Origin: Actinomycetota bacterium
Lineage (GTDB): Bacteria; Actinomycetota; Thermoleophilia; Gaiellales; Gaiellaceae
Reading direction: 5' to 3'
NCBI GenBank assembly: GCA_009702325.1
Contig: WLID01000002.1
Location: forward strand, 62,001 to 126,000
DNA length: 64,000 nt
Position numbers and translations under genes: made by a program. Shown one piece after another: positions 1 to 64,000 of this stretch. Numbering within the stretch: the first letter of the stretch is position 1; the number at the start of each line of letters is the position of its first letter. The notes beneath the pieces were generated by a model. That model was not told where the DNA came from. It made no database searches and saw only the letters and a list, made by a program, of their open reading frames with translations.

Positions 1-122
1 ACAATGAAGAGCGTCGACGGATCGTCGGCCGGTGGGATCAGCGGATGCGAAGGGACGCGCAGATGACCACGCTCTTCGTAGAAGCGCAGAAACCCTTCCC
101 GCAGTTCCGCAGTCGTACGCAC
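1..122 (-). CDS. alaS: Alanyl-tRNA synthetase, N-terminal 40 residues only
   Basis: The gene runs off the left edge. Translating from the GTG at 122 gives an N-terminus with [19 protein letters not shown] followed by [18 protein letters not shown], which matches the conserved opening of bacterial AlaRS (class II, charges tRNA-Ala). A perfect leaderless arrangement decides the start: TACACT at 129-134, six bases, then GTG. No Shine-Dalgarno is present. It follows the DUF948 gene by 21 bases on the same strand, an order common in Actinobacteria and Firmicutes. Only the first part of the catalytic domain is visible, so nothing can be said about editing or C-Ala domains. Confidence 0.9.
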
Positions 123-143
123 GGCGACAGTGTAGGCGGGTCG

Positions 144-599
144 CTAGTCGCGGCTGCGACGAAGCTCTTCTTCGAGATCCGCTTCGCGTCGCGTTGCCGC
201 TTCCTTGGCGCTCGCCATGGCGCTCTTCACGTTGCGCTTCGTGCGCAGCGTCGCGAAACCATGCGAGACCCCTGCAGTGAATCCGGTGGCCTTCTGGATC
301 GGACGCTTGACCGCGAAACTCACCGTTCGCACCGCAGAATCAACGGCTTCGACGGCATCAAGCGCACTATCTGTTGCTTCGTCCAGCTTGTCGAGTTGCA
401 CGTTGACACGGTCGACCGAACCGCCAACCTTGTTGATCACCGGCAGCAACTCCCGCTCGGTGCCGCGGATCAGCGACGCCAGCCGGCCGAACGCTCCGGC
501 GAGTCGGAAGAACGAGTAGCCGAGCCCCAACCCAACCGCAAGCAGGAAGATCGCAAGTGCGATGTTCGCGACATCGCCAGTGGAAAGGGCAACAAGCAT
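144..599 (-). CDS. DUF948 family membrane-anchored protein
   Basis: 151 residues. One N-terminal membrane segment (about residues 9-30) is followed by a long helical region, rich in Asp/Val heptad-like spacing (about 45-100), and a charged tail ending in EEELRRSRD. This is the layout of DUF948 proteins, which are general membrane-anchored coiled-coil proteins of unknown role, often beside alaS in Gram-positive bacteria. The ATG at 599 is preceded by TAGCAT-N6, which overlaps the mnmA stop codon. The gene may therefore have its own leaderless promoter inside the mnmA-alaS transcription unit. GGAAG just upstream could instead act as a weak ribosome binding site. Function is unknown. Confidence 0.75.
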   Translation of the reverse strand: MLVALSTGDVANIALAIFLLAVGLGLGYSFFRLAGAFGRLASLIRGTERELLPVINKVGGSVDRVNVQLDKLDEATDSALDAVEAVDSAVRTVSFAVKRPIQKATGFTAGVSHGFATLRTKRNVKSAMASAKEAATRREADLEEELRRSRD

Positions 600-608
600 C
601 TTCCGATG

Positions 609-1877
609 CTACCGGGAGGCGCCCGTGATGACGCCGGATCCAACGACGGTGCCATCGGCGTAGAGCACTGCAGCCTGGCCGCGCGCCACGGCGTACGCCG
701 GCTCATCGAGCGTGAGCCGGAAGCCCGAGGCCGTTGGTTCGACGGTCGCGGGCACCGCTGGAGAGCGGTAGCGCAGCTTTGCCTCCACCCGACGCGCGCC
801 GGGAGCAACGCGTCCACGGACACGAACCTCGGTGCGAGCCAACGCCTCACGCGGCCCCACAACCACAGTGTTCGTCCGCGGTGTCGTGCCCACGGCGTAC
901 AGCGGCTCGGAGGCCGAGACGCCAAGGCCGCGGCGCTGGCCTGGGGTGAAGCGCCAAAACCCGTCGTGCTCCCCCACTTCCTTGCCCGAGCCATCGACGA
1001 TCACGCCTGGGGTCGCGGCCAGACCCTGCCGCGTCAAAAAATCGCGGTAGTCGCCGCCAGCGAGAAAGCATGCCTCCTGGCTCTCGGCACGCTTCGCCGC
1101 AGCAAGTCCAGCAGCGGCCGCCTCGGCGCGAATCTCTGTCTTGGTCGACGTACCGAGCGGAAACGCGATGCGCGCAAGCTGCTCTGACTTGAGCCCGGCA
1201 AGCATGTAGGTCTGATCCTTCGCCTCGTCGACACCGCGGGCAAGCGCGAACGTCCCGTCATGCTCAACGATCCTGGCGTAGTGGCCGGTTGCGAGCTTCG
1301 CTGCCCCAATTCGACGGGCGAACGAGAGCAGCTCATCGAAACGGAAGCTGTCGTTGCACCGAGTGCACGGGTTCGGCGTCTCACCGCGGGCGTACGCCGC
1401 CACAAACGGCGAGACGATGGCGCGGCGGAAACGTTCGCGCGCGTCGATGGTCACGTGCGGGATGCCGAGCGCATGGCAGGCCTGGCGTGCCGCGATCACC
1501 GCGTCGGGCGAACAACACGCACGCTCCGCGTCGGGGCCGGCCGGATCGAGCCACAGCCGAAGCGTCACCCCCACCGCGTTCGGCAGCGAACGCAGCAGCG
1601 CCACGCCGCTGTCAACACCGCCGCTCATCGCGACAGCAACACGCTCCGGGTCGGCTGGCAGGCGGATCGCCTGGGAGATCGCGTTCGCTAAGGCGTCACC
1701 CGCGAGACGGTCACCCGGCACCGCCGCGGCTTCGAGAAGCGTCAATCCCGTGAGGTCGCGCGACATGCCGGGCGCGTCGGCGGCAACGATCAGCTGTCCG
1801 CGCACGCGGAGCCGAACGTCGGCCCACTCGCTGTCCTTCGACGCATCACCAAAGAGCTCACGCACGCGTGTTCCCAC
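609..1877 (-). CDS. mnmA: tRNA-specific 2-thiouridylase MnmA with N-terminal extension
   Basis: Thiolates U34 of tRNA-Lys/Glu/Gln wobble positions with ATP and a persulfide donor. Visible motifs: PP-loop SGGVDS at residues 85-90, the catalytic-Cys segment NPCTRCN, ATGHYARI, and the second Cys in SQEACFLAGG; C-terminal beta-barrel domains follow. At 422 residues it is about 60 longer than usual. The excess is an N-terminal stretch of about 78 residues whose pattern (strand, G-rich turn, LTxLTLLEA, LAGDALANAI) resembles the core of a NifU-like scaffold domain without its cysteines. That resemblance is an inference. The start is GTG with TACGCT-N6 upstream (1884-1889), i.e. leaderless. It is followed by DUF948 and alaS. 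Confidence 0.92.
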   Translation of the reverse strand: MGTRVRELFGDASKDSEWADVRLRVRGQLIVAADAPGMSRDLTGLTLLEAAAVPGDRLAGDALANAISQAIRLPADPERVAVAMSGGVDSGVALLRSLPNAVGVTLRLWLDPAGPDAERACCSPDAVIAARQACHALGIPHVTIDARERFRRAIVSPFVAAYARGETPNPCTRCNDSFRFDELLSFARRIGAAKLATGHYARIVEHDGTFALARGVDEAKDQTYMLAGLKSEQLARIAFPLGTSTKTEIRAEAAAAGLAAAKRAESQEACFLAGGDYRDFLTRQGLAATPGVIVDGSGKEVGEHDGFWRFTPGQRRGLGVSASEPLYAVGTTPRTNTVVVGPREALARTEVRVRGRVAPGARRVEAKLRYRSPAVPATVEPTASGFRLTLDEPAYAVARGQAAVLYADGTVVGSGVITGASR

Positions 1878-2087
1878 CTCCGGAGCGTAGCCGTGTGCCC
1901 TACCAAGGAAGATTGCGCCCTGGAATGCGTCCGACGTCAGAGTGCGCCAGAGGCTAGTGGGGCGCCGCTACAGTGCCGGTGGGTGTCCGACCCCGTGCGT
2001 ATCGCTGCGCACCATGTAGAACCAACGCTACGTGAAAGGGAGCTGGCGTCGAGTCCCGGTCTTTGACTGGAGGCTTGCCCGGCACCC

Positions 2088-2103
2088 ACCTGGCTTGCCA
2101 GGT
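2088..2103. terminator. Short perfect inverted repeat after the 260-residue membrane protein gene
   Basis: ACCTGGC-TT-GCCAGGT lies about 60 bases past the stop of the minus-strand gene ending at 2162. No T-tract follows on either strand, so it is at best a weak terminator. The rest of 1878-2161 holds the mnmA -10 box and nothing else I can support. Confidence 0.25.
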
Positions 2104-2161
2104 TCACACGGGCGCAGTTGGCGGCGGGGTCGGGACACCCATTTGAGTGCCCGGCTGCGAG

Positions 2162-2944
2162 CTACGCGTGGCGCGCGTCGAGGAAGCGGCCGAACGATTC
2201 ACGAACGAGCGAGTCGAACTCGACCGGAAGCAGCCCATCAGGGGTTGCGAAGTCGCGCAGGTAGACGACCATGTAGCCGAGCTCAAGATCGTCGGGGGCG
2301 TGCTCCTTCACGGCGTGCTCAAGATTCCACACGTTCCACTGCACCGGGTTCCCACCTGGCCGTGCTCCAACCCAGAGCGGTACAACGTCCGCTACAGGCT
2401 CAGGCTCGGGTTCCGGTTCGGGCTCGGGTTCGGGTTCGAGATCGGGCACAGACGTGAGCGGGGCGTACTCGGTCGCTGCTGGAGCCGCCGGCTCCGGCGC
2501 TCGCGCCTCAGCACCTTCTACGACCTCCTGAATGCTCTCGCCAGAAGGTGCTGGCACCGTGTCGGCAGGCGCGGAAAGCTCAACGGTGGTGAGGTCGGGA
2601 AGCGGCTCACCCACCATGTAGTCGGGGAGTTTGTTGTCGATCTCGTCGGTCATCCACTCGAACGAGACGTCGTCGTCATCGTCACGGCCGAGAACACGAA
2701 CCGTGGGCGCGCCATCGGACATCGGGTCCGGCCGCAGCGCCGGAATCGACGGGACGACCACGCGGCGCTCACTGCGTGGACGCGCAAGCGAAAACTCAAC
2801 GACCGCGACAACCACCCAGGCGAGTCCCTCGACAAGGGCAATGCTCAGCCCATGGAGCCCCACGACGACCGCGAGGATCGCGACGACGAGGAGGAACCCC
2901 ACCCACGCAAGGAACCTCGGAAGCGGACGCTGAAGCATGGTCAC
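2162..2944 (-). CDS. Membrane-anchored protein with Pro-Glu linker, unknown function
   Basis: 260 residues. Two hydrophobic helices at the N-terminus (about 11-50) are followed by an acidic region with a DDDDD run. Then comes an alternating Pro-Glu stretch (PEPEPEPEPEPEPEP, near 170-185), which is probably an extended spacer, and a C-terminal domain of about 75 residues with the motif PLWVGARPGGNPVQWNVWN and a YMVVYLRDFATPDG segment. I do not recognise the C-terminal domain. The cytoplasmic or external position of the tail is not settled. The start is GTG with TAAGAT at 2951-2956 and a six-base spacer, a clean leaderless signature. Confidence 0.7.
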   Translation of the reverse strand: MTMLQRPLPRFLAWVGFLLVVAILAVVVGLHGLSIALVEGLAWVVVAVVEFSLARPRSERRVVVPSIPALRPDPMSDGAPTVRVLGRDDDDDVSFEWMTDEIDNKLPDYMVGEPLPDLTTVELSAPADTVPAPSGESIQEVVEGAEARAPEPAAPAATEYAPLTSVPDLEPEPEPEPEPEPEPVADVVPLWVGARPGGNPVQWNVWNLEHAVKEHAPDDLELGYMVVYLRDFATPDGLLPVEFDSLVRESFGRFLDARHA

Positions 2945-3273
2945 GCGAGCATCTTAGAACGCTTCGCGCACGTCGCCGGTGCCAGTACGACGACTACGCC
3001 GACGGGGCGTTGTCGCCGGAGTCGTCAGACGACTCGACGGTTTCGGCCTCGACGGCCGGTTCGGCTGCTGCGAAGGGCGTTGCCGGAACGGGCGGCTGCG
3101 GTGTCGTGAGTTCGTCCCGTCCTACGTTTCCCGTTAGTTCGGCGTGAAGCGAGTGAAACCTGGTGTTTCCAGGTACTTCCCGAACAACCGCCGGTACCGC
3201 CCGTGCTGGGAACTCCCCGTTGTCCCAGCTAGAAGCTGGGCCTACACCGCCGGAGAGCACAACTGCCGGAAGG
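2945..3273. other. Gene-poor stretch after aspS with nested inverted repeats
   Basis: About 330 bases between the aspS stop and the next gene. Positions 3137-3185 can fold as nested stems: GTTCGG (3137-3142) with CCGAAC (3180-3185), GAAG (3146-3149) with CTTC (3076-3079 in offset terms 3176-3179), and ACCTGG (3158-3163) with CCAGGT (3169-3174). A separate hairpin CCCAGCT-AGA-AGCTGGG lies at 3224-3240. A minus-strand frame with no stop (118 codons, 3350 to 2994) crosses it and ends in an acidic Ala/Pro-rich tail (AEPAVEAETVESSDDSGDN) with coding-like codon use. It has no convincing start or ribosome binding site, so I do not call it a gene. Confidence 0.5.
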
Positions 3274-5022
3274 CTAGACCGGGTCTTCTTCGACCGTGAC
3301 AGTGATGCCAACCTCGTCGAGCTGAGGCTGCTCAAGCCGCGTCGGTGCACCCGACATTGGGTCCATTCCGGCCTGATTCTTCGGGAATGCGACGGTGTCG
3401 CGGATGGCAGGCTCGTCGAGCAACGTCATCGCCAGACGATCGATCCCGAACGCGATACCACCATGCGGCGGTGCCCCCATCGCGAGAGCATCGAGCAGGA
3501 AACCGAACTTCGAGCGCTGATCCTCCGGCGAGATGTCGAGCAGAGAGAACGCCTTCGACTGCAGCTCCGGTTCATGGATTCGGAACGAGCCGCCGCCAAG
3601 CTCAACGCCGTTTCCGACGAGGTCGTAGGCGATCGCCTTCGCCGCGCCTGGGTCGGTGTCGAGCAGCGCCTCGCCTTCGAGGTTCGGACGCGTGAACGGG
3701 TGATGAACGGCGTCCCACCGCTTGAGATCAGCGTCCCACTCGAACATCGGGAAGTCGGTGATCCAACAGAACTTCCACGCGGTGTCATCGATCAGACCAA
3801 GCTCGCGGCCGATGTGGAGCCGCAACGCGCCGAGCACCCGCGAGACGAGCTCCGGCGCGGCAGCACCGAACAGGATCGTCGAACCGGGCTCACCGGCGAA
3901 CGCTGCCAGTTCAGCCGCGCTGAGGAACTTCGCGATCGGTGAGCGCACCTCACCTGCTTCGTCATAGACGAGGTAGGCGAGCCCCTTCGCCCCCCACTGC
4001 TTCGCGACCTCCTCAAGCTTCGCCAGGTCACCGCGCGAGAGCTCCTGCGGAACACGAATGAAGCGCACACACGGTGCAGAGGCGAACACGCTGAATTCGG
4101 AGCCGCGCGTGACGTCGGTCGCATCCTCAATCTCGAGGCCGAAGCGCAGATCAGGCTTGTCGGAGCCGTACTTCCGGTCGGCGTCCTCCCACGTCATGCG
4201 CGGGAACGGGGTCGTCAGCTCGATGCCGCGGCACTCACGCCAGATGCGCGAAACGATCCGCTCCATCAGCTCAAACAGGAACTCCTGGTCGGGAAACGCC
4301 ATCTCGATGTCGAGCTGTGTCAGCTCCTGCAGGCGATCGGCGCGCAGATCTTCGTCACGAAAACAGCGGGCGATTTGGTAGTAGCGCTCGAAGCCCGACA
4401 TGACGAGCAGCTGCTTGTAGATCTGCGGGCTCTGTGGCAGCGCGAAGAACTTGCCTGGCTGGAGGCGCGTGGGAATCAGGAAGTCGCGGGCGCCCTCAGG
4501 TGTCGGCTTGCCCATGATCGGCGTCTCGATGTCGACGAAGCCCTCGCTGTCCATCTCGGAGCGGATGATCGACACGAGCTTGGCGCGAGTGCGGATGTTG
4601 TGCTGCATCCGTTCGCGACGCAGGTCGAGCCAGCGGTAGCGAATCCGAATCGTCTCGTCGACACCCTCTTCGTCGAGCTGGAACGGCAGCGGCGTTGAGC
4701 GCGACACGATCTCGAGGTCAGACACCTGCACTTCGATCTCGCCTGTCGGCATGTTCGGGTTGACGGTCTCGGCGGCGCGACGCACGACCGTGCCGGTTGC
4801 CTTGATGACGAACTCGTTGCGCAGCTCATGTGCGCGCTCGGCAGCGGCGGCCGCCTGCTCCGGGTTGATGACGAGCTGCACCACACCGTTCTCGTCGCGC
4901 AGGTCGACAAATACGAGGCCGCCGTGGTCACGGCGGCGCGCAACCCACCCCGCGACGGTCACGGAACGACCCTCGTCGGAGGGTCGCAGCTCACTGCCTC
5001 GGATGTCACGCCACGTGGTCAT
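3274..5022 (-). CDS. aspS: Aspartyl-tRNA synthetase, bacterial type
   Basis: 582 residues, the normal length for bacterial AspRS. The N-terminal OB-fold anticodon-binding domain includes RRRDHGG. The class II core has [10 protein letters not shown] (motif 2), the bacterial GAD insertion, and motif 3 [11 protein letters not shown] followed by [11 protein letters not shown]. It charges tRNA-Asp. The His in RRRDHGG is the residue reported for non-discriminating AspRS (which also charges tRNA-Asn), whereas discriminating enzymes carry Leu. This suggests, but does not prove, that Asn-tRNA is made by transamidation here. The ATG overlaps the hisS stop as ATGA, so the two are translationally coupled. 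Confidence 0.97.
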
Positions 5023-6251
5023 GGGCTGAGGGTATCGAGGAGATCGTCAAGACCGACCACTTGTTCACCCTCACCGCGACGGCGGATGGTCGCGGAATCA
5101 ACTCCAGCGATCACTGTGACCTTCGCGTTCACGCGTCCTGCTTGGGTCAGCTGGCCCTTGAGCGAGCGGCCTGCATAGTCGGTGTCACACGCAAGGCCGC
5201 GACGCCGCAGTTCAGCGATCACCGGGAGGACGCGTTCGCGGGCCGCACCATCAGCGGCGACGAAGACGTCGATCGCACGCTCCGGCGCGACGCCGCCTTC
5301 GGCTTCGACCGCCAAGATCAGCCGCTCGATGCCAGCCCCGAATCCGACGCCCGGGGTTGCGGGGCCGCCGACCGCCTCGACGAGGCCGTCGTAGCGTCCG
5401 CCACCCGAGATCGTTGAGTTCTCGTTCTCCATCGGGCCGATGAACTCCCAGGTCGTCTTCGCGTAGTAGTCAAGCCCGCGCACGAGTGTCGGATCGAGCG
5501 TGTAGGGCACGCCGTAGGCGTCGAGGAAGCTCTTAACCGCCGTGAAGTGCGCCTCGCACTCGTCGCAGAGGTTCTCACCAATCTTTGGAGCGTCGGCAAG
5601 CGCGGCACGCACGGCCGGGTTCTTGACGTCGAACACCTGCAGCGGGCTTGTCTGCCGCTTGAGCTTCGCGTCGTCGTCGAGCAGATGCTCGTTCGCATCA
5701 AGCCACGCGTTTAGCCGCTCGACGTAGGCCGGCCGACAGTTCGGATCGCCGATCGAATTCAAGTGGAGCTTCCACTGCGTCACACCAAGACGACGCAGAA
5801 GCTCCGAGTAGAGCTGGATCACCTCGGCGTCGATCGCCGGGTCGGCCGAACCGATCGCCTCAACCGACCACTGCCAGTGCTCGCGGTAGCGCCCCTTGCC
5901 CGGCGCGCCGTAGCGATACATCGGCGCGATCGTGAAGAGCTTCACCGGCTGCGGCTCGCGGTGGAGGCCATGCTCGATGTAGGCGCGAGCGATCGGTGCT
6001 GTCCCCTCGGGACGCAACGTGATCGAGCGATCGCTGCGATCGGCGAAGGTGTACATCTCCTTCTGGACGATGTCGGAGCCTTGACCGGCGGTGCGCTGGA
6101 AGAGGCCCGTGTCTTCAAAACCGGGCGTCTGGATGCGGTTGTAGCCGTAGGCAGCCGCGAGCTCTTCCATCGTCTTCACGATCGTCCCGAACCAGAGCGG
6201 ATCTTCGGTTGCAAGCACGTCGTGGGTGCCGCGCGGCGCTTGGAACTTCAT
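5019..6251 (-). CDS. hisS: Histidyl-tRNA synthetase
   Basis: 410 residues. Class II motifs: PRGTHDVL at the N-terminus, [15 protein letters not shown], motif 2 as [17 protein letters not shown], the HisRS signature region [15 protein letters not shown], and motif 3 with [10 protein letters not shown] and [11 protein letters not shown]. The C-terminal 90 residues form the anticodon-binding domain. Motif 2 carries Tyr-Gly where many HisRS have Phe-Glu, a modest variation. The ATG overlaps the stop of the upstream MBL gene (ATGA) and has GAGG about five bases upstream. It therefore sits in a coupled operon: small membrane protein, MBL, hisS, aspS. Confidence 0.97.
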
Positions 6252-6880
6252 CCGTTCCTCAATTCGCCGAGGAACGGGTTTGTGTCGAGCTCATGACCGA
6301 GCGTCGTTGAGCCGCCATGGCCTGGGTGGACGATGAGATCGCGTCCAAAAGTGGTGTCCAGCGAGGCGATCGACGCGACGAGCTCATCCCAGTTGCCCCC
6401 GGCAAGGTCGGTGCGACCCACCGATCCCGCAAACAGCAGATCGCCACCGAACAGCTGACCTTCCGCGACAAAGCCGACGTGGCCGGCCGAATGCCCGGGA
6501 ATGTCAACCACGGTGAACGAGACACCCGCCGCAGCGAACGTGTCGCCGCCACTCACGGGATGCTCCGGGTCGTGCGGGCCCACCTCACGCCCCGTGCGCG
6601 TGAGTCCGTCGCGAAGCAGATGCGACTCGTTGGCTGGAGCCCACACCTCCGCCCCGGTTGCCGCTGCGAACTCAGCGACCCCACCGATGTGGTCGATGTC
6701 TGCGTGGGTGACGAGGATCGCTGTCGCGGTGAGTCCCTGGTCGGCGAGCACCCGGCTGAGCGTTCCGATGTCGCCGCCGGGATCGATGACGGCAACGTCG
6801 GTCGCAGCCTCCGACGCACGCACGACGTAACAGTTCGACTGCCAATCGGTCAGCGGGATGCGGTCGACGGCGAGCGCCAC
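6248..6880 (-). CDS. MBL-fold metallo-hydrolase (glyoxalase II-like)
   Basis: About 210 residues from the GTG at 6880. Upstream in-frame starts would run into the preceding gene, so this one is preferred. Metallo-beta-lactamase fold: THADIDHIGG, PGHSAGHVGF, a GGDLLFAGSVGRTDL segment typical of glyoxalase II-like and YcbL-like proteins, and VHPGHGGSTT near the end. The first metal motif has Asp in place of the second His of HxHxDH, which may alter one metal site. The likely substrate is a thioester or small ester, but this cannot be read from sequence. It starts four bases after the upstream stop and overlaps hisS by ATGA. Confidence 0.85.
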   Translation of the reverse strand: MALAVDRIPLTDWQSNCYVVRASEAATDVAVIDPGGDIGTLSRVLADQGLTATAILVTHADIDHIGGVAEFAAATGAEVWAPANESHLLRDGLTRTGREVGPHDPEHPVSGGDTFAAAGVSFTVVDIPGHSAGHVGFVAEGQLFGGDLLFAGSVGRTDLAGGNWDELVASIASLDTTFGRDLIVHPGHGGSTTLGHELDTNPFLGELRNG

Positions 6881-6884
6881 GTGC

Positions 6885-7301
6885 TTACTTCGGTGCTTGG
6901 CCGGAGCGCTTGAGATACGTGCGGTACTGCGAACGGTCAAGCATGTACATGACCGGAATGAACAGCACCCAGTAGATGCCGCCCGTGATCAGACGGCTCG
7001 CTTCTGAACCCTTGAAGAGGAACACCGAGGCGAAGAACAAGACGCCGCCCCACAGCCCTCCCCGCTTCAAAGCACGGCGCCACGTGGGTGGCTGAACAGG
7101 GCGCAGCGCACGCGCATTCCGCGCTGCGGCCGCACGGCCCTTCCCGCGGCCCTTCCCCTTCTTCGGCTTCTCTTGCTCCTTCTGCTTCCGCAGTTCCGAG
7201 GCCGCAAGCTTGACCTCGTTCCCTTCCTCGTCAACTTCGACGAGGGCGTACTCGTGCCGGAACGTTTTGGCTCGTCGGCTGCGCTGTTTCTTGGTCGCCA
7301 T
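6885..7301 (-). CDS. Small two-helix membrane protein with basic linker
   Basis: 138 residues from the ATG at 7301, which opens with MATKKQRSRRAKTFRHEYALV. A charged, Lys/Arg-rich cytosolic half (KPKKGKGRGKGR near residue 55) is followed by two membrane segments (about 85-103 and 111-128). I do not recognise the family. A TAGGCT box ends eight bases before the ATG, slightly further than the usual leaderless spacing here. It is the first gene of the MBL-hisS-aspS operon. The basic linker could contact nucleic acid or lipid headgroups; this is only a guess. Confidence 0.7.
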   Translation of the reverse strand: MATKKQRSRRAKTFRHEYALVEVDEEGNEVKLAASELRKQKEQEKPKKGKGRGKGRAAAARNARALRPVQPPTWRRALKRGGLWGGVLFFASVFLFKGSEASRLITGGIYWVLFIPVMYMLDRSQYRTYLKRSGQAPK

Positions 7302-7354
7302 GGCAGAGCAGCCTAAAGGATCGGCGCGACACCTGGCACAGGCAAACTCGACCG

Positions 7355-8626
7355 GTGGCCGATCCAATCTTCGATGTTCCCCGGGATTCCCCCGAACCGG
7401 TCGCGCCTCCGTCACGCGAAACAGCCCGGGCGCTGCTGCGCCGCGGACAGTTTCGAACGATCTTCGCCGCCGCGTCGGTGAGCGAACTCGGCGACGCGCT
7501 CCAGTACATCGCGCTCATGTGGTTCGCCCTCGAGCAGGCAGGCCCACTCGGGGTTGTCGCGGTGCGACTTGCCGACTCGCTGCCCGCGTTCTTCTTTGGG
7601 CTCCACGGCGGGCTCGCGGCTGATCGCTGGAGCCGCAAGCGGCTGATGATCTCAGCGGATGCCGCGCGAACCATCATCTTGATTCCGGTGGCCGTCGCGG
7701 GCCTCTCGGGGTCGCTCCCCATCTGGGGTCTCATCGTGGCGGCCTTCCTGCTTGAGGCCGCGAACAGCTACTTCATCCCCGCCTACGGGGCGACCGTGCC
7801 AGCTGTGGTCGAAAAGCAGAACTCGCAAGCGGCGATGGCGCTGCTCTCGTCGACGACGCAAGCGATCTCGATCGGCGGATGGGCCGTGGCGGCCGCGCTC
7901 CTGACCTTCATGCCCGTGAGTGTGTTCTTTGGGGTCAACGCCGCGACGTTTGCCCTGTCGGGCCTGATCTTGACGCGGCTACGCGAGCCGCAGCGTGCGC
8001 CGCTCGAAGACGGCAGCGTCCACGTGCGCGAGGGGATCTCGGTCCTGCTGCCGCGCCGGGCGCTGATGACGGCTGTCGTCGTGTTCGCCATCGCCATGAC
8101 GATCACGACCGGCTCGTGGATCGCCGGGATCCCGACGATCTCGCGCGACTCACTCCATGAAGGAGCAAGCGGCTTCTCGTTGCTGATGATCGGATTCGCC
8201 GTGGGCTCGATCGCCGTTGGCGCATTCCTCACCCGTGTGCACGTGCGACGCAAGGCGCGCGCGAGCGTCCTTGCGTGGGCCCTCTACCTCCCTGCCTATG
8301 GCTTGATCGCCATCGCAGGCTCACTGCCGCTCGCGATCGTCGGCGCGTTCTTCTCGGGCCTTGGCGAGAGTTCCTCGTGGGTGCTGCTGAATTCCGCGGC
8401 GCAAGAGGAGATTCCCGATGCCGTCCTCGGGCGGGTGCTTGGCGTGATCTCGCTCGTCCACCGCGGCGCACACGCGACAGGGTTGCTGTTTGTGTCGCCA
8501 CTCTTCGCCGTGTTCTCGGCGCGGCCGATCTTTCTCGTCTCGGCGCTCGTCCTGCCCGTCATCGCAGTCGTCAGCGCCGCGATCACCACCCGCCTCGCGG
8601 CGACGGCCCTCGCGAAGCCCGCTTAG
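7355..8626 (+). CDS. MFS transporter, EntS-like exporter family
   Basis: 423 residues with about twelve hydrophobic helices. The first helices read FRTIFAAASVSELGDALQYIALMWF. The loop 2-3 signature is present as GGLAADRWSRKRLM (an A-motif-like GxLADRxxRR), and the internal repeat is seen again around GFAVGSIAVGAFL. The length and start pattern fit the MFS_3/EntS type of drug or siderophore exporters; substrate unknown. GTG start at 7355 without a clear ribosome binding site. It is divergent from the small membrane protein at 7301 and convergent with ftcD, the stop codons overlapping. Confidence 0.88.
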   Translation: MADPIFDVPRDSPEPVAPPSRETARALLRRGQFRTIFAAASVSELGDALQYIALMWFALEQAGPLGVVAVRLADSLPAFFFGLHGGLAADRWSRKRLMISADAARTIILIPVAVAGLSGSLPIWGLIVAAFLLEAANSYFIPAYGATVPAVVEKQNSQAAMALLSSTTQAISIGGWAVAAALLTFMPVSVFFGVNAATFALSGLILTRLREPQRAPLEDGSVHVREGISVLLPRRALMTAVVVFAIAMTITTGSWIAGIPTISRDSLHEGASGFSLLMIGFAVGSIAVGAFLTRVHVRRKARASVLAWALYLPAYGLIAIAGSLPLAIVGAFFSGLGESSSWVLLNSAAQEEIPDAVLGRVLGVISLVHRGAHATGLLFVSPLFAVFSARPIFLVSALVLPVIAVVSAAITTRLAATALAKPA

Positions 8627-9495
8627 TCGCTGGCGGCGATCCGCGCCTCAAGGATGCGCGAGTCGTCGAAGCCGGGAATCCGCAGCGCCTCAGCTCCGCC
8701 TTGGGCAACGACTCCGGCGGGCAGAAGGCCGATCAGCTCCGACGCGACGACCTCGGCACCCAGCCGCTCAGCCTCCGTCGCGATTCGCTCAACGACAAGG
8801 TACGGCGGCGAGGCCTGCCAATCCTCGATGTTCATCGACACCTGCACGAGACCTTGCCCCTCCAACGCAAGTCCGAGGGCTCGCACACCAGGAAACCCTC
8901 CTCCCGACTCGCGCACGATCGCGGCGATCGCTTTCGCGTCGGCCAGCGTTCCGCGGAGGTTGACGTTGAACGCGACCAGAGGTGTTCGCGCGCCGCAGAT
9001 CACCGCTCCTGCCGTTGGGTGCAAGGTCGTAGGCCCAAAGTCAGAGGCAAGGTCGCCTGATGCCAAACGACGCGCCACCTCCGGGAGCCCGCCCCGGCGG
9101 TAGTAGGCCGGGCCGCGCTGCGGTGGGTCGTAGACAAACACGGGCACACCGAGCGCCCCCAGACGGTGCCCCAGCTCTGGCACGAGCGCCTTCGCCCACA
9201 CGAGGTCGCCAGGAACGATCGGCACGATCGGCACAACATCGGCCGCCCCGATCCGCGGATGCACACCGACATGGCCGTCAAGCGTGATGCGGTCGATCGC
9301 CACAGCGACAGCGGCAACGAGACCCGCAACGAGCGGCTCGTAGTCGCCCACGACAGTGAACACGCACCGGTTGTGATCGGCATCGACGTGGAGGTCAAGA
9401 ACACGAACGTGACCTTCGAGAGCGTCGCCGAGCGCGGCGATCGTCGCGTGGTCGCGTCCCTCCGAGAAGTTCGGAACCGATTCGAGCAACACCAT
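8623..9495 (-). CDS. ftcD: Glutamate formimidoyltransferase (FtcD N-terminal type)
   Basis: 290 residues from the ATG at 9495. Formiminotransferase N- and C-subdomains are both present: ESVPNFSEGRD at the start, HVDADHNRCVFT, and GHVGVHPRIGAADVVPIVP (active-site His and the conserved loop), then FGPTTLHPTAGAVICGAR, VAFNVNLRG and VQVSMNIEDW. The family transfers the formimino group from formiminoglutamate to tetrahydrofolate in histidine breakdown; stand-alone forms may also recycle 5-formyl-THF. No cyclodeaminase domain is attached and no hut genes are nearby. Leaderless start: TAGAGT with a seven-base spacer. Confidence 0.93.
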   Translation of the reverse strand: MVLLESVPNFSEGRDHATIAALGDALEGHVRVLDLHVDADHNRCVFTVVGDYEPLVAGLVAAVAVAIDRITLDGHVGVHPRIGAADVVPIVPIVPGDLVWAKALVPELGHRLGALGVPVFVYDPPQRGPAYYRRGGLPEVARRLASGDLASDFGPTTLHPTAGAVICGARTPLVAFNVNLRGTLADAKAIAAIVRESGGGFPGVRALGLALEGQGLVQVSMNIEDWQASPPYLVVERIATEAERLGAEVVASELIGLLPAGVVAQGGAEALRIPGFDDSRILEARIAASD

Positions 9496-9565
9496 GCCCA
9501 GCACTCTACGACGCCGAAGGCACCCATTCGTCGCCACCCCCGGCGCGATGCGTACGCTGGACTTC

Positions 9566-11338
9566 ATGGACGCACCTGCGACCCCGCGCTACCGCACGAC
9601 CTTTTTCCGGCTCCTCAGCTGGCTCGGGAAGTACCGCATCTCAATGGTGTTCTCGGTCTTGCTCGCAGTGACCGCGCAGCTGTGCTCACTCGCAGTTCCA
9701 TGGCTTACGCGCGATGTCGTCAGCGCGATCCAAGACGACAAGCGCCACCGACTGCCGTGGCTGATCGGGTTTGTTGTGGCCGTCGGACTCGTGAAAGCGC
9801 TCGCACTTGTCGGACGGCGCTTCATCTCGGGCAACCAGTCGCTCGGCGTCGAGCTCGACATTCGCACCGCGCTGTACTCGAAGTTTTTGCGGCTCTCATT
9901 CGGCTTCTACGACCGTCACCAGACGGGTCAGCTCATGTCGCGCGCAACCGTCGATCTGCAGGCAGTGCGCTTCTTCCTCGGATACGGGCTGATCTTCTTC
10001 TTCCAGCACGTCTTCACGATCGTGGGTGTGACAGTGCTCGTCTTCTTCGTCTCATGGAAGCTCGCACTGATCGCGTTTGCGATCGTGCCGGTGCTGCTCG
10101 CGATCGCCTACCGCTACAGCACGGTTTCGCACCCACTGCTTCGCGACGTTCAACAGAAGATGGCCGACGTCGCGACGGTCGCCGAGGAGAACATCGTGGG
10201 CGTCCACGTTGTGAAGTCGTTCGCCCAGGAGCAGGCCGAGCAAGACAAATTCGAACGGCGGAGCGAGGCGGTGTTTGCCCAGACCGTGCGCACCAACCGG
10301 CAGAAGGCGTTCTACGTTCCGCTGCTCGCGTTCGTCCCGCTGCTCGGCCAAGCAGCAGTGCTGCTTGCTGGCGGAACGATGGTCGCGCACCACACGTTGT
10401 CGCTCGGCAGTTTCGTGGCTTTCAACCTGTACCTGGCAATGCTGATCTTCCCGTTGCGGATGCTCGGCATGTGGATCGGCGAGGGTCAGCGGGCAACGGC
10501 CTCGGGGGAACGGATCTTCGCGGTGCTCGACGAGCCCGAAGACATCGTTGACGGGGCCGGAAGCGCCGAGCTTCCTGCTGGATCAGGTCGTGTGCGGTTT
10601 GAGCACGTGACGTTTGAGTACATCCCCGGTCGCACAGTGCTGCACGACATCGACCTGGAGCTTGCACCCGGCAAGACCGTCGCACTCATCGGCCACACGG
10701 GCTCAGGCAAGACCACGCTCGCGTCGCTGATCCCACGCTTCTACGACGCGACGCAAGGCCGCGTCACGATCGACGGGGTCGACGTTCGAGATGTGTCGCT
10801 CACATCGCTCCGGAGCAAGATCGGAGCGATCGCGCAAGACCCGTTCCTCTTCTCGGCATCGGTTCGCGAGAACATCGCGTTTGGGCGCACCGAAGCAACG
10901 GCTGCGGAGGTTGAGCGCGCAGCCCGCCTTGCCCAGGCACATGAGTTCATCGAGCGGCTGCCGGAGGGCTACAACACCGTGATCGGCGAGCGTGGCATCA
11001 CGCTTTCAGGCGGGCAGCGCCAGCGGGTCGCGATCGCCCGCGCGCTCGTCGTCGACCCGACCGTGCTGATCCTCGACGATGCGACCGCCTCGGTCGACGC
11101 GACCACCGAATCGAAGATCCGCGACGGGCTGATCGAGGCGATGCGTGACCGTACGACCGTGATCATCGCCCACCGCCTTTCCACGATCGCGCTGGCCGAC
11201 GAGATCATCGTTCTCGAAGACGGGCGTATCACCGGGCGCGGCACGCACGACGATCTGATCGATACGAACGCTGTCTACCGCGAGATCTACGAGCACGGCC
11301 AGGTCGGCGGACGCATTCCGGAGCCGGAGACCGCCTAA
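9566..11338 (+). CDS. ABC exporter half-transporter, subunit with degenerate catalytic site
   Basis: 590 residues, type IV ABC exporter (MsbA/TM287 type). An N-terminal six-helix domain includes the conserved RxxTxDLxAVRxFLG segment. The NBD has Walker A GHTGSGKTT (from residue 376), LSGGQ signature (480-484), Walker B VLILDD (500-505) and H-loop AHRLSTI. The catalytic Glu after Walker B is Asp (D505), while the signature is intact. Its partner, encoded immediately downstream, shows the opposite pattern (intact Glu, altered signature). The pair should therefore form a heterodimer with one degenerate and one active ATP site. Start chosen at the ATG preceded by TACGCT-N7 (leaderless). Substrate unknown. 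Confidence 0.93.
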   Translation: MDAPATPRYRTTFFRLLSWLGKYRISMVFSVLLAVTAQLCSLAVPWLTRDVVSAIQDDKRHRLPWLIGFVVAVGLVKALALVGRRFISGNQSLGVELDIRTALYSKFLRLSFGFYDRHQTGQLMSRATVDLQAVRFFLGYGLIFFFQHVFTIVGVTVLVFFVSWKLALIAFAIVPVLLAIAYRYSTVSHPLLRDVQQKMADVATVAEENIVGVHVVKSFAQEQAEQDKFERRSEAVFAQTVRTNRQKAFYVPLLAFVPLLGQAAVLLAGGTMVAHHTLSLGSFVAFNLYLAMLIFPLRMLGMWIGEGQRATASGERIFAVLDEPEDIVDGAGSAELPAGSGRVRFEHVTFEYIPGRTVLHDIDLELAPGKTVALIGHTGSGKTTLASLIPRFYDATQGRVTIDGVDVRDVSLTSLRSKIGAIAQDPFLFSASVRENIAFGRTEATAAEVERAARLAQAHEFIERLPEGYNTVIGERGITLSGGQRQRVAIARALVVDPTVLILDDATASVDATTESKIRDGLIEAMRDRTTVIIAHRLSTIALADEIIVLEDGRITGRGTHDDLIDTNAVYREIYEHGQVGGRIPEPETA

Positions 11339-13140
11339 TGCGCGTTTGGCAGCCAGGATCGACGCTCACCCAGGGCGGATCGAAGAAAGTTGAGGATTGG
11401 TCGTGGGCTGCGACCAAGCGGCGTCTGACGACGCTCTGGCGGCTCGCCCGCCCCTACAAGTTCCGCACGCTGATTGCGATCAGCGCCCTGCTCGCGTCGA
11501 CCGCAGCAAGCCTCGCACCGCCATTTCTGATCGGGCGGGCCGTCGACGAGGTTCGAACAGGCAACACGAACGGTCTCGGCTGGATCGTCGTCGGGTTCGT
11601 CGCGGCGGGGATCGTCGTCTTTCTATGCTCGTACGCGCAGACGTACTTCACGAGCTGGACGGGCGAGCGGATGTTGGCCGATCTCCGCAACCACATGTTC
11701 CGGCACTTCCAGCGGCTGCCGCTTGGCTTCTACGAGCGAACGCGCGCGGGGGTCTTGATCTCGCGGCTGACGAACGACGTTGAGGCGCTCGACCAGCTCG
11801 TTACCGACGGCGCCGGCTCGCTGATCCAGAACTCGCTCACGCTGCTTGGTTCGGCGATCTTGCTGTTCATCCTCGACTGGCGCCTTGCCCTCGCGACACT
11901 GACGGTGATCCCGATCTTGATCGCCGCGACGATGAGCTTCCGCAAGCGGTCGGGTCGCTCGTATCGGAAGGTGCGAGAGACGCTCGGCGCGGTAACGGCG
12001 ACGCTTGCGGAGGACATCGCCGGGATGCGGGTTCTGCAGGCGTTCACGCGCGAACGGCATGCCCGAGAGCACTTCGATCGGGTCGCCCGCACCTACCGAA
12101 ACGCCAACCACGAGACGGTGATCCAGCAGGGTCTCTACTTCCCGTTCGTCGAGTTTCTCTCGGCTGCTGCGACGGCGATCGTGCTCGGCTACGGCGGCTA
12201 CCTCGTGTTCGAGGGGCAGACGACGATCGGTGTTCTGGCTGCGTTCCTTGCGTACCTGACGAACTTCTTCGATCCCGTTCAGCAGCTATCGCAGCTCTAC
12301 AGCACGTTCCTCCAAGCCGTGGCCGCCCTCGACAAGATCCAAGAGGTGCTTGAGGTCGAGCCGACCGTCAACGACCCCGAAGAACCTGTTGACATCCACG
12401 AGATCCAGGGCCACGTCCGCTTCGACGACGTGCACTTCTCGTACGAGACAGGCCCTGAGGTGCTGCACGGGTTGACACTCGACGTGGCGCCGGGAACCAC
12501 CGTCGCGCTCGTTGGTCACACCGGGGCTGGCAAGTCGACGATCGCGAAGCTGATCGCCCGGTTCTACGACCCCACCGGTGGACGCGTGATGATCGACGAT
12601 GTCGATGTTCGGGACATCCGGCAGGAGGCGCTCCGAAGCCGACTCGGCATCGTCCCGCAGGAGGGTTTCCTGTTTGCGGGGACGGTGGCGGAGAACATTG
12701 CGTTTGGGCGACCGACTGCGACACGCGACGAGGTTGCTGCGGCCGCCGCAGCCGTTGGTGCCGACGAGTTCATCTCGAAGCTTGAGAATGGCTACGAGAC
12801 GCAGCTCGGCGAACGTGGCTTCCGGCTCTCACTAGGCCAGCGCCAGCTGATCGCGTTTGCACGTGCACTCCTTGCCGACCCGCGCATCTTGATCCTTGAC
12901 GAGGCGACGAGCAGCGTCGACATCGGCACCGAGCGACGGATCGAACTGGCGCTCCGCAAGCTGCTGCATGGCCGCACTGCTTTCGTGATCGCGCATCGTC
13001 TCTCCACCATTCGCGACGCCGACCGGATCGTCGTTCTGGAGCACGGGACGATCGTCGAGCAAGGCACCCACGACGAGCTCTTGGCGAAGAAGGGCCGGTA
13101 TGCCGACCTCTACGGCAACTGGTCAGAAGCGGCCGCGTAG
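11338..13140 (+). CDS. ABC exporter half-transporter, subunit with catalytic Glu
   Basis: 600 residues, with six transmembrane helices followed by an NBD: Walker A GHTGAGKST (from residue 393), Walker B LILDEATSSVD with catalytic E522, and H-loop AHRLSTI. The signature reads LSLGQ (497-501) instead of LSGGQ. Combined with the Asp substitution in the upstream subunit, this puts both defects in the same composite ATP site, as in TM287/288 and BmrCD. The start ATG overlaps the upstream stop (TAATG), so the two are co-translated. Probable multidrug or lipid exporter; the cargo cannot be read from sequence. Confidence 0.93.
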   Translation: MRVWQPGSTLTQGGSKKVEDWSWAATKRRLTTLWRLARPYKFRTLIAISALLASTAASLAPPFLIGRAVDEVRTGNTNGLGWIVVGFVAAGIVVFLCSYAQTYFTSWTGERMLADLRNHMFRHFQRLPLGFYERTRAGVLISRLTNDVEALDQLVTDGAGSLIQNSLTLLGSAILLFILDWRLALATLTVIPILIAATMSFRKRSGRSYRKVRETLGAVTATLAEDIAGMRVLQAFTRERHAREHFDRVARTYRNANHETVIQQGLYFPFVEFLSAAATAIVLGYGGYLVFEGQTTIGVLAAFLAYLTNFFDPVQQLSQLYSTFLQAVAALDKIQEVLEVEPTVNDPEEPVDIHEIQGHVRFDDVHFSYETGPEVLHGLTLDVAPGTTVALVGHTGAGKSTIAKLIARFYDPTGGRVMIDDVDVRDIRQEALRSRLGIVPQEGFLFAGTVAENIAFGRPTATRDEVAAAAAAVGADEFISKLENGYETQLGERGFRLSLGQRQLIAFARALLADPRILILDEATSSVDIGTERRIELALRKLLHGRTAFVIAHRLSTIRDADRIVVLEHGTIVEQGTHDELLAKKGRYADLYGNWSEAAA

Positions 13141-13180
13141 CCGCATTCCTAACGGCCGAACGACGGTTTAGAGTGCGCGC

Positions 13181-14008
13181 ATGACCACCTACTCAAAGGC
13201 TGGCCCACTTGCGGTCGGCGCAATTGTCTCGGCCTCGTGGAAGACGTTCCGCGCGTTCCTACGCCATTGGCTTGCTCTCGCGCTGCCCGTCTTTCTCGTT
13301 GTTGATCTGATCGGCGCGATTGCGCTCTCGGAGTCGAACGACACGGCACGTGGCATTTGGGCCGTCGCTGGCGTGCTCGCGACGATCGTTGGCTCGCTGC
13401 TCTTGCAGGGTGCCCTGACGATCGCGGCCGAAGATGTCACTGACGGCCGGGTCGACGTCGCGGCGGATACCGCCTTCGCACAGGCCCGCGGTCGCCTCCC
13501 TGCCCTCTTTGGAACGCTGATGCTCGTCGTCGTGTTCTTCGTCGCCGCGATCCTCGGCGTGTTGCTCGTACGTGCGCTCCTCGGTGGAGTGATCGCCGGG
13601 CTCCTGACCGCCGTCGTGGTGGCGCTCGGGATCATCGTCGCGGTCAGGCTTGCCGTGCTTGCTCCTGTCGTTGTGCTGGAAAAGCGGAGTGGACGCGCCG
13701 CGATTGAGCGTTCGTGGGAGATCACGCAGGGCCACTGGTTTCTCATCCTGCGCGTGGCGTTCCTGAGCACGATCATTGTCGGCATCCCGGCACGGCTGCT
13801 TGGCGGCATCGTGTCGGTTGCGATTCCAGGGTTTGTCGGCGACTACGCGGGCATGGCGATCCCTGATGCCTTGGCAGCACCGTTGCCGGCCCTCGCGCTC
13901 GTCCTGACGTACTTCCGGATCATCCGCACCGACGAGCCCGCTCCCGTGGAGCCAGTCACGCCCGTGCTGTCGCCGCTTGAGCCGAGCGAACCAACCGAGA
14001 CATCCTGA
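13181..14008 (+). CDS. Polytopic membrane protein, glycerophosphodiesterase-membrane-domain-like
   Basis: 275 residues with about six hydrophobic segments in pairs (about 30-50, 63-80, 108-130, 138-160, 190-215, 230-250). The stretch RLAVLAPVVVLEKRSGRAAIERSWEITQGHW is characteristic of membrane domains often annotated as glycerophosphoryl diester phosphodiesterase membrane domain or DUF7847; here no catalytic phosphodiesterase domain is attached. The tail is Pro/Glu-rich. Leaderless start: TAGAGT (13169-13174) plus six bases. The stop overlaps the start of the HD-domain gene (TGATG), so both act in one operon. Confidence 0.75.
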   Translation: MTTYSKAGPLAVGAIVSASWKTFRAFLRHWLALALPVFLVVDLIGAIALSESNDTARGIWAVAGVLATIVGSLLLQGALTIAAEDVTDGRVDVAADTAFAQARGRLPALFGTLMLVVVFFVAAILGVLLVRALLGGVIAGLLTAVVVALGIIVAVRLAVLAPVVVLEKRSGRAAIERSWEITQGHWFLILRVAFLSTIIVGIPARLLGGIVSVAIPGFVGDYAGMAIPDALAAPLPALALVLTYFRIIRTDEPAPVEPVTPVLSPLEPSEPTETS

Positions 14009-14880
14009 TGTCTGAAGACGACCTCGATCCGACGGTTGCGCTTCCGGCGGAGGAGGTTGAACGCGAAACGCGGATGACCCCGAGCGAGGCGATCGCGAAG
14101 ATGAAGATCCGCCTGCCTGAGCGCGGCAACCGCAAGTTGCGCCAGGTTGTCGAACGCGTCAATCGCGACGATCAGCTGAAGGCGTGGTGGCACGTGTCGA
14201 ACGTGAACGCCGTCGCGCGAATGAAGATCAACGACCACTCGTGGGTGCACATCCAGATCGTCACGAACATCGCGCTCAAGCTGCTGCGGGCGCTCGACAA
14301 GCACGGCGTGCAGCCATCGATGGTCACCGACTACGGCCTCGAGATGGATGACGCCGAGGTTGTGGTTGCCCTCGAGTCACTGCTGCACGACATCGGCATG
14401 TCGGTGCACCGCGTTGGGCACGAAGATTTCAGCCTCTTCCTTGCTGCGCCGAAGCTCCGTGAGCTGCTCACGGGGATCTATGAGGAGCCCGATCTCACGG
14501 TCGTCGTGTCGGAGGTGCTGCAGGGGATCATCAGTCACCGTTCCGACGGTCAGCCGTTCACAGTCGAGGCTGGCATCTTGCGGGTCGCCGACGCGCTCGA
14601 CATGGAGCAGGGTCGCTCGCGCATTCCGTTCGAGAAGGGCCACGTCGGCATCCATTCACTCTCGGCGGCAGCCATCGACGATGTCTCGATCATCGATGGT
14701 GAGAAGAAGCCGATTCGTATCTCGATCACGATGAACAACTCCTCGGGCGTCTACCAAGTCGATGGGCTGTTGAAGGCGAAGCTCCGTGGCTCGGGGCTTG
14801 AGCGCTACATCGAGGTCGTCGCGCACATCGACACGGAGGCAGAAAAGAGCCTGGTGCCGCTGTACGAACTCGACGTGTAG
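14008..14880 (+). CDS. HD-domain phosphohydrolase (COG3294-like)
   Basis: 290 residues. Metal-binding HD pattern: DHSWVHIQI (His), SLLHDIGMS (His-Asp), a further HRVGHEDF, GIISHRSDG (His) and RVADALDMEQGR (Asp). The whole protein resembles the COG3294 group of HD-superfamily phosphatases/phosphodiesterases. The C-terminal 80 residues form a separate beta-rich domain. A nucleotide or signalling phosphodiester is the likely substrate class; this is family inference. Coupled to the preceding membrane protein by a TGATG overlap, which may place its activity near the membrane. Confidence 0.85.
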   Translation: MSEDDLDPTVALPAEEVERETRMTPSEAIAKMKIRLPERGNRKLRQVVERVNRDDQLKAWWHVSNVNAVARMKINDHSWVHIQIVTNIALKLLRALDKHGVQPSMVTDYGLEMDDAEVVVALESLLHDIGMSVHRVGHEDFSLFLAAPKLRELLTGIYEEPDLTVVVSEVLQGIISHRSDGQPFTVEAGILRVADALDMEQGRSRIPFEKGHVGIHSLSAAAIDDVSIIDGEKKPIRISITMNNSSGVYQVDGLLKAKLRGSGLERYIEVVAHIDTEAEKSLVPLYELDV

Positions 14881-14941
14881 TACGACTTTAGGTGCGTCGC
14901 TTACCGCCCAAGTAGGCATATCCAGAGGCCGGTCATCACAC

Positions 14942-15049
14942 TAGACTGATGCCTGCCGGTGCCGAAACACGGATGTTTCTGCCTAGCCGGCAGACGCGCC
15001 TTTTGGCGCATCAAACTCCGTAGGCGTGCTCACCGGCGCCTCTCTAACG
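14942..15049 (+). promoter_or_regulatory. Promoter and structured leader of the TrkA-N pore-like gene
   Basis: TAGACT at 14942-14947 is a good -10 box. The predicted leader contains nested stems: CTGCCGG (14953-14959) with CCGGCAG (14987-14993), enclosing GAAACA (14964-14969) with TGTTTC (14974-14979). A second hairpin GCGCC-TTTT-GGCGC lies at 14996-15009. Bases GATGC at the expected transcript start could pair with GCATC at 15007-15011, which would compete with that second hairpin. Such alternatives are typical of cis-regulatory leaders. I do not find the conserved cores of the c-di-AMP (ydaO) riboswitch. Confidence 0.45.
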
Positions 15050-16102
15050 ATGATCCACAAGCTGCCATCAATCGCAACCGCTCCGCCACCCCGGAATGAG
15101 CAGATTCGGCGCCTCGTACTCGCGTTGGTCGGAGCGCTGCTGTTGTTTGGCGGCGGCAGCTTCGCCTACAAGAACGCTCTGCACTGTTCGCTGTTCGACG
15201 GCTTTTACCACACTGCATGGACATCCCTCCTGCACCCAATTGAGCCGCAGCACTCGCCGCGGGTGCAGGCACTCAACGTCATCATCGGCGTTCTCGGAGT
15301 GGCGTTCTTTGGCTACATCCTCGCCAACGCTCTCAACATCATCGCCAGTCAATTCACCGCAGCCGCACGAGAAAGAAAGCGAATCGTGGACACAATGAAC
15401 AAGCTCGAGGGTCACTACATCATCTGCGGCTACGGTCGCGTCGGGCGTCGCGCAGCGCAGGAGTTCATCGCCTCCGGCGACCCATTCGTGATCGTTGATG
15501 TCAGCGAAGCAGTGTGTGCTCAAGCCCGCGAGGCAGGGCTACTTTGCGTCCAGGGAAGCGCGCACGAGAACTCGGTTCTCCTCGAAGCGCGCATCGACAC
15601 TGCTCGCGGGCTGATTGCAACTGCTGATTCCGACAGCGAGAACCTCTACATCGCCCTCTCATCTCGCACACTCAATCCCGACCTGTTGATCATCGCCCGC
15701 GCAGGGAATAGCGACGCAGAGACCAAGCTCCGATTGGTCGGCGCAAACCACGTTGTTCAGCCCTTCACGGTCGCGGGGGTCGAGGCCGCCAATATCGCCC
15801 TCAAGCCTCAACTTGCCTCATTCCTCGATCTCGTTTCGTCGCACAAGGGTCGTGACCTACGCTTCGAGCAGTTCACGGTTCGCGAGGGCGCTCCGCGATC
15901 TGGTTCCACGATCCGGGAAATCTGGACGCCCGAGGAGTCGCGCGCACTGATCGTCGCAACCCAGGAGCACGACGGTTCCTGGCACGCTAATCCGGCCGCG
16001 ACAACGGTGCTCGAGCCCGGAATGATCCTCATCGCGCTTGGTTCGCACTCGCAGCTTGCAGACCTCGAGGCGCGCGTCGGTGCCGTAGCCGCAGCGGCCT
16101 AG
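15026..16102 (+). CDS. Two-helix pore-like protein with RCK (TrkA-N/TrkA-C) domain
   Basis: 358 residues from the GTG at 15026 (an ATG at 15050 is an alternative). One helix (29-47), a pore-loop-like region (55-78, LFDGFYHTAWTSLL) and a second helix (82-107) precede a Rossmann RCK domain with GYGRVG (135-140), FVIVDVS and GLIATADSDSENLY, then a TrkA-C domain (about 270-355). The layout is that of prokaryotic 2TM-RCK potassium channels. However, the TVGYG selectivity filter is absent; LLHPIEP occupies the place. It may be a non-potassium channel or a non-conducting regulator. It converges on the YqhA and voltage-sensor-like genes. Confidence 0.8.
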   Translation: MLTGASLTMIHKLPSIATAPPPRNEQIRRLVLALVGALLLFGGGSFAYKNALHCSLFDGFYHTAWTSLLHPIEPQHSPRVQALNVIIGVLGVAFFGYILANALNIIASQFTAAARERKRIVDTMNKLEGHYIICGYGRVGRRAAQEFIASGDPFVIVDVSEAVCAQAREAGLLCVQGSAHENSVLLEARIDTARGLIATADSDSENLYIALSSRTLNPDLLIIARAGNSDAETKLRLVGANHVVQPFTVAGVEAANIALKPQLASFLDLVSSHKGRDLRFEQFTVREGAPRSGSTIREIWTPEESRALIVATQEHDGSWHANPAATTVLEPGMILIALGSHSQLADLEARVGAVAAAA

Positions 16103-16124
16103 CACGAGCTGCTCAAACTTTGTG

Positions 16125-16676
16125 TCAGCGTGAATGAGTTCCGTATGGCGCGCTGTGCGACATTCGGTCAATGAACGCGAGAGCGACCGCCGACACGATG
16201 AACGTCAGGTGTATCAAGGTCTTCCACAGAAGATCCTTTGACGCAAGCTGATCCGCCTCAATGAATGAGCGAAGCAGGTGTACCGACGAGATGCCGATGA
16301 TTGCCATCGCCAGCTTCACCTTGAGCACGTTCGCGTTCACCTGAGAGAGCCACTCCGGCTCGTCGGGATGCCCTTCGAGGTCAAGACGTGAGACAAACGT
16401 CTCGTACCCGCCGATGATGACCATCATCAGGAGGTTCGACACCATGACGACGTCGACAAGCCCGAGGACACCCAGCATGATCGTCGTTTCGGTCAGCTGT
16501 TCGAATTGCACGAACATGCGCCAGAGCTCGCGCGTGAACTCGACGACGTAAAAGAGCTGTGCGCAGATCAGTCCCACGTAAAGAGGCACCTGGAACCAGC
16601 GGCTGAAGAAGATAAAGCCTTCGACCGTCTGCAGAACGAAGCGCTTTGATGTTGGGGTTTCGGACATGTGTTTCAT
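16125..16676 (-). CDS. UPF0114 / YqhA family membrane protein
   Basis: 183 residues. Four hydrophobic helices and the conserved block GGYETFVSRLDLEGHPDEPEW, then ISSVHLLRSFIEAD and IHLTFIVSAVALAFIDRM, match E. coli YqhA (UPF0114) closely in order and spacing. Role is unknown in general, although the family is widespread. It is 40 bases downstream of the voltage-sensor-like gene on the same strand and converges with the TrkA-N gene. ATG at 16676 and ATG at 16667 are both possible starts; neither has a clear ribosome binding site. Confidence 0.88.
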   Translation of the reverse strand: MKHMSETPTSKRFVLQTVEGFIFFSRWFQVPLYVGLICAQLFYVVEFTRELWRMFVQFEQLTETTIMLGVLGLVDVVMVSNLLMMVIIGGYETFVSRLDLEGHPDEPEWLSQVNANVLKVKLAMAIIGISSVHLLRSFIEADQLASKDLLWKTLIHLTFIVSAVALAFIDRMSHSAPYGTHSR

Positions 16677-16716
16677 CGCGACTCAGTGTCCGCGCGAAGC
16701 TGCACGCAAGGCGGGT

Positions 16717-17988
16717 CTAGACCGACGCGAGATGTCGGTTCCACGTGTTCTTGCGAAAGAGCACGAGGAGTGACGCGATTCCCGCAAGCAATGCCCCGAC
16801 GCCTGCGATCCCCCAGAAGCACGCGCCCTCCCAACGGGAGTCAGTCACGAGGTTGGGGTTGAGCGCTAGCGGTAGGTATGAGACACCCCACAGTACGCAG
16901 GCAACACAGCCAAGATCGACCGCTGCGAGCCCGATGCGTAGTGAAAGTTGCTCGACGTGAGCGATCACCGCAAGCGCGACAAGGAGAGGCCCAACCGTCG
17001 ACAGGATGTGGATCCACCGCGCACCCGCCGGGTACTGCAGGAGTGCAAACTGTCCGCTCGACCAGATCGCGAGACCGATCGCCCCAGCGGCGAGCTGGAA
17101 GGTCGACGCATGAATCTCAAGCGATGGATCTGTGACAACGAGCGACGTGCGGGACAGCTTGCGGTCGAGAATGAAGAGCAGTCCGAGCGCCGCGAGAGCC
17201 GTCGAAGAACCGTACGTCCAGGACATGTATTCGGCCCACGCGCGCACCCCGTACCGTGATGGATCGAGAGCAAACGGTGCGGCCACGAATCCCCAGCCGA
17301 GCACGCTCAGCATGAGGGACACGATCGCGAGGTGACCAAAGCGTCGTGAGAGGAAGCGCAGATGATTGATCACCGCGATCGCGACGAGCACAGGCCCGAC
17401 CACTTCGCAGATCCAAGCAGCACGCGAGCCGTGAAGGTCAGCCCACATCGCGAGCTGCCCGGCAGCCCACGCGAGCAGCCCAACGGCCGCAAGGCTCACC
17501 GTTACGCGTGTCACACGGATCGGCTCTGCTGCTCGAGCGGCCAGATCGAAGCGCTTGGTTCCGACCGCCTGACGGTGCACCCAGTAGAGCGCGCTTGCGA
17601 CGCGCGCAAGGCGCGCGAGCCGCATCAGCCGCGCCGCGCGAAGAACGCGCAGCAGACGCAGGACCCGCAGGTACTGGAGCGTCGCCCCTAGGCTCGGGAA
17701 CGTCAGCAGGACCACAACGAGCTCGAGCACGTGGGTACGGAGGTAGCGGTGCCGCTCGCTCACGAGCACGAGCGAGACGACGACATCAACACAGAACGCC
17801 GACCAGATCACCCAGTTGAGGATCGAGGCGCCGTGACGCCATGTGTCTGAGGCGTGCGAAAACTCGATGATGGTGGCGGGAATCGTGAGCATCGCTGCGA
17901 CGAGCAGCGGCTTGTCGGTCACGCGCTCCCACATGCTCTGTGGCGTTCGATATTGCTGCATACCGCTTTGTGTTCCGCCGATGCTCAC
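16717..17988 (-). CDS. Voltage-sensor-like domain fused to two tandem four-helix modules
   Basis: 423 residues. Residues 27-130 look like an S1-S4 voltage sensor: S1 about 27-43, S2 54-75 (with D68), S3 86-98 (with E89), and an S4 with Arg every third residue at 108, 111, 114, 117, 120, 123, 126 and 129. No pore loop follows. Instead there are two similar four-helix modules (about 160-277 and 295-412). Both contain GxxxWxxGQxA, VGPxLVAxAVIxH and an L(D/N)P turn, and both end in LFxLxRK, so they arose by internal duplication. GTG start with GAGGG seven bases upstream. It lies 18 bases after the stop of the 1013-residue exported protein gene. I do not know this architecture. Confidence 0.75.
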   Translation of the reverse strand: MSIGGTQSGMQQYRTPQSMWERVTDKPLLVAAMLTIPATIIEFSHASDTWRHGASILNWVIWSAFCVDVVVSLVLVSERHRYLRTHVLELVVVLLTFPSLGATLQYLRVLRLLRVLRAARLMRLARLARVASALYWVHRQAVGTKRFDLAARAAEPIRVTRVTVSLAAVGLLAWAAGQLAMWADLHGSRAAWICEVVGPVLVAIAVINHLRFLSRRFGHLAIVSLMLSVLGWGFVAAPFALDPSRYGVRAWAEYMSWTYGSSTALAALGLLFILDRKLSRTSLVVTDPSLEIHASTFQLAAGAIGLAIWSSGQFALLQYPAGARWIHILSTVGPLLVALAVIAHVEQLSLRIGLAAVDLGCVACVLWGVSYLPLALNPNLVTDSRWEGACFWGIAGVGALLAGIASLLVLFRKNTWNRHLASV

Positions 17989-18006
17989 GCCAAGTCCCTC
18001 TGCTCT

Positions 18007-21000
18007 TTAGAAGTTGACTGTCTTGCTGAAGCTGATCCTCAGTTTCACCGGGCCGGAGTCGCTCACACGGCCTCTCACGTACGCGGAGCAGGCGAAGTCA
18101 GATCCATCGGTCAGGAACGAGCAGCCAACGCCGCCGTCGATGTTTCCGGTGTAGATGCTGAAGCGAAGGTGGGCATGCAGGTTGCCACCGAAGCCGATCG
18201 CCCCAGCGAGCGTCGAACTGCCAGCGTTCGGCATGTAGATGCCGATCTGCATCGAGACGTCGCCGCTCACTGAAAAGTGGGTGCTCGCCCCGTGCCCAGA
18301 GATGTGGAGGCCGCCGTAGGTTTCGCTGAAACTCAGCGAACCGAAGAAGCCGCCGTAATAGGTGATCGTCGGCAGGTACCCGTACCCGGTGAGCGTCTTC
18401 GGAGTGGACGTCGAGGACTGCCACGTGATGTTGCCGGTAAGGGTCTTGTCAGGCGTTCCGTTATGCGTGCCCGAAAGGTTGAGAACAAAGCTTGAGATCT
18501 TTCCGCACGTAAACGTCATGCTGTCGGGCCCGAAGGTGAAGGCGTCCTTGTTTACTTCCAAGGCTCCCGACGACTGCGTCGTGAACGTTGCGCAGCCACT
18601 CGTGCTGATCGGCGCGCTGTAGGAGAAGCTGAACGACTTGAAATCAAAGTTTCCAGTCGAGACGTTGAGATCCGCACCCGACACGCTCAGGTTGGTGAGC
18701 GTGCTTCCCGTGAGGGAGGCGGACATCGTGAAGTTGCCAATGTCTGACTTCATCTGCCCCGCGAGCGCGATGTTCTTGGTCGCGGTTGAGAACGTGAGGT
18801 TCAGCGTTGGGAACGTCGTCTGACCAAATACAAGGTTCGTACCGGAGAGCGTGCCGCTCATTGCGCCACTCGCGTCGTACGTGAAGCTGCCACTGAATGT
18901 TCCGCCGCCGGAGGCCTTGCCTGCCATTGCAAACGACCCGCTGATCACACCTGCGGTGGATGTGAGCGTGCCTGACGCGCTCGTGAGGCTCACTGCCGCC
19001 CCCGTCGGTGATGAAAGCCCCGACGCACTCGCGCTCATTGACCAGTTCTTGCTGTCTGTCCAGCTCAACGTGATCCCGACAGTGGAGCCGTCGCCCATCA
19101 CGACCGTCGCTGCACCGCTTACCGTGGTTGCGCTCGCAGTCGTCGTCGCGCTGAGGTTCAGAACCGACGCGGTGAGCGTTGCGGAAATCGGGAAGTTCGT
19201 GAGCTTCACCGAGGCCTTGCCCGAGCTGTCGAACGACGCAGTTCCGGTGAACGTCCCAGACTGCCCCTGCGTCGAGCCTGTGATCGCAAGAGAGCCGGAA
19301 ACGGCCCCCGCAACGTCTTTCGCTGTACCCGAAACGGACGTCAGGGTCAGGCCACCGAGCTTGCCACTACCGGATGCTGTCGCAGACCAGTTCTTGGCAT
19401 CAGTCCAGCTGAGCGATGCGCCTACGGTGAGTCCACCCGAGAACACAAGGGTTCCCGAACCGGAGACTGACGCTGCTGCGCCCGTCGTCGCGGCCGTGCT
19501 CTTCGTGACCGTGAACGTCGAGGCGAGAAGGTTGGCGGTGATCGGGAAGTTGGTGAGGGAGATCGATGCGTTACCCGTGGTGTCCATGGAGGCGGATCCG
19601 GTGAACGCGTTCGTGCCACTCTTGCCCGCGAGAGTGAGCGATCCCGAAACCTGACCACCCGAGTTCGTGAGTGTCCCCGAGGCCGAGTCGATCGAGATCG
19701 TGCCAACCGTTCCGCTTCCGGTCGCAGAGATCGACCAATGCGTCGAGTCGTTCCACCAGAGCGTCCCCGACACGGTGAGCCCGCCCGAGACGTTGATCGT
19801 CCCGGATCCAGTGACCTTGCTCGGCGTGGTCGTGCTCGATGTCGAGGAACTCGTGCTGAGCGCGAGGTTTGTGACCGTAATGGTCGGCGACACCGCGAAC
19901 TGGTCAACCATCACGGACGCGGAGCCATCGGACGAAACACTCATTGAGCCCGTGTACGGGGTACCACCCGAGGACGTTCCACTAAGGGTGAATGAACCCG
20001 TCACGGTGCCACTTGAGTCGGCGATCGTGCCCGAGATCGTGCTGAAGGTAAATGGAGCTGTGGCCTTGACGCCTGTCGCGGTCATCGACCAGTTCTTGCT
20101 GTCTCTCCACGTCAGCGTGACCGTCGCGTCAACGCCGCCCACGACAACATCGGCGGTGCCGGTGACGGTCGAGCTGTCGGACTTGGTGACCGCCAGCGTC
20201 GTGACGAGAATCTTGGACGTGATAGCCAGGTTCGAGAGTGTGATCGAGGCGGTACCGCCCGTGCTGAACGTGGCGGAGCCCATGAACGCGGTACCCCCAG
20301 CTGACGTGCCTCCGAGCGTAAGCGCGCCGCTCACCGCACCGGACGTCGAACTGACGTTTCCGGAAATCGTGGTCAGGCTCGTGCTACCGATCGAACCCGA
20401 ACCATCGGCCGTGAACGACCAGTTGGACTTGCTGCTCACGGTGCCCGTGACGGCAGCCTGGAGCCCGCCCGACACGAGGGTGGCTGACACCGCAGCCGGG
20501 CTGCTCGTGCTGACCGTGACCTTCGCGTCGTTGAAGGTGACCGTTCCGATCTGGAATGTGGGGATCGATGCCGTTCCCGACCAGCCCGAGGAATTTCCCG
20601 TGAGAGTCACGGTGACGGGGGCTGATGTACCGATCCCGTACCCGGCAAGGCTCAGCGTGCCGTTGATCGTGCCGCCCGAGTCGGCAATCGTGCCGCTGAG
20701 TTGGCTCAGGTCGATCGGCGCACTGGAACTCGCCGACCCTCCCGAAATCGTGAACGTCCAGTTGTTCGCATCGGTGTAGGTGAGCGAGGCCGGAATCGTG
20801 TCGCCCGCGCTGTCGACGATGATCTGCGCGGTACCTGCGATCCCGCCCGAACTGCTCATCGAAAGGGTGAGCGTCGCAGCAGTGATTTGAGAGGTGATCG
20901 AGACGTTTGTCACGGTCACGGTCTTTCCCTGGGCGAGCGCAACGCCCCACGGGTTGACGGACGGTAGTTCGCCAGTCGCACCGAATGCTGACGGTGCGGC

Positions 21001-21048
21001 GAACGCCGCTAGCGCGGCGAACGTCGCCAGGAGGGAGCGCTTGAGCAC
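18007..21048 (-). CDS. Exported Ser/Thr/Gly-rich protein with six repeats of about 114 residues
   Basis: 1013 residues with a signal peptide (about 1-23, ending AFG-A). The mature protein is Ser/Thr/Gly-rich and beta-prone. A motif LxWxDxKNWSxxAxG recurs with its last Trp at residues 97, 210, 320, 438, 554 and 669, giving a period of 110-118. Each unit also contains SGTxxDSxGxVxGSxxLxG. The C-terminal third differs, with Gly/Tyr-rich strands and paired Cys (GCATF, FTCGK, VGCSFL, DFACSAY). No LPXTG or other sorting signal is seen. It is probably secreted or surface-associated, an adhesin or matrix-like role being inference. First gene of a minus-strand operon with the voltage-sensor-like and YqhA genes; GTG start. 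Confidence 0.75.
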   Translation of the reverse strand: MLKRSLLATFAALAAFAAPSAFGATGELPSVNPWGVALAQGKTVTVTNVSITSQITAATLTLSMSSSGGIAGTAQIIVDSAGDTIPASLTYTDANNWTFTISGGSASSSAPIDLSQLSGTIADSGGTINGTLSLAGYGIGTSAPVTVTLTGNSSGWSGTASIPTFQIGTVTFNDAKVTVSTSSPAAVSATLVSGGLQAAVTGTVSSKSNWSFTADGSGSIGSTSLTTISGNVSSTSGAVSGALTLGGTSAGGTAFMGSATFSTGGTASITLSNLAITSKILVTTLAVTKSDSSTVTGTADVVVGGVDATVTLTWRDSKNWSMTATGVKATAPFTFSTISGTIADSSGTVTGSFTLSGTSSGGTPYTGSMSVSSDGSASVMVDQFAVSPTITVTNLALSTSSSTSSTTTPSKVTGSGTINVSGGLTVSGTLWWNDSTHWSISATGSGTVGTISIDSASGTLTNSGGQVSGSLTLAGKSGTNAFTGSASMDTTGNASISLTNFPITANLLASTFTVTKSTAATTGAAASVSGSGTLVFSGGLTVGASLSWTDAKNWSATASGSGKLGGLTLTSVSGTAKDVAGAVSGSLAITGSTQGQSGTFTGTASFDSSGKASVKLTNFPISATLTASVLNLSATTTASATTVSGAATVVMGDGSTVGITLSWTDSKNWSMSASASGLSSPTGAAVSLTSASGTLTSTAGVISGSFAMAGKASGGGTFSGSFTYDASGAMSGTLSGTNLVFGQTTFPTLNLTFSTATKNIALAGQMKSDIGNFTMSASLTGSTLTNLSVSGADLNVSTGNFDFKSFSFSYSAPISTSGCATFTTQSSGALEVNKDAFTFGPDSMTFTCGKISSFVLNLSGTHNGTPDKTLTGNITWQSSTSTPKTLTGYGYLPTITYYGGFFGSLSFSETYGGLHISGHGASTHFSVSGDVSMQIGIYMPNAGSSTLAGAIGFGGNLHAHLRFSIYTGNIDGGVGCSFLTDGSDFACSAYVRGRVSDSGPVKLRISFSKTVNF

Positions 21049-21130
21049 ACAGGCAACCCAATCAGATGTGACGCTTGGTTTTCCTCAACGAAATGGGTCG
21101 ACTTTATTTACCCAAAAAGGGGTTATGTGA

Positions 21131-21164
21131 ACCTAATAGGCAAAGTGTATTCCTGCCTATTGGT
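21131..21164. promoter_or_regulatory. Inverted repeat in the AT-rich gap between the repeat protein operon and purU
   Basis: AATAGGCA (21135-21142) and TGCCTATT (21154-21161) are perfect complements. ACC/GGT extends the arms outward with one bulged base. The gap 21049-21241 is the most AT-rich stretch of the window and also carries TTTATTTACCCAAAAAGGGG-like sequence at 21101-21124. It probably holds divergent promoters. The repeat looks like an operator for a dimeric regulator or a leader hairpin for purU. Confidence 0.4.
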
Positions 21165-21241
21165 GCGTCCTTGCGAATCTGATCGTGATTGCGACGGTTC
21201 ACCCGGACTTGGCCGAACGCGCGCGAGTACCGTTCTTAGCT

Positions 21242-22117
21242 ATGTCCCTTGTCGCACAGGAGCGCCTCGTCGCACGCCTCGTCGTCGTGTGCCCCGACCG
21301 TCCGGGGATCGTCGCAACGGTCTCGCGTTTCCTCTTCGCCGCGGGCGCGAACATCATCGATTCGGCGCAGCATTCGACCGACCCGACGGGCGGCACCTTC
21401 TTCATGCGTATGGAGTTCTCGTTGGAGGATCCTGCCGCCGACATTGCCGCATTCGAGGAGGCGTTCCGCGCCGAGGTCGGCGATCCATTTGCGATGGAGT
21501 GGCGGTTCTCGTACAGCAGCGAACGTCGGCGTGTCGCGATCCTCGTGTCGCGCTACGACCACTGCCTGCTCGATCTCCTCTGGCGCAGCCGACGCGGCGA
21601 GCTTGGGGGCGACATCGCCGTGGTCATCTCGAACCATGCAGATCTCCGTGAGATGGTCGAGTCGTTCGGTCTCCCCTACGTCCACATTCCGGTGACGAAC
21701 GAGTCGAAGCCGCAGGCGGAGCGCGCGATCCTCGATCAGTTGGCGGGCAACGTCGATCTGGTGGTGCTCGCCCGCTACATGCAGATCCTCTCGGCCGACT
21801 TCCTCGCGGCCGTCGGCGCCCCGGTGATCAACATCCACCACTCGTTTCTGCCTGCGTTCGTCGGTGCCGATCCGTACCGACGGGCGCTTGAGCGAGGCGT
21901 CAAGATCATTGGCGCGACCGCGCATTACGTCACCGAGGATCTCGACGCCGGCCCGATCATCGAGCAAGACGTCGAGCGCGTCTCGCACCGCCATGGTGTC
22001 GACGACCTTGAACGGATCGGCCGCGAGATTGAACGTGCCGTGCTTGGCCGTGCGGTCGACTGGCACCTCGACGACCGTGTGATCGTTCACGGCAACAAGA
22101 CCTTCGTCTTCCAGTAA
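21242..22117 (+). CDS. purU: Formyltetrahydrofolate deformylase PurU
   Basis: 291 residues from the ATG at 21242 (MSLVAQERL). An N-terminal ACT domain ([24 protein letters not shown]) is followed by a formyltransferase-fold domain with VISNHADL, the catalytic [11 protein letters not shown] and [19 protein letters not shown]. It hydrolyses 10-formyl-THF to formate and THF, supplying formate for purine synthesis and balancing one-carbon pools; the ACT domain normally senses glycine or methionine. Together with ftcD and gcvPB in the same window it points to active folate one-carbon metabolism. Earlier in-frame GTG codons lack support. Confidence 0.94.
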
Positions 22118-22248
22118 GCCGCAGCAGCACTCAACCTGCTCGTCAGGCCGACGATGACGGAGGAGGTGGAGATTCCCTCGGGAATGAGGGGGCACCACCG
22201 AGCAGCACGTGGCGCTGGCGCTACACTTACGCCGCTTCAACCAACCTT

Positions 22249-22319
22249 TGCGGGATCGTCTAACGGTAGGACGCCTGACTCTGACTCAGGTAGTCAAGGT
22301 TCGAATCCTTGTCCCGCAG
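22249..22319 (+). tRNA. tRNA-Gln (CTG)
   Basis: A complete cloverleaf of 71 nt. The acceptor is TGCGGGA with TCCCGCA and a G discriminator. The anticodon stem CCTGA/TCAGG encloses loop CTCTGAC with anticodon CTG, and the T-arm is AAGG-TTCGAAT-CCTT. The U1-A72 pair is usual for bacterial tRNA-Gln. CCA is not encoded. TACACT about 27 bases upstream may be its -10 box, and a rho-independent terminator follows directly. Confidence 0.96.
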
Positions 22320-22326
22320 CTCTTCG

Positions 22327-22350
22327 AAAGCCCCGGAAACGGGGCTTTTT
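22327..22350 (+). terminator. Rho-independent terminator after tRNA-Gln
   Basis: AAAGCCCCG-GAAA-CGGGGCTTT is a nine-pair stem with a GNRA-type tetraloop, followed by a T-run (22346-22350). It ends the tRNA transcript. It is one of the few canonical U-tract terminators in the window. Confidence 0.93.
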
Positions 22351-22446
22351 CGTTGCGACGTTCTTAGACAACGTTGAGGTTGACCTCATTGAGGGTTCAC
22401 GCAGGCGCGATGAGATGCGGTCTCCACAACCGAAAGGAGGCCAGCA

Positions 22447-22911
22447 ATGGCCATCTCTCCCTCCCCCGCACGTCAGCGCTTCCTCGTTGTCCTCGATGAA
22501 GGCATCGCCTCCGACTCGCTTCGCCCCGCCCTCGCTGCCGCCGGCGCGGCAAGCCACGACGACATCCGCGTCGTCGCCCCAGCCCTGACAAGCCGCCTGC
22601 GTGAATGGTTCGGCAACATCGATCAGGGTCGCGCAAACGCAGCGGCACGCCTCGACCAGTGCCTCGACGTGCTCCACCGCGAAGGCATCAGCGCCACCGG
22701 AACGGTCGGAGACACCTCCCCACGGCAGGCGATCGCCGACCAGCTTCGGATCGCACCCGCAGACACTGTCGTGATGCTCCACCCCGTGTCCGACCTTGTG
22801 CGCCGCCGTGACGTCGACGCGAGCATTCCGGTTACCCACGTGTCGATCGCCCCAGCCGGAAACGTGGTGGCGCTCTTCACGCCCGAGGAACGGCTCGGCT
22901 ACGCGGCGTAA
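22447..22911 (+). CDS. Universal-stress-type small alpha/beta protein
   Basis: 154 residues. Pattern of a UspA-like Rossmann fold: a first strand FLVVLDEG, a second DDIRVVAPAL followed by SRLREWF, then a long helix with ARLDQCLDVL, and VGDTSPRQAIADQLR, TVVMLHP and VTHVSIAPAG. The ATP-binding GxxGSxxxG motif is absent, so nucleotide binding is doubtful. It has one of the strongest ribosome binding sites in the window, AAAGGAGG six bases before the ATG, unlike the leaderless genes around. Function unknown; a role in stress is only family inference. Confidence 0.65.
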   Translation: MAISPSPARQRFLVVLDEGIASDSLRPALAAAGAASHDDIRVVAPALTSRLREWFGNIDQGRANAAARLDQCLDVLHREGISATGTVGDTSPRQAIADQLRIAPADTVVMLHPVSDLVRRRDVDASIPVTHVSIAPAGNVVALFTPEERLGYAA

Positions 22912-22923
22912 CGACCGCGAGAG

Positions 22924-23091
22924 CTAGCGCCGACGGTGGAGCGTGACCCACCGGCGGTACGGCCGATCGAGCCGATCGTCCAACGCACCCTGCTTCTCGC
23001 CGTCCTGGATCGCAGCCCACACAAACAACGCGAGCACGAACCCCGCCACAAGGAAGCTCGACACCAGCGCAACGATCGCTTCACCGTTCAT
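22924..23091 (-). CDS. Small single-helix membrane protein (55 residues)
   Basis: From the ATG at 23091 (MNGEAIVAL) the protein has one membrane segment (about 5-28), then IQDGEKQGALDDRLDRPYRRW and a basic end. A longer version from the GTG at 23127 is possible, but TTTACT-N6-ATG favours the shorter one. The membrane segment followed by an acidic DDRLDxP stretch is reminiscent of CcoS-like small proteins, but no oxidase genes are near, so I leave function open. Confidence 0.55.
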   Translation of the reverse strand: MNGEAIVALVSSFLVAGFVLALFVWAAIQDGEKQGALDDRLDRPYRRWVTLHRRR

Positions 23092-23158
23092 ACGACCAGT
23101 AAAGCTCCTGGCCTCACCGTCGCGCACAAAACTGCCGTGCTGCTCACGGCAGCAGTGG

Positions 23159-23635
23159 CTATTGGAGGCAGCTGTCGATCAGGTTCAGGTCACCTGGGGT
23201 GAGCGTGTCGCCGTTCGTCCAGAACACGACGTTCTTACGAATTGCGACCGTGCCCGCCGCACCCATCAGCCCGGTTACGCGCTTGAGCTCCTTCGCCTGC
23301 ACCTGCGCGTCCTTCTCGTTCACGTTGAAGGCGACGTACAGGAGCGCTTCGGGACGTGTCACAAGCAGGCCGCCCGCCTTGGACGAGATGATCGACGAGG
23401 GCGCGCGCCGCACCGTCGTCTGCGACTGCAGACAACGCCACGAGGCACCGAGCGTATAGAGGCCCGGCTCCGGCAGCGGCGTGGTCGTATCGAGAGCAAG
23501 CGTCGCAACGGTTTCGGTCGTCGCGGTCTCGGCGCCCGAGGAGCCACAGCCGGCAAGAAGCAGACCGCTTGCAGCGAGTGCGACGGCACACAGCGCCGCG
23601 CCAAACGTCCGATACCGACCCAGCCTGCCTACCAT
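23159..23635 (-). CDS. Putative lipoprotein, unknown function
   Basis: 158 residues. A lipoprotein signal peptide ends in LLLAGC (Cys about 30), followed by a Ser/Thr-rich spacer and a globular domain with ASWRCLQSQTTVRRAPSS, a strand LLYVAFNVNEKDAQVQAKELKR and IRKNVVFWTNGDTL, and a final Cys. The two Cys outside the lipobox could form a disulfide. The ATG overlaps the helicase stop by seven bases, so translation is probably coupled to it. No recognised family. Confidence 0.65.
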   Translation of the reverse strand: MVGRLGRYRTFGAALCAVALAASGLLLAGCGSSGAETATTETVATLALDTTTPLPEPGLYTLGASWRCLQSQTTVRRAPSSIISSKAGGLLVTRPEALLYVAFNVNEKDAQVQAKELKRVTGLMGAAGTVAIRKNVVFWTNGDTLTPGDLNLIDSCLQ

Positions 23636-24840
23636 CGCGAGCGCCTTCCCTTCCGTGACGTGTACAGGACGCGCGGCGGCGCACTCTTCATGCCCGACGC
23701 CTCGAAAGCCTCTGTGTGGCCCTGGAGCCGCGCGACGCGGCTCACATCGGCCTCTTGATCGGGCAGCACGAGCGTGATGCCGGTGCCGCTACGCCCCGCG
23801 CGGCCGGTGCGCCCGACCCGATGGGTGTAGTTCGCTGCCTCGTCGGGCGGATCGAAGTTCACAACATGCGTGACGCGATCGACATCAAGGCCGCGGGCAG
23901 CAACATCGGTGGCGACGAGTACACGGGTGTTGCCCGCATCGAACTGCTCAAGCGCTTTGTCGCGCTGCGTCTGATTCTTGTCACCGTGAATCGACACCGC
24001 CTGGACGCCGTGTTTCACAAGCTTCTCAACCAGCCGATCGGCGCCCGACTTCGTGCGCACGAAGATCAACGTCGAGCCTTCGTACCCCTTCAAGATTTCG
24101 ACGAGCTTCGTCACTTTGTTGTCCGTCGTGACCGACACAAAGTGATGCTCAACCTCACCCGAGCGGAACTCTTCCGGCATCTCGGCGTCGAATCGGGCGG
24201 GGAAGTGCGTGTAGCGCTGCGCCAGCTCGCCAACCTCGCCGTGCAGCGTCGCCGAGAAGAACATCGTCTGACGCTCCTGCGGAACGCGACGGAGAATCTT
24301 GTCGACCTGCGGCTTGAACCCCATGTCGAGCATCCGGTCGGCCTCGTCGAGCACGAGAATCTGGACGTAGCTCACATCAACCAGCCGTCGATCCATCAGG
24401 TCTTGCAGGCGGCCTGGGGTCGCCACAACGACATGGGCGGCAGCGGCAGCGTCTGCCTGCTCCTTCAGCGGCACGCCGCCGTACACAGCAGCTGAACGCA
24501 GCCCGAGCGACACGCCGATCGACTCGAAGTCCTCGGCGACCTGGACACACAGCTCCCGTGTCGGCACCAAGATCAACGCCGCGGGGGTCGGCCCATCAGA
24601 GCTCAGACGCTCAACGATTGGCACTGCAAACGACAAGGTCTTGCCTGACCCGGTCGGGCTCTTCGCGAGAATGTCGCCGCCACGAATGCCTTCCGGCACA
24701 ACCATCTGCTGAATGGGAAACGGGCTCGTAATGCCGCGCGCTGCAAGTGCTTCGACGACGGCGGGTGAGGCACCAAGCGCCCCAAAGGTGGTTACGCCTG
24801 TTTCCGCTGCGCCTTCAGCTGGCGCGGATGAATCGGTCAC
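23629..24840 (-). CDS. DEAD-box ATP-dependent RNA helicase
   Basis: 403 residues with all core motifs: Q motif PFPIQQM, motif I SPTGSGKT, PTRELCVQ, TPGRL, DEAD, SAT (FFSATLHG), FVRTKSGADRL, VATDVAARGLDVDRV and HRVGRTGRAG. There is no long C-terminal extension, so it is a minimal RhlE/SrmB-type helicase for RNA remodelling (ribosome assembly or mRNA decay). GTG start with AGGAG seven bases upstream. A leader of more than 110 bases precedes it, and a lipoprotein gene overlaps its stop. Confidence 0.93.
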   Translation of the reverse strand: MTDSSAPAEGAAETGVTTFGALGASPAVVEALAARGITSPFPIQQMVVPEGIRGGDILAKSPTGSGKTLSFAVPIVERLSSDGPTPAALILVPTRELCVQVAEDFESIGVSLGLRSAAVYGGVPLKEQADAAAAAHVVVATPGRLQDLMDRRLVDVSYVQILVLDEADRMLDMGFKPQVDKILRRVPQERQTMFFSATLHGEVGELAQRYTHFPARFDAEMPEEFRSGEVEHHFVSVTTDNKVTKLVEILKGYEGSTLIFVRTKSGADRLVEKLVKHGVQAVSIHGDKNQTQRDKALEQFDAGNTRVLVATDVAARGLDVDRVTHVVNFDPPDEAANYTHRVGRTGRAGRSGTGITLVLPDQEADVSRVARLQGHTEAFEASGMKSAPPRVLYTSRKGRRSRW

Positions 24841-24968
24841 GTTGTCACTCCTCCCGGGCCGTGACTTCGAGAAGCTCGGCGCCGGACATTGGCCGAGATC
24901 CCGTTAGCCTTGAGGAGGTAACGCGATCTCACGGGAAAGCCGGATTGCTTTCCGTACGGGCGAGGGTA
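24841..24968 (-). promoter_or_regulatory. Promoter and long leader of the helicase gene
   Basis: On the minus strand TACCCT (24963-24968) is the best -10 box, giving a leader of roughly 115 bases. A perfect seven-pair hairpin GGAAAGC-N6-GCTTTCC (24934-24953) would sit at the very 5' end of that RNA. Long leaders with 5' hairpins are common for DEAD-box helicase genes that autoregulate or respond to cold. No known riboswitch consensus is visible. Confidence 0.4.
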
Positions 24969-25022
24969 CCAGCGACAGAGGACGATCTCGGCGCGGCGTA
25001 ACATGAGTTGACTCGCCCGAGG

Positions 25023-25580
25023 TCAGTGCATCTGCTGCGGAATCGCAGCGACCGCATCGACAAGAGCGGTCTCGAGCTCATACAGCGGAAACGGCTTCAC
25101 GAGATAGGCAGACGGATCGAGTGACGCCACCTCTGCTGTCGCGGGAAAGATGCTTGTGAAGATCACGGGGCGCGACCGAGAGCGCAGCAGCTGCGCAATC
25201 GGCATTCCCACCCCTTCACCGGGCTCAACGAGGTCGGCTGCTTTGAACGGTTTCGGAAGGTAGGCGTCGGCACCAGCGTCGATCCCACGATCAACATCGT
25301 TCTGCTGAACCCGGGCTGAAAGCAGGATCAGTTTGATGTCGCTTGTCGCCGGGTCTGCGCGAAGTTCGCCCACGACCTCGATGCCGGTGCGCCGCGGCAT
25401 CATCACGTCGAGAACTGCGACCACTGGGTGAAGCTCCCGTGCGAATTGCAGTGCCTCTTCCCCATCGCGAGCGCGCTTGACGGCGAACCCGGCGCGCTCA
25501 AGACGTAGCGCGACAAGCGCAAGGATGTCGTCATCGTCGTCGGCGCACAGGATCAAAGGCCGCGTATCAGTGTCAGTCAC
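25023..25580 (-). CDS. Response regulator with one receiver domain and a second half-receiver
   Basis: 185 residues. Residues 1-120 form a receiver domain: acidic CADDDDD, phospho-acceptor in VLDVMMP, LLSA, and the Lys of LPKPF. After KPFKAADL there is no output domain. Instead a stretch PIAQLLRSRSRPVIFTSIF, then AYLVKPFPLYELE and a final helix, follows. This reads like the second half of another receiver (strand 4, strand 5 with its own K-P-F), lacking its phospho-acceptor half. It may reflect deletion within a tandem-receiver protein. It overlaps the upstream kinase gene (ATGA), so they form a two-component pair. Confidence 0.85.
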   Translation of the reverse strand: MTDTDTRPLILCADDDDDILALVALRLERAGFAVKRARDGEEALQFARELHPVVAVLDVMMPRRTGIEVVGELRADPATSDIKLILLSARVQQNDVDRGIDAGADAYLPKPFKAADLVEPGEGVGMPIAQLLRSRSRPVIFTSIFPATAEVASLDPSAYLVKPFPLYELETALVDAVAAIPQQMH

Positions 25581-27325
25581 GATCGCCGCTCCGGAATTTC
25601 GACCACGAACGTCGTCCCTTTCCCTTCGGTGCTTCGAACATCGATTCGTCCACGATGAGCATCGACGATTGCTTTCGACAAGTAGAGACCGAGGCCTGTT
25701 CCCTGGATCTGACGATCGAGCGCGATGCGCGAACGGTAGAACCGTTGGAAGAGGTTCGTCAACTCGTCAGCTGGAATCCCGATGCCCGTATCGGAAACCT
25801 CAAGCACGGCAGCGCCTTCACCGCGGCGAAGCGAGATCGACACACGCCCACCGGCCGGCGTGAACTTGAGGGCGTTCGACACAAGGTTGTCGAGGAGCTG
25901 CGTCAGCCGGTCAGGCGCACCTTCTACATGCAACGGCTCGCGAAGCACGTCAATGTCGAGCGTCACATCCGCAGCCTCCGCCTGCATCTGGGCCGATTCA
26001 ACCGCCTGCCTGACGAGCTCACGCAGGTCGACATCGGTCACGTCGAGGTCGAGCTGCCCGGTCTGAAGCCGCGCGGCGAACAGCAGGTCGCTCACAAGCC
26101 GCAGCAGGCGTTCAGCGTTGCGCTCGATGATTTCAAGGTGGTTGCGGATGCCCGGATCGTTCTCTGTCTCGAGCATCAGCTCGGCGTAGCCAGCAATCGA
26201 CGTGAGGGGTGTCCGCAGCTCGTGCGACACCCCCGCCACGAACTCATCCTTCAGGCGATCGAGTTCGAGCAGCCGTAGGTTTTGGGCGGCAAGCTGCAGG
26301 CGAGCGGACTCGGCCTGCTCAAGCGCCGCCCGTTCGTCATCGCGCGCCGCCTCGACAGCACCCACGAGCCCCGCCAGGCGCGCCAAAACAAGGAGCGCAA
26401 TCACGCTTGCGGCGCCCGCTTCGAACAACACGTGAAAGTGACGCCCCTCAAGACGCTCCACGACGACCGTGAACGGAACAGCCAGCAGGGCCGACACCAA
26501 AACCATGAGACGCGTGCGGGTGAGGCGCGGCACGATCCGGCGGTCGACGACAGAGATCCGCGCGACCGACGGCTCAAGTGCTGCGGTTCCGAACACGACG
26601 TACGACCCAAGCAGAAAGACGTCGATCCAACCGCCCGCGACATAGGTGGATGCGTAGAGCACATAGAGCTCGTCGCCGACGACCCACAAGGCAACTGAAA
26701 CGACAAGGAGCCGATACGACGGGCTGCGACGCCCAGGCCCGATCAGCAACTGGGCGAGGCCCACGAGCAGCAACGTGTCCATCGTCGGGTAGAGCGAATC
26801 GACGATCCGCGCGCTCGCCCGAATGTGCTCCTCGTAGGTCGACTGCAAGAAGAACACCCACTGCACCGCACCGATGGCGGTCGCGACGATGACGGTGTCG
26901 AGCACGGCCGCACGGCTCGTGGCACCGCCAAGGCGGCGTTGGAGAATGACGATGCCCGCGATGAACGCCGGGTAGCCACCGAGGTAGAACGCATCGGCAA
27001 CAGATGGCAGGGGCGGCTCGCGGTCGAACCACAGCTCGTAGTAGCCCGTGACGATGTCACCACACACCTGGCCGGCGATTCCCGCCGCGAACAGGTACCA
27101 GGGAATCCGCCCACTTCCGATCAGGTGCATGCGGGCACCACCAACGATCGCGAACACACCCGCAAGCCCAATCAGAACGAACACCACCGACTGCACCTGG
27201 CTCGGAAGCACGAGGTAGATCGCGATCGCAACCGCGCCCGCGAGCAGGAAGGCGTACGCATTCCGCGCCGACCGAGAGCGGGTCGGGCGGTCAGTTACGC
27301 GTTCTGAGAGAGGAAATGAAGTCAC
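25577..27325 (-). CDS. Membrane histidine kinase
   Basis: 582 residues. About nine hydrophobic helices occupy residues 23-330, without a large external loop, so this is a membrane-embedded (7TM-like) sensor. A short coiled coil and a HisKA-HATPase core follow: H-box VSHELRTPLTSI, N-box LLDNLVSNALKF, G1 DTGIGIP, F-box FQRFYRS and G2 GTGLGLYLSKAIV. GTG start. It signals to the overlapping response regulator (25023-25580). The stimulus is unknown; position next to an orphan solute-binding protein gene on the other strand is suggestive only. Confidence 0.93.
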   Translation of the reverse strand: MTSFPLSERVTDRPTRSRSARNAYAFLLAGAVAIAIYLVLPSQVQSVVFVLIGLAGVFAIVGGARMHLIGSGRIPWYLFAAGIAGQVCGDIVTGYYELWFDREPPLPSVADAFYLGGYPAFIAGIVILQRRLGGATSRAAVLDTVIVATAIGAVQWVFFLQSTYEEHIRASARIVDSLYPTMDTLLLVGLAQLLIGPGRRSPSYRLLVVSVALWVVGDELYVLYASTYVAGGWIDVFLLGSYVVFGTAALEPSVARISVVDRRIVPRLTRTRLMVLVSALLAVPFTVVVERLEGRHFHVLFEAGAASVIALLVLARLAGLVGAVEAARDDERAALEQAESARLQLAAQNLRLLELDRLKDEFVAGVSHELRTPLTSIAGYAELMLETENDPGIRNHLEIIERNAERLLRLVSDLLFAARLQTGQLDLDVTDVDLRELVRQAVESAQMQAEAADVTLDIDVLREPLHVEGAPDRLTQLLDNLVSNALKFTPAGGRVSISLRRGEGAAVLEVSDTGIGIPADELTNLFQRFYRSRIALDRQIQGTGLGLYLSKAIVDAHRGRIDVRSTEGKGTTFVVEIPERRS

Positions 27326-27421
27326 GAGAAGCCCGATTCGGGATCGAGCGTACCGCCCCTATCACCCTTCTCGGCATTCCGACATTCACAAAAACACGCG
27401 CACAGACCCTTTTCGTCGTGC

Positions 27422-27433
27422 AAACTGCAGTTT
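27422..27433. promoter_or_regulatory. Perfect 12-base palindrome between kinase and solute-binding protein genes
   Basis: AAACTGCAGTTT is fully self-complementary, lies in the 183-base divergent gap, and is 76 bases upstream of the solute-binding protein start. Its size and symmetry fit an operator half-pair, but chance is possible. The rest of the gap holds no gene. Confidence 0.3.
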
Positions 27434-27508
27434 CCGAAGGTGTCATGGCGATCGATAGCTCTTTCGCCGAACACCCCCAAGGACCAAACGTCACAAACAG
27501 GAGGGCGA

Positions 27509-28810
27509 GTGAAAAACAGGATTCTTGCGGGCTCCGTGGCTGGTACGGCTGTCGTGGCAGCACTTCTTGCTGTCATGGTTTCCGTTGCGGGTGCTCGGAC
27601 CAGCGGGGCGACGCCGCTTCCGGCGTCCTCGTGCTCAGCGATTCAGAACCCCAACGGGGATCTTCTCATCGCTTCGGACCTGCCGCTCCAGGGTGCAGGC
27701 CGCACGCAGACGATCCAGATGACGAAGGCTATTGCGTTCGTCTTCGCACAGCACAACTGGAAGGCCGGCAACTACACGCTTGCCTACCAGAGCTGCGATG
27801 ACTCGACGGCTCAGGCCGGTAAGTGGGATTCGGGCAAGGTCTCCGCGAACGCGAATGCGTACGCACAGGATGCGAGCGTTGTCGGTGTTATCGGCACGTT
27901 CAACTCGGGTGCTGCTGAGATCGAGATCCCGATCCTCAACCGTGCCGCCAACGGCCCGATCGCAATGGTCAGCCCGGCCAACACCTACGTCGGTCTGACC
28001 CATGCGGGTCCGGGCACGGCGTCGGGCGAGCCTGGCAAGTACTACCCCACGGGCAAGCGGAACTACGCCCGTGTTGTTGCTGCCGACGACTTCCAGGGTG
28101 CCGCTGACGCGACACTCGCGAAGCAGGAAGGCATCAAGAAGGTCTACGTCCTGAACGACAAGGAGGCGTACGGCCAGGGTGTTGCGACCAACTTCGCGAA
28201 CGCTGCGAAGAAGCTCGGTATCACCGTCGCCGCCAACACGGCGTGGGACGGCAAGGCTTCATCGTACGAAGCTCTTGCAAGCAAGATCAAGGCGTCGGGC
28301 GCGCAGGGCGTGTTCCTCGGCGGTCTGATCTGCGAAAACGGTGGCAAGCTGATCAAGGACATCGCTGCTGGTGCTCCTGGCATCAAGATCTTTGCCCCGG
28401 ACGGCTTCACGCCGGTCTCGGCTGTTGTCCAGGAAGCGGGCACGTCGGCTGAAGGCCTGTTCGTGTCCGTCGCCGGTCTCCCGAACGACAAGCTGCCGGC
28501 TGGCGGTCAGGCGTTCGTGAAGGCCTTCGCGAAGACGATTGGTGGCAAGCAGGCTGACCCGTACACGGTCTATGCCGCGCAGGCTGCTGAAGTCATCGTT
28601 TCGGCCGTTGCTGCGTCGGACGGCACCCGTGCGGGTGTTGCCGCTCAGCTCTTCAAGACCCAGATCAAGAACGGCATTCTCGGTACGTTCGGTTTCAACA
28701 AGAACGGCGACGTCACCGCGAACCCGGTCACGATCTACAAGGTTGTTTCGGGCGCTTCGAAGACCCTCAAGGTCATCGTCCCGGACAACACGCTTGTGGC
28801 TGCCGCGTAA
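27509..28810 (+). CDS. Branched-chain amino-acid-type ABC substrate-binding protein (orphan)
   Basis: 433 residues from the GTG at 27509, with AGGAGG about five bases upstream. The signal sequence covers about residues 1-30. The mature part is a Peripla_BP_6 (LivJ-type) fold: LLIASDLPLQGAGR, GVIGTFNSGAAEIEIPILN, VSPANTY, KVYVLNDKEAYGQG, ASGAQGVFLGG, and a C-terminal DPYTVYAAQAAEVIVSA. It binds an amino acid or similar small ligand outside the cell. No permease or ATPase genes are adjacent, so the transporter is elsewhere or the protein serves sensing. Codons end in C/G strongly, as in highly expressed genes. Confidence 0.9.
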   Translation: MKNRILAGSVAGTAVVAALLAVMVSVAGARTSGATPLPASSCSAIQNPNGDLLIASDLPLQGAGRTQTIQMTKAIAFVFAQHNWKAGNYTLAYQSCDDSTAQAGKWDSGKVSANANAYAQDASVVGVIGTFNSGAAEIEIPILNRAANGPIAMVSPANTYVGLTHAGPGTASGEPGKYYPTGKRNYARVVAADDFQGAADATLAKQEGIKKVYVLNDKEAYGQGVATNFANAAKKLGITVAANTAWDGKASSYEALASKIKASGAQGVFLGGLICENGGKLIKDIAAGAPGIKIFAPDGFTPVSAVVQEAGTSAEGLFVSVAGLPNDKLPAGGQAFVKAFAKTIGGKQADPYTVYAAQAAEVIVSAVAASDGTRAGVAAQLFKTQIKNGILGTFGFNKNGDVTANPVTIYKVVSGASKTLKVIVPDNTLVAAA

Positions 28811-28832
28811 GCGACTCCACATCTGTTGTGGC

Positions 28833-28860
28833 CCGAGGGGGAGCGAAAGCTCCCCCTCGG
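28833..28860 (+). terminator. Long GC-rich hairpin after the solute-binding protein gene
   Basis: CCGAGGGGGAGC-GAAA-GCTCCCCCTCGG is a perfect twelve-pair stem with a GNRA loop, starting 22 bases after the stop. No T-tract follows. It is probably a terminator or a 3' stabiliser of an abundant mRNA, and it can serve the converging lipoprotein gene too. Confidence 0.75.
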
Positions 28861-28886
28861 CGCTTCTATGAAAGGTGTCGGGCGAG

Positions 28887-29177
28887 CTACGGTCGCGCGG
28901 TGATGGCGCAGAAGCTGCCGCCCGCTGACGTCTCGTCGGGGAAGCACACAAGCTGGGCGACACCCTCACCTGTTGACGCGGTGCAGCGGTACTGCTCACC
29001 CTTGAGCGACTCGTCGCGTTGGCAACTCGCATTGGTGACGCTGCCAAGCGAACCGAGGCCGCCTGCGGTGCCTGAGCGGATCGCGTCGGCCACCTGCGAG
29101 GCATGGTTGCCACTGCCGCCGCAACCGGCGGCTACCAGCGTCAAGATGACGATCGCGACCATGGCCCCGTGACGCAC
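28887..29177 (-). CDS. Small lipoprotein, DUF4333-like
   Basis: 96 residues. A signal peptide with lipobox LVAAGC (Cys19), a Gly/Ser spacer, then a compact domain with Cys pairs (NASCQRDES, QYRCTAS, LVCFPDE, SFCAITA) is reminiscent of small actinobacterial DUF4333-type lipoproteins. Family assignment is tentative. GTG at 29177 is confirmed as the start by TACACT-N6 directly upstream (leaderless). Confidence 0.65.
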   Translation of the reverse strand: MRHGAMVAIVILTLVAAGCGGSGNHASQVADAIRSGTAGGLGSLGSVTNASCQRDESLKGEQYRCTASTGEGVAQLVCFPDETSAGGSFCAITARP

Positions 29178-29282
29178 GGCGGAAGTGTAGGCAGTCCGTT
29201 CGGTCGTCGTCGGCGTTCAGCGGTCACGGCGCCCGTTGCGATGCGACCTTGAGATTGGGGTACAACCGGGTACGCTGGACGG

Positions 29283-29882
29283 ATGAACCGCGTGCGTCTC
29301 TCCGGTATCGCAACTCTTGCGCTGGCAGCCCTTGCGGTTGTGTTTGCCGCAACGGGATACGCACGCCCCAACGCGTCGGAGCCGGGTGCGTCGAAGCGCT
29401 GCACCGTTTCGGTCTACCCCGGTCTCCAGCCGAAGCATGTCACGAGCGTCTCGGTCAAACCGAACTACAACTCCGATCCGCCCACGAGCGGCACTCACTT
29501 CGCCTCACCCGCGAAATGGAACATCTACACGCAGGAGATTCCGCAGATCGCGCTCGTCCATAATCTCGAGCACGGCGGTGTCGTCATTCAGTACGGCGAC
29601 AAAGTGCCGGCGACGACGATCAGTCGGCTCGCGCTTTGGTACTTCGCGCACTCAAACGCCATCGTCGTAGCACCATACAACAAGCTCGGTTCGTCGATCG
29701 TCCTCACCGCCTGGAATGAGCCGGAGTACACCTCGACGCCGCCGAAGGACGTTGGCGGCCACGGGTACCTCGCGCGCTGCAGCGACTTCGACGAGGCCGC
29801 ATTCAACGCCTTCATTAAGGCGCACCGCTACAAGAGTGGCGAGCGCTTCCCGAAGGCGTACCTGGCCCGCAGCACCTCCTAA
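29283..29882 (+). CDS. Exported DUF3105 protein
   Basis: 199 residues. The signal peptide covers about residues 1-27. The mature part carries the DUF3105 hallmarks: YNSDPPTSGTHFASPAKW, IYTQEIPQIALVHNLEHGG and VVIQYGDKVP, with conserved His residues that could bind metal, and a late Cys paired with one near the N-terminus (KRCTVS, LARCSD). Function of the family is unknown. Leaderless start TACGCT-N6-ATG (29271-29285). Confidence 0.85.
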   Translation: MNRVRLSGIATLALAALAVVFAATGYARPNASEPGASKRCTVSVYPGLQPKHVTSVSVKPNYNSDPPTSGTHFASPAKWNIYTQEIPQIALVHNLEHGGVVIQYGDKVPATTISRLALWYFAHSNAIVVAPYNKLGSSIVLTAWNEPEYTSTPPKDVGGHGYLARCSDFDEAAFNAFIKAHRYKSGERFPKAYLARSTS

Positions 29883-29975
29883 CATTCGAGGGCTACGCTG
29901 TTTTCGTCCAGGCGATCGGTGCCGCGTCATACCTACGCGCCGCTTCGTGAGAGTGCAATTCGGAGGTCAGCCAAC

Positions 29976-30686
29976 GTGAGGACGTTCGCCTTTCTGTCGG
30001 TCGCGCTGGTCGCGGCAACCGCCGCTTTGACAGGCGCGCGTGCGAACGCCGCCGCGCCCGCGTGTTACGAGACCGTGGGTGGCCACAAGCTCGCGATCGT
30101 CTGTCCCAGCCCGATCAAGACAACGAAGGCCAAGACGATCTGTTCGAAGAAGTCGGGAGCGACGTACTCACCGATCACCTGCCCGAACCCGATCGTGACC
30201 AAGGCCCAGGCGGCCGAGGCTGCGCGAGCCGCGAAGACTCCTGGACAGACAAAGGGCAATCCGTACCCGCTCGGTTCACCGGGCTACACCTCCGCTTCAG
30301 GCTGGAAGCTGACCGTCACCCACGTCAACTTCGACGCATGGGCATCGGTCGTTCAAGGCGCGTCGCCCTCAAACGCGGCGCCACCTGCGGGGTACGTTGA
30401 CGTCCTCGTCACGGTCAATGGCGTGTACGTCGGCGACCAGGGCGCGAACGGTTCGGAGCTCGCCGACGCGATGATGACCATCGGCCAGAAGGGCGTCACC
30501 TACCTGATCACGGGCAGCAAGAACTGCGGGACGATCCCCAACAATCTTGAGCAGATCGGTGACATCTACGGCACGACGCCTGTGAGTGGAAACCTCTGCT
30601 ACCAGGTCGCGACAAGTGACGTCGCCTCACTCGTGCTCTATTGGAACCAGAACGGTGCCAACGGCCCTTGGTGGGCATTGCACTAG
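29976..30686 (+). CDS. Exported protein with DUF4352-like domain
   Basis: 236 residues from the GTG at 29976; GGAGG lies nine bases upstream. Signal peptide about 1-25. A Cys-containing N-terminal section (PACYETVGG, LAIVCPSP, KTICSKKSG, SPITCPNP) is followed by NPYPLGSPGYTSASGWKLTVTHV and a beta-sandwich (VDVLVTVNGVYVGDQ, LADAMMTIGQKG, VASLVLYWNQNG). That resembles the DUF4352/telokin-like domain of actinobacterial exported proteins. A ligand is not known. Confidence 0.7.
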   Translation: MRTFAFLSVALVAATAALTGARANAAAPACYETVGGHKLAIVCPSPIKTTKAKTICSKKSGATYSPITCPNPIVTKAQAAEAARAAKTPGQTKGNPYPLGSPGYTSASGWKLTVTHVNFDAWASVVQGASPSNAAPPAGYVDVLVTVNGVYVGDQGANGSELADAMMTIGQKGVTYLITGSKNCGTIPNNLEQIGDIYGTTPVSGNLCYQVATSDVASLVLYWNQNGANGPWWALH

Positions 30687-30693
30687 AGCACCC

Positions 30694-30731
30694 GGTGCGC
30701 GCCGCGCCACAGAGGCGGCGCAGCGCGCACC
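30694..30731 (+). terminator. GC-rich hairpin after the DUF4352-like gene
   Basis: GGTGCGCGC (30694-30702) pairs with GCGCGCACC (30723-30731), with a further inner GCGCC/GGCGC pairing. It begins eight bases after the stop and has no T-tract. It lies between convergent genes. Confidence 0.7.
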
Positions 30732-30744
30732 AGGTAGGTCGAAT

Positions 30745-31140
30745 CTACGCGCGGGCGCATCCATTGTGGATGGAGCCCCAGTAGCCACCCCGGGCAAGGC
30801 CGTATCGAGCGACCTTCACCTGGATGACGGGCGGTGCCATGTACGCGTGGGGATAGCGCGTTAGGACATGGACTGCACGGGCCCACGTTCGCCATGTGCC
30901 GACGTAGAAACCAAGCCCGCCCTCATAGGACGTGCCTTCCAACTGTCGACGATGGTTCGAGTGGGCGAACTGTCCCCAGTTCCATTTGCCGCCCGTCTCA
31001 CAGTGAGCGACACGCTTCCAGAAGTGGGGAACCTTCTCCGAGGCCGCAGCGTTGCCGGCCAGGAGGGCGAAACACACGAGGATGACGATGAGCGATCTCA
31101 GTACACCTTTCCTTCCCTCGGGAACAGGACTGGCACCCAT
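30745..31140 (-). CDS. Resuscitation-promoting-factor-like exported protein
   Basis: 131 residues. The N-terminal hydrophobic signal is at about 14-33. The mature domain matches the Rpf/transglycosylase-like fold: FWKRVAHCETGGKW with the catalytic-type Glu after Cys, then YEGGLGFYVGTWRTWA, and a second Cys near the end (NGCARA) able to pair with the first. Such proteins cleave peptidoglycan glycan strands. ATG at 31140; its start codon lies inside a GCACCC/GGGTGC hairpin (about 31133-31149). A non-ATG start just before the signal peptide is possible because AAGGAAAGG precedes it. Confidence 0.8.
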   Translation of the reverse strand: MGASPVPEGRKGVLRSLIVILVCFALLAGNAAASEKVPHFWKRVAHCETGGKWNWGQFAHSNHRRQLEGTSYEGGLGFYVGTWRTWARAVHVLTRYPHAYMAPPVIQVKVARYGLARGGYWGSIHNGCARA

Positions 31141-31305
31141 GTGGGTGCATGCCGCCGCGAGGGGAGTCAGGGTGCAAGAGAAACGCTCAACCTCACGGCG
31201 AGCGGCGAAACAACAACGGGGCCGCAGAACGCGGCTATTGGTCGTCTTTGACGGTAGCAGGGTCGTGCAACGTCAGGAGCTACGAACAGACCCCATGGCA
31301 AACGG

Positions 31306-31327
31306 AAATGGCTTGTTCAAGCCATTT
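31306..31327. terminator. Perfect palindromic hairpin after the Cys-repeat gene
   Basis: AAATGGCTTG-TT-CAAGCCATTT is a ten-pair perfect stem, flanked by T on both strands (TTT), so it can act in both directions. It lies 60-80 bases past the stop of the minus-strand Cys-repeat gene. A second stem GCTCGC/GCGAGC lies at about 31331-31358. The rest of 31141-31386 holds the promoter region of the Rpf-like gene. Confidence 0.75.
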
Positions 31328-31386
31328 TTGGCTCGCAGATCACCCGATCCGGCGAGCGCAAAACCCCAGAATCGACCTCGTGACCC

Positions 31387-32982
31387 TTAGCCGGGCGTAC
31401 ACGGCTTGGCGAGCGTCGGCACCTGGCCGGGCTGGCACTTCACAACCTGGGGCACGGTCGACGAGGGCACCGTGCCGGTTGGGACGGTGCCTGAGGGGAC
31501 TGTCCCGGTCGGAACCGTGCCGGTCACGGTCGGGCCAGTGGAGCCGCCGCCACCGCCACCGCCGCCATTGCCGTTCCCGGACGTGATGCACGGGCTCGCC
31601 GGGGTCGGGATCTGACCCGACTTGCACTGCGGGATACTGCCACCCGGCGTCGGACCAGTAGAAACCGGGCCGGTCACGGTCGGCTCAGTGGAGCCGCCGC
31701 CGCCGCCACCGCCGCCGCCGCCATTGCCGTTCCCGGAGGTGACGCACGGGCTGCTTTGTGTTGGCACCTGACCTGCCTTGCACTGCGGAACGCTGCCAAC
31801 CGTGACCGAGAACCCAGTTGAGCTACCACCCGCCGGAGCGCACGGACTGCTTGCGGTCGGGTTCTGACCGGGAGCGCAGGGTGCCAGCGTCACAGCGTTC
31901 GGCGATGAGACACAGGGACTCGTGGGCGTGGGCGTCTGGCCAGGCTTACAGGCAGGCACCTGCCCGACACTGATCGGCGCGCCCGGGAGGTTCCCGCTCG
32001 CGTTCGTACCGGCGGGGCGACAGGGCTTGGTCGGTGTCGGCTGCTCGCCGGCGCCACAGGCAGGCCACTGGCTGAAGTCGACAAGGTTGGAGTTCGTCGT
32101 CTGGCACGGCTTTTCAGGCGTCGGCACCTGCCCGGCTGTGCACGTCGGGAAGCTTGTGAGGTTGATCTGTCCGTTTGCCTTTGTCGGCTGGCACGGCTTC
32201 TGCGCCGTTGGGTCTTGCCCGCTCTGGCAGGGAGGGAACTGGGCCAGATTGATCTGCGTGTTCCCCGAGGGGCGACATGGCTTGTCTTGGGTCGGAACCT
32301 GCCCGCTCGCGCAGTCGGGGAAGCCCGTCAGAGGAATTGCACCCGTCACCGATGTCGCCTGACACGGTTTTTGGGGCGATGGCACCTCCCCCGGCTGACA
32401 CGGTGGGAACTGGCCGAGATTGATTGGCGTGGCCGAGGTTGGCCGGCACGGCACTTGCGGTGTGGGCGCCTGACCATCAGCACACGGCGGGAATTTCGAG
32501 ATGTCGAACTGGCCGGTCTGCGCAACGACCTTGCAGGGGATTGACGGCGTCGGATCCTGCCCTGGCGAGCAGTCAGCGAACTTCGCAATGTTGAACTGAC
32601 CGTTCGGAATGCAGGGCTTCGCCTGTGATGGGGTTTCACCGGGCGCGCACGGCTCGAACTTCGTGAGGTTCACGTCGGTGGTCTTCGCAGGCTTGCACGG
32701 AACGAGTGCCGTCGGCATCTGGTTCTCGGCGCACGGTGGGAACTTCGTGAGGTCGAACTGCCCTGTCCCCTTGTTTGGCTTGCACGGATCGGCCGGAGTC
32801 GGGTCTTGCCCGGCCGCGCACGCCGGATACTTCGCAAGGTTGGGCCCGGCGACCGAGGACGACAGCGCCGAAGGCGTGACGAGTACAAAGACGGCAACGA
32901 CCGATGCGATGAGCGCAATCGCACTCGCAATGATCGAGCGACGCACGTCGCTATTTCGCGTCGCGACCCGTACCTTCTGCAT
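31387..32982 (-). CDS. Membrane-anchored protein with fifteen C-x11-C repeats
   Basis: 531 residues. One hydrophobic segment (about 16-38) acts as signal anchor. The rest is extracellular-like and consists of fifteen units with an invariant C-x11-C core. A typical unit is FPPCADGQAPTPQVPCRP, with consensus P-x-C-x2-G-Q-x-P-T-x4-P-C. Ten of them are spaced by INLxxFPPC-type linkers of about 10-14 residues. The last units are separated by two poly-Gly stretches (GNGNGGGGGG) and a GTVPTGTVPS-type repeat. I do not know the family. The paired cysteines probably form small disulfide loops in an extended stalk. ATG start with GGGAGG four bases upstream. Confidence 0.75.
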   Translation of the reverse strand: MQKVRVATRNSDVRRSIIASAIALIASVVAVFVLVTPSALSSSVAGPNLAKYPACAAGQDPTPADPCKPNKGTGQFDLTKFPPCAENQMPTALVPCKPAKTTDVNLTKFEPCAPGETPSQAKPCIPNGQFNIAKFADCSPGQDPTPSIPCKVVAQTGQFDISKFPPCADGQAPTPQVPCRPTSATPINLGQFPPCQPGEVPSPQKPCQATSVTGAIPLTGFPDCASGQVPTQDKPCRPSGNTQINLAQFPPCQSGQDPTAQKPCQPTKANGQINLTSFPTCTAGQVPTPEKPCQTTNSNLVDFSQWPACGAGEQPTPTKPCRPAGTNASGNLPGAPISVGQVPACKPGQTPTPTSPCVSSPNAVTLAPCAPGQNPTASSPCAPAGGSSTGFSVTVGSVPQCKAGQVPTQSSPCVTSGNGNGGGGGGGGGGSTEPTVTGPVSTGPTPGGSIPQCKSGQIPTPASPCITSGNGNGGGGGGGGSTGPTVTGTVPTGTVPSGTVPTGTVPSSTVPQVVKCQPGQVPTLAKPCTPG

Positions 32983-33080
32983 CGCCCCTCCCAGTCGGTG
33001 CTCCCCGTTCCAAGGAGTATCCCCGGAATTGCCAGTCAGGTCAAGAGGCGAACGTCAGCCCGTCGCTATAGGGTCTCGGC

Positions 33081-33473
33081 GTGCGTCGTTTGCTGACACT
33101 TGCTGCGCTTGCGTTGATCACGGTCGTCTCCCTCGCGGGATGCGGCGGTAGCGGCACGCGCGTGATCGACGGGTGCAAGATCGAACCGTTGACGCAGTGT
33201 CCCGGCAAGAATTTCTCGCATCAGGATCTCCATGGGGCCAACTTCGGTGGTGCAAACCTGCGAGCGGCCAACTTCACTGGAGCGAACCTCACGGGCGCGA
33301 ACTTCGCCGGATCTGATGTCCAGGGTGCTCTGTTCACCAACGCCGACCTCACGAAGGCGAACTTCAACGGCTCCGACATCTGGTACGCCGACATGACGGG
33401 TACCACCTTCAAGGAGACGACCTGCCCGGCCGGCAACGTCGTTACCGACGAAGTCTGTCCGCAGACCGACTAG
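33081..33473 (+). CDS. Pentapeptide-repeat lipoprotein
   Basis: 130 residues. Lipobox SLAGC (Cys21), then HANFGGANL-type pentapeptide repeats A(N/D)(L/F)xx over about residues 50-105 (FSHQDLHGANFGGANLRAAN and onward), and a short Cys-containing end (TTCPAGN, EVCPQTD). Pentapeptide repeats form a right-handed square beta-helix. Here the helix would be about two to three turns, exported and lipid-anchored; function unknown. Leaderless GTG: TAGGGT (33069-33074) plus six bases. Confidence 0.85.
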   Translation: MRRLLTLAALALITVVSLAGCGGSGTRVIDGCKIEPLTQCPGKNFSHQDLHGANFGGANLRAANFTGANLTGANFAGSDVQGALFTNADLTKANFNGSDIWYADMTGTTFKETTCPAGNVVTDEVCPQTD

Positions 33474-34237
33474 AGCTCAAACGACGCATCGCGCACCGGC
33501 ACGACGACTGCGGGTGCACCCGCGCCGTGTGCCTCGGCAACCGTCACGACGTCCTGCGGATCCGACGTGTTGCCGGCGAACAGATCCCAGTGGAGCGGAA
33601 TCAGCGTGCGTGCGCCGATGATGGCAGCGAACTCGACCGCTTCGCGCCCATCCATGTTGCCGACGATTCCCGCAGCTTCCCGTTGGGCGTCGCGGCCGTT
33701 CGTGGGAAGGAGCGCAACATCCGAGTGCTCTTGGGAAGCGGCCGCCACCAGTTCTGGCGTCACGATCGTATCGCCGGCGTGGTAGATCGTTAGGCCGTCG
33801 GCGACGACCACGTAGCCGAGAAAGCGCGCGTGCCCCTGGGCATCGCGCCCCTCGGCGTAGCCGTCCGCCAGGGTCAGCCCATGCCATGCCGGCAGTACGG
33901 CGACCTCGACCCCGGGCGCAAGCGTGACGCGATCTCCGGGTTGAACGCCCGTCACGTCGGCACCGAGCGCACTCGCGCGATCGAGGAGCGGTGTTGGCAC
34001 GAGGAGCGTCACGTGCCGCGAGACGGCGGCCTGGCGGATGAAGGTTGGGTCGAAGTGATCGAGATGTTCGTGGGTTACGAGAATCGCGTCGACGGAACTC
34101 GCAACCGGTGCCGCATCTCCGGGCGGATAGAGCCGCGCAGGGTGCTCACCGAAGTACGGATCGATCGCGATCCGTAGCCCGCCAACGTCCAGCAGCACGC
34201 TCGCCTGCCCAAGCCACGTCAGGCGACGAGCGTTCAC
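33470..34237 (-). CDS. UlaG-like MBL-fold hydrolase
   Basis: 255 residues. MBL fold of the UlaG/UPF0173 type: TWLGQASVLLDVGG, IDPYFGEHP, THEHLDHFD, a YHAGDTIVTPEL segment and LIPLHWDLF. UlaG-type enzymes are often lactonases or phosphodiesterases. The GTG overlaps the stop of the SDR gene (GTGA), which in turn overlaps ilvD. It is therefore the third gene of a coupled operon and may act on a sugar acid or its lactone. Its stop overlaps that of the convergent pentapeptide gene. Confidence 0.87.
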   Translation of the reverse strand: MNARRLTWLGQASVLLDVGGLRIAIDPYFGEHPARLYPPGDAAPVASSVDAILVTHEHLDHFDPTFIRQAAVSRHVTLLVPTPLLDRASALGADVTGVQPGDRVTLAPGVEVAVLPAWHGLTLADGYAEGRDAQGHARFLGYVVVADGLTIYHAGDTIVTPELVAAASQEHSDVALLPTNGRDAQREAAGIVGNMDGREAVEFAAIIGARTLIPLHWDLFAGNTSDPQDVVTVAEAHGAGAPAVVVPVRDASFEL

Positions 34238-35004
34238 GAGCCGGGGATGCGTTCGCGGTAGGCGTCGGGAAGGTCGCCAACGACCGTCCAGCCGCCATCG
34301 ACGTAGAGCACCTGGCCCGTCACGTATGCCGAATCAGGGGACGCAAAGAACAGCACGGGCCCAACGATGTCGTCGGTCTCAGCAGCACGTCCAAGCGGGA
34401 TCCGCTCGGCCCAGAGTTCGGCGTAGCGCGGCTCGTCGGCGAGGTTGCGGGCGACGTTCGTGGCGCCCGGAGCAACGGCGTTTACGCGGATACCGTCGGC
34501 GGCGAGCTCGGAGGCAAGCTGGATCGTCAGCGCGTTGATGCCGCCCTTGGTTGCGCCATAGGCAGCGAGGCCGTGGTGCCCACGGGCTGCAACGACGCTT
34601 GAGATGTTGATGATCGACCCGCCGCCGACCGCCCGCATCAGCCCGGCAGCCTCTGTTGAGCAGAAGAACGTCCCTTTGAGGTTCGTTGCAACAACCGCAT
34701 CCCATACGTCCTCGGCAGGATTCGTCACGTCGACCCAACCTGTGATGCCAGCGCAGTTGACGAGAATGTCGAGTCGGTCGAGGCTGGCAAAAAGTGAACC
34801 TACGGCGGCACGATCGGCGATGTCTGCGGCGAGCGCGAGCCCGCGATGCTCCACGTCGAGTGCTGCGAGCGTCTCGGTGGGCGCTTCGCGGTCGGCGACT
34901 TGCACGCGCGCTCCGTGCGCTGCCAGGCCGAGGGCGAGGTCGCGGCCGATTCCGCGTGCGGCCCCGGTGACGAGTGCCACCTTCCCGGCGAGGCGTTCGG
35001 TCAC
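34234..35004 (-). CDS. Short-chain dehydrogenase/reductase
   Basis: 256 residues, classical [13 protein letters not shown] (cofactor loop), NCAG, catalytic Ser in [12 protein letters not shown], and YGATKGG for the Tyr-Lys pair. A C-terminal YVDGGW is usual. ADREAPTE after the second strand suggests NAD(H) preference (acidic residue at the ribose position). The GTG overlaps the ilvD stop (GTGA). In this operon it may oxidise or reduce a 2-keto or sugar acid related to the dehydratase substrate. Confidence 0.92.
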
Positions 35005-36668
35005 CGCGTGACGGCGCCCTGCGATGCCGAACCGACGCTTCGCGCGTACTTCGCGAACACGCCGCTCGTTGCGCGCGGAACGAACGCGGGAAGCTCGGCA
35101 GCTCGCCGAGCAAGCTCGTCGGCTGCAACCTCGACCTCCAGTGTTCGCGCGTCGGCGTCGATCGAGACGATGTCACCGTCGCGCAGCAGCGCGATCGGGC
35201 CACCGTGTGCCGCCTCGGGGGTCACGTGGCCGATCATCAGGCCGCGCGTGGCGCCACTGAACCTACCGTCGGTCACGAGCGCGACCGTCTCCCCCAGCCC
35301 GCGGCCCATGATCGCGGAGGTGACCGAGAGCATCTCAGGCATTCCTGGCGCCCCGGCCGGGCCGACGTAGCGAACAACGACGATCTCGCCTGGCTGCACC
35401 TCGCCAGCGTCGACTGCGTCGCGACATTCAATTTCGTAGTCGAAGACGCGCACCGGCCCACGATGTGCGGGCCGCTCGGTGCCTGCGAGCTTCACGACGG
35501 CGCCGTCGGGAGCAAGGCTGCCGCGGAGAATCCGGAGCGCGCCTCCCTGCTTGAAGGGTGCGTCGTTTGGTGCGATCACGGCACCGTCGGGCTCGGAAGC
35601 CGCTTCTGCGATCTCGCCGTAGGTGCGCCCATCGATCGAGCGCGCGTCGAGGTGGAGGTGGTCGCGAAGACGACGCACAACCGCTGGCGTTCCGCCTACC
35701 CGTTGCAGGTCGCCTGCCACGTGCGGGCCGCCTGGTGAGAGGCTCGTGACGAGCGGCGTCGCCGCCGACAGACGATCGAAATCCTCGAGGGTGAGGTCGA
35801 CGCCAGCCTCGGCAGCGATCGCGAGCAGATGAAGGACGGCATTCGTCGACCCGCCTGTTCCCGACACGCCAACGATCGCGTTCTCGAAGGCGTCCTTGGT
35901 GAGGATCGACGACGGGCGCAGGCCCCGCTTCACGAGATCGAGGACGAGTCGGCCGGCAGCTTCGGCCGACGCCGGCTTTCCAGGATCGGTCGCGAGCAGA
36001 CCACCGAGGCCTGTTGGCGCGAGGCCAAGGAAGTCGAGGGCGATGCTCATCGTGTTCGCGGTGAACTGGCCCGCGCAGGCACCGATGCCCGGGCACGCTT
36101 CGCGCTCGATCTCCTCGAGCTCCTCGGTCGTGATCGAGCCCGCCTCCCAGCCGCCGAGCGCCTCCCACACGTCCTTGACGTTGATCTGGCGTCCGCGATG
36201 GGTTCCGGAGGCCATCGCGCCCGAGTAGAAGACGAGGCCTGGCAGGTCGAGCCGGGTGAGCGCCATCGCTACGCCGGGCACGGTCTTGTCGCACGCGGCA
36301 AGGCAGATCAGACCGTCAAAGGGATGGCCGCGGCCGACAAGCTCGATCGAGTCGGCGATCACCTCGCGGCTGATCAGCGACGCACGCATCCCCTGTGTGC
36401 CTTGGGTGATGTTGTCGCTGATCGCGATCGTGTTGAACTCAAGCGGCGTGCCGCCCGCCGCACGTACGCCGGCCGCAACGTGCTTTGCGAGGTCGCGCTG
36501 GCCCATGTTGCAGGGCATCGTTCCCGTCCACGTCGTGGCAATGCCGATGACCGGCCGCGTCCAATCCTGTTCGGTCAGCCCCATCGCGCGGAAGTGCGCG
36601 CGCGCACCCGCCCGGCGACGGTTGTTCGCGAGGTCATCGTTCGCGAGTGGAGACGTGGCGTCGGTCAC
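35001..36668 (-). CDS. ilvD: Dihydroxy-acid dehydratase
   Basis: 555 residues, normal length. Iron-sulfur and metal ligands are visible in [22 protein letters not shown] and [14 protein letters not shown], and the late [10 protein letters not shown] motif is present. The family dehydrates 2,3-dihydroxy-isovalerate/methylvalerate in branched-chain amino acid synthesis, and relatives act on sugar acids. Co-transcription with an SDR and a UlaG-like hydrolase rather than other ilv genes leaves the sugar-acid alternative open. Leaderless GTG: TAGGAT (36675-36680) plus six bases. Confidence 0.92.
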
Positions 36669-36823
36669 CGTCGCATCCTAGACAGCAGAAGCGACCCGGC
36701 TCGAACCGCCGAGCGAGCGATGCGAGCCTTCCATCATTTTGCGGCCGCTATCCCGTGCCGCCATCGCAGCCGCTAGATCCCGTCACCGCCGAACTGTCAC
36801 GACAAACACTGTCAAGACACAGG

Positions 36824-36869
36824 AAAGCCCCGCATAGAGAAGCCAAAGGCCTGCTATGCGGGGCTTTTT
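36824..36869. terminator. Fourteen-pair hairpin next to tRNA-Glu
   Basis: AAAGCCCCGCATAG (36824-36837) pairs with CTATGCGGGGCTTT (36854-36867). The strong T-run (36865-36869) is on the plus strand, whereas the tRNA is read on the minus strand, where only TTTCC follows. It probably ends the tRNA-Glu transcript and blocks plus-strand readthrough as well. The core AAAGCCCCG/CGGGGCTTT is the same as after tRNA-Gln. Confidence 0.8.
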
Positions 36870-36870
36870 A

Positions 36871-36943
36871 AGGCCCATACGGGATTCGAACCCGTGCCGC
36901 CGCCGTGAGAGGGCAGTGTCCTAGGCCACTAGACGAATGGGCC
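36871..36943 (-). tRNA. tRNA-Glu (CTC)
   Basis: Read on the minus strand. The acceptor is GGCCCAT with ATGGGCC, the D-arm region is GTCTAGTGGCCTAGGAC, the anticodon stem CTGCC/GGCGG (one G-U pair) encloses loop CTCTCAC with anticodon CTC, and the T-arm is ACGGG-TTCGAAT-CCCGT. The discriminator would be T, unusual for tRNA-Glu. CCA is not encoded. Confidence 0.94.
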
Positions 36944-37009
36944 CTGCGAAGCCGCACAAGTCTAGCGAACAGACACCGCTGCCTGCCGCGAGTGCATGAC
37001 GGGTGACGA

Positions 37010-38521
37010 CTAGCTGTGGGTGCCGAGTTCGTGAAGCAGCGGGCGGAGATCAAGCGGATCGAACCCGAGCCGACCAGCAATCTCCTCGCTCGACGGCTTC
37101 GTTCCTTCAAGGAAAAGGCCACGCAGAATGTCGCCGGTCCTTGTGTTGCACCACCAATCGTCACCGACCTCCGCACGCAGGTACTGCTGCAGTTGGGCGG
37201 CACGCACCCACGCACGCAAGTAGTCGGCGGTGTAGAAACCCCCGTCCATATCCGAGAGGAAGTTCTTTGACCGGTAACGGATGCCCGTGGCTGCAGTCAG
37301 GTACTCCTCGTACCCGCCCGACGTCCCACCGTCGGTTGGGAAGCGTGTCCAGAAGTCGAGCTCGAACCGCAGCTTCGCCTCGTAACGGCGGAAGAGCAGC
37401 GCCTCGAGGAACGTCGTTGCCTCGGCGTTCTCAACAGCCTGGGCGTCCGAGAGACCGAAGTAGCGCGCATGCCAACCCGGCTCGCGACTGATCGCCTCGA
37501 CGATGTACGAGTAGATCTCGGTGAGCGCGTGGTCGCGCGAAAGCCGGCGGAACGCAAACGGGAGCGCCGGATCGCAGCCGCCGTAGTGCAGCGCATGCCC
37601 AGCCTCGTGGAGGAACGCCTGGTAATCGTGCAGGCCACCTTGCGCACGAGTGATGAGGTGCACGATGTTCGGCGGGTCACTTGCGATCACGCACGCGCGT
37701 GGCGACTTCTGCGGCCGATCGTCGAGGTCAAGCTTGATGTTCGACATCGCGGCAAGCTCAAAGCCGAGGTCACGCAACGTCTGCAGGCAGATCTCCGTCG
37801 CCCGATCCTTCGAATACGTCGCCTCAAGCGGCGAAAGCCGGCGCATGTAGGAGGTGTGCGAACTCGACGGAACCGCAGGATGGTCGCCAAGCAGCCGATC
37901 AAACCACGTGGTTCGAAGCCGATCCCACGCCTCAGTGCTCTGCTTGCTTGCCTCGTGCAGCGCCGCCGACAGGTCGTGGAGGGAGATCCCCTTCTCTTCC
38001 TCGTTCCGTGCGATCGCATTCGTCTCACCGGACAGGTCTGCTTCGAGCGCCTCGCTCAGCGAGAGCATCTCACGCCGCTCGTCGTTGAACGCAGCGCTCG
38101 CGTTCGCCTGAAGCTCGCCAAGCTCCTCGCGATCGGCGTAGTCGGGCAGCAACGCGAGCTTGGCTTGAGCGAGACGCAGCGGCATCTCCTCACCCTTGAA
38201 CGTCACCCGCTCGGCAAGCAGCTTGTTCTCGAGCGCATCGTGGCGCTCAACAAGCTCGGCTGCCACAAGTCCACCTTCACACGTCTTGCGAAGCCGATAC
38301 AGCTCCTCGCGCTCATCCCCCCCGGCCGAGTTCTCGGCCGCGTGCAGCGCATCAAGTTGCGCACGCGAAAAGAGATCCGCGTACCGCTCGACGATCGCTG
38401 CCTGTTCCGACGTCTCTTTTTCGCCAACCCGCACAGCGCGCACTTCTTCGCTGCGCTCAAAGAGGTAGTTCGCGAGCCGAGCTTCGAACTCGGCCGGGCT
38501 GAGGATGGTCGGGGCGCTCAC
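37010..38521 (-). CDS. M3-like zinc metallopeptidase
   Basis: 503 residues. The zinc motif HEAGH (305-309) lies in FLHEAGHALHYGG, followed by a downstream Glu in HALTEIYSYIVEAIS as third ligand, as in gluzincins of the M3/M2 fold. The N-terminal 280 residues are helical and charged. No signal peptide, so a cytosolic oligopeptidase is likely. The start is the GTG at 38521; TACCTT lies nine bases before it, with a CTG exactly six bases after the box. Some divergence from classical M3 enzymes means the substrate is open. Confidence 0.82.
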   Translation of the reverse strand: MSAPTILSPAEFEARLANYLFERSEEVRAVRVGEKETSEQAAIVERYADLFSRAQLDALHAAENSAGGDEREELYRLRKTCEGGLVAAELVERHDALENKLLAERVTFKGEEMPLRLAQAKLALLPDYADREELGELQANASAAFNDERREMLSLSEALEADLSGETNAIARNEEEKGISLHDLSAALHEASKQSTEAWDRLRTTWFDRLLGDHPAVPSSSHTSYMRRLSPLEATYSKDRATEICLQTLRDLGFELAAMSNIKLDLDDRPQKSPRACVIASDPPNIVHLITRAQGGLHDYQAFLHEAGHALHYGGCDPALPFAFRRLSRDHALTEIYSYIVEAISREPGWHARYFGLSDAQAVENAEATTFLEALLFRRYEAKLRFELDFWTRFPTDGGTSGGYEEYLTAATGIRYRSKNFLSDMDGGFYTADYLRAWVRAAQLQQYLRAEVGDDWWCNTRTGDILRGLFLEGTKPSSEEIAGRLGFDPLDLRPLLHELGTHS

Positions 38522-38583
38522 CAGCGCACCAAGGTAGCCGACGGTCCGGTCGAGACGCTAGACACACCGTTACGATCCTCCGC

Positions 38584-39150
38584 ATGGAAGTCCCACCGCT
38601 TGAGCAGCGCTACTCCGTGCGGATCGAGGCGCTCTCGACCGCGCTCGGGCGGACGCTCGCACGGCTCGACGGCCTGGCAGCGGGCACCGAGGCGCTCGCC
38701 GATGACTTCGTCGCCGAGCAGCTCATGTCCCTGCAATACGCGCTCCACGAGGCAGCCGAGCTGCTCTTCGGATTGGAGCCGCCGCCACACATGACGCTCG
38801 CCCACGCCGAACTGACCTCCGCTTTGACGCGGGCCCGCGAACTGACCGGCGAAATCGCAGAAGCTGTCAGCGAAGGCGGCGCCGAACACGCGCGGCTCCT
38901 CGTTCCTGAATGGCGCGGCACCCTGTTTGCGGTGCGGCTCGCTCAGATGCGTCTCGTCGCCCCACCCGAGACCGCGAACGACACCGCCACGCTCCCCCGG
39001 CTGACCTCTCAGGCCCGGCACGTTGCCGCGCTCGTGCTGCTCGCAGGCGGCACCGGCGCATTCTCGGCCGGAGCCACGCTCAACGCCTGGCCGGTGCGGA
39101 CAGCAGGCATCGCCGCCATGTGCGGCTCAATGCTTGTCTACCGCCACTAA
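38584..39150 (+). CDS. Helical protein with C-terminal membrane segment, unknown
   Basis: 188 residues. The first 145 are amphipathic helices (EALSTALGRTLARLDGL, LQYALHEAAELLFGLE), and a hydrophobic tail (about 145-185, ALVLLAGGTGAFSAGAT) probably inserts into the membrane. No recognised family. Leaderless start: TACGAT (38571-38576) and seven bases. It diverges from the M3-like peptidase and converges on gltX. Confidence 0.65.
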   Translation: MEVPPLEQRYSVRIEALSTALGRTLARLDGLAAGTEALADDFVAEQLMSLQYALHEAAELLFGLEPPPHMTLAHAELTSALTRARELTGEIAEAVSEGGAEHARLLVPEWRGTLFAVRLAQMRLVAPPETANDTATLPRLTSQARHVAALVLLAGGTGAFSAGATLNAWPVRTAGIAAMCGSMLVYRH

Positions 39151-39153
39151 CGC

Positions 39154-40401
39154 CTACGAGATCGACGCGGCGGCACCGAGCCGCGCAAGCGACTCCTCTT
39201 TGCCAAGCAGCTCCAGGCTCTCGAAGAGTCCAGGCGAGATCTTCGAACCCGTCACCGCCAGACGAACCGGCGCGAACGCGGTGCGCGGCTTCTCACCAAG
39301 CTCTTCGACCATCGCACGCAGGGCGGCTTCAATTCCCTCAGCCGTCCACGGAGCAACTGGCGTGAGCGCGTCAACTGCCGCAGCGCACATGCGAGGGTCA
39401 GCACCTTCAGGCGAGACATCCTCGAAGAGGAACCGAACGAACGCGGGGTACGCCGAGAGCTTCTCGATTTTCTCGCGCACAAGCGGCACCGTCGCGCGAA
39501 CAGTCGCCTCGGGCCACTCAACGCCGCGGCCGCCAAGCCAGCCCAGGAGGAACTCGCCGTACACATCCTCGTCGAGCTCCCGGAGATAGACGCCGTTCAT
39601 CCAGTCGAGCTTCTCGTAGTCAAATGTCGCCGGACTCTGCACGACCCGCTCGAGCGAAAACCGCTCGATCAGCTCGTGCGGCTGCATGATCGTGGTTTTG
39701 TCGTCGAAGCTCCACCCAAGCAGCGCCAAGAAATTCATCATCGCCGCCGGCAGGTACCCGTCGTCACGAAACACGTCGACCGACACAGCGCCATGCCGCT
39801 TCGACAGCTTCTTTCCGTCGGCACCGTTGATGTTCGGCAAGTGCGAGTAGATCGGGGGCTCGGCACCCAATGCGCGCAAAATGTTGATCTGCGACGGTGT
39901 GTTCGACACGTGATCCTCGGCGCGAATCACGTGCGTGATTTCGTCGATCATGTCGTCGACTGGTGAGACGAAATTGTAGGTCGGGCGCCCGTCAGATCGG
40001 ACGATGACGAGATCCGGCAGGTTCTCGTTCTGAAACTCGATGCTGCCACGCACCTTGTCATCCCACGACACTGAGCCAGACGGCTGCTTGAAACGAATCG
40101 CACCGTCGTCCATGTAGGCCTTGCCCTCAGACACGAGCTGCTCGGCCAAAACCCGCGCCCGCTCAGCAGTGTCGAGCTGGAAGGTGACCGGGCCATCCCA
40201 GTCGATGCCCACCCACTTCAGCGACTCCTGAATCTGGTCAACAGCCTCAACGACCTCGCGCGAGGTGTCAGTGTTCTCGATCCGCAGGCGACACTCTCCC
40301 CCGTGCTGGCGGGCGAACAGCCAGTTGAAGAGGAACGTGCGAACACCCCCAATATGGAGGAAGCCTGTGGGGCTTGGGGCCATGCGGACGCGAACGCTCA
40401 C
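39154..40401 (-). CDS. gltX: Glutamyl-tRNA synthetase, compact form lacking the Cys insert
   Basis: 415 residues from the GTG at 40401. Class I signatures: FLHIGG (14-19), KLSKR (198-202), and VIRAEDHVSNTPSQ. Usual bacterial GluRS has about 40-45 more residues after GKAY, carrying the CxC zinc-type motif. Here GKAY (93-96) runs straight into MDDGAIRFKQ, so that subdomain is missing; the anticodon-binding domain is present. Leaderless start TACGAT-N6-GTG (40408-40413). It charges tRNA-Glu, and perhaps tRNA-Gln if no GlnRS exists. Confidence 0.93.
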   Translation of the reverse strand: MSVRVRMAPSPTGFLHIGGVRTFLFNWLFARQHGGECRLRIENTDTSREVVEAVDQIQESLKWVGIDWDGPVTFQLDTAERARVLAEQLVSEGKAYMDDGAIRFKQPSGSVSWDDKVRGSIEFQNENLPDLVIVRSDGRPTYNFVSPVDDMIDEITHVIRAEDHVSNTPSQINILRALGAEPPIYSHLPNINGADGKKLSKRHGAVSVDVFRDDGYLPAAMMNFLALLGWSFDDKTTIMQPHELIERFSLERVVQSPATFDYEKLDWMNGVYLRELDEDVYGEFLLGWLGGRGVEWPEATVRATVPLVREKIEKLSAYPAFVRFLFEDVSPEGADPRMCAAAVDALTPVAPWTAEGIEAALRAMVEELGEKPRTAFAPVRLAVTGSKISPGLFESLELLGKEESLARLGAAASIS

Positions 40402-40569
40402 GCACCCATCGTAGGCATGCATCGGCGATCTCGCTGCGCCAGCCCGCGCCCCTGTTCTACGGCCACGAACATGGCCTCAAGACCGTCACGCATTCGCAAT
40501 GCGTTTGTAAACAATGTGGTAGCTTCGACGGCCGATGGACGCGAAGCCTGCGACGTCTAGCCTCACAGC

Positions 40570-41454
40570 ATGAAGTTCGGAGCGCATGTGTCGTCCTCAG
40601 GTGGGATCTTCTCGGCCGTGGATCGCATTGAGGCGATCGGTGGGGATTGCGTCCAGGTGTTCACCCAGAGCCCCCGCATGTGGCGTCCCACCAATCACAC
40701 ACCCGATGCGATCGCACGGTTCAAGGAGCGCCGCGCCGAGGCCGGACTCGCTGGCGTCGTGGTGCACGCGCTCTATCTGTGCAACCTGGCGGCCCCCGAC
40801 GACGAGATCTACTCGAAGTCAGTTGCAACCATGAAGACGACGGTGGAAGCGGCCTGTGCGATTGAAGCCGACGGTGTGATCTTCCACGTTGGCTCACACC
40901 TCGGTGCTGGCTTCGAGGCTGGCCTCGAACGTGTCGTTCCTGCGATGCGAGAGATCTTGGAGCGCACGAACGACACGACCTGGCTCCTCATGGAGAACTC
41001 TGCGGGAGCTGGTGGGACGATCGGGAGGTCGCTCGAGGAGCTTGCTGCGATCGCGGATGCGCTTGGACGCCCCGAGCGGTTAGGAATCTGCCTCGACTCC
41101 TGCCATCTCTACGCGTCGGGATACGACGTATCCGATCCGAAGGCCGTTGACGTACTCGTCTCCGATGTCGACCGGATGATTGGCCTCGACAGGCTTCGGG
41201 CGCTTCACATCAACGACAGCCTGATGCCGCTCGGGTCAAACCGCGATCGGCACGCCAACATCGGTGACGGGCTGATCGGCGATGCGCTCGGCGCGTTCCT
41301 CGCCCACCCCGCGTTCCAGCATCTGTGCGCCTATCTCGAAACGCCCGGCCCCGGTGACGGGACCGATGCTGAAGAGCTCCGCAAGGTGCGAGACATTCAC
41401 ACCCGCTGGTGCAAGAAACGTGCCCGGAAGCGCTCGACGGCTAGGAGTTCTTGA
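40570..41454 (+). CDS. nfo: Endonuclease IV (AP endonuclease)
   Basis: 294 residues. TIM-barrel Nfo with the trinuclear zinc ligands in order: HVSSSGG, VVHALYLCN, IFHVGSHLG, LLMENSAGAG, CLDSCHLYASGYD, LHINDSLMPLGSNRDRHANIGDG and YLETPG. It incises abasic sites in base-excision repair. Leaderless start TAGCCT-N6-ATG (40558-40572). Its end overlaps the convergent Cys-rich gene by 14 bases. The 168-base gap before it also has palindromes ACGCATT-CGC-AATGCGT and TTGTAAACAA near 40488-40513. Confidence 0.95.
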   Translation: MKFGAHVSSSGGIFSAVDRIEAIGGDCVQVFTQSPRMWRPTNHTPDAIARFKERRAEAGLAGVVVHALYLCNLAAPDDEIYSKSVATMKTTVEAACAIEADGVIFHVGSHLGAGFEAGLERVVPAMREILERTNDTTWLLMENSAGAGGTIGRSLEELAAIADALGRPERLGICLDSCHLYASGYDVSDPKAVDVLVSDVDRMIGLDRLRALHINDSLMPLGSNRDRHANIGDGLIGDALGAFLAHPAFQHLCAYLETPGPGDGTDAEELRKVRDIHTRWCKKRARKRSTARSS

Positions 41455-41845
41455 CCCGCGCGAACACGCGGAACGTCGGCTCGCCGACCGGCAGCTCGCC
41501 AAACTCAGGATTGACACACTGCGTCGTCGCCGAAAGCGACCCGTAGGTGTTCTCAACCTCGGCTTTGCACATCGGTAGCGGGCGTCGCATCGCGCGGATC
41601 GCACCGAAACCGGGCTTGCTCTCCTCGGCGGCCTTCAACATGTCGAAGTCGATTTCGACGTCATAGACCTTCTGCATGCAGCCAACGTAGGTCGCACCCC
41701 AAGCCTCGTAGGAGTAGACGAAGGGGCACGCGCGCTCAAGGCATGCGCCCGGATAGACGACCTTGTCGCAGTGCACCTCGCAGCGGCGGCACTCCATCTC
41801 ATCCTGCGGACGAAGGGGGAGCGACCGAGCCGTGTTGCTCTGCAT
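41441..41845 (-). CDS. Cys-rich small protein, unknown
   Basis: 134 residues. N-terminal Cys cluster C19-x2-C22-x3-C26-x8-C35-x4-C40 in MECRRCEVHCDKVVYPGACLE, with a further VGCMQKVYD, PMCKAEV and TQCVNPE. The pattern could hold a metal or iron-sulfur cluster, with CxxC and a third ligand. No family recognised and no signal peptide. Its 3' end overlaps nfo by 14 bases tail to tail, so the transcripts are antisense there. No clear ribosome binding site or -10 box at the ATG. Confidence 0.65.
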   Translation of the reverse strand: MQSNTARSLPLRPQDEMECRRCEVHCDKVVYPGACLERACPFVYSYEAWGATYVGCMQKVYDVEIDFDMLKAAEESKPGFGAIRAMRRPLPMCKAEVENTYGSLSATTQCVNPEFGELPVGEPTFRVFARVKNS

Positions 41846-41962
41846 CCATGGATTGTGGCGTGAAACCGGCGCGCCGCAAGTCTTGACGTTGCTGAAAAAC
41901 GGCGCTACCCGCGCGCGCTTCCACGCCTTGCGGGCAACGGCGCCGCGTACGCGAGGGCCGGG

Positions 41963-42667
41963 CTAGCGGTCGGAGAGCACGGCGTCGAGCACGTCAGCGG
42001 TACTTGCTGCGACGAAATCCGGCTCGATCGCAACGTCGGCGTGATCGGTGTGGAACCAGGTGGCCTGCACGGTCACAATCCCGACCGCCCCGGCCCCTCC
42101 GATGTCGTCGACCAGCCGATCGCCGACGAAGTAGACATCGAACGGTTCGCAGCCGAGCTGCTCGAGCGCGAGTGCGAAGATCGCGGAATCGGGCTTGCGA
42201 ACCCCGACTTCGCCCGAAAGCACGATGGCCTCGAAGTGTTTCGCGATGTCGCCGAGCGCTGCGATCTCGCGTCGCAGGAGACGCGCGGGATCGGGCCAGG
42301 TGTTCGCGACGATGCCGAGGCGAACGCCGAGCCCAACAAGGCGAGCGATGAGCAGCTCGAGTCCTGGTGCCACGGTGCGTGCGGCAGCCCACACATCGTG
42401 CTCGGCGTCCAGGAACGCATCGAGTTCGGCGTCAGAGATTGGACCCAACAAGCGCCGCAGTTCAACCTCGTAGGCCAGGTGCGACCAGGCACCGGGGGCC
42501 GTTACGGCAGGGAGCACATCAGCGCGATATCGCTCGGTGTAGTCGTCGGCTTCACCTGCACGTCCTAGCGCGCCGAGGCCGGCCCGATGCCCTGCCGCGA
42601 GGAGGGCGTCATCCCACGTGAACTGCGAGAGCGTGTTCGTCCAATCGAAGAGAACTGCGGCGGGCAT
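41963..42667 (-). CDS. HAD-superfamily hydrolase
   Basis: 234 residues. Motif I is FDWTNTL (nucleophile Asp; the usual second Asp is Thr), motif II SGEVGVRKPDSAIF region with Ser and Lys, and motif IV YFVGDRLVDDIGGA. The cap is helical. HAD proteins with DWxxT at motif I include active phosphatases, so loss of the second Asp is notable but not disabling for certain. Leaderless start from TACCCT with seven bases, in a promoter shared with the divergent CaCA gene. Confidence 0.85.
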   Translation of the reverse strand: MPAAVLFDWTNTLSQFTWDDALLAAGHRAGLGALGRAGEADDYTERYRADVLPAVTAPGAWSHLAYEVELRRLLGPISDAELDAFLDAEHDVWAAARTVAPGLELLIARLVGLGVRLGIVANTWPDPARLLRREIAALGDIAKHFEAIVLSGEVGVRKPDSAIFALALEQLGCEPFDVYFVGDRLVDDIGGAGAVGIVTVQATWFHTDHADVAIEPDFVAASTADVLDAVLSDR

Positions 42668-42685
42668 CTATACTAGGGTAGAGAC
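42668..42685. promoter_or_regulatory. Overlapping divergent leaderless promoters
   Basis: Plus strand: TAGGGT (42674-42679), six bases, then ATG at 42686. Minus strand: TACCCT (the complement of 42675-42680), seven bases, then ATG at 42667. The two -10 boxes share five base pairs. The two coding regions are only 18 bases apart, so a single core sequence apparently serves transcription and leaderless translation in both directions. Confidence 0.7.
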
Positions 42686-43723
42686 ATGGTTCGCAAGGCA
42701 CTCCTCTCACTCCTTGCGCTGACGCCCGTTGTGGTGCTTGCGCACTACGCATTCGGTGTCGGCGGCACCTTGATCTTCGTCCTTTCGGCGCTCGCACTGA
42801 CCCCGCTTGCCTACGTGATCGGTGAGGCAACCGAGCATGTCGCCGAACACACCGGCCCCGGAATCGGTGGGTTCCTCAACGCGAGCCTGGGTAACGCCCC
42901 TGAGTTGATCATTGCGCTGTTCGCGATCCACGAGGGCCTCCCTGATGTCGTCCGCGGATCAATCACCGGGTCGGTGGCCTCGACGCTTCTCCTCGTTCTC
43001 GGCTGCGCGTGGATTGCCGGTGGCGATGGGCGTTTTGACGCTCGCTCCCTCCAAACACAGGCGTTCTTGATCATCGGCGCAACAGCGCTGTTCCTCGTGC
43101 CGAGCATTCCAAGTTGGCACGGAGATCCGAACCGCCACGGATTGTTCCTCCTCACCCTTCCGGTCGCTGGTGCGCTCCTGCTCGTCTATCTCGTGCAGAC
43201 CATCCGCTCGTTGCGCGCGCACGCAGACGCCCACGTCGCCGAGGCCCGCGAGGATGCTTGGAGCATGAAGCGCGGCATCGTAATTCTGTGTCTCGCGACA
43301 CTCGGAACCGCACTCGTATCCGAGTCGCTCGTCGGGTCGATTGATGAGTTCACGAAGAGCTTCGGCCTCTCCGAATTCTTCGTCGCGGTCGTGATCGTCG
43401 CGATCGTCGGCAACGCTGCCGAACATGGTGGCGCAATCGTCGTCGCACGGAGGGGTCACGCCCATCTTGCGGCCGAAATCGCCATCTCGTCGGCGACGCA
43501 GGTTGCGGTGTTTGTCGCCCCCGTCATCGCCCTGCTCTCGGTGTTCGTCGGGGACGGGTTGGCGCTCTCATTCCGCCCGATCGAGATCGTCGCGCTCGCC
43601 GGTGCGGCGCTGATCGTTGCGATTGCTGTGCGTGACGGACGTGCTGTGCGGCGAGAGGGTGTGGCGCTCGTCGCCGCCTACGTCGCGCTCGCTGTCGCGT
43701 TTGGCTTTACCGGCGACCGCTGA
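42686..43723 (+). CDS. Calcium/cation-proton antiporter (CaCA/CAX type)
   Basis: 345 residues, about eleven hydrophobic helices. The two repeated CaCA motifs are present: GGFLNASLGNAPELIIALFAI (helices 2-3) and GNAAEHGGAIVVARRGH (helices 7-8), each with the ion-binding Glu-Asn-type residues. An acidic stretch follows AHADAHVAEARED. The layout fits CAX/ChaA Ca2+/H+ exchangers, pumping Ca2+ out using the proton gradient. Leaderless start as described for the shared promoter. Confidence 0.93.
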   Translation: MVRKALLSLLALTPVVVLAHYAFGVGGTLIFVLSALALTPLAYVIGEATEHVAEHTGPGIGGFLNASLGNAPELIIALFAIHEGLPDVVRGSITGSVASTLLLVLGCAWIAGGDGRFDARSLQTQAFLIIGATALFLVPSIPSWHGDPNRHGLFLLTLPVAGALLLVYLVQTIRSLRAHADAHVAEAREDAWSMKRGIVILCLATLGTALVSESLVGSIDEFTKSFGLSEFFVAVVIVAIVGNAAEHGGAIVVARRGHAHLAAEIAISSATQVAVFVAPVIALLSVFVGDGLALSFRPIEIVALAGAALIVAIAVRDGRAVRREGVALVAAYVALAVAFGFTGDR

Positions 43724-43729
43724 GCGGCA

Positions 43730-45040
43730 TCAGAACGTCCACGGCGCTTGCGCCCGGGTGAACGGGTAACCACCCCAAGCCAGCTCGTCGGGGCCGACCA
43801 CCACCAGCTTCTCGCCACGCTCGTAGCCTGAGCGGGCGCGATAGACGCCTTCACCCTCGGAGTCGAACACCGCGGGGCGCAACCACGCTGGCGCACCGAC
43901 AGGAACAGCTTGCAGGTGACCGTCCTTCCAGCTGAACACAAACTCGCCGCCTTCCGACCACCAGCGGCCAAGGAGCGCCTGAATCTCGGAGGGTGCAGGT
44001 GGTTGCGGCCGCCACTCCACCGGCTGCTCAGGCCAGAGCTCCCGTGTCTTCTCCGCAAGATCGATCGCGGTCGCCTCGGGTGCTCCCAGAGCGCCCGAGT
44101 TTGTCAGGACCGCAGCACCAACTCCACTCGGCCGATGGATGCAGACACCGGCAAGGTGACCAGGCATTGCCCCTCCGTGCCCCCCGTAAATCGCTCCACC
44201 ACGGTTGACGAGCTTTACGCCGAGCCCGTAGGCGGCGACCCACTCGTCGGGATGCACCATCACCTGCGGGAACCACATGCGATCGACCTCGGTCTTCGGC
44301 AAGACGGCATCGTCCCCTTCGGCAAGAAAGGTCGCCCATTGCGCAAGATCCGTCACCGTCGACCAGAGCTGCCCCATCGCGACAACGCCCTTCGTATCGA
44401 TGTGCGGTTCGGGCCACACCCCGCCCTCGTAGGCCTGCACGAGGTACCCCTGCGCCACGGGCGCCTGCTCAGACCAGGTCGTACGTGCAAGTCCAAGCGG
44501 CTCGATGATCGTGCGGTTCACCCAGTCCACATACGGCGTCTCTGTCCGTTCAGCAACTACCTGCCCGAGCAGCGCAAACGCAAGGTTCGAGTAGTGGAAC
44601 GCGATTCCCGGCTCAAGTACGCGCTCAGAGTTGGCAGCGAGCGCAACGATCTCGTCGAGTTCGGGAACCTCCCCGGTGATCCACATGTCCCCAGCCTCAC
44701 GCTGAAGCCCGGAAAGGTGCGCGAGCAGACGGCGAATCGTCGGGGTGGCGTGCCCAACACCAGGCAGATGGGCGTCGAGCCGATCGTCGAGATCGACGAG
44801 CCCTTTCGCACGAAGCTGCATCACAGCAACCGCCGTAAACGTCTTCGTGATCGACCCAATTCGATACTGCGTGTCGGGGGTTGCCCGCGTCGCTGACTCG
44901 ACGTTCGCGAGCCCGACCGCGTCGGCCCAGATCACCTCCCCCTTGCGCACAACAGCCGCGCTGATCGACGGAAGCCCTTCTGCCTGAGCAGTCCGCAGAC
45001 GCAACTCAAGCGCCTGCTTCAGCGAATCAGGCGCCGCCAT
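43730..45040 (-). CDS. Serine hydrolase, beta-lactamase class C / esterase type
   Basis: 436 residues from the ATG at 45040. The SxxK motif is SITK within YRIGSITKTFTAVA, the second motif YSN in FHYSNLAFALLG, and HGG in YGGHGGAMPGH. A C-terminal lipocalin-like region with WWSEGGEFVFSW follows. No signal peptide, so probably a cytosolic peptidase or esterase rather than an antibiotic lactamase. The start overlaps the end of the threonine aldolase gene by 14 bases, so they are coupled. Confidence 0.88.
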   Translation of the reverse strand: MAAPDSLKQALELRLRTAQAEGLPSISAAVVRKGEVIWADAVGLANVESATRATPDTQYRIGSITKTFTAVAVMQLRAKGLVDLDDRLDAHLPGVGHATPTIRRLLAHLSGLQREAGDMWITGEVPELDEIVALAANSERVLEPGIAFHYSNLAFALLGQVVAERTETPYVDWVNRTIIEPLGLARTTWSEQAPVAQGYLVQAYEGGVWPEPHIDTKGVVAMGQLWSTVTDLAQWATFLAEGDDAVLPKTEVDRMWFPQVMVHPDEWVAAYGLGVKLVNRGGAIYGGHGGAMPGHLAGVCIHRPSGVGAAVLTNSGALGAPEATAIDLAEKTRELWPEQPVEWRPQPPAPSEIQALLGRWWSEGGEFVFSWKDGHLQAVPVGAPAWLRPAVFDSEGEGVYRARSGYERGEKLVVVGPDELAWGGYPFTRAQAPWTF

Positions 45041-46070
45041 GTGCACCCAACGCTGCAGGGATGGCGCTGATCGCCTCGCTGATGTCCTGATCGGTGATGT
45101 CGAGGTGCGTCACGGCCCGGAGCACGCCGTGATTTACCGTCGCGGTCAGCCCAACCCCAGCATCGCGTAGCCGCTGCAATGCGTCGCCGGTCTCGACCCC
45201 CATCGCGCCAACGTCTATTTGGACGAAGTTCGTTTGCACCTGTTCAAGATCGACGGCGACGCCTGCACCCACGAGCGCCTCACCAAGGCGACGCGCGCGT
45301 GCGTGATCGTCGGCGAGGCGTGCCACGTTGTGTTCAAGGGCATAGACACCGGCAGCCGCGATAACTCCCGCCTGCCGCATTGCCCCACCAAACCGGTGCT
45401 TCTCCACGCGCGCCTTCCGCATCAGCTCCTCGGAGCCCGCGATCACCGCCCCGAGCGGAGCCCCCAAACCTTTGGAGAGACACAGCGTGACCGTGTCGAA
45501 GCCGCGGCAGACCTCCGCCGCAGGCAGCCCCAACGCCACGGCGGCGTTCGCAACCCGCGCCCCATCAAGATGCAGGCGCATGCCAAGATCCCGCGCTGCA
45601 GCCGTAACTGCCTGAACATCGGCCAACGGCCAAACGGTTCCGCCCGAACTGTTGTGGGTGTTCTCGATCGCCAGCACCGAGGGTCGTGGCCGATGGTGTG
45701 CGTCCGACGGATGCACAGGCGGCGGCAGCTGCTCGGGCGCGATCCGCCCACGATCGCCCACCACGCCACGGGTTTGGAGCCCGGAGTGCATTGCCGCACC
45801 ACCCAGCTCCGAGATCATGATGTGCGCTGTCGCCTCAACGAAAAGCTCGGTGCCACGCTCGCCGAGAATCGCAAGCGCAATCTGATTCGCCATCGTCGCC
45901 GTCGGGAGATACACCGCATCCTCCTGCCCGAGAAACGCCGCAGCCATGCGTTCAAGCCGCAGCACGGTCGGGTCTTCGCGGCGCTGCTCGTCGCCAACGT
46001 CGGCCTCAGCCATCGCGCGCCGCATGCCAGGACTTGGCAGCGTCGCGGTATCGGAACGCAAATCGATCAT
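45027..46070 (-). CDS. Low-specificity L-threonine aldolase
   Basis: 347 residues, fold-type I PLP enzyme: DLRSDTATLPSPGMRRAM at the start, ENTHNSSGGTVWPL, HLDGARVANAA, and the PLP Lys in LCLSKGLGAPLG. Cleaves L-threonine or allo-threonine to glycine and acetaldehyde, supplying glycine; this connects to the glycine cleavage gene gcvPB at the window end. Leaderless start TAACCT-N6-ATG (46070-46082). Confidence 0.93.
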   Translation of the reverse strand: MIDLRSDTATLPSPGMRRAMAEADVGDEQRREDPTVLRLERMAAAFLGQEDAVYLPTATMANQIALAILGERGTELFVEATAHIMISELGGAAMHSGLQTRGVVGDRGRIAPEQLPPPVHPSDAHHRPRPSVLAIENTHNSSGGTVWPLADVQAVTAAARDLGMRLHLDGARVANAAVALGLPAAEVCRGFDTVTLCLSKGLGAPLGAVIAGSEELMRKARVEKHRFGGAMRQAGVIAAAGVYALEHNVARLADDHARARRLGEALVGAGVAVDLEQVQTNFVQIDVGAMGVETGDALQRLRDAGVGLTATVNHGVLRAVTHLDITDQDISEAISAIPAALGAHGGA

Positions 46071-46202
46071 CCCGAGAGGTTACTCACGCCATACCGAAGC
46101 GACCATCGCCCTCGATCCCCGTACTTGGGAGCCCCGACGATCAAGAAATGCCGCGCTGCAGACCATAGGGGCGCTGGTACGGTGATCGAAGGGATTCTGG
46201 GG

Positions 46203-46598
46203 ATGCAGCGAATGCGCATGTATCGGCGAACGCTCAGCGTCGCAGCAACGGCGCTCCTCACGATGCTCGCGCTCGCGTCACCCGCAGCCGCGAAACACAC
46301 GCTCGTCACCGTCACATCCTCGTCACTCCGACCGCACGCCGGGGTGGCATGGAAGTTGAACGTCACGGTCAAGGTGGAAGGGCGGCTCTACGCTCGGGCG
46401 GGCTACCGTCCGAAGCTCTCGATCGTCAACGCGAGCGGCGTGCCAATCGAAACGTTCTCAGGCACTCCCATCGGCCCCGGCCGGTTCCGCGTTGACGTCT
46501 TGTTCCCACGCTCCGGCACCTGGCGGTACGTTGTCGCCGACCCAATCAGCGGCGAATGGTGGTTCAACGCCGTCCGGGTCGACCAGCTCGCCGCCTGA
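46203..46598 (+). CDS. Small exported Ig-like protein
   Basis: 131 residues from the ATG at 46203. The signal peptide ends near ASPAAA-K (about 30). The mature domain is a short beta-sandwich (KLNVTVKVEGRLYARAGYRP, FRVDVLFPRSGTWRYVVADP) with no cysteines. This pattern is common in small actinobacterial exported proteins. A much longer open frame upstream is antisense to the threonine aldolase gene and is not used. AAGGGA lies eight bases before the ATG. Confidence 0.7.
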   Translation: MQRMRMYRRTLSVAATALLTMLALASPAAAKHTLVTVTSSSLRPHAGVAWKLNVTVKVEGRLYARAGYRPKLSIVNASGVPIETFSGTPIGPGRFRVDVLFPRSGTWRYVVADPISGEWWFNAVRVDQLAA

Positions 46599-46664
46599 AC
46601 ACAAACAGGCCGGCGAACCCGCCTCAACCATCCTTTCAGCGAACACCCGTCATGATCGGGAAGA

Positions 46665-47540
46665 ATGGTGCGCATGAGCACCCATGAATCGACGCCGCCC
46701 TCGGGCGCGCCCGTCCCCGAGGTCGAAGCAGCAGACATCGAACACCTGACGGGCATGGCAATTCCGGCGCTCACCCTTGAGTCGACCGGTGGCCCCCTTG
46801 ATCTTCAGTTCTGGACGAGCAGCCGCTCCGTCATCTTCTTCTTCCCACGGCCAGAACACGGCGGTCACACACCGTCCCTCGCCTGGCAGCAGATCCCGAA
46901 CTCCGTTGGCTCGTTGCCCCAAGCGAAGACGTTCAGCGACCGGCTGCAAGAGCTGATCTACCTTGGCGCGAGGGTCTGCGGAGTCTCGTCCGCTCCCCTT
47001 GCCGACCTCGAAGCGTTCGTGAAGCGGCACGGGATCCTCTACCCCATCATTTCGGATCCCGAGTTCAAGCTTCGCGACGCCCTGAAGCTGCCGACATTTG
47101 AGTTCGCTGGCGATCCCGACGCATTCGTGCCCGAGCCTGAGCCGGAGCGCGACCCAACGGCACCTGCGGTGATTATCACCGAGATCGGGCCTGACGGCCG
47201 GCCAATCCAAATCATTGGCCCAACCACGACCGCCGACGACGAGCTCGAAGAAGAGAGCACCGACGAGCCCGGCTCAATCGCCGAAACAGACACACTCGAA
47301 ATCGACATCGAAGAGACACCCGTCGAAGACGAAACGGGCGACGACGAGACCGCAACCGAAGAGCTCGCACCACCCGAACCAGTCGAGTACTACCACCGCC
47401 TCACGTTCGTGGCAGGAGCCGGCAAAGTCGAGAAGGTGTTCTTTCCGAGCTACCCCATGCGCGACGCGCACGAGATCGCCCAGTGGCTCCAAATCCCAAG
47501 GGAAATCACACCGTTCGTCGCAGACGACCCGTGGGTCTAA
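46665..47540 (+). CDS. Redoxin-like (AhpC/TSA) protein with acidic insertion
   Basis: 291 residues. The thioredoxin-fold core reads PALTLESTGGPLDLQFW, VIFFFPRPEHGGHTPS, LGARVCGVSSAPLADLEAF and LYPIISDPEFKLRDALKLPTFE. The position of the peroxidatic Cys is occupied by GGHTP, so peroxidase chemistry is doubtful; one Cys (RVCGVSS) remains. Between LPTFEF and the last strands (YYHRLTFVAGAGKVEKVFF) an acidic Glu/Asp/Thr-rich insert of about 110 residues interrupts the fold. ATG at 46665; ATG at 46674 is an alternative. Confidence 0.8.
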   Translation: MVRMSTHESTPPSGAPVPEVEAADIEHLTGMAIPALTLESTGGPLDLQFWTSSRSVIFFFPRPEHGGHTPSLAWQQIPNSVGSLPQAKTFSDRLQELIYLGARVCGVSSAPLADLEAFVKRHGILYPIISDPEFKLRDALKLPTFEFAGDPDAFVPEPEPERDPTAPAVIITEIGPDGRPIQIIGPTTTADDELEEESTDEPGSIAETDTLEIDIEETPVEDETGDDETATEELAPPEPVEYYHRLTFVAGAGKVEKVFFPSYPMRDAHEIAQWLQIPREITPFVADDPWV

Positions 47541-47549
47541 GTCAGGGCG

Positions 47550-47581
47550 CTTGGCGGGACACGACCTTGTGTCCCGCCAAG
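47550..47581 (+). terminator. Thirteen-pair hairpin after the redoxin-like gene
   Basis: CTTGGCGGGACAC and GTGTCCCGCCAAG are perfect complements with a six-base loop, beginning ten bases after the stop. No T-tract. It separates the redoxin-like gene from rlmN. Confidence 0.75.
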
Positions 47582-47672
47582 TCCTAACGAGCCTGAGGCA
47601 ATACAGAAAAGCGGTTGCGGCTACATGCCGTCGATCACCCGAGCGCGACGGGCTGTCGGTACGGTTGACCTC

Positions 47673-48650
47673 GTGGATCTGACCCTGCTCGAAGAGACGC
47701 TCGCGTCTGAACCCGCCTATCGACGTCGACAGGTGTGGGAGTGGGCGGCGCGTGGCGTGTCGGGTTACGGCGCGATGACGAACATTCCGGCGGCGCTTCG
47801 CGAGAAGCTGGACGCCGAGGTGCCGTTCTCGACGCTGACCGTTGTTGCCGAGACGAAGGCGAAAGACGGGACACTCAAAGTCCTCTTCCACACCGCTGAC
47901 AATCACCCGGTCGAAGCCGTTCTGATGCGCTACCGCGACGGGCGTCGCTCCATCTGCGTGTCGTCACAGTCAGGCTGCCCCCTCACCTGTACCTTTTGTG
48001 CGACAGGCCAGATGCAGTTTCGCCGCAACCTCTCGGCAGGCGAAATCCTCGACCAGGCGCTCCATTTCCGCCGCATCGAACCGGTCGACCACCTCGTGTT
48101 TATGGGTATGGGCGAGCCGTTCATGAACTTCGATGCCGTCCTCGAAGCAGCGCGTCGGCTTCCCGATGTTGGCATCACGCATCGACGCACCACGATCTCG
48201 ACCGTCGGCTGGCTCCCCAATCTCACACGGTTCATCGACGAGGTCGAAGAGCCGATCCGGCTCGCACTCTCACTCCACGCTCCAACCGACGCGTTGCGCA
48301 GCCGGATCATGCCCGTCAACGACCGCTACCCCCTCGACGACGTCCTCGCCGAATGCCGCCGATACGTCGAGCTGCGTCGCCGCAAAGTGTTCATCGAGTA
48401 CGTGATGCTCGCCGGCGTCAATGACACACCCGAGCACGCAACCGAGCTCGCGAAGCTGCTTGGCCAGGACGCATTCAAGGTGAACCTGATCCCGTATAAC
48501 CCAACGGGCATGTACGACGGCTCGCTGCGCGACACAATCGCCATCTTCAAGTCAGTTCTCGACCGCTCGCACGTGCCGTCGACGGTGCGGTTGACGCGCG
48601 GACGCGACATCGCCGCCGCCTGCGGCCAGCTCGCAGCCACAGCCGCCTAG
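47673..48650 (+). CDS. rlmN: Dual-specificity RNA methyltransferase RlmN
   Basis: 325 residues from the GTG at 47673, TACGGT-N7 upstream (leaderless). Radical SAM motif CPLTCTFCATG, GMGEP, and the late catalytic Cys in AAACGQLA. The N-terminal accessory domain (YRRRQVWEWAARGVSGYGAMTNIPAALRE) is typical. It makes 2-methyladenosine in 23S rRNA (A2503) and A37 of some tRNAs. Stand-alone transcription unit. Confidence 0.95.
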   Translation: MDLTLLEETLASEPAYRRRQVWEWAARGVSGYGAMTNIPAALREKLDAEVPFSTLTVVAETKAKDGTLKVLFHTADNHPVEAVLMRYRDGRRSICVSSQSGCPLTCTFCATGQMQFRRNLSAGEILDQALHFRRIEPVDHLVFMGMGEPFMNFDAVLEAARRLPDVGITHRRTTISTVGWLPNLTRFIDEVEEPIRLALSLHAPTDALRSRIMPVNDRYPLDDVLAECRRYVELRRRKVFIEYVMLAGVNDTPEHATELAKLLGQDAFKVNLIPYNPTGMYDGSLRDTIAIFKSVLDRSHVPSTVRLTRGRDIAAACGQLAATAA

Positions 48651-48715
48651 AGCGCGAACGGTTTTACCGACGGCTTACCTGGCGCTTCGGTCCACTTACG
48701 CACGGCACGCATCTT

Positions 48716-48746
48716 GGTGACCTCCTCTCCCCGACCAGGAGGCACC
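48716..48746 (+). promoter_or_regulatory. Hairpin sequestering the ribosome binding site of the Tat-protein gene
   Basis: GGTG-A-CCTCCT (48716-48726) can pair with AGGAGG-CACC (48737-48746) around a ten-base loop. The AGGAGG Shine-Dalgarno, six bases before the GTG at 48749, would be buried, which suggests translational control. Confidence 0.55.
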
Positions 48747-48748
48747 TC

Positions 48749-50242
48749 GTGTCAATCTCCCGAAGACATTTCTTGCGTCGCAGCGCAGCTACTGCGCTCG
48801 GCTCCGCTGGCGTCTACGCCACCCTTGACGCACTAACCGCTGCCGCCGCAGCGGCCGCTCCCCCACCCCGACGGCCACCGCTCGGCGCCCCTCCGGCCCG
48901 TCCTCAAGGCCCACCGCCGGGCGGCCCACGGCCGATGCCCCCTGGACGCCCCGGCGCGCGCGTGACCGGTGGCGAGCAGTACCTGTTCGCCCCGCGAAGT
49001 GTCAGTGACAACGGCATCGTCGTCCTCTCTCCGCCTCTCCATCACGCAGTCGTCACCGCTCAGCTCACAGGCCCCGTGACGGTCGCCTCACAGACTGCCC
49101 TCGAGAACGTGCTCAAGCAGCTTGAAACCCAGGGGCTGCTCGACTTCACCGCGTCGGGTGGCGGCGTCACCTTCGCATGGGGCAAGCCGTACTTCAACAA
49201 GCTGCCAAGCGCCCTCGTCGCGAGATACATGCCGGTCGACAAGGTCGCGACGGCAAACGCCGGCGCAACAGTTCCGGCGCTCCTTGACGCGGTCGCCTTC
49301 GCGTCAGACCCGTCGTCAGTGATCCTCGAATCAAACGATCTCGCCGTTGTCGTTGCGTCCGACTCGCTCGACCATGTGAACACGCTCATCACGACGATCT
49401 TCAACGGGGCGACATCCGGTCTTTTCCATGTGACAAGCATCCGGCGTGGGTTCGTCGATGCGACCCGCCTCGGCACGAATGGCCAGAGCCTGACCAAGCA
49501 GCTCGCAGTCGCTGCGGGAGTCCCAGGTGCATCGTCGATTCCCGACCAGGCGCAGCTCTTCCTCGGTTTCACATCGACCCAGCGCGATGCACTCGCGCCG
49601 TCGAACATGGCGAGCCTCGAAACGGTGCCGGGACTCACCGACCAGTTCCCGGGCGGCTACTTCGCACGCGGAACAACGATGCATCTCTCGCACCTGAAGG
49701 AAGACATTCCGACCTGGTATGCGCAGAGCTACGCGTCACGGGTTGGCGCCGCGTTTAGCGCCCGACACCCAGTCGACCCACACGCACCGATTACGGTTCC
49801 CGTACGCCCTGAGCGTGAGGATGCGGTCAGAGATGAGCTGCGACGCAGCGGCTACATCGGGCACTCAAGCTCAATGCAACCGATCTCGCGCGTCGCCGAG
49901 GACATGGTCGACAACTACGGCGTCCCCTGGCATCGGGGCACGCCAATCGCACTCCGAGCCGACTTCAACACGCTCGATAACCCGTTCGCCTACAGCGCCA
50001 ACCCGTCGGCCGACGGCTTCAGCACGACGCCAGCAACAGGACTGCACTTCGTGGTGTACATGCCGACCTCCGACATGTTCCACCGCATGCGACGGGCTAT
50101 GGACGGGCAGTACGCCGACGGCAACCTTGGCGCCGCCGCCGTGAAGGGCCCATTCAACAAGGTGCTGACGACCACCCATCGGCAGAACTTCCTCGTTCCG
50201 CCGAAGGCGCACCGGTCGTTCCCCCTCGCCGAGCTTCTCTAA
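48749..50242 (+). CDS. Tat-exported protein of unknown function, Dyp-peroxidase-like traits
   Basis: 497 residues. Twin-arginine signal SRRHFLRR with hydrophobic core, then a Pro/Gly-rich linker (about 37-70), then a large domain. Segments such as DAVRDELRRSGYIGHSSSMQ, LRADFNTLDNPFAY and GLHFVVYMPTSDMFHRMRRAMDG loosely recall the C-terminal half of Dyp-type peroxidases; heme ligands are not certain, so the call is tentative. Tat use suggests folding with cofactor before export. GTG start with AGGAGG six bases upstream, in a sequestering hairpin. Confidence 0.6.
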   Translation: MSISRRHFLRRSAATALGSAGVYATLDALTAAAAAAAPPPRRPPLGAPPARPQGPPPGGPRPMPPGRPGARVTGGEQYLFAPRSVSDNGIVVLSPPLHHAVVTAQLTGPVTVASQTALENVLKQLETQGLLDFTASGGGVTFAWGKPYFNKLPSALVARYMPVDKVATANAGATVPALLDAVAFASDPSSVILESNDLAVVVASDSLDHVNTLITTIFNGATSGLFHVTSIRRGFVDATRLGTNGQSLTKQLAVAAGVPGASSIPDQAQLFLGFTSTQRDALAPSNMASLETVPGLTDQFPGGYFARGTTMHLSHLKEDIPTWYAQSYASRVGAAFSARHPVDPHAPITVPVRPEREDAVRDELRRSGYIGHSSSMQPISRVAEDMVDNYGVPWHRGTPIALRADFNTLDNPFAYSANPSADGFSTTPATGLHFVVYMPTSDMFHRMRRAMDGQYADGNLGAAAVKGPFNKVLTTTHRQNFLVPPKAHRSFPLAELL

Positions 50243-50255
50243 CGCTCGGACGACA

Positions 50256-50296
50256 GTCGGGGCGGCGCGTCACTACCCGAGCCGCGCCGCCCCGAC
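50256..50296 (+). terminator. Fourteen-pair GC hairpin after the Tat-protein gene
   Basis: GTCGGGGCGGCGCG (50256-50269) pairs with CGCGCCGCCCCGAC (50283-50296); loop of thirteen. It starts 14 bases after the stop, with no T-tract. Confidence 0.75.
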
Positions 50297-50335
50297 ACAC
50301 CTTCTGCTCAAGTCGAATCGAGGCGTCACGGTCAC

Positions 50336-50355
50336 GTTCACTCGCTTGAGTGAAC
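50336..50355. promoter_or_regulatory. Perfect inverted repeat upstream of the PilZ-like gene
   Basis: GTTCACTC-GCTT-GAGTGAAC, eight-base arms with four-base spacer, 68 bases before the start codon. Its symmetry is that of a TetR/GntR-type operator; it could also be a small hairpin. No -10 box is obvious next to it. Confidence 0.4.
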
Positions 50356-50422
50356 TTCGCGTGGCGACGTGAATCCACGGAACGACAAGCCCATTCCGCA
50401 GTCGTGATGCACATCTGGAGCC

Positions 50423-51064
50423 ATGCTTAACGTCAGCGCGCTGGACGAGGTCACAGTCAACCTGCCATCGGGTGTTGCCACCCGGAGCCAGGTTCGTGCC
50501 CACGTTCTAGCCGTCGGAATGCGAACGATCGCCCTCGAGGCGAATGAGAAGGCCGATGTACTCCGACTGAAGGAGCACTTCTCCTATCCGGGGTGCTACC
50601 TCACTACCGCAGACACCGACGCGTCGCTGTTTGCGTTCAAAGGAACACTCGTACTCGCGGAGCCTGTCGGGGACTTGCGCTTCGTTGTGGACGACCATGT
50701 TGCGGATCCCGACCAGGCGACGAAGATTCTCGCCGCGTTTCCGGTCAGGATCACACGCTCACCACCGGGCGAGCCGATCGAGGGAGAGACGATCAGCATC
50801 AGCCCGTACGTGATCCTCGTCACGACTGACGAGGACTTTGATGTCGGTGACCGCGTCCAGCTCGAACTCGATCTGGCCGAGCTTGATCTCACGCTCCGAC
50901 CGCAGGCAACTGTCCTGCGGTCCGGCGGCGGAGCCGTTGCGTTCGGGATCACCGAGGACTTCACCAAGGAGCGAGCAACGCTCGCCCATCTTGTCATTTC
51001 TAGTTACCGGGCCAAGCTCTCCGGGCGTCGTCACCACAACGCCCGCTCGCTCCCGGAATTCTGA
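50423..51064 (+). CDS. PilZ-like domain protein, degenerate c-di-GMP site
   Basis: 213 residues. The N-terminal half is a small beta-domain, possibly YcgR-N-like. The C-terminal half has PilZ-like strands: FPVRITRSP, ETISISPYVILVTT, FDVGDRVQLELDL, LRPQATVLRSGGGAVAFGI. The canonical RxxxR and DxSxxG c-di-GMP motifs are only partly preserved (ITR and ISIS), so ligand binding is doubtful. It is followed 23 bases later by the HDOD gene, a pairing seen in cyclic-dinucleotide signalling modules. Confidence 0.6.
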   Translation: MLNVSALDEVTVNLPSGVATRSQVRAHVLAVGMRTIALEANEKADVLRLKEHFSYPGCYLTTADTDASLFAFKGTLVLAEPVGDLRFVVDDHVADPDQATKILAAFPVRITRSPPGEPIEGETISISPYVILVTTDEDFDVGDRVQLELDLAELDLTLRPQATVLRSGGGAVAFGITEDFTKERATLAHLVISSYRAKLSGRRHHNARSLPEF

Positions 51065-51087
51065 GTTCGACGAAAGGGAGTGAGTAG

Positions 51088-51963
51088 GTGCAGGATGCTC
51101 GAAATCTGGCGGAGATGCTCTCCCGAGCTGACCGTCTTCCAACAGGTGATGCGGCCGCGGTGCTCAAGGTCGCAAACCTCTGCGCGGGCCGAGAGGCATC
51201 GGCCGACGCGGTCGCAGGCAGTGCCGGGCGAGATGTGCGCTTCTCGGCGGAACTGCTGCGGCTTGCAAACTCCGCGTTCTCAGCACCGCGCGAACCGATC
51301 GTGTCGCTACCCGTCGCGATCACTCGCCTCGGGTTGAGTCTCGTCGAGAGCTTGGCACGCGCGTTTTCGGCCTCGGGCCTCTTGCGGGGTTGCCCCGATC
51401 CTGAACTTGCGCAACGGATCCACCAACACTCGGTGCGAACGGGTGTTATGGCGTACGCATTTGCCGATGGTGGTCTCTCGCGCGACGAGGCTTTGGCGGC
51501 TGGCTTGCTCCAGAACACGGGGCTGTACCTCTTCGCGTTTGCGGCACCGACCAGCTTGAAGCGACTCACGGTTGCGGACACGACCGACCGTCTGTTCTAC
51601 GAACTGGAGTACGAGACCTTTGGGACAACACACGCCGAGGCAGGCGCGGCGCTGGCGTCCAAGTGGGGTTTCCCGGCTCCGCTCGTGGAAGTGATGGCCG
51701 AACACGACCTTCCGATCCCGTCAACGCGTATCGGGGCTGTCGCACGACTCGCTGACCTTGTTGCGAGGCAACAGGGCTACGGGATCGAACCGCCCGAGGA
51801 GATCCACCCGGGTCTCGCGATCAAGGCACAGGTCACCGATGCCGCCGGTCTGCTCGAAGTGAAGCTGCCAACACTCGCCGGAACGATCGATGCGCTCGAC
51901 CGGCTTGTTGGCATCAGCCCTGTTGTTTCGGGCGCGAACGCGCCCATGTCACTCGTCGCCTAG
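51088..51963 (+). CDS. HDOD-domain signalling protein
   Basis: 291 residues. HDOD domain over about 20-220: LLRLANSAFSAPREPIVSLPVAITRLGL, then HSVRTGVMAYAFA and, where enzymatic HD proteins have His-Asp, GLLQNTGLYLF (Gln-Asn), followed by HAEAGAALASKWGFP and VMAEHD. HDOD proteins are usually non-catalytic signalling adaptors. GTG start with GGGAG seven bases upstream. Same operon as the PilZ-like gene. Confidence 0.88.
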   Translation: MQDARNLAEMLSRADRLPTGDAAAVLKVANLCAGREASADAVAGSAGRDVRFSAELLRLANSAFSAPREPIVSLPVAITRLGLSLVESLARAFSASGLLRGCPDPELAQRIHQHSVRTGVMAYAFADGGLSRDEALAAGLLQNTGLYLFAFAAPTSLKRLTVADTTDRLFYELEYETFGTTHAEAGAALASKWGFPAPLVEVMAEHDLPIPSTRIGAVARLADLVARQQGYGIEPPEEIHPGLAIKAQVTDAAGLLEVKLPTLAGTIDALDRLVGISPVVSGANAPMSLVA

Positions 51964-51978
51964 GAAGGGGCGAATCCG

Positions 51979-52030
51979 CGACATCTCGGCCCACCGCGGG
52001 GAGCGGCGAGCCGAGATGTCGCGGGGGTTT
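51979..52030 (+). terminator. Terminator after the HDOD gene
   Basis: CGACATCTCGGC (51979-51990) pairs with GCCGAGATGTCG (52010-52021), then CGGGGGTTTT. A twelve-pair stem with a short T-run, 15 bases after the stop. Confidence 0.82.
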
Positions 52031-52081
52031 TGAGCGGCTCTTTCCGGCGAGTTGGGGCGGCGCCGGTACGCTGGCTGGCTG

Positions 52082-53937
<1,856 letters not shown>

Positions 53938-53941
<4 letters not shown>

Positions 53942-54654
53942 CCCGGCTGACATCGCTCCTGGCGCTGCTCTTGGCTTGTGCCACGGTCGGTGCAGGCGCA
54001 GCGAACGCTGAGACGCCCGCGCTCACCCACGGCCCGACACTTCCCGACTGTGGCGCTCAGTCGGTCGCTCCGCACGAGTTGACGCTCGCGTGCGGCGACG
54101 GGAACTACGGGTTGACGAACATGGCGTGGACGTCCTGGGGAAGCGGACGTGCGACAGGCCACGGCCTCGCGTCGGCAAACGACTGCTCACCGACCTGTGC
54201 GGCGGGCCACTTCCGCACCTACCGCCTGACGGCCGTCGCGACAACGATCAAGCTGTGCGCAAGCGGACGCACCCAGTACACACGGCTCGTGCTCACCTAC
54301 GGCACGAAACGACCCACTGGGCTGAAGACAACCGACCGTTGGACGTTCGCGTGCGACGCGCCCGGGCCAGGAGGCTCGATCACTCCATCGTCCGCGCATG
54401 CCCAAGAAGGTGCCAAGGTGACCATCTCCGGCCGCGCGTGGGCAACAGGTGCCGACTGCTCAGGCAAGGTGGTGCTCTCGACTGCGAAGGGGCCGTTTGC
54501 GACAGTTACGCCGAGACGGCCATCGGGATCGTTCCACGCTTCGTGGACCGCGAGGGGAACGGGAGCCGTCATCGTGATCGCTCGCGAGACCTGCGTCAGT
54601 GCGTCGATCGGCAACCGACTCTGGGAATCGACCGCCACAGTCACCATCCCGTAA
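53938..54654 (+). CDS. Exported Cys-rich two-domain protein
   Basis: 238 residues, GTG overlapping the typA stop. Signal peptide about 1-24. A first domain carries [20 protein letters not shown], then [17 protein letters not shown] with paired Cys, a pattern frequent in exported proteins of Actinobacteria (often next to unknown lipoproteins). A second domain (about 135-238) is Ig-like ([21 protein letters not shown]). Function unknown; coupling to typA is a genomic oddity since the protein is exported. Confidence 0.75.
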
Positions 54655-54770
54655 CCTCTCTGCCGCCCCGATAGCGGCTTCGTTACGTCTTCGTCACACG
54701 GCTGAAGCACGGTTGCGCGAAAGCCCTCGTAGCCTCGATAGGAATCACGTTTCCTAGGGAGGCACGTACG

Positions 54771-55988
54771 TTGAAGAAGTCACGCAATGCACTTTTCGTG
54801 CTCGGAGTCGTCTCGCTCGCGACGCTCGCAATGGCCGTCACTGGCCTCGCCAAGCCCACGAAGCCGACCAAGCCGGCCGGCAAGACAGGCACGGCCCCGG
54901 TGACATTTGCGGTGTACGGCGATTCGCCGTACGGCACGAAAGACTCGGACGTTTCACAGTCTGATGCAACACCGAAGTTCATCGCCGCGATCAATGCTGA
55001 CTCCAAGGTTTCCGCAGTGATGCACATCGGTGACCTCCACTCCGGGAAGCAGATGTGCACCCGCACCTACGACGAGGCGATCTACCAGATGTGGACGGGC
55101 TTCACGAAGCCGATCGTCTACACCCCCGGCGACAACGAGTGGGCTGACTGTCACAAGGTGGCGCAGAGCGGCGGTGCGTGGAACGCGACGACAGGCAAGA
55201 TCGACTTCGTCGTTGACGCCCAGGGCAACCCAACCGATTTCGGTGCTGGCGACCCGGTCGCGAACCTCCTGCTCGTGCGCTCGATCTTCTTCTCACATCC
55301 TGGGTGGACGCTCGGCAAGCCCGCGTTCCAGGTCACTTCACAGTCTCAGGTGTACGAGAAGGCCTACCCGGCCGACTCGAAGTTCGTCGAGAACGTCATG
55401 TGGGAGCAGGCCGGCGTGCTCTTTGTCACGGTCAACATCCCCGGTGGCTCGAACAACGAGCAGGACGTCTGGTACGGCGCACCGACCATGAGTTCCAACC
55501 AGCGCCAGGAGATGGTGGAGCGCACGGATGCTGGTGTCCGGTGGCTGAAAGCCGCGTTTGCGAAGGCCAAGGCCGATGGTGTGGCAGGCATCGTGATCGG
55601 CTCACAGGCCGACATGTGGGATCCCGAAAAGGGAGCCGCGCACCAGACAGGGTATGAGCCGTTCGTGGCAGCTGTCGCCGACGGGGCAAAGTCGTTCGGG
55701 AAGGCCGTCTTGATGATCAACGGCGACTCGCACATCTTCCGCTCAGACAATCCGCTCTCCCCGACAGCAGGTTGTGTGTGGGAGACAACCACGGCACCCT
55801 GCGTTTCAGGCTATGCGATGCACCCGCTCGGCTACAACGTCCCGAACTTCCACCGACTCGTTGTCCACGGAAGCACGGCACCGCTTGAGTACATGCGGCT
55901 GACGATCGATGCATCAAAGAACGTCCCGAATGGCGACTACGCGTTTGGGCCGTTTAGCTGGGAGCGCGCAACACAGCAGCTCCCGTAA
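54771..55988 (+). CDS. Exported calcineurin-like metallophosphoesterase
   Basis: 405 residues. TTG start with GGGAGG eight bases upstream; signal peptide about 1-27 followed by a Lys/Pro/Thr spacer. Metal motifs in order: VYGDSPYG (D), MHIGDLHSG (GD..H), YTPGDNEW (GDNE) and LMINGDSHIF (GDSH). These are the calcineurin-like dinuclear metal site. Probably an extracellular phosphatase or phosphodiesterase; phosphate-regulated expression is possible but no clear Pho box is visible. Confidence 0.87.
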   Translation: MKKSRNALFVLGVVSLATLAMAVTGLAKPTKPTKPAGKTGTAPVTFAVYGDSPYGTKDSDVSQSDATPKFIAAINADSKVSAVMHIGDLHSGKQMCTRTYDEAIYQMWTGFTKPIVYTPGDNEWADCHKVAQSGGAWNATTGKIDFVVDAQGNPTDFGAGDPVANLLLVRSIFFSHPGWTLGKPAFQVTSQSQVYEKAYPADSKFVENVMWEQAGVLFVTVNIPGGSNNEQDVWYGAPTMSSNQRQEMVERTDAGVRWLKAAFAKAKADGVAGIVIGSQADMWDPEKGAAHQTGYEPFVAAVADGAKSFGKAVLMINGDSHIFRSDNPLSPTAGCVWETTTAPCVSGYAMHPLGYNVPNFHRLVVHGSTAPLEYMRLTIDASKNVPNGDYAFGPFSWERATQQLP

Positions 55989-55999
55989 GGCTCGCGCTC

Positions 56000-56039
56000 G
56001 TGCGCGGTGGGAGGCGGCTTCACGTCTCCCACCGCGCAC
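56000..56039 (+). terminator. Fourteen-pair hairpin after the phosphoesterase gene
   Basis: GTGCGCGGTGGGAG (56000-56013) pairs with CTCCCACCGCGCAC (56026-56039), loop of twelve. It starts 11 bases after the stop; no T-tract. Confidence 0.75.
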
Positions 56040-56066
56040 ATGCGCTGAACGGGTTAGGGTGCGCGC

Positions 56067-57320
56067 ATGTTTCGTCCAACTTTCGGCGGCTCCGGCTTCG
56101 ACGTGTTCCTCGCTTCGCCAGAGTTCCAAGCCGATCCATACGACGCACTGCGCCAACTCCGTGAGAACGACCCGGTGTATTGGTGCGAGCCGATCGGCGC
56201 ATGGATCGTCACGCGGTTCGATGACTGCATGCGAACGTACCTCGAAGTTGACGCCTACTCCAACGAAGGTCGCCTCGCGGGAACGCTGAAGCACCTCCCG
56301 GCCGAAGAGCAGGAGCAGCTCGCCGACTTCACACGGTTCTATCGCGCCAAAGGTCTGATCCACTCCGACCCGCCCGACCACACCCGGCTTCGTCGGCTGA
56401 TCACCAAGGCCGGCTTTTCAGCCTCGCAAGTTGAGGCGTTGCGGCCCAAGGTCGAGGTGATCGTCGATGAGCTGCTCGCCGAGACGGCCGCGCGCGGATC
56501 GATGAACGTGATCGATGACCTCGCGGCCGTGCTACCGATGACCGTGCTCTGCGATCTGCTCGGCGTTCCCCATGCAGACGGCAATTTCTTCCGTCCGCTT
56601 GCCGATCGCCTGCTCGGCTTCCAGGGGCGCAACAAGCCGAGCCTTGACTCCCTCCTTGCAGCCCAGCAAGGCATCCGCGATCTGCGTGTCTACCTCGACG
56701 CAGCGCCGGCGCGCTTCGCCGACGGTACAAACGACCCAGATGCTCTCCTCGGACGGCTCTTTGCAGCCCGGGACGATGCAGACGATCCGTTGGGCGAAGA
56801 TGAGCTCGTCAATACCGTGGGCACGCTCCTGATCGCAGGCCATGAGACAACGACATCGCTCATTGGAAACGGCCTCTACACGCTGCTGCGCCACCGCGAC
56901 CAGTGGGAGCTTCTCTGCTCCAACCCTGCGCTACTGCCCCAGGCGACCGAGGAGATGCTCCGGTATGAGAGCCCGCTCACCCGCCAACCACGGCTGATGA
57001 AGGCTGATGCGGAGCTTGGTGGTAAGACGATCCGCGCAGGCGAAACGGTGTTCCACATGATGAACGGCGCGAACCGCGACCCTGAGCATTTCGCCAACCC
57101 AGAGACCTTCGACATCACCGTTCCACGCGGAAAGCACCTGGCGTTTGGCCAAGGCATCCACTTCTGCCTCGGCGCACCGCTCGCGCGGCTCGAAGGCTCC
57201 GTGGTCTTCGCCGCGCTCATCGAACGTATGCCCCACCTGCAGCTTGCAGAACCGGCACCGAACTGGGTAACCGACAAGCCCACGGTTCGGACGCTCGACG
57301 CGCTCCACGTCGCTTTCTAG
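56067..57320 (+). CDS. Cytochrome P450
   Basis: 417 residues. I-helix AGHETTT, ExxR in EEMLRYESP, meander, and heme loop FGQGIHFCLGAPLAR with the Cys thiolate ligand. SDPPDHTRLRRLITKAGFS is typical of bacterial CYP (class I, needing ferredoxin). No ferredoxin or reductase gene is adjacent, nor a biosynthetic cluster. Leaderless start: TAGGGT (56055-56060), six bases, ATG. Substrate unknown. Confidence 0.95.
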   Translation: MFRPTFGGSGFDVFLASPEFQADPYDALRQLRENDPVYWCEPIGAWIVTRFDDCMRTYLEVDAYSNEGRLAGTLKHLPAEEQEQLADFTRFYRAKGLIHSDPPDHTRLRRLITKAGFSASQVEALRPKVEVIVDELLAETAARGSMNVIDDLAAVLPMTVLCDLLGVPHADGNFFRPLADRLLGFQGRNKPSLDSLLAAQQGIRDLRVYLDAAPARFADGTNDPDALLGRLFAARDDADDPLGEDELVNTVGTLLIAGHETTTSLIGNGLYTLLRHRDQWELLCSNPALLPQATEEMLRYESPLTRQPRLMKADAELGGKTIRAGETVFHMMNGANRDPEHFANPETFDITVPRGKHLAFGQGIHFCLGAPLARLEGSVVFAALIERMPHLQLAEPAPNWVTDKPTVRTLDALHVAF

Positions 57321-57324
57321 GAGA

Positions 57325-57357
57325 GGGCTGGAGCGGGAACACCTCCCGCCCCAGCCC
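57325..57357 (+). terminator. Hairpin after the P450 gene
   Basis: GGGCTGG-A-GCGGGA pairs with TCCCGC-C-CCAGCCC (one A/C mismatch), five bases after the stop. No T-tract. It lies between convergent P450 and msrA. Confidence 0.72.
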
Positions 57358-57379
57358 ATAGTGCTGAGCCTCCGAAGCG

Positions 57380-57859
57380 CTACGACGCGAGCGTCACGTG
57401 ACAGCTCGCAAGGCCACGCTTTTCCAAGTACTGCTGGTGGTACTCCTCGGCCGGCCAGAAGGTCGGCGCAGCCTCGATCACTGTTGCAACAGGTCGACCG
57501 ATGCGCTCTTGGACACGCGCTCTCGCTGTCTCGGCCGCGGCGCGCTGCGCCTCGTCGTGGACAAATACCACTGAGCGGTACTGATCGCCGATGTCTGGCC
57601 CCTGACGATTGACCTGCGTCGGATCGTGCTCCGCGAAAAAGACTGCAAGCAGCTGCTCGTAGACGACACGCTGCGGGTCGTAGGTCACCTCGACGACCTC
57701 CGCGTGACCGGTGCCTTCGTAACAGACTTGCTGGTAGGTCGGATTCTGCGTGCGTCCTCCGGCATACCCGACCTTCGTCTCAACGACGCCGTCGATGCGA
57801 CGGAACGCCGCCTCAACGCCCCAAAAGCAGCCCGCTCCAAATGTCGCTTTCGCATTCAT
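57380..57859 (-). CDS. msrA: Peptide methionine-(S)-sulfoxide reductase MsrA
   Basis: 159 residues. Catalytic [10 protein letters not shown] near the N-terminus, [52 protein letters not shown] and EEYHQQYL. It repairs S-sulfoxides of methionine. A further Cys near the C-terminus (ASCHVT) may act as a recycling Cys. The start overlaps the msrB stop (TGATG), with GGAGGA upstream inside msrB; the two enzymes are made together. Confidence 0.96.
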
Positions 57860-58269
57860 CAGTTCTCCTCCAGCTTCAGGGACGCCGAGTTGATGCAGTA
57901 CCGCAGCCCCGTCGGACCCGGGCCATCAGGGAAGACATGGCCAAGGTGGCCGCCGCAGTTGGCGCACGTCACTTCGGTGCGCACCATGCCGTAGCTCACG
58001 TCGGTTTCCTCCTCGATCGCCTCAGGCTTCGCAGGCGCGTAGAACGCGGGCCAACCGCAGCCCGAATCGAACTTCGTGACGGACGGGAACAGCTCTGCAC
58101 CGCATCCGGCACACACGTAGGTGCCATCATCGAACACGTGGTCGTACTCGCCCGTGAAGGGACGCTCCGTTCCCTTCTCACGCAGGACGTGGTAGCGCTC
58201 AGGATCGAGGATCGCTCGCCACTCCGCATCAGTCTTGTTGATTGGTGCTAATCGGTTCCTCTCTGTCAA
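57859..58269 (-). CDS. msrB: Peptide methionine-(R)-sulfoxide reductase MsrB
   Basis: 136 residues. Zinc-binding CAGC and CANC pairs, [11 protein letters not shown], and catalytic Cys in RYCINSASL; all MsrB hallmarks. It repairs the R-epimer, complementing MsrA in the same operon. The only in-frame start is the TTG at 58269, with no convincing ribosome binding site. This may be a weak or leaderless start (TAGGCC five bases upstream). Confidence 0.95.
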
Positions 58270-58366
58270 CGGAAGGCCTATTCCGACCGTCGACTAGGAA
58301 AACGTCGCAACCCACGGTCGCGTTCCCATTCGCACGCCGATTTTCGACGTCCTCGTAAGACTCTCG

Positions 58367-59347
<981 letters not shown>

Positions 59348-59413
59348 CCCCGAACAATGCCTGCCGCGTGCGAGGTGGGAGCGCTGAGCCGAAGAGTGAT
59401 CCGTCTCGTGACG

Positions 59414-59516
59414 TATGATGAGGGCCTAGCCGGGGAGCCCCAGATGAGGGGCTGAGACAACGCTTCCTTGCGTGTACCCGTTGAACCTGATTCGGGTCAT
59501 GCCGACGAAGGGAGCC
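59414..59516 (+). promoter_or_regulatory. Promoter and TPP riboswitch (THI element) of the thiamine-precursor transporter
   Basis: TATGAT at 59414-59419 is a good -10 box. The aptamer at about 59422-59516 has the conserved GGGGAGCCC, GGGGCTGAGA, ACCCGTTGAACCTGAT, and CGGGTCATGCCGACGAAGGGA segments in the order expected for TPP riboswitches. The conserved terminal GGGA doubles as the Shine-Dalgarno for the TTG start at 59521, so TPP binding should directly block translation. No separate terminator hairpin follows. Confidence 0.96.
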
Positions 59517-59520
59517 ACCC

Positions 59521-60300
59521 TTGCTCGACCAAGCACACGCCGTTCGCACCCACGAGTCCCCCGTGGCTGTCGATATCGCGGTCGAGAACGTGTCAGCCCG
59601 CTACGACGACAGCCTTGTCCTGAACAGCGTCAGCTTCTCCGTTGCGGCCGGCGAACGGATTGGGATCGTGGGCCGCAGCGGCGTGGGAAAATCGACGCTC
59701 CTCGGCATCATCAGCGGACTCGACGAGCCAGAGAGCGGAAGGGTGCAGGTCGGTGACACGTCTGACCCGGCCGGTCGTCTAGCGCACTGCGTCGTGATGC
59801 CCCAAGCCGACTGTCTCCTACCTTGGCGGAACGCGCTCGAGAACGCCGTACTCGCGCTCGAAAACCAAGGGTTGTCCCGTCGTGCAGCGCGCGCAGAAGC
59901 GGATGCGCTGTTCGTGCACCTCGGGCTCGACGGGGCACAGGAGCGCACCCCGAACCAGCTTTCAGGCGGCATGCGCCAACGCGTTGCCTTCGCGCGCACT
60001 GTCCTGGCGCGCAAACCGGTTCTGCTGCTCGACGAACCCTTCGGAGCGCTCGACACCATCACGCGCTACGAGCTGCAGGATTGGCTCCGCGGCTACCTGC
60101 TTGAGGCCCCCTCCACCGTGGTGCTTGTCACACACGACATCGAGGAGGCGCTCGTGTTGTGCGACCGGGTGCTCGTATTCAGTGTTGCCGGTTCACTGAC
60201 AGAGATCGCGGGGTTTGGCTCAACGGCAACACCACGTAGCGATCTGATCTCCGATTCGGCGTTCCTTGCACGACGCCGCACAGTGCTGGAGGAGCTCTAA
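59521..60300 (+). CDS. ABC transporter ATP-binding protein, thiamine precursor (ThiZ-like)
   Basis: 259 residues. Walker A GRSGVGKST, Q-loop MPQADCLLPWRNA, signature LSGGMRQR, Walker B LLLDEPFGALD, H-loop THDIEEAL: the TauB/SsuB/ThiZ group that energises nitrate/sulfonate/taurine/HMP-type importers. TTG start six bases after the riboswitch GGGAG; GTG at 59563 is a less likely alternative. First gene of the three-gene thiamine-precursor operon. The permease ATG overlaps its stop (TAATG). Confidence 0.93.
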   Translation: MLDQAHAVRTHESPVAVDIAVENVSARYDDSLVLNSVSFSVAAGERIGIVGRSGVGKSTLLGIISGLDEPESGRVQVGDTSDPAGRLAHCVVMPQADCLLPWRNALENAVLALENQGLSRRAARAEADALFVHLGLDGAQERTPNQLSGGMRQRVAFARTVLARKPVLLLDEPFGALDTITRYELQDWLRGYLLEAPSTVVLVTHDIEEALVLCDRVLVFSVAGSLTEIAGFGSTATPRSDLISDSAFLARRRTVLEEL

Positions 60301-61067
60301 TGCAGCCCCGTCGGCTGATCACACGAGGCGTGGCGCCGACCGTGCTCCTCGTCTGCGTCATCGGGCTCTGGGAGGCGCTCGTCAAGATCAACGACGTCCC
60401 GGCGTACCTCTTCCCCGCGCCAACCGATGTGGGCCACGAGTTCCTACACCGACACGAGCTGCTCGCTGCGAGCGTCGTGACGGGACGCGAGATCGTCATC
60501 GGCTACCTCGCAGCAGTTCTCGCCGCGCTTGGCTTCGCAGTCGCGATGCACGCCTCGAAGCTCTGCCGGCAGGCGTTCTATCCACTGCTTGTCGTTTCAC
60601 AAACGGTTCCCACCGTTCTGCTCGCGCCGATCCTCGTCGTCGCCTTCGGGTTCGGACTCACACCAAAACTGATCGTGATTGCGCTCGTGTGCTTCTTCCC
60701 GATCGTCGTCAACGCCTACGACGGCCTTCAGTCGGCCGATGCCGATCGCGTACGCATGCTGATGTCCCTGCACGGCACACCCTGGCTGCGCTTTCGCAAG
60801 CTGGACGTCCCGATGGCGCTCCCCGCTGCCTTCTCGGGCGCCCGCGTGGCCGCGACCTATGCCGCCGTCGCCGCCGTGTTCGCTGAATGGACAGGGTCGC
60901 AGGCTGGGCTTGGGTTCGTGATCCTGCAGGCTGGCCCATCGCTCGAAACAGCCACGATCGTCGCCGCTGTTCTCATCCTCGCCGTGATGGCACTTGCTCT
61001 TAGCGGTGTTGTCTCGGCACTACAGCGGCTCCTCATTCCCTGGTCAACGGAGGTTCGACATGCATAA
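60300..61067 (+). CDS. ABC transporter permease, thiamine precursor (ThiX-like)
   Basis: 255 residues, about six helices. The EAA loop is present in MLMSLHGTPWLRFRKLDVPMALPAAFSGARVA, which is typical of BPD_transp_1 permeases of the SsuC/ThiX type. Co-translated with the ATPase (TAATG) and overlapping the solute-binding protein gene by eight bases. Forms the membrane channel. Confidence 0.92.
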   Translation: MQPRRLITRGVAPTVLLVCVIGLWEALVKINDVPAYLFPAPTDVGHEFLHRHELLAASVVTGREIVIGYLAAVLAALGFAVAMHASKLCRQAFYPLLVVSQTVPTVLLAPILVVAFGFGLTPKLIVIALVCFFPIVVNAYDGLQSADADRVRMLMSLHGTPWLRFRKLDVPMALPAAFSGARVAATYAAVAAVFAEWTGSQAGLGFVILQAGPSLETATIVAAVLILAVMALALSGVVSALQRLLIPWSTEVRHA

Positions 61068-62067
61068 GCCCCACGTGGCGCTGCTCGCAGCGGCAACACT
61101 CTCGCTCGTGTTTGCAGCAGGCGCGTTCGCAAACGCTGGCGCTCGGTTCGCACCACACAGCACAGCGATCTCCGTGATGCTCGACTGGACCCCGAACCCC
61201 GACCACGTCGGGCTCTACACCGCCCAATCGGCGGGGCTCTTTGCGAAGGCAGGCCTCGCCGTCGAGATCCGTTCACCATCCGATGCGACGGCCCCCCTCA
61301 AGCTCGTAGCGCTCGGCCGGGTCGATGTGGCGATCTCGTACGAGCAAGAGGTCTTCTACGCGGTCGAGAAGGGCCTGCCGGTCTCAGCGGTTGCCGCGAT
61401 CATCCCCACCCCGCTCAACGTCTTCATGTCGGTCAACCCTGCGATCACGAAACTCCGCGACTTGAAAGCGAAGCGCATCGGCATCACGGGTGTCCCGTCG
61501 GACTACGCCACGCTCGACACGGCGCTCGCGTCAGTCGGGCTCGCACGCAGCGATGTGAAACTCGTGTCGGTCGGCTACAACCTCCTCCCCGCGCTCCTCG
61601 CCCACCGCGTCGATGCGGTGCTCGGCGTCTACCGGAACGTTGAGGCGATCCAGGCGACGCTCGCGGGTGCCACCCCGCACGTCATTCCCGTCGAGCGAGC
61701 TGGCATCCCCACCTACGACGAGCTCGTGCTTGTCGCGAACCGCCATCGGCTCGACACCGATGCGAGCTATCGCACGCACGTTGCGGCGCTGGTGGCGGGA
61801 ATCTCGGCTGGTGTCACCGCCGCAACGAACGATCCTGCCCTCGCGCTGCAGACGATGCAGAAGGCGACGTCACTCGGGACGGCGTTCCTCAAGCAGTCGA
61901 CATCCGCCACGCTGCCGTTGCTCAGTGGCCCCCGCGGCCCCGTCTGTCTCAGCGTTGGCGATTGGCACCGCTTCGGAAGCTGGATGGTGCGCCAGAAGCT
62001 CCTCAAGGCCACTGTGGCAACTGGCGCCGTCGTGACAACCTCGGTGCTACCGCGAAACTGCGGCTGA
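61060..62067 (+). CDS. ABC substrate-binding protein, NMT1/THI5-like
   Basis: 335 residues from the ATG at 61060, GGAGG six bases upstream. Signal peptide about 1-24. The NMT1/THI5-like fold is recognised by VMLDWTPNPDHVGLYTAQSAGLF, VALGRVDVAISYEQEV and RIGITGVPSDYATLD. Relatives (ThiY) bind pyrimidine precursors such as HMP or N-formyl-aminopyrimidine. With the TPP riboswitch upstream, the likely cargo is a thiamine pyrimidine precursor. Confidence 0.92.
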   Translation: MHKPHVALLAAATLSLVFAAGAFANAGARFAPHSTAISVMLDWTPNPDHVGLYTAQSAGLFAKAGLAVEIRSPSDATAPLKLVALGRVDVAISYEQEVFYAVEKGLPVSAVAAIIPTPLNVFMSVNPAITKLRDLKAKRIGITGVPSDYATLDTALASVGLARSDVKLVSVGYNLLPALLAHRVDAVLGVYRNVEAIQATLAGATPHVIPVERAGIPTYDELVLVANRHRLDTDASYRTHVAALVAGISAGVTAATNDPALALQTMQKATSLGTAFLKQSTSATLPLLSGPRGPVCLSVGDWHRFGSWMVRQKLLKATVATGAVVTTSVLPRNCG

Positions 62068-62077
62068 CGTCCTCGGA

Positions 62078-62707
62078 CTAGAGCGGACGCACGGCGATAA
62101 GAACACCGCCCGCGACAGCGATTTCAACGTGCTCCGCAGCGAACTCGTTCGAGACGCCTCGGGTTGCACCGAGCGCGAGCGTCTCATCGGTGAGCGGATA
62201 CAGCAGCCCCTCCGTCGTCACGCCGGTCGCGTCGCCATGAACCGGAAACAGCGAGATCGTGGCTCCTGGCACGCCAGCAAACGTGCGAGAGCCACGAACG
62301 ACGTGAACCAACGCGTCTTCCGTCACGAGGTCGATTGGCACGCCGGCGTACTTCGGATGCGCGATCAGGAGTAGCTCACCAAACGCCTGATCGACTCGCC
62401 CATTCGAGCTCCCGACCACACGAATCTCCGCTGGCCCGAACCGGAGTGCAGCGTCGAGCGCCAGCTCAAGATCGGTTGCGTCCTTCGCAACCGCGTGACG
62501 TTCAACCGCCGCGCCCATCCGTTCAAGCTCGCCGCGCGCCTCGTCAGAAAGCGAATCGAAGTCGCCAACCACGAGATCGACCCGCAGGCCAAGCGCCCGC
62601 GCGCGATCGAATCCGCTGTCGGCCGCGACAACGATGAACTCGCCCGACCACCCGATTCCAGCGGCCGTTGGGGCGATAGGCCCGCCCGAACAGACAACAA
62701 CCCGCAC
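62078..62707 (-). CDS. Thiamine pyrophosphokinase
   Basis: About 209 residues from the GTG at 62707; earlier in-frame starts lie within gcvPB. TPK motifs: AADSGFDRARALGL, LVVGDFDSLSDEA, KDATDLELALD, GRVDQAFGELLL. It transfers pyrophosphate from ATP to thiamine, giving TPP. It converges on the thiamine-precursor transporter operon, completing uptake and activation. It begins ten bases after the gcvPB stop and may be co-transcribed with it. Confidence 0.92.
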   Translation of the reverse strand: MRVVVCSGGPIAPTAAGIGWSGEFIVVAADSGFDRARALGLRVDLVVGDFDSLSDEARGELERMGAAVERHAVAKDATDLELALDAALRFGPAEIRVVGSSNGRVDQAFGELLLIAHPKYAGVPIDLVTEDALVHVVRGSRTFAGVPGATISLFPVHGDATGVTTEGLLYPLTDETLALGATRGVSNEFAAEHVEIAVAGGVLIAVRPL

Positions 62708-62717
62708 CCCAGATTGG

Positions 62718-64000
62718 CTAGGAGCCAAAGCCGAAGCGAACGATCGGTTCCTTCGCCGCGCGCACCTCATCGAGACGCGTCACAGGCCGGAAATGCGGCG
62801 CAGTCTTCAGCACCTCCGGATCGTCAGCGGCCTCGCGAGCGATCTCAAGCATCACGTCACAGAACGCGTCGAGCGTCTCCTTCGCCTCACTCTCGGTGGG
62901 CTCAATCATCAGCGCCTCAGGCACAACAAGCGGGAAGTAGACGGTCGGTGGGTGGTAGCCGAAGTCCATCAAGCGCTTCGCGACGTCGGTTGCCGTGATC
63001 CCGTATTCCTTCTTCAGGTTGCGGGCCGACAAGACGAACTCGTGCATGCAGAGCCGGTCGTACGGCAGGTCATACGCCCCTTGCAACCGCACACGCATGT
63101 AGTTCGCGTTCAGCACGGCGACCTCGCTCATCTCTCGCAACGCCGGCCCCCACGCCCGCATGAAGGCATATGACCGCACAAACACGCCAAACGGCCCGGA
63201 ATACCCACGCACACGTCCGATCGACTGCGGCCGATCGTGCTCCAACCGGAACGCCTCACCGTCACGAACAACGGTCGGTGCCGGCAGAAACGGTTCGAGA
63301 ATGTCGCGCACCGCGATTGGGCCACCACCCGGGCCGCCACCGCCATGCGGCTGCGAGAACGTCTTGTGCAAGTTGATGTGCACCACATCGAATCCCATGT
63401 CGCCCGGACGTGAGATGCCGACGACGGCGTTCAAGTTCGCGCCGTCGTAGTACATGAGCGCGCCGACGGCCCGGAAGATCTCGCGGATCTCGGAGATGTT
63501 CTCGTCAAACAGACCGAGCGTCGACGGGTTTGTGAGCATCAGCCCGGCCGTGTTCTCATCGACCTTGCCGCGGAGATCCTCGATGTCGATGTTGCCGCGG
63601 GCATCGGTCTTCACCGGCGTCAGCTCAAACCCGGTCATCGCGACGCTCGCAGGGTTCGTGCCGTGCGCCGTGTCGGGAATCACGATCTTCCGCCGCTGCG
63701 CCCCCTCACCCTTCGACTCGAAGTACGCCTTCATCACAAGCAGTCCGGTGAGCTCGCCCTGGCTGCCCGCTGCCGGCTGCAGGCTCACTGCGTCGAGGCC
63801 GGTGACAGCCCGCAGGATCTCCTGGAGGTTCCACTCGAGTTCAAGCGCCCCCTGCACCGATTCGTCCTCAGCCAGCGGGTGAATGTCGCGAAACCCAGGA
63901 AGGCCAACCAGACGCTCGTTGACGCGCGGGTTGTACTTCATCGTGCAGCTGCCAAGGGGATAGAAGCCCGAATCGATCCCGAAGTTGCGAGTCGAAAGCT
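62718..64000 (-). CDS. gcvPB: Glycine dehydrogenase (decarboxylating) subunit 2, 5' end cut
   Basis: 427 codons visible; the gene continues past the right edge. Translation there gives [20 protein letters not shown], the conserved entry of the GcvPB subunit. Further motifs: [34 protein letters not shown], and the PLP Lys in [18 protein letters not shown]. GcvPA/PB together form the P-protein of the glycine cleavage system, feeding methylene-THF. Two-subunit P-protein is the form seen here. Linked by function to purU and the threonine aldolase. Confidence 0.96.

What the first reader, a model, noticed from the sequence alone, without database searches (positions are those of the whole stretch)
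16717..17988. Voltage-sensor-like domain attached to an internally duplicated four-helix membrane module
Seen: S4-like helix with Arg at eight consecutive third positions (108-129), preceded by S1-S3-like helices, but no pore loop afterwards. The remaining 290 residues are two clearly related four-helix modules (160-277 and 295-412; shared GQ(L/F)A, VGPxLVAxAVI and LFxLxRK landmarks). Known voltage-sensor proteins carry a pore, a phosphatase or nothing. A sensor on a duplicated non-pore membrane module is an architecture I cannot place, and it may be a voltage-controlled transporter or enzyme.
Basis: partly seen in the sequence, partly recalled or inferred. Interest (0 to 1): 0.8.

Follow-up and report, generated by a model that had tools for sequence, protein, structure and literature searches.

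The report
Voltage sensor on unknown duplicated module
An actinobacterium carries a gene that joins the voltage-sensor domain of ion channels, without a pore, to a duplicated membrane module that matched no known family here, so this module is likely switched by membrane voltage, a kind of control described in a few eukaryotic proteins.

Summary
Window 16717-17988 (minus strand) is one 423-residue frame. Residues 20-130 are an S1-S4 voltage sensor: Pfam Ion_trans over its cut-off, structural matches to Cav/Nav/KCNQ sensors, eight arginines at every third position. Its best-matching relatives are sensors of ordinary 250-residue K+ channels. No pore follows. Residues 161-412 are two related four-helix modules (alignment score 156, at most 86 in 3 x 1000 shuffles) without a Pfam, NCBIfam or convincing PDB match.

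The fusion is not an artefact: a 65% identical copy lies in the same gene order in a second genome, and a metagenome protein shows the join from S4 onward. The duplicated module also exists alone, without a sensor, in two other families of the phylum, so it is an effector in its own right. A review states that all prokaryotic voltage sensors come with a pore; this is an exception.

Best reading: voltage moves S4, which pulls a conserved cytoplasmic linker and switches the module, likely a transporter. That the sensor moves, and what the module does, are inferred.

The parts
16717..17988 (-). whole gene: voltage sensor + linker + duplicated 8-helix module, 423 aa
   Evidence: single open frame; SD-like AGAGGG before the GTG
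17599..17931 (-). S1-S4 voltage-sensor domain, residues 20-130
   Evidence: Pfam Ion_trans; 12-row alignment with channel sensors; model aligned to Cav/Nav/KCNQ sensors
17857..17910 (-). S1, residues 27-44
   Evidence: hydropathy, model helix 16-42
17761..17829 (-). S2, residues 54-76, with Phe65 (invariant in 12 of 12) and acidic residue 68
   Evidence: model helix 48-75
17689..17739 (-). S3, residues 84-100, with Glu89
17599..17679 (-). S4, residues 104-130, eight Arg at every third position
   Evidence: second half has low pLDDT
17509..17598 (-). cytoplasmic linker (side predicted), residues 131-160, shared by the three fusion proteins
   Evidence: 13 of 30 residues identical in 3 of 3: S132 L134 W136 H138 R139 Q140 V142 G143 R146 R152 E155 P156 V159
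17155..17508 (-). repeat 1, four-helix module, residues 161-278
16753..17106 (-). repeat 2, four-helix module, residues 295-412
16125..16676 (-). downstream UPF0114 gene, 40-base gap, same order in the second genome
   Evidence: Pfam PF03350 E 8.4e-36; L056
18007..21048 (-). upstream gene, 1013 aa repetitive, possibly secreted protein, 18-base gap; a 901-aa gene at the same place in the second genome (the two were not aligned)
15026..16102 (+). convergent gene: TrkA_N/TrkA_C (RCK) protein with a membrane part but no GYG filter
   Evidence: Pfam; sequence; counterparts

Best explanation
One 423-residue reading frame joins a voltage-sensor-family domain, without a pore, to a duplicated membrane module that matched no known family here, and membrane voltage likely controls that module, which is predicted to act as a transporter. 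Shown: the joined frame in two genomes, the sensor's similarity to K+-channel sensors, the eight arginines, the duplication, and the module's separate existence. Predicted (model and charge bias): twelve membrane helices, N and C termini inside, S4 leading into a cytoplasmic linker and then the first helix of the module, i.e. the module stands where S5-S6 stands in a channel. Inferred: when the membrane potential changes, S4 moves, drags the linker (residues 131-160) and changes the state of the two-fold repeated module, opening or closing a solute or ion path between or within the two halves. The neighbouring UPF0114 protein may be a partner.
For: Sensor: Pfam over cut-off; best-matching sensors belong to Kv channels, 49% (L003, L004) and 51% over 19% of the query (P0004); 12 of the 18 sensor loci examined have a T(V/I)GYGD filter; R108, R111, R114, R117 and F65 invariant in 12 of 12 rows; all eight Arg kept in the 65% identical relative; model matches to solved sensors. 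Constraint: dN/dS about 0.125 over residues 16-412 (dS near saturation); S4 70%, linker 70%, repeat 2 74% identical. Linker: 13 of 30 residues identical in 3 of 3 fusions. Module: duplication, confident model, pLDDT 88.6, pTM 0.85, stand-alone homologues in families f5 and f27. Topology: 21 K+R in segments assigned inside against 6 outside. A duplicated, largely apolar helix bundle without a soluble domain fits a transporter better than an enzyme (inference).
Against: No functional data. The second half of S4 and the linker have low confidence (pLDDT 40-60 over residues 111-150) and pTM 0.68 leaves the sensor-module packing open, so coupling is not shown. No acidic residue is invariant or nearly invariant over the 16 module rows (invariant: R276 K277 I292 A294 L299 G305 L329 L348 G353 W386), so no transport or catalytic site is evident. 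Neighbours of stand-alone modules are not consistent (Cu-type P-ATPase-like and argininosuccinate-lyase-like genes in f5; sulfatase-like and TetR-like genes in f27, names recalled). The whole fusion was found in two genomes only (2 of 129 of the order). The sensor's place among channel sensors is unresolved in a tree.
Confidence: 0.42

Rival explanations
1. The voltage sensor is itself the conducting part, as in Hv1, and the duplicated module is only a scaffold or dimer-holder.
For: No pore domain follows the sensor; Hv1 shows that an S1-S4 domain can conduct (PMC10377628, passages).
Against: Hv1 hallmarks are missing: S4 has no Trp (RxWRxxR in PMC10377628) and S1 residues 27-41 hold no Asp or Glu. 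The sensor is most like those of K+ channels. The module exists without any sensor, so it has a job of its own.
Confidence: 0.13
2. The protein is a voltage-sensing subunit that controls a partner, the UPF0114 protein encoded just downstream.
For: Same gene order in both genomes; in the genus UPF0114 occurs in 2 of 13 genomes, exactly the two with the fusion, against 22 of 389 in the class.
Against: The two genomes may share one event, so the co-occurrence may count once; no strong module match was seen in the other 20 class genomes with UPF0114 (samples of the class, not all of it); 5 of 5 genomes with a stand-alone module have no UPF0114 match, two of them under 80% complete.
Confidence: 0.2
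3. The sensor is a relic that only anchors the module; voltage has no effect.
For: The module also occurs without a sensor; low model confidence in S4 and linker.
Against: All eight arginines kept at 65% overall identity, purifying selection over S1-S4, charge-transfer-centre-like residues kept.
Confidence: 0.15
4. The module is an enzyme or a redox protein (for example His-ligated cofactor binding) switched by voltage.
For: A His in helix 2 of both repeats is kept in the fusions and in the f27 stand-alone proteins (H209, H344).
Against: That His is absent in the f5 stand-alone clade; no agreed enzyme family over the 16 module rows.
Confidence: 0.1

Closest known systems
Kv-type K+ channels of the same bacterial family (about 250 aa, e.g. 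L003, L005) and P0004
   Same: sensor domain 42-51% identical, same S4 arginine ladder
   Different: they continue into a pore with a TVGYGD filter; here a duplicated 8-helix module takes its place
SLC9C1 (sNHE), voltage-regulated Na+/H+ exchanger of sperm
   Same: a voltage sensor joined to a non-channel membrane module
   Different: animal protein; the exchanger domain precedes the sensor and a cyclic-nucleotide domain follows (PMC10620092 abstract; PMC13095418 and PMC10651576 passages); here the module follows S4 and has no Pfam match
Voltage-sensing phosphatases (Ci-VSP)
   Same: sensor joined to an effector without a pore
   Different: effector is a phosphoinositide phosphatase (PMC13095418 and PMC10651576 passages); here it is membrane-embedded by prediction
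Hv1 proton channels
   Same: sensor without S5-S6
   Different: found in eukaryotes only so far, with S4 Trp and an acidic residue in S1 (PMC10377628 passages), both missing here
TMEM266
   Same: S1-S4 domain without a pore, function unknown
   Different: vertebrate, closer to Nav/Hv1 sensors (PMC13095418 passage; PMC6392501 search listing)
Stand-alone duplicated modules P0007-P0015 and L073/L070/L071
   Same: same two-repeat module, 21-34% identical to the window's
   Different: no voltage sensor; no named family found

Membership tests
Voltage-sensor domain (S1-S4) | match to the Ion_trans family over its cut-off | tested here: met
   27.4 bits, cut-off 25, E 2.3e-6. The relative P0005 scores 21.3, under the cut-off.
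Voltage-sensor domain (S1-S4) | S4 with Arg/Lys at every third position | tested here: met
   eight Arg, 108-129; 8 of 8 kept in P0005
Voltage-sensor domain (S1-S4) | aromatic plus acidic residues of the charge-transfer centre in S2/S3 (PMC13095418 names this site; residue assignment by me) | tested here: met
   F65 invariant in 12 of 12; position 68 acidic in 12 of 12, position 89 acidic in 11 of 12 rows
Voltage-sensor domain (S1-S4) | three-dimensional match to solved sensors | tested here: met
Voltage-sensor domain (S1-S4) | gating charge movement | not testable with these tools
   needs electrophysiology or fluorometry
Voltage-gated K+/Na+/Ca2+ channel | pore domain S5-P-S6 with selectivity filter | tested here: not met
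   Ion_trans match stops at profile position 112 of 241; no Ion_trans_2 match at E 1; no GYG in the frame
Hv1 proton channel | S4 Trp (RxWRxxR) and acidic residue in mid S1 | tested here: not met
   no Trp in 104-130, no Asp/Glu in 27-41; criteria from PMC10377628 passages
Voltage-sensing phosphatase | phosphatase domain after the sensor | tested here: not met
   no Pfam match beyond Ion_trans at E 1, none for the C-terminal 274 residues at E 10
SLC9C1-type exchanger | Na+/H+ exchanger domain and cyclic-nucleotide-binding domain | tested here: not met
   no such Pfam match
any known membrane fold for the module | clear structural match | tested here: inconclusive

The most novel reading that the evidence does not exclude
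This is the first pore-less voltage-sensor protein in prokaryotes: a bacterial voltage-gated transporter made by swapping the pore of a K+ channel for a duplicated eight-helix effector of a new family, a bacterial counterpart of SLC9C1 that arose on its own.
Probability: 0.33. Interest if true: 0.9.

Novelty: new variant of a known kind. Interest (0 to 1): 0.7.

Why it matters
A review states that all prokaryotic voltage sensors, as far as known, come with a K+, Na+ or Ca2+ pore (PMC10377628, passage), and SLC9C1 is called the only known transporter regulated by voltage sensors (PMC10620092, abstract). A bacterial sensor joined to an unrelated membrane module would show that the sensor is portable outside eukaryotes. 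With sensor-free relatives of the same module at hand, it makes testable what linker a sensor needs to control a foreign membrane protein, and it asks what bacteria use membrane-potential sensing for besides ion conduction.

Tried and rejected
Chance or artefact: rejected; one uninterrupted frame in two genomes, purifying selection. Homology of the repeats with the sensor itself: hhalign probability 0.2, no support. Homology of the module with UPF0114: probability 0.1. Module in a known family: no Pfam match for the window's part at E 10; over the 16 module rows 13 families matched weakly at E 1, not in agreement (most widespread Herpes_LMP1 in 5 of 16, best E 0.0084; lowest E 0.00027, TgpA_N, in 2; Acyl_transf_3 0.00084, in 3); NCBIfam none at E 1; PDB by sequence best E 0.57. 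Fold search: nothing at E 0.001 in PDB or BFVD; the middling rhodopsin, GPCR and succinate-acetate-permease rows are not used. Weak genome matches were treated as chance: 12 of the 14 genomes (E 0.01-0.44), 23 of the 27 (E 0.002-0.09), 7 of the 9 (E 0.0008-0.009), and a second match in G163 (E 0.0066). Of these only L040 was looked at closely, and lies across a 751-aa frame on the other strand; L041's frames were listed without a clear result. Sensor tree: the fusions form one group (94/99), but their place among the channels is unresolved (11 of 13 inner branches open). Plasmids and phages: no match at E 1e-5. Neighbours of UPF0114 in 12 other loci showed no evident link to sensors; frames were read by eye only. 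Literature: searches showed 15 of 62, 11 of 11, 11 of 11, 7 of 7 and 10 of 51 papers; no title shown concerns such a bacterial fusion. The library holds open-licence papers only. UPF0114: 12 papers listed, none opened.

I did not repeat it and used the genome search instead, as its message says.

Full report
What is there. The gene lies on the minus strand at 16717-17988 and codes for 423 residues with a GTG start. It sits 18 bases behind a 1013-residue repetitive, possibly secreted protein (18007-21048) and 40 bases before a UPF0114 gene (16125-16676), all in one direction; an RCK (TrkA_N/TrkA_C) gene converges on them.

The module. Residues 161-278 and 295-412 align with score 156, beyond all of 3 x 1000 shuffles (maximum 86). 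Predicted alone with 16 rows the module reaches pLDDT 88.6 and pTM 0.85, with one four-helix pattern twice. It has no Pfam, NCBIfam or significant PDB sequence match and no convincing fold match.

The module lives alone elsewhere. A profile of the six repeats, searched in 399 genomes of the class, gave four clear genomes out of 27 listed: the two with the fusion, and G163 and G168 of family f5. Their proteins have 278 residues from the start that I chose (the frames are open further upstream) and the database record P0007 has that length too. In family f5 that is 2 of 42 genomes. In 296 genomes of the phylum, besides the window's, one genome, G413 of family f27, has a clear match, a 301-residue stand-alone protein; in that family it is 3 of 4 genomes. 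A search of 5.8 billion proteins (only 7998 candidates scored) gave 11 proteins: the window's own, P0003 and P0006, and eight stand-alone ones of 268-278 residues. The module is thus an independent, rare family without a name in these libraries, and the sensor was added in, or lost outside, the window's genus. In the order it occurs in 2 of 129 genomes.

How the two parts meet. Between S4 and the module lie 30 residues (131-160); 13 are identical in the three fusion proteins. The stand-alone proteins lack its first part; the tails of those in f5 align with its last dozen residues. P0003 (327 residues) begins only at S4, so it supports the S4-linker-module join but not S1-S3; P0006 covers only the later part of the module. 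Charge bias (21 K+R in the stretches assigned inside, 6 outside; borders and sides set by me) puts S4's end, the linker and both module ends in the cytoplasm. This is the layout of a channel with its pore exchanged.

Selection. Against the second genome dN is 0.306 and dS about 2.45 (near saturation), ratio about 0.125; repeat 2 is the most conserved part (74%), S4 and linker 70%, S1-S3 and repeat 1 59%. The tails (residues 1-15 and 413-423) are not conserved.

Partners. UPF0114 occurs in 2 of 13 genomes of the genus, the same two, and in 22 of 389 of the class, but in none of the five genomes with stand-alone modules. As the two genomes may share a single event, this is a lead only. The window's genome (93% complete) has no Ion_trans_2 pore match at E 0.01, and the window's RCK neighbour has no GYG.

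Comparison with print. PMC10377628 (passages) says that all prokaryotic sensors known so far are accompanied by a pore; PMC10620092 (abstract) calls SLC9C1 the only known transporter regulated by voltage sensors; PMC13095418 and PMC10651576 (passages) between them name channels, phosphatases, Hv1, TMEM266 and SLC9C1 as proteins with S1-S4 domains, and PMC10651576 also a protozoan cyclase with sensor and pore. Searches showed no paper on a bacterial fusion of this kind among the titles listed.

Verdict. The architecture is real and, by these searches, undescribed. Voltage control is likely but inferred, and transport is the preferred but unproven role of the module.

Noticed in passing
window 15026-16102: RCK protein with a two-helix membrane part whose filter position reads HTAWTSLLHPIEP, without GYG; genus paralogues read TASLTGLDTTP or TATLTGLDT. 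A K+-channel-like family with an unusual or lost filter.
   Followed up: partly
window 16125-16676: UPF0114 gene present in the genus only in the two genomes that hold the fusion (2 of 13), directly downstream of it in both.
   Followed up: partly
L016, L017, L020 (family f3, genus g39): Sensor-like S1-S3 domains with few S4 arginines, followed by a short hydrophobic stretch without a K+ filter: possibly another pore-less sensor-like family.
   Followed up: no
window 18007-21048: 1013-residue Ser/Thr/Gly-rich repetitive protein with a signal-like start, directly upstream of the fusion; a 901-residue gene lies at the same place in L056 (judged by eye).
   Followed up: no
L073 5765-6670, L038 1465-2301 and L039 1060-1896: Stand-alone duplicated modules: beside a sulfatase-like gene and a divergent TetR-like gene in f27, beside a Cu-type P-ATPase-like and an argininosuccinate-lyase-like gene in f5 (names recalled).
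   Followed up: partly
window 17362-17364 and 16957-16959 (H209 and H344 of the fusion): A His in helix 2 of both repeats, kept in the fusions and the f27 stand-alone proteins but not in the f5 clade.
   Followed up: no
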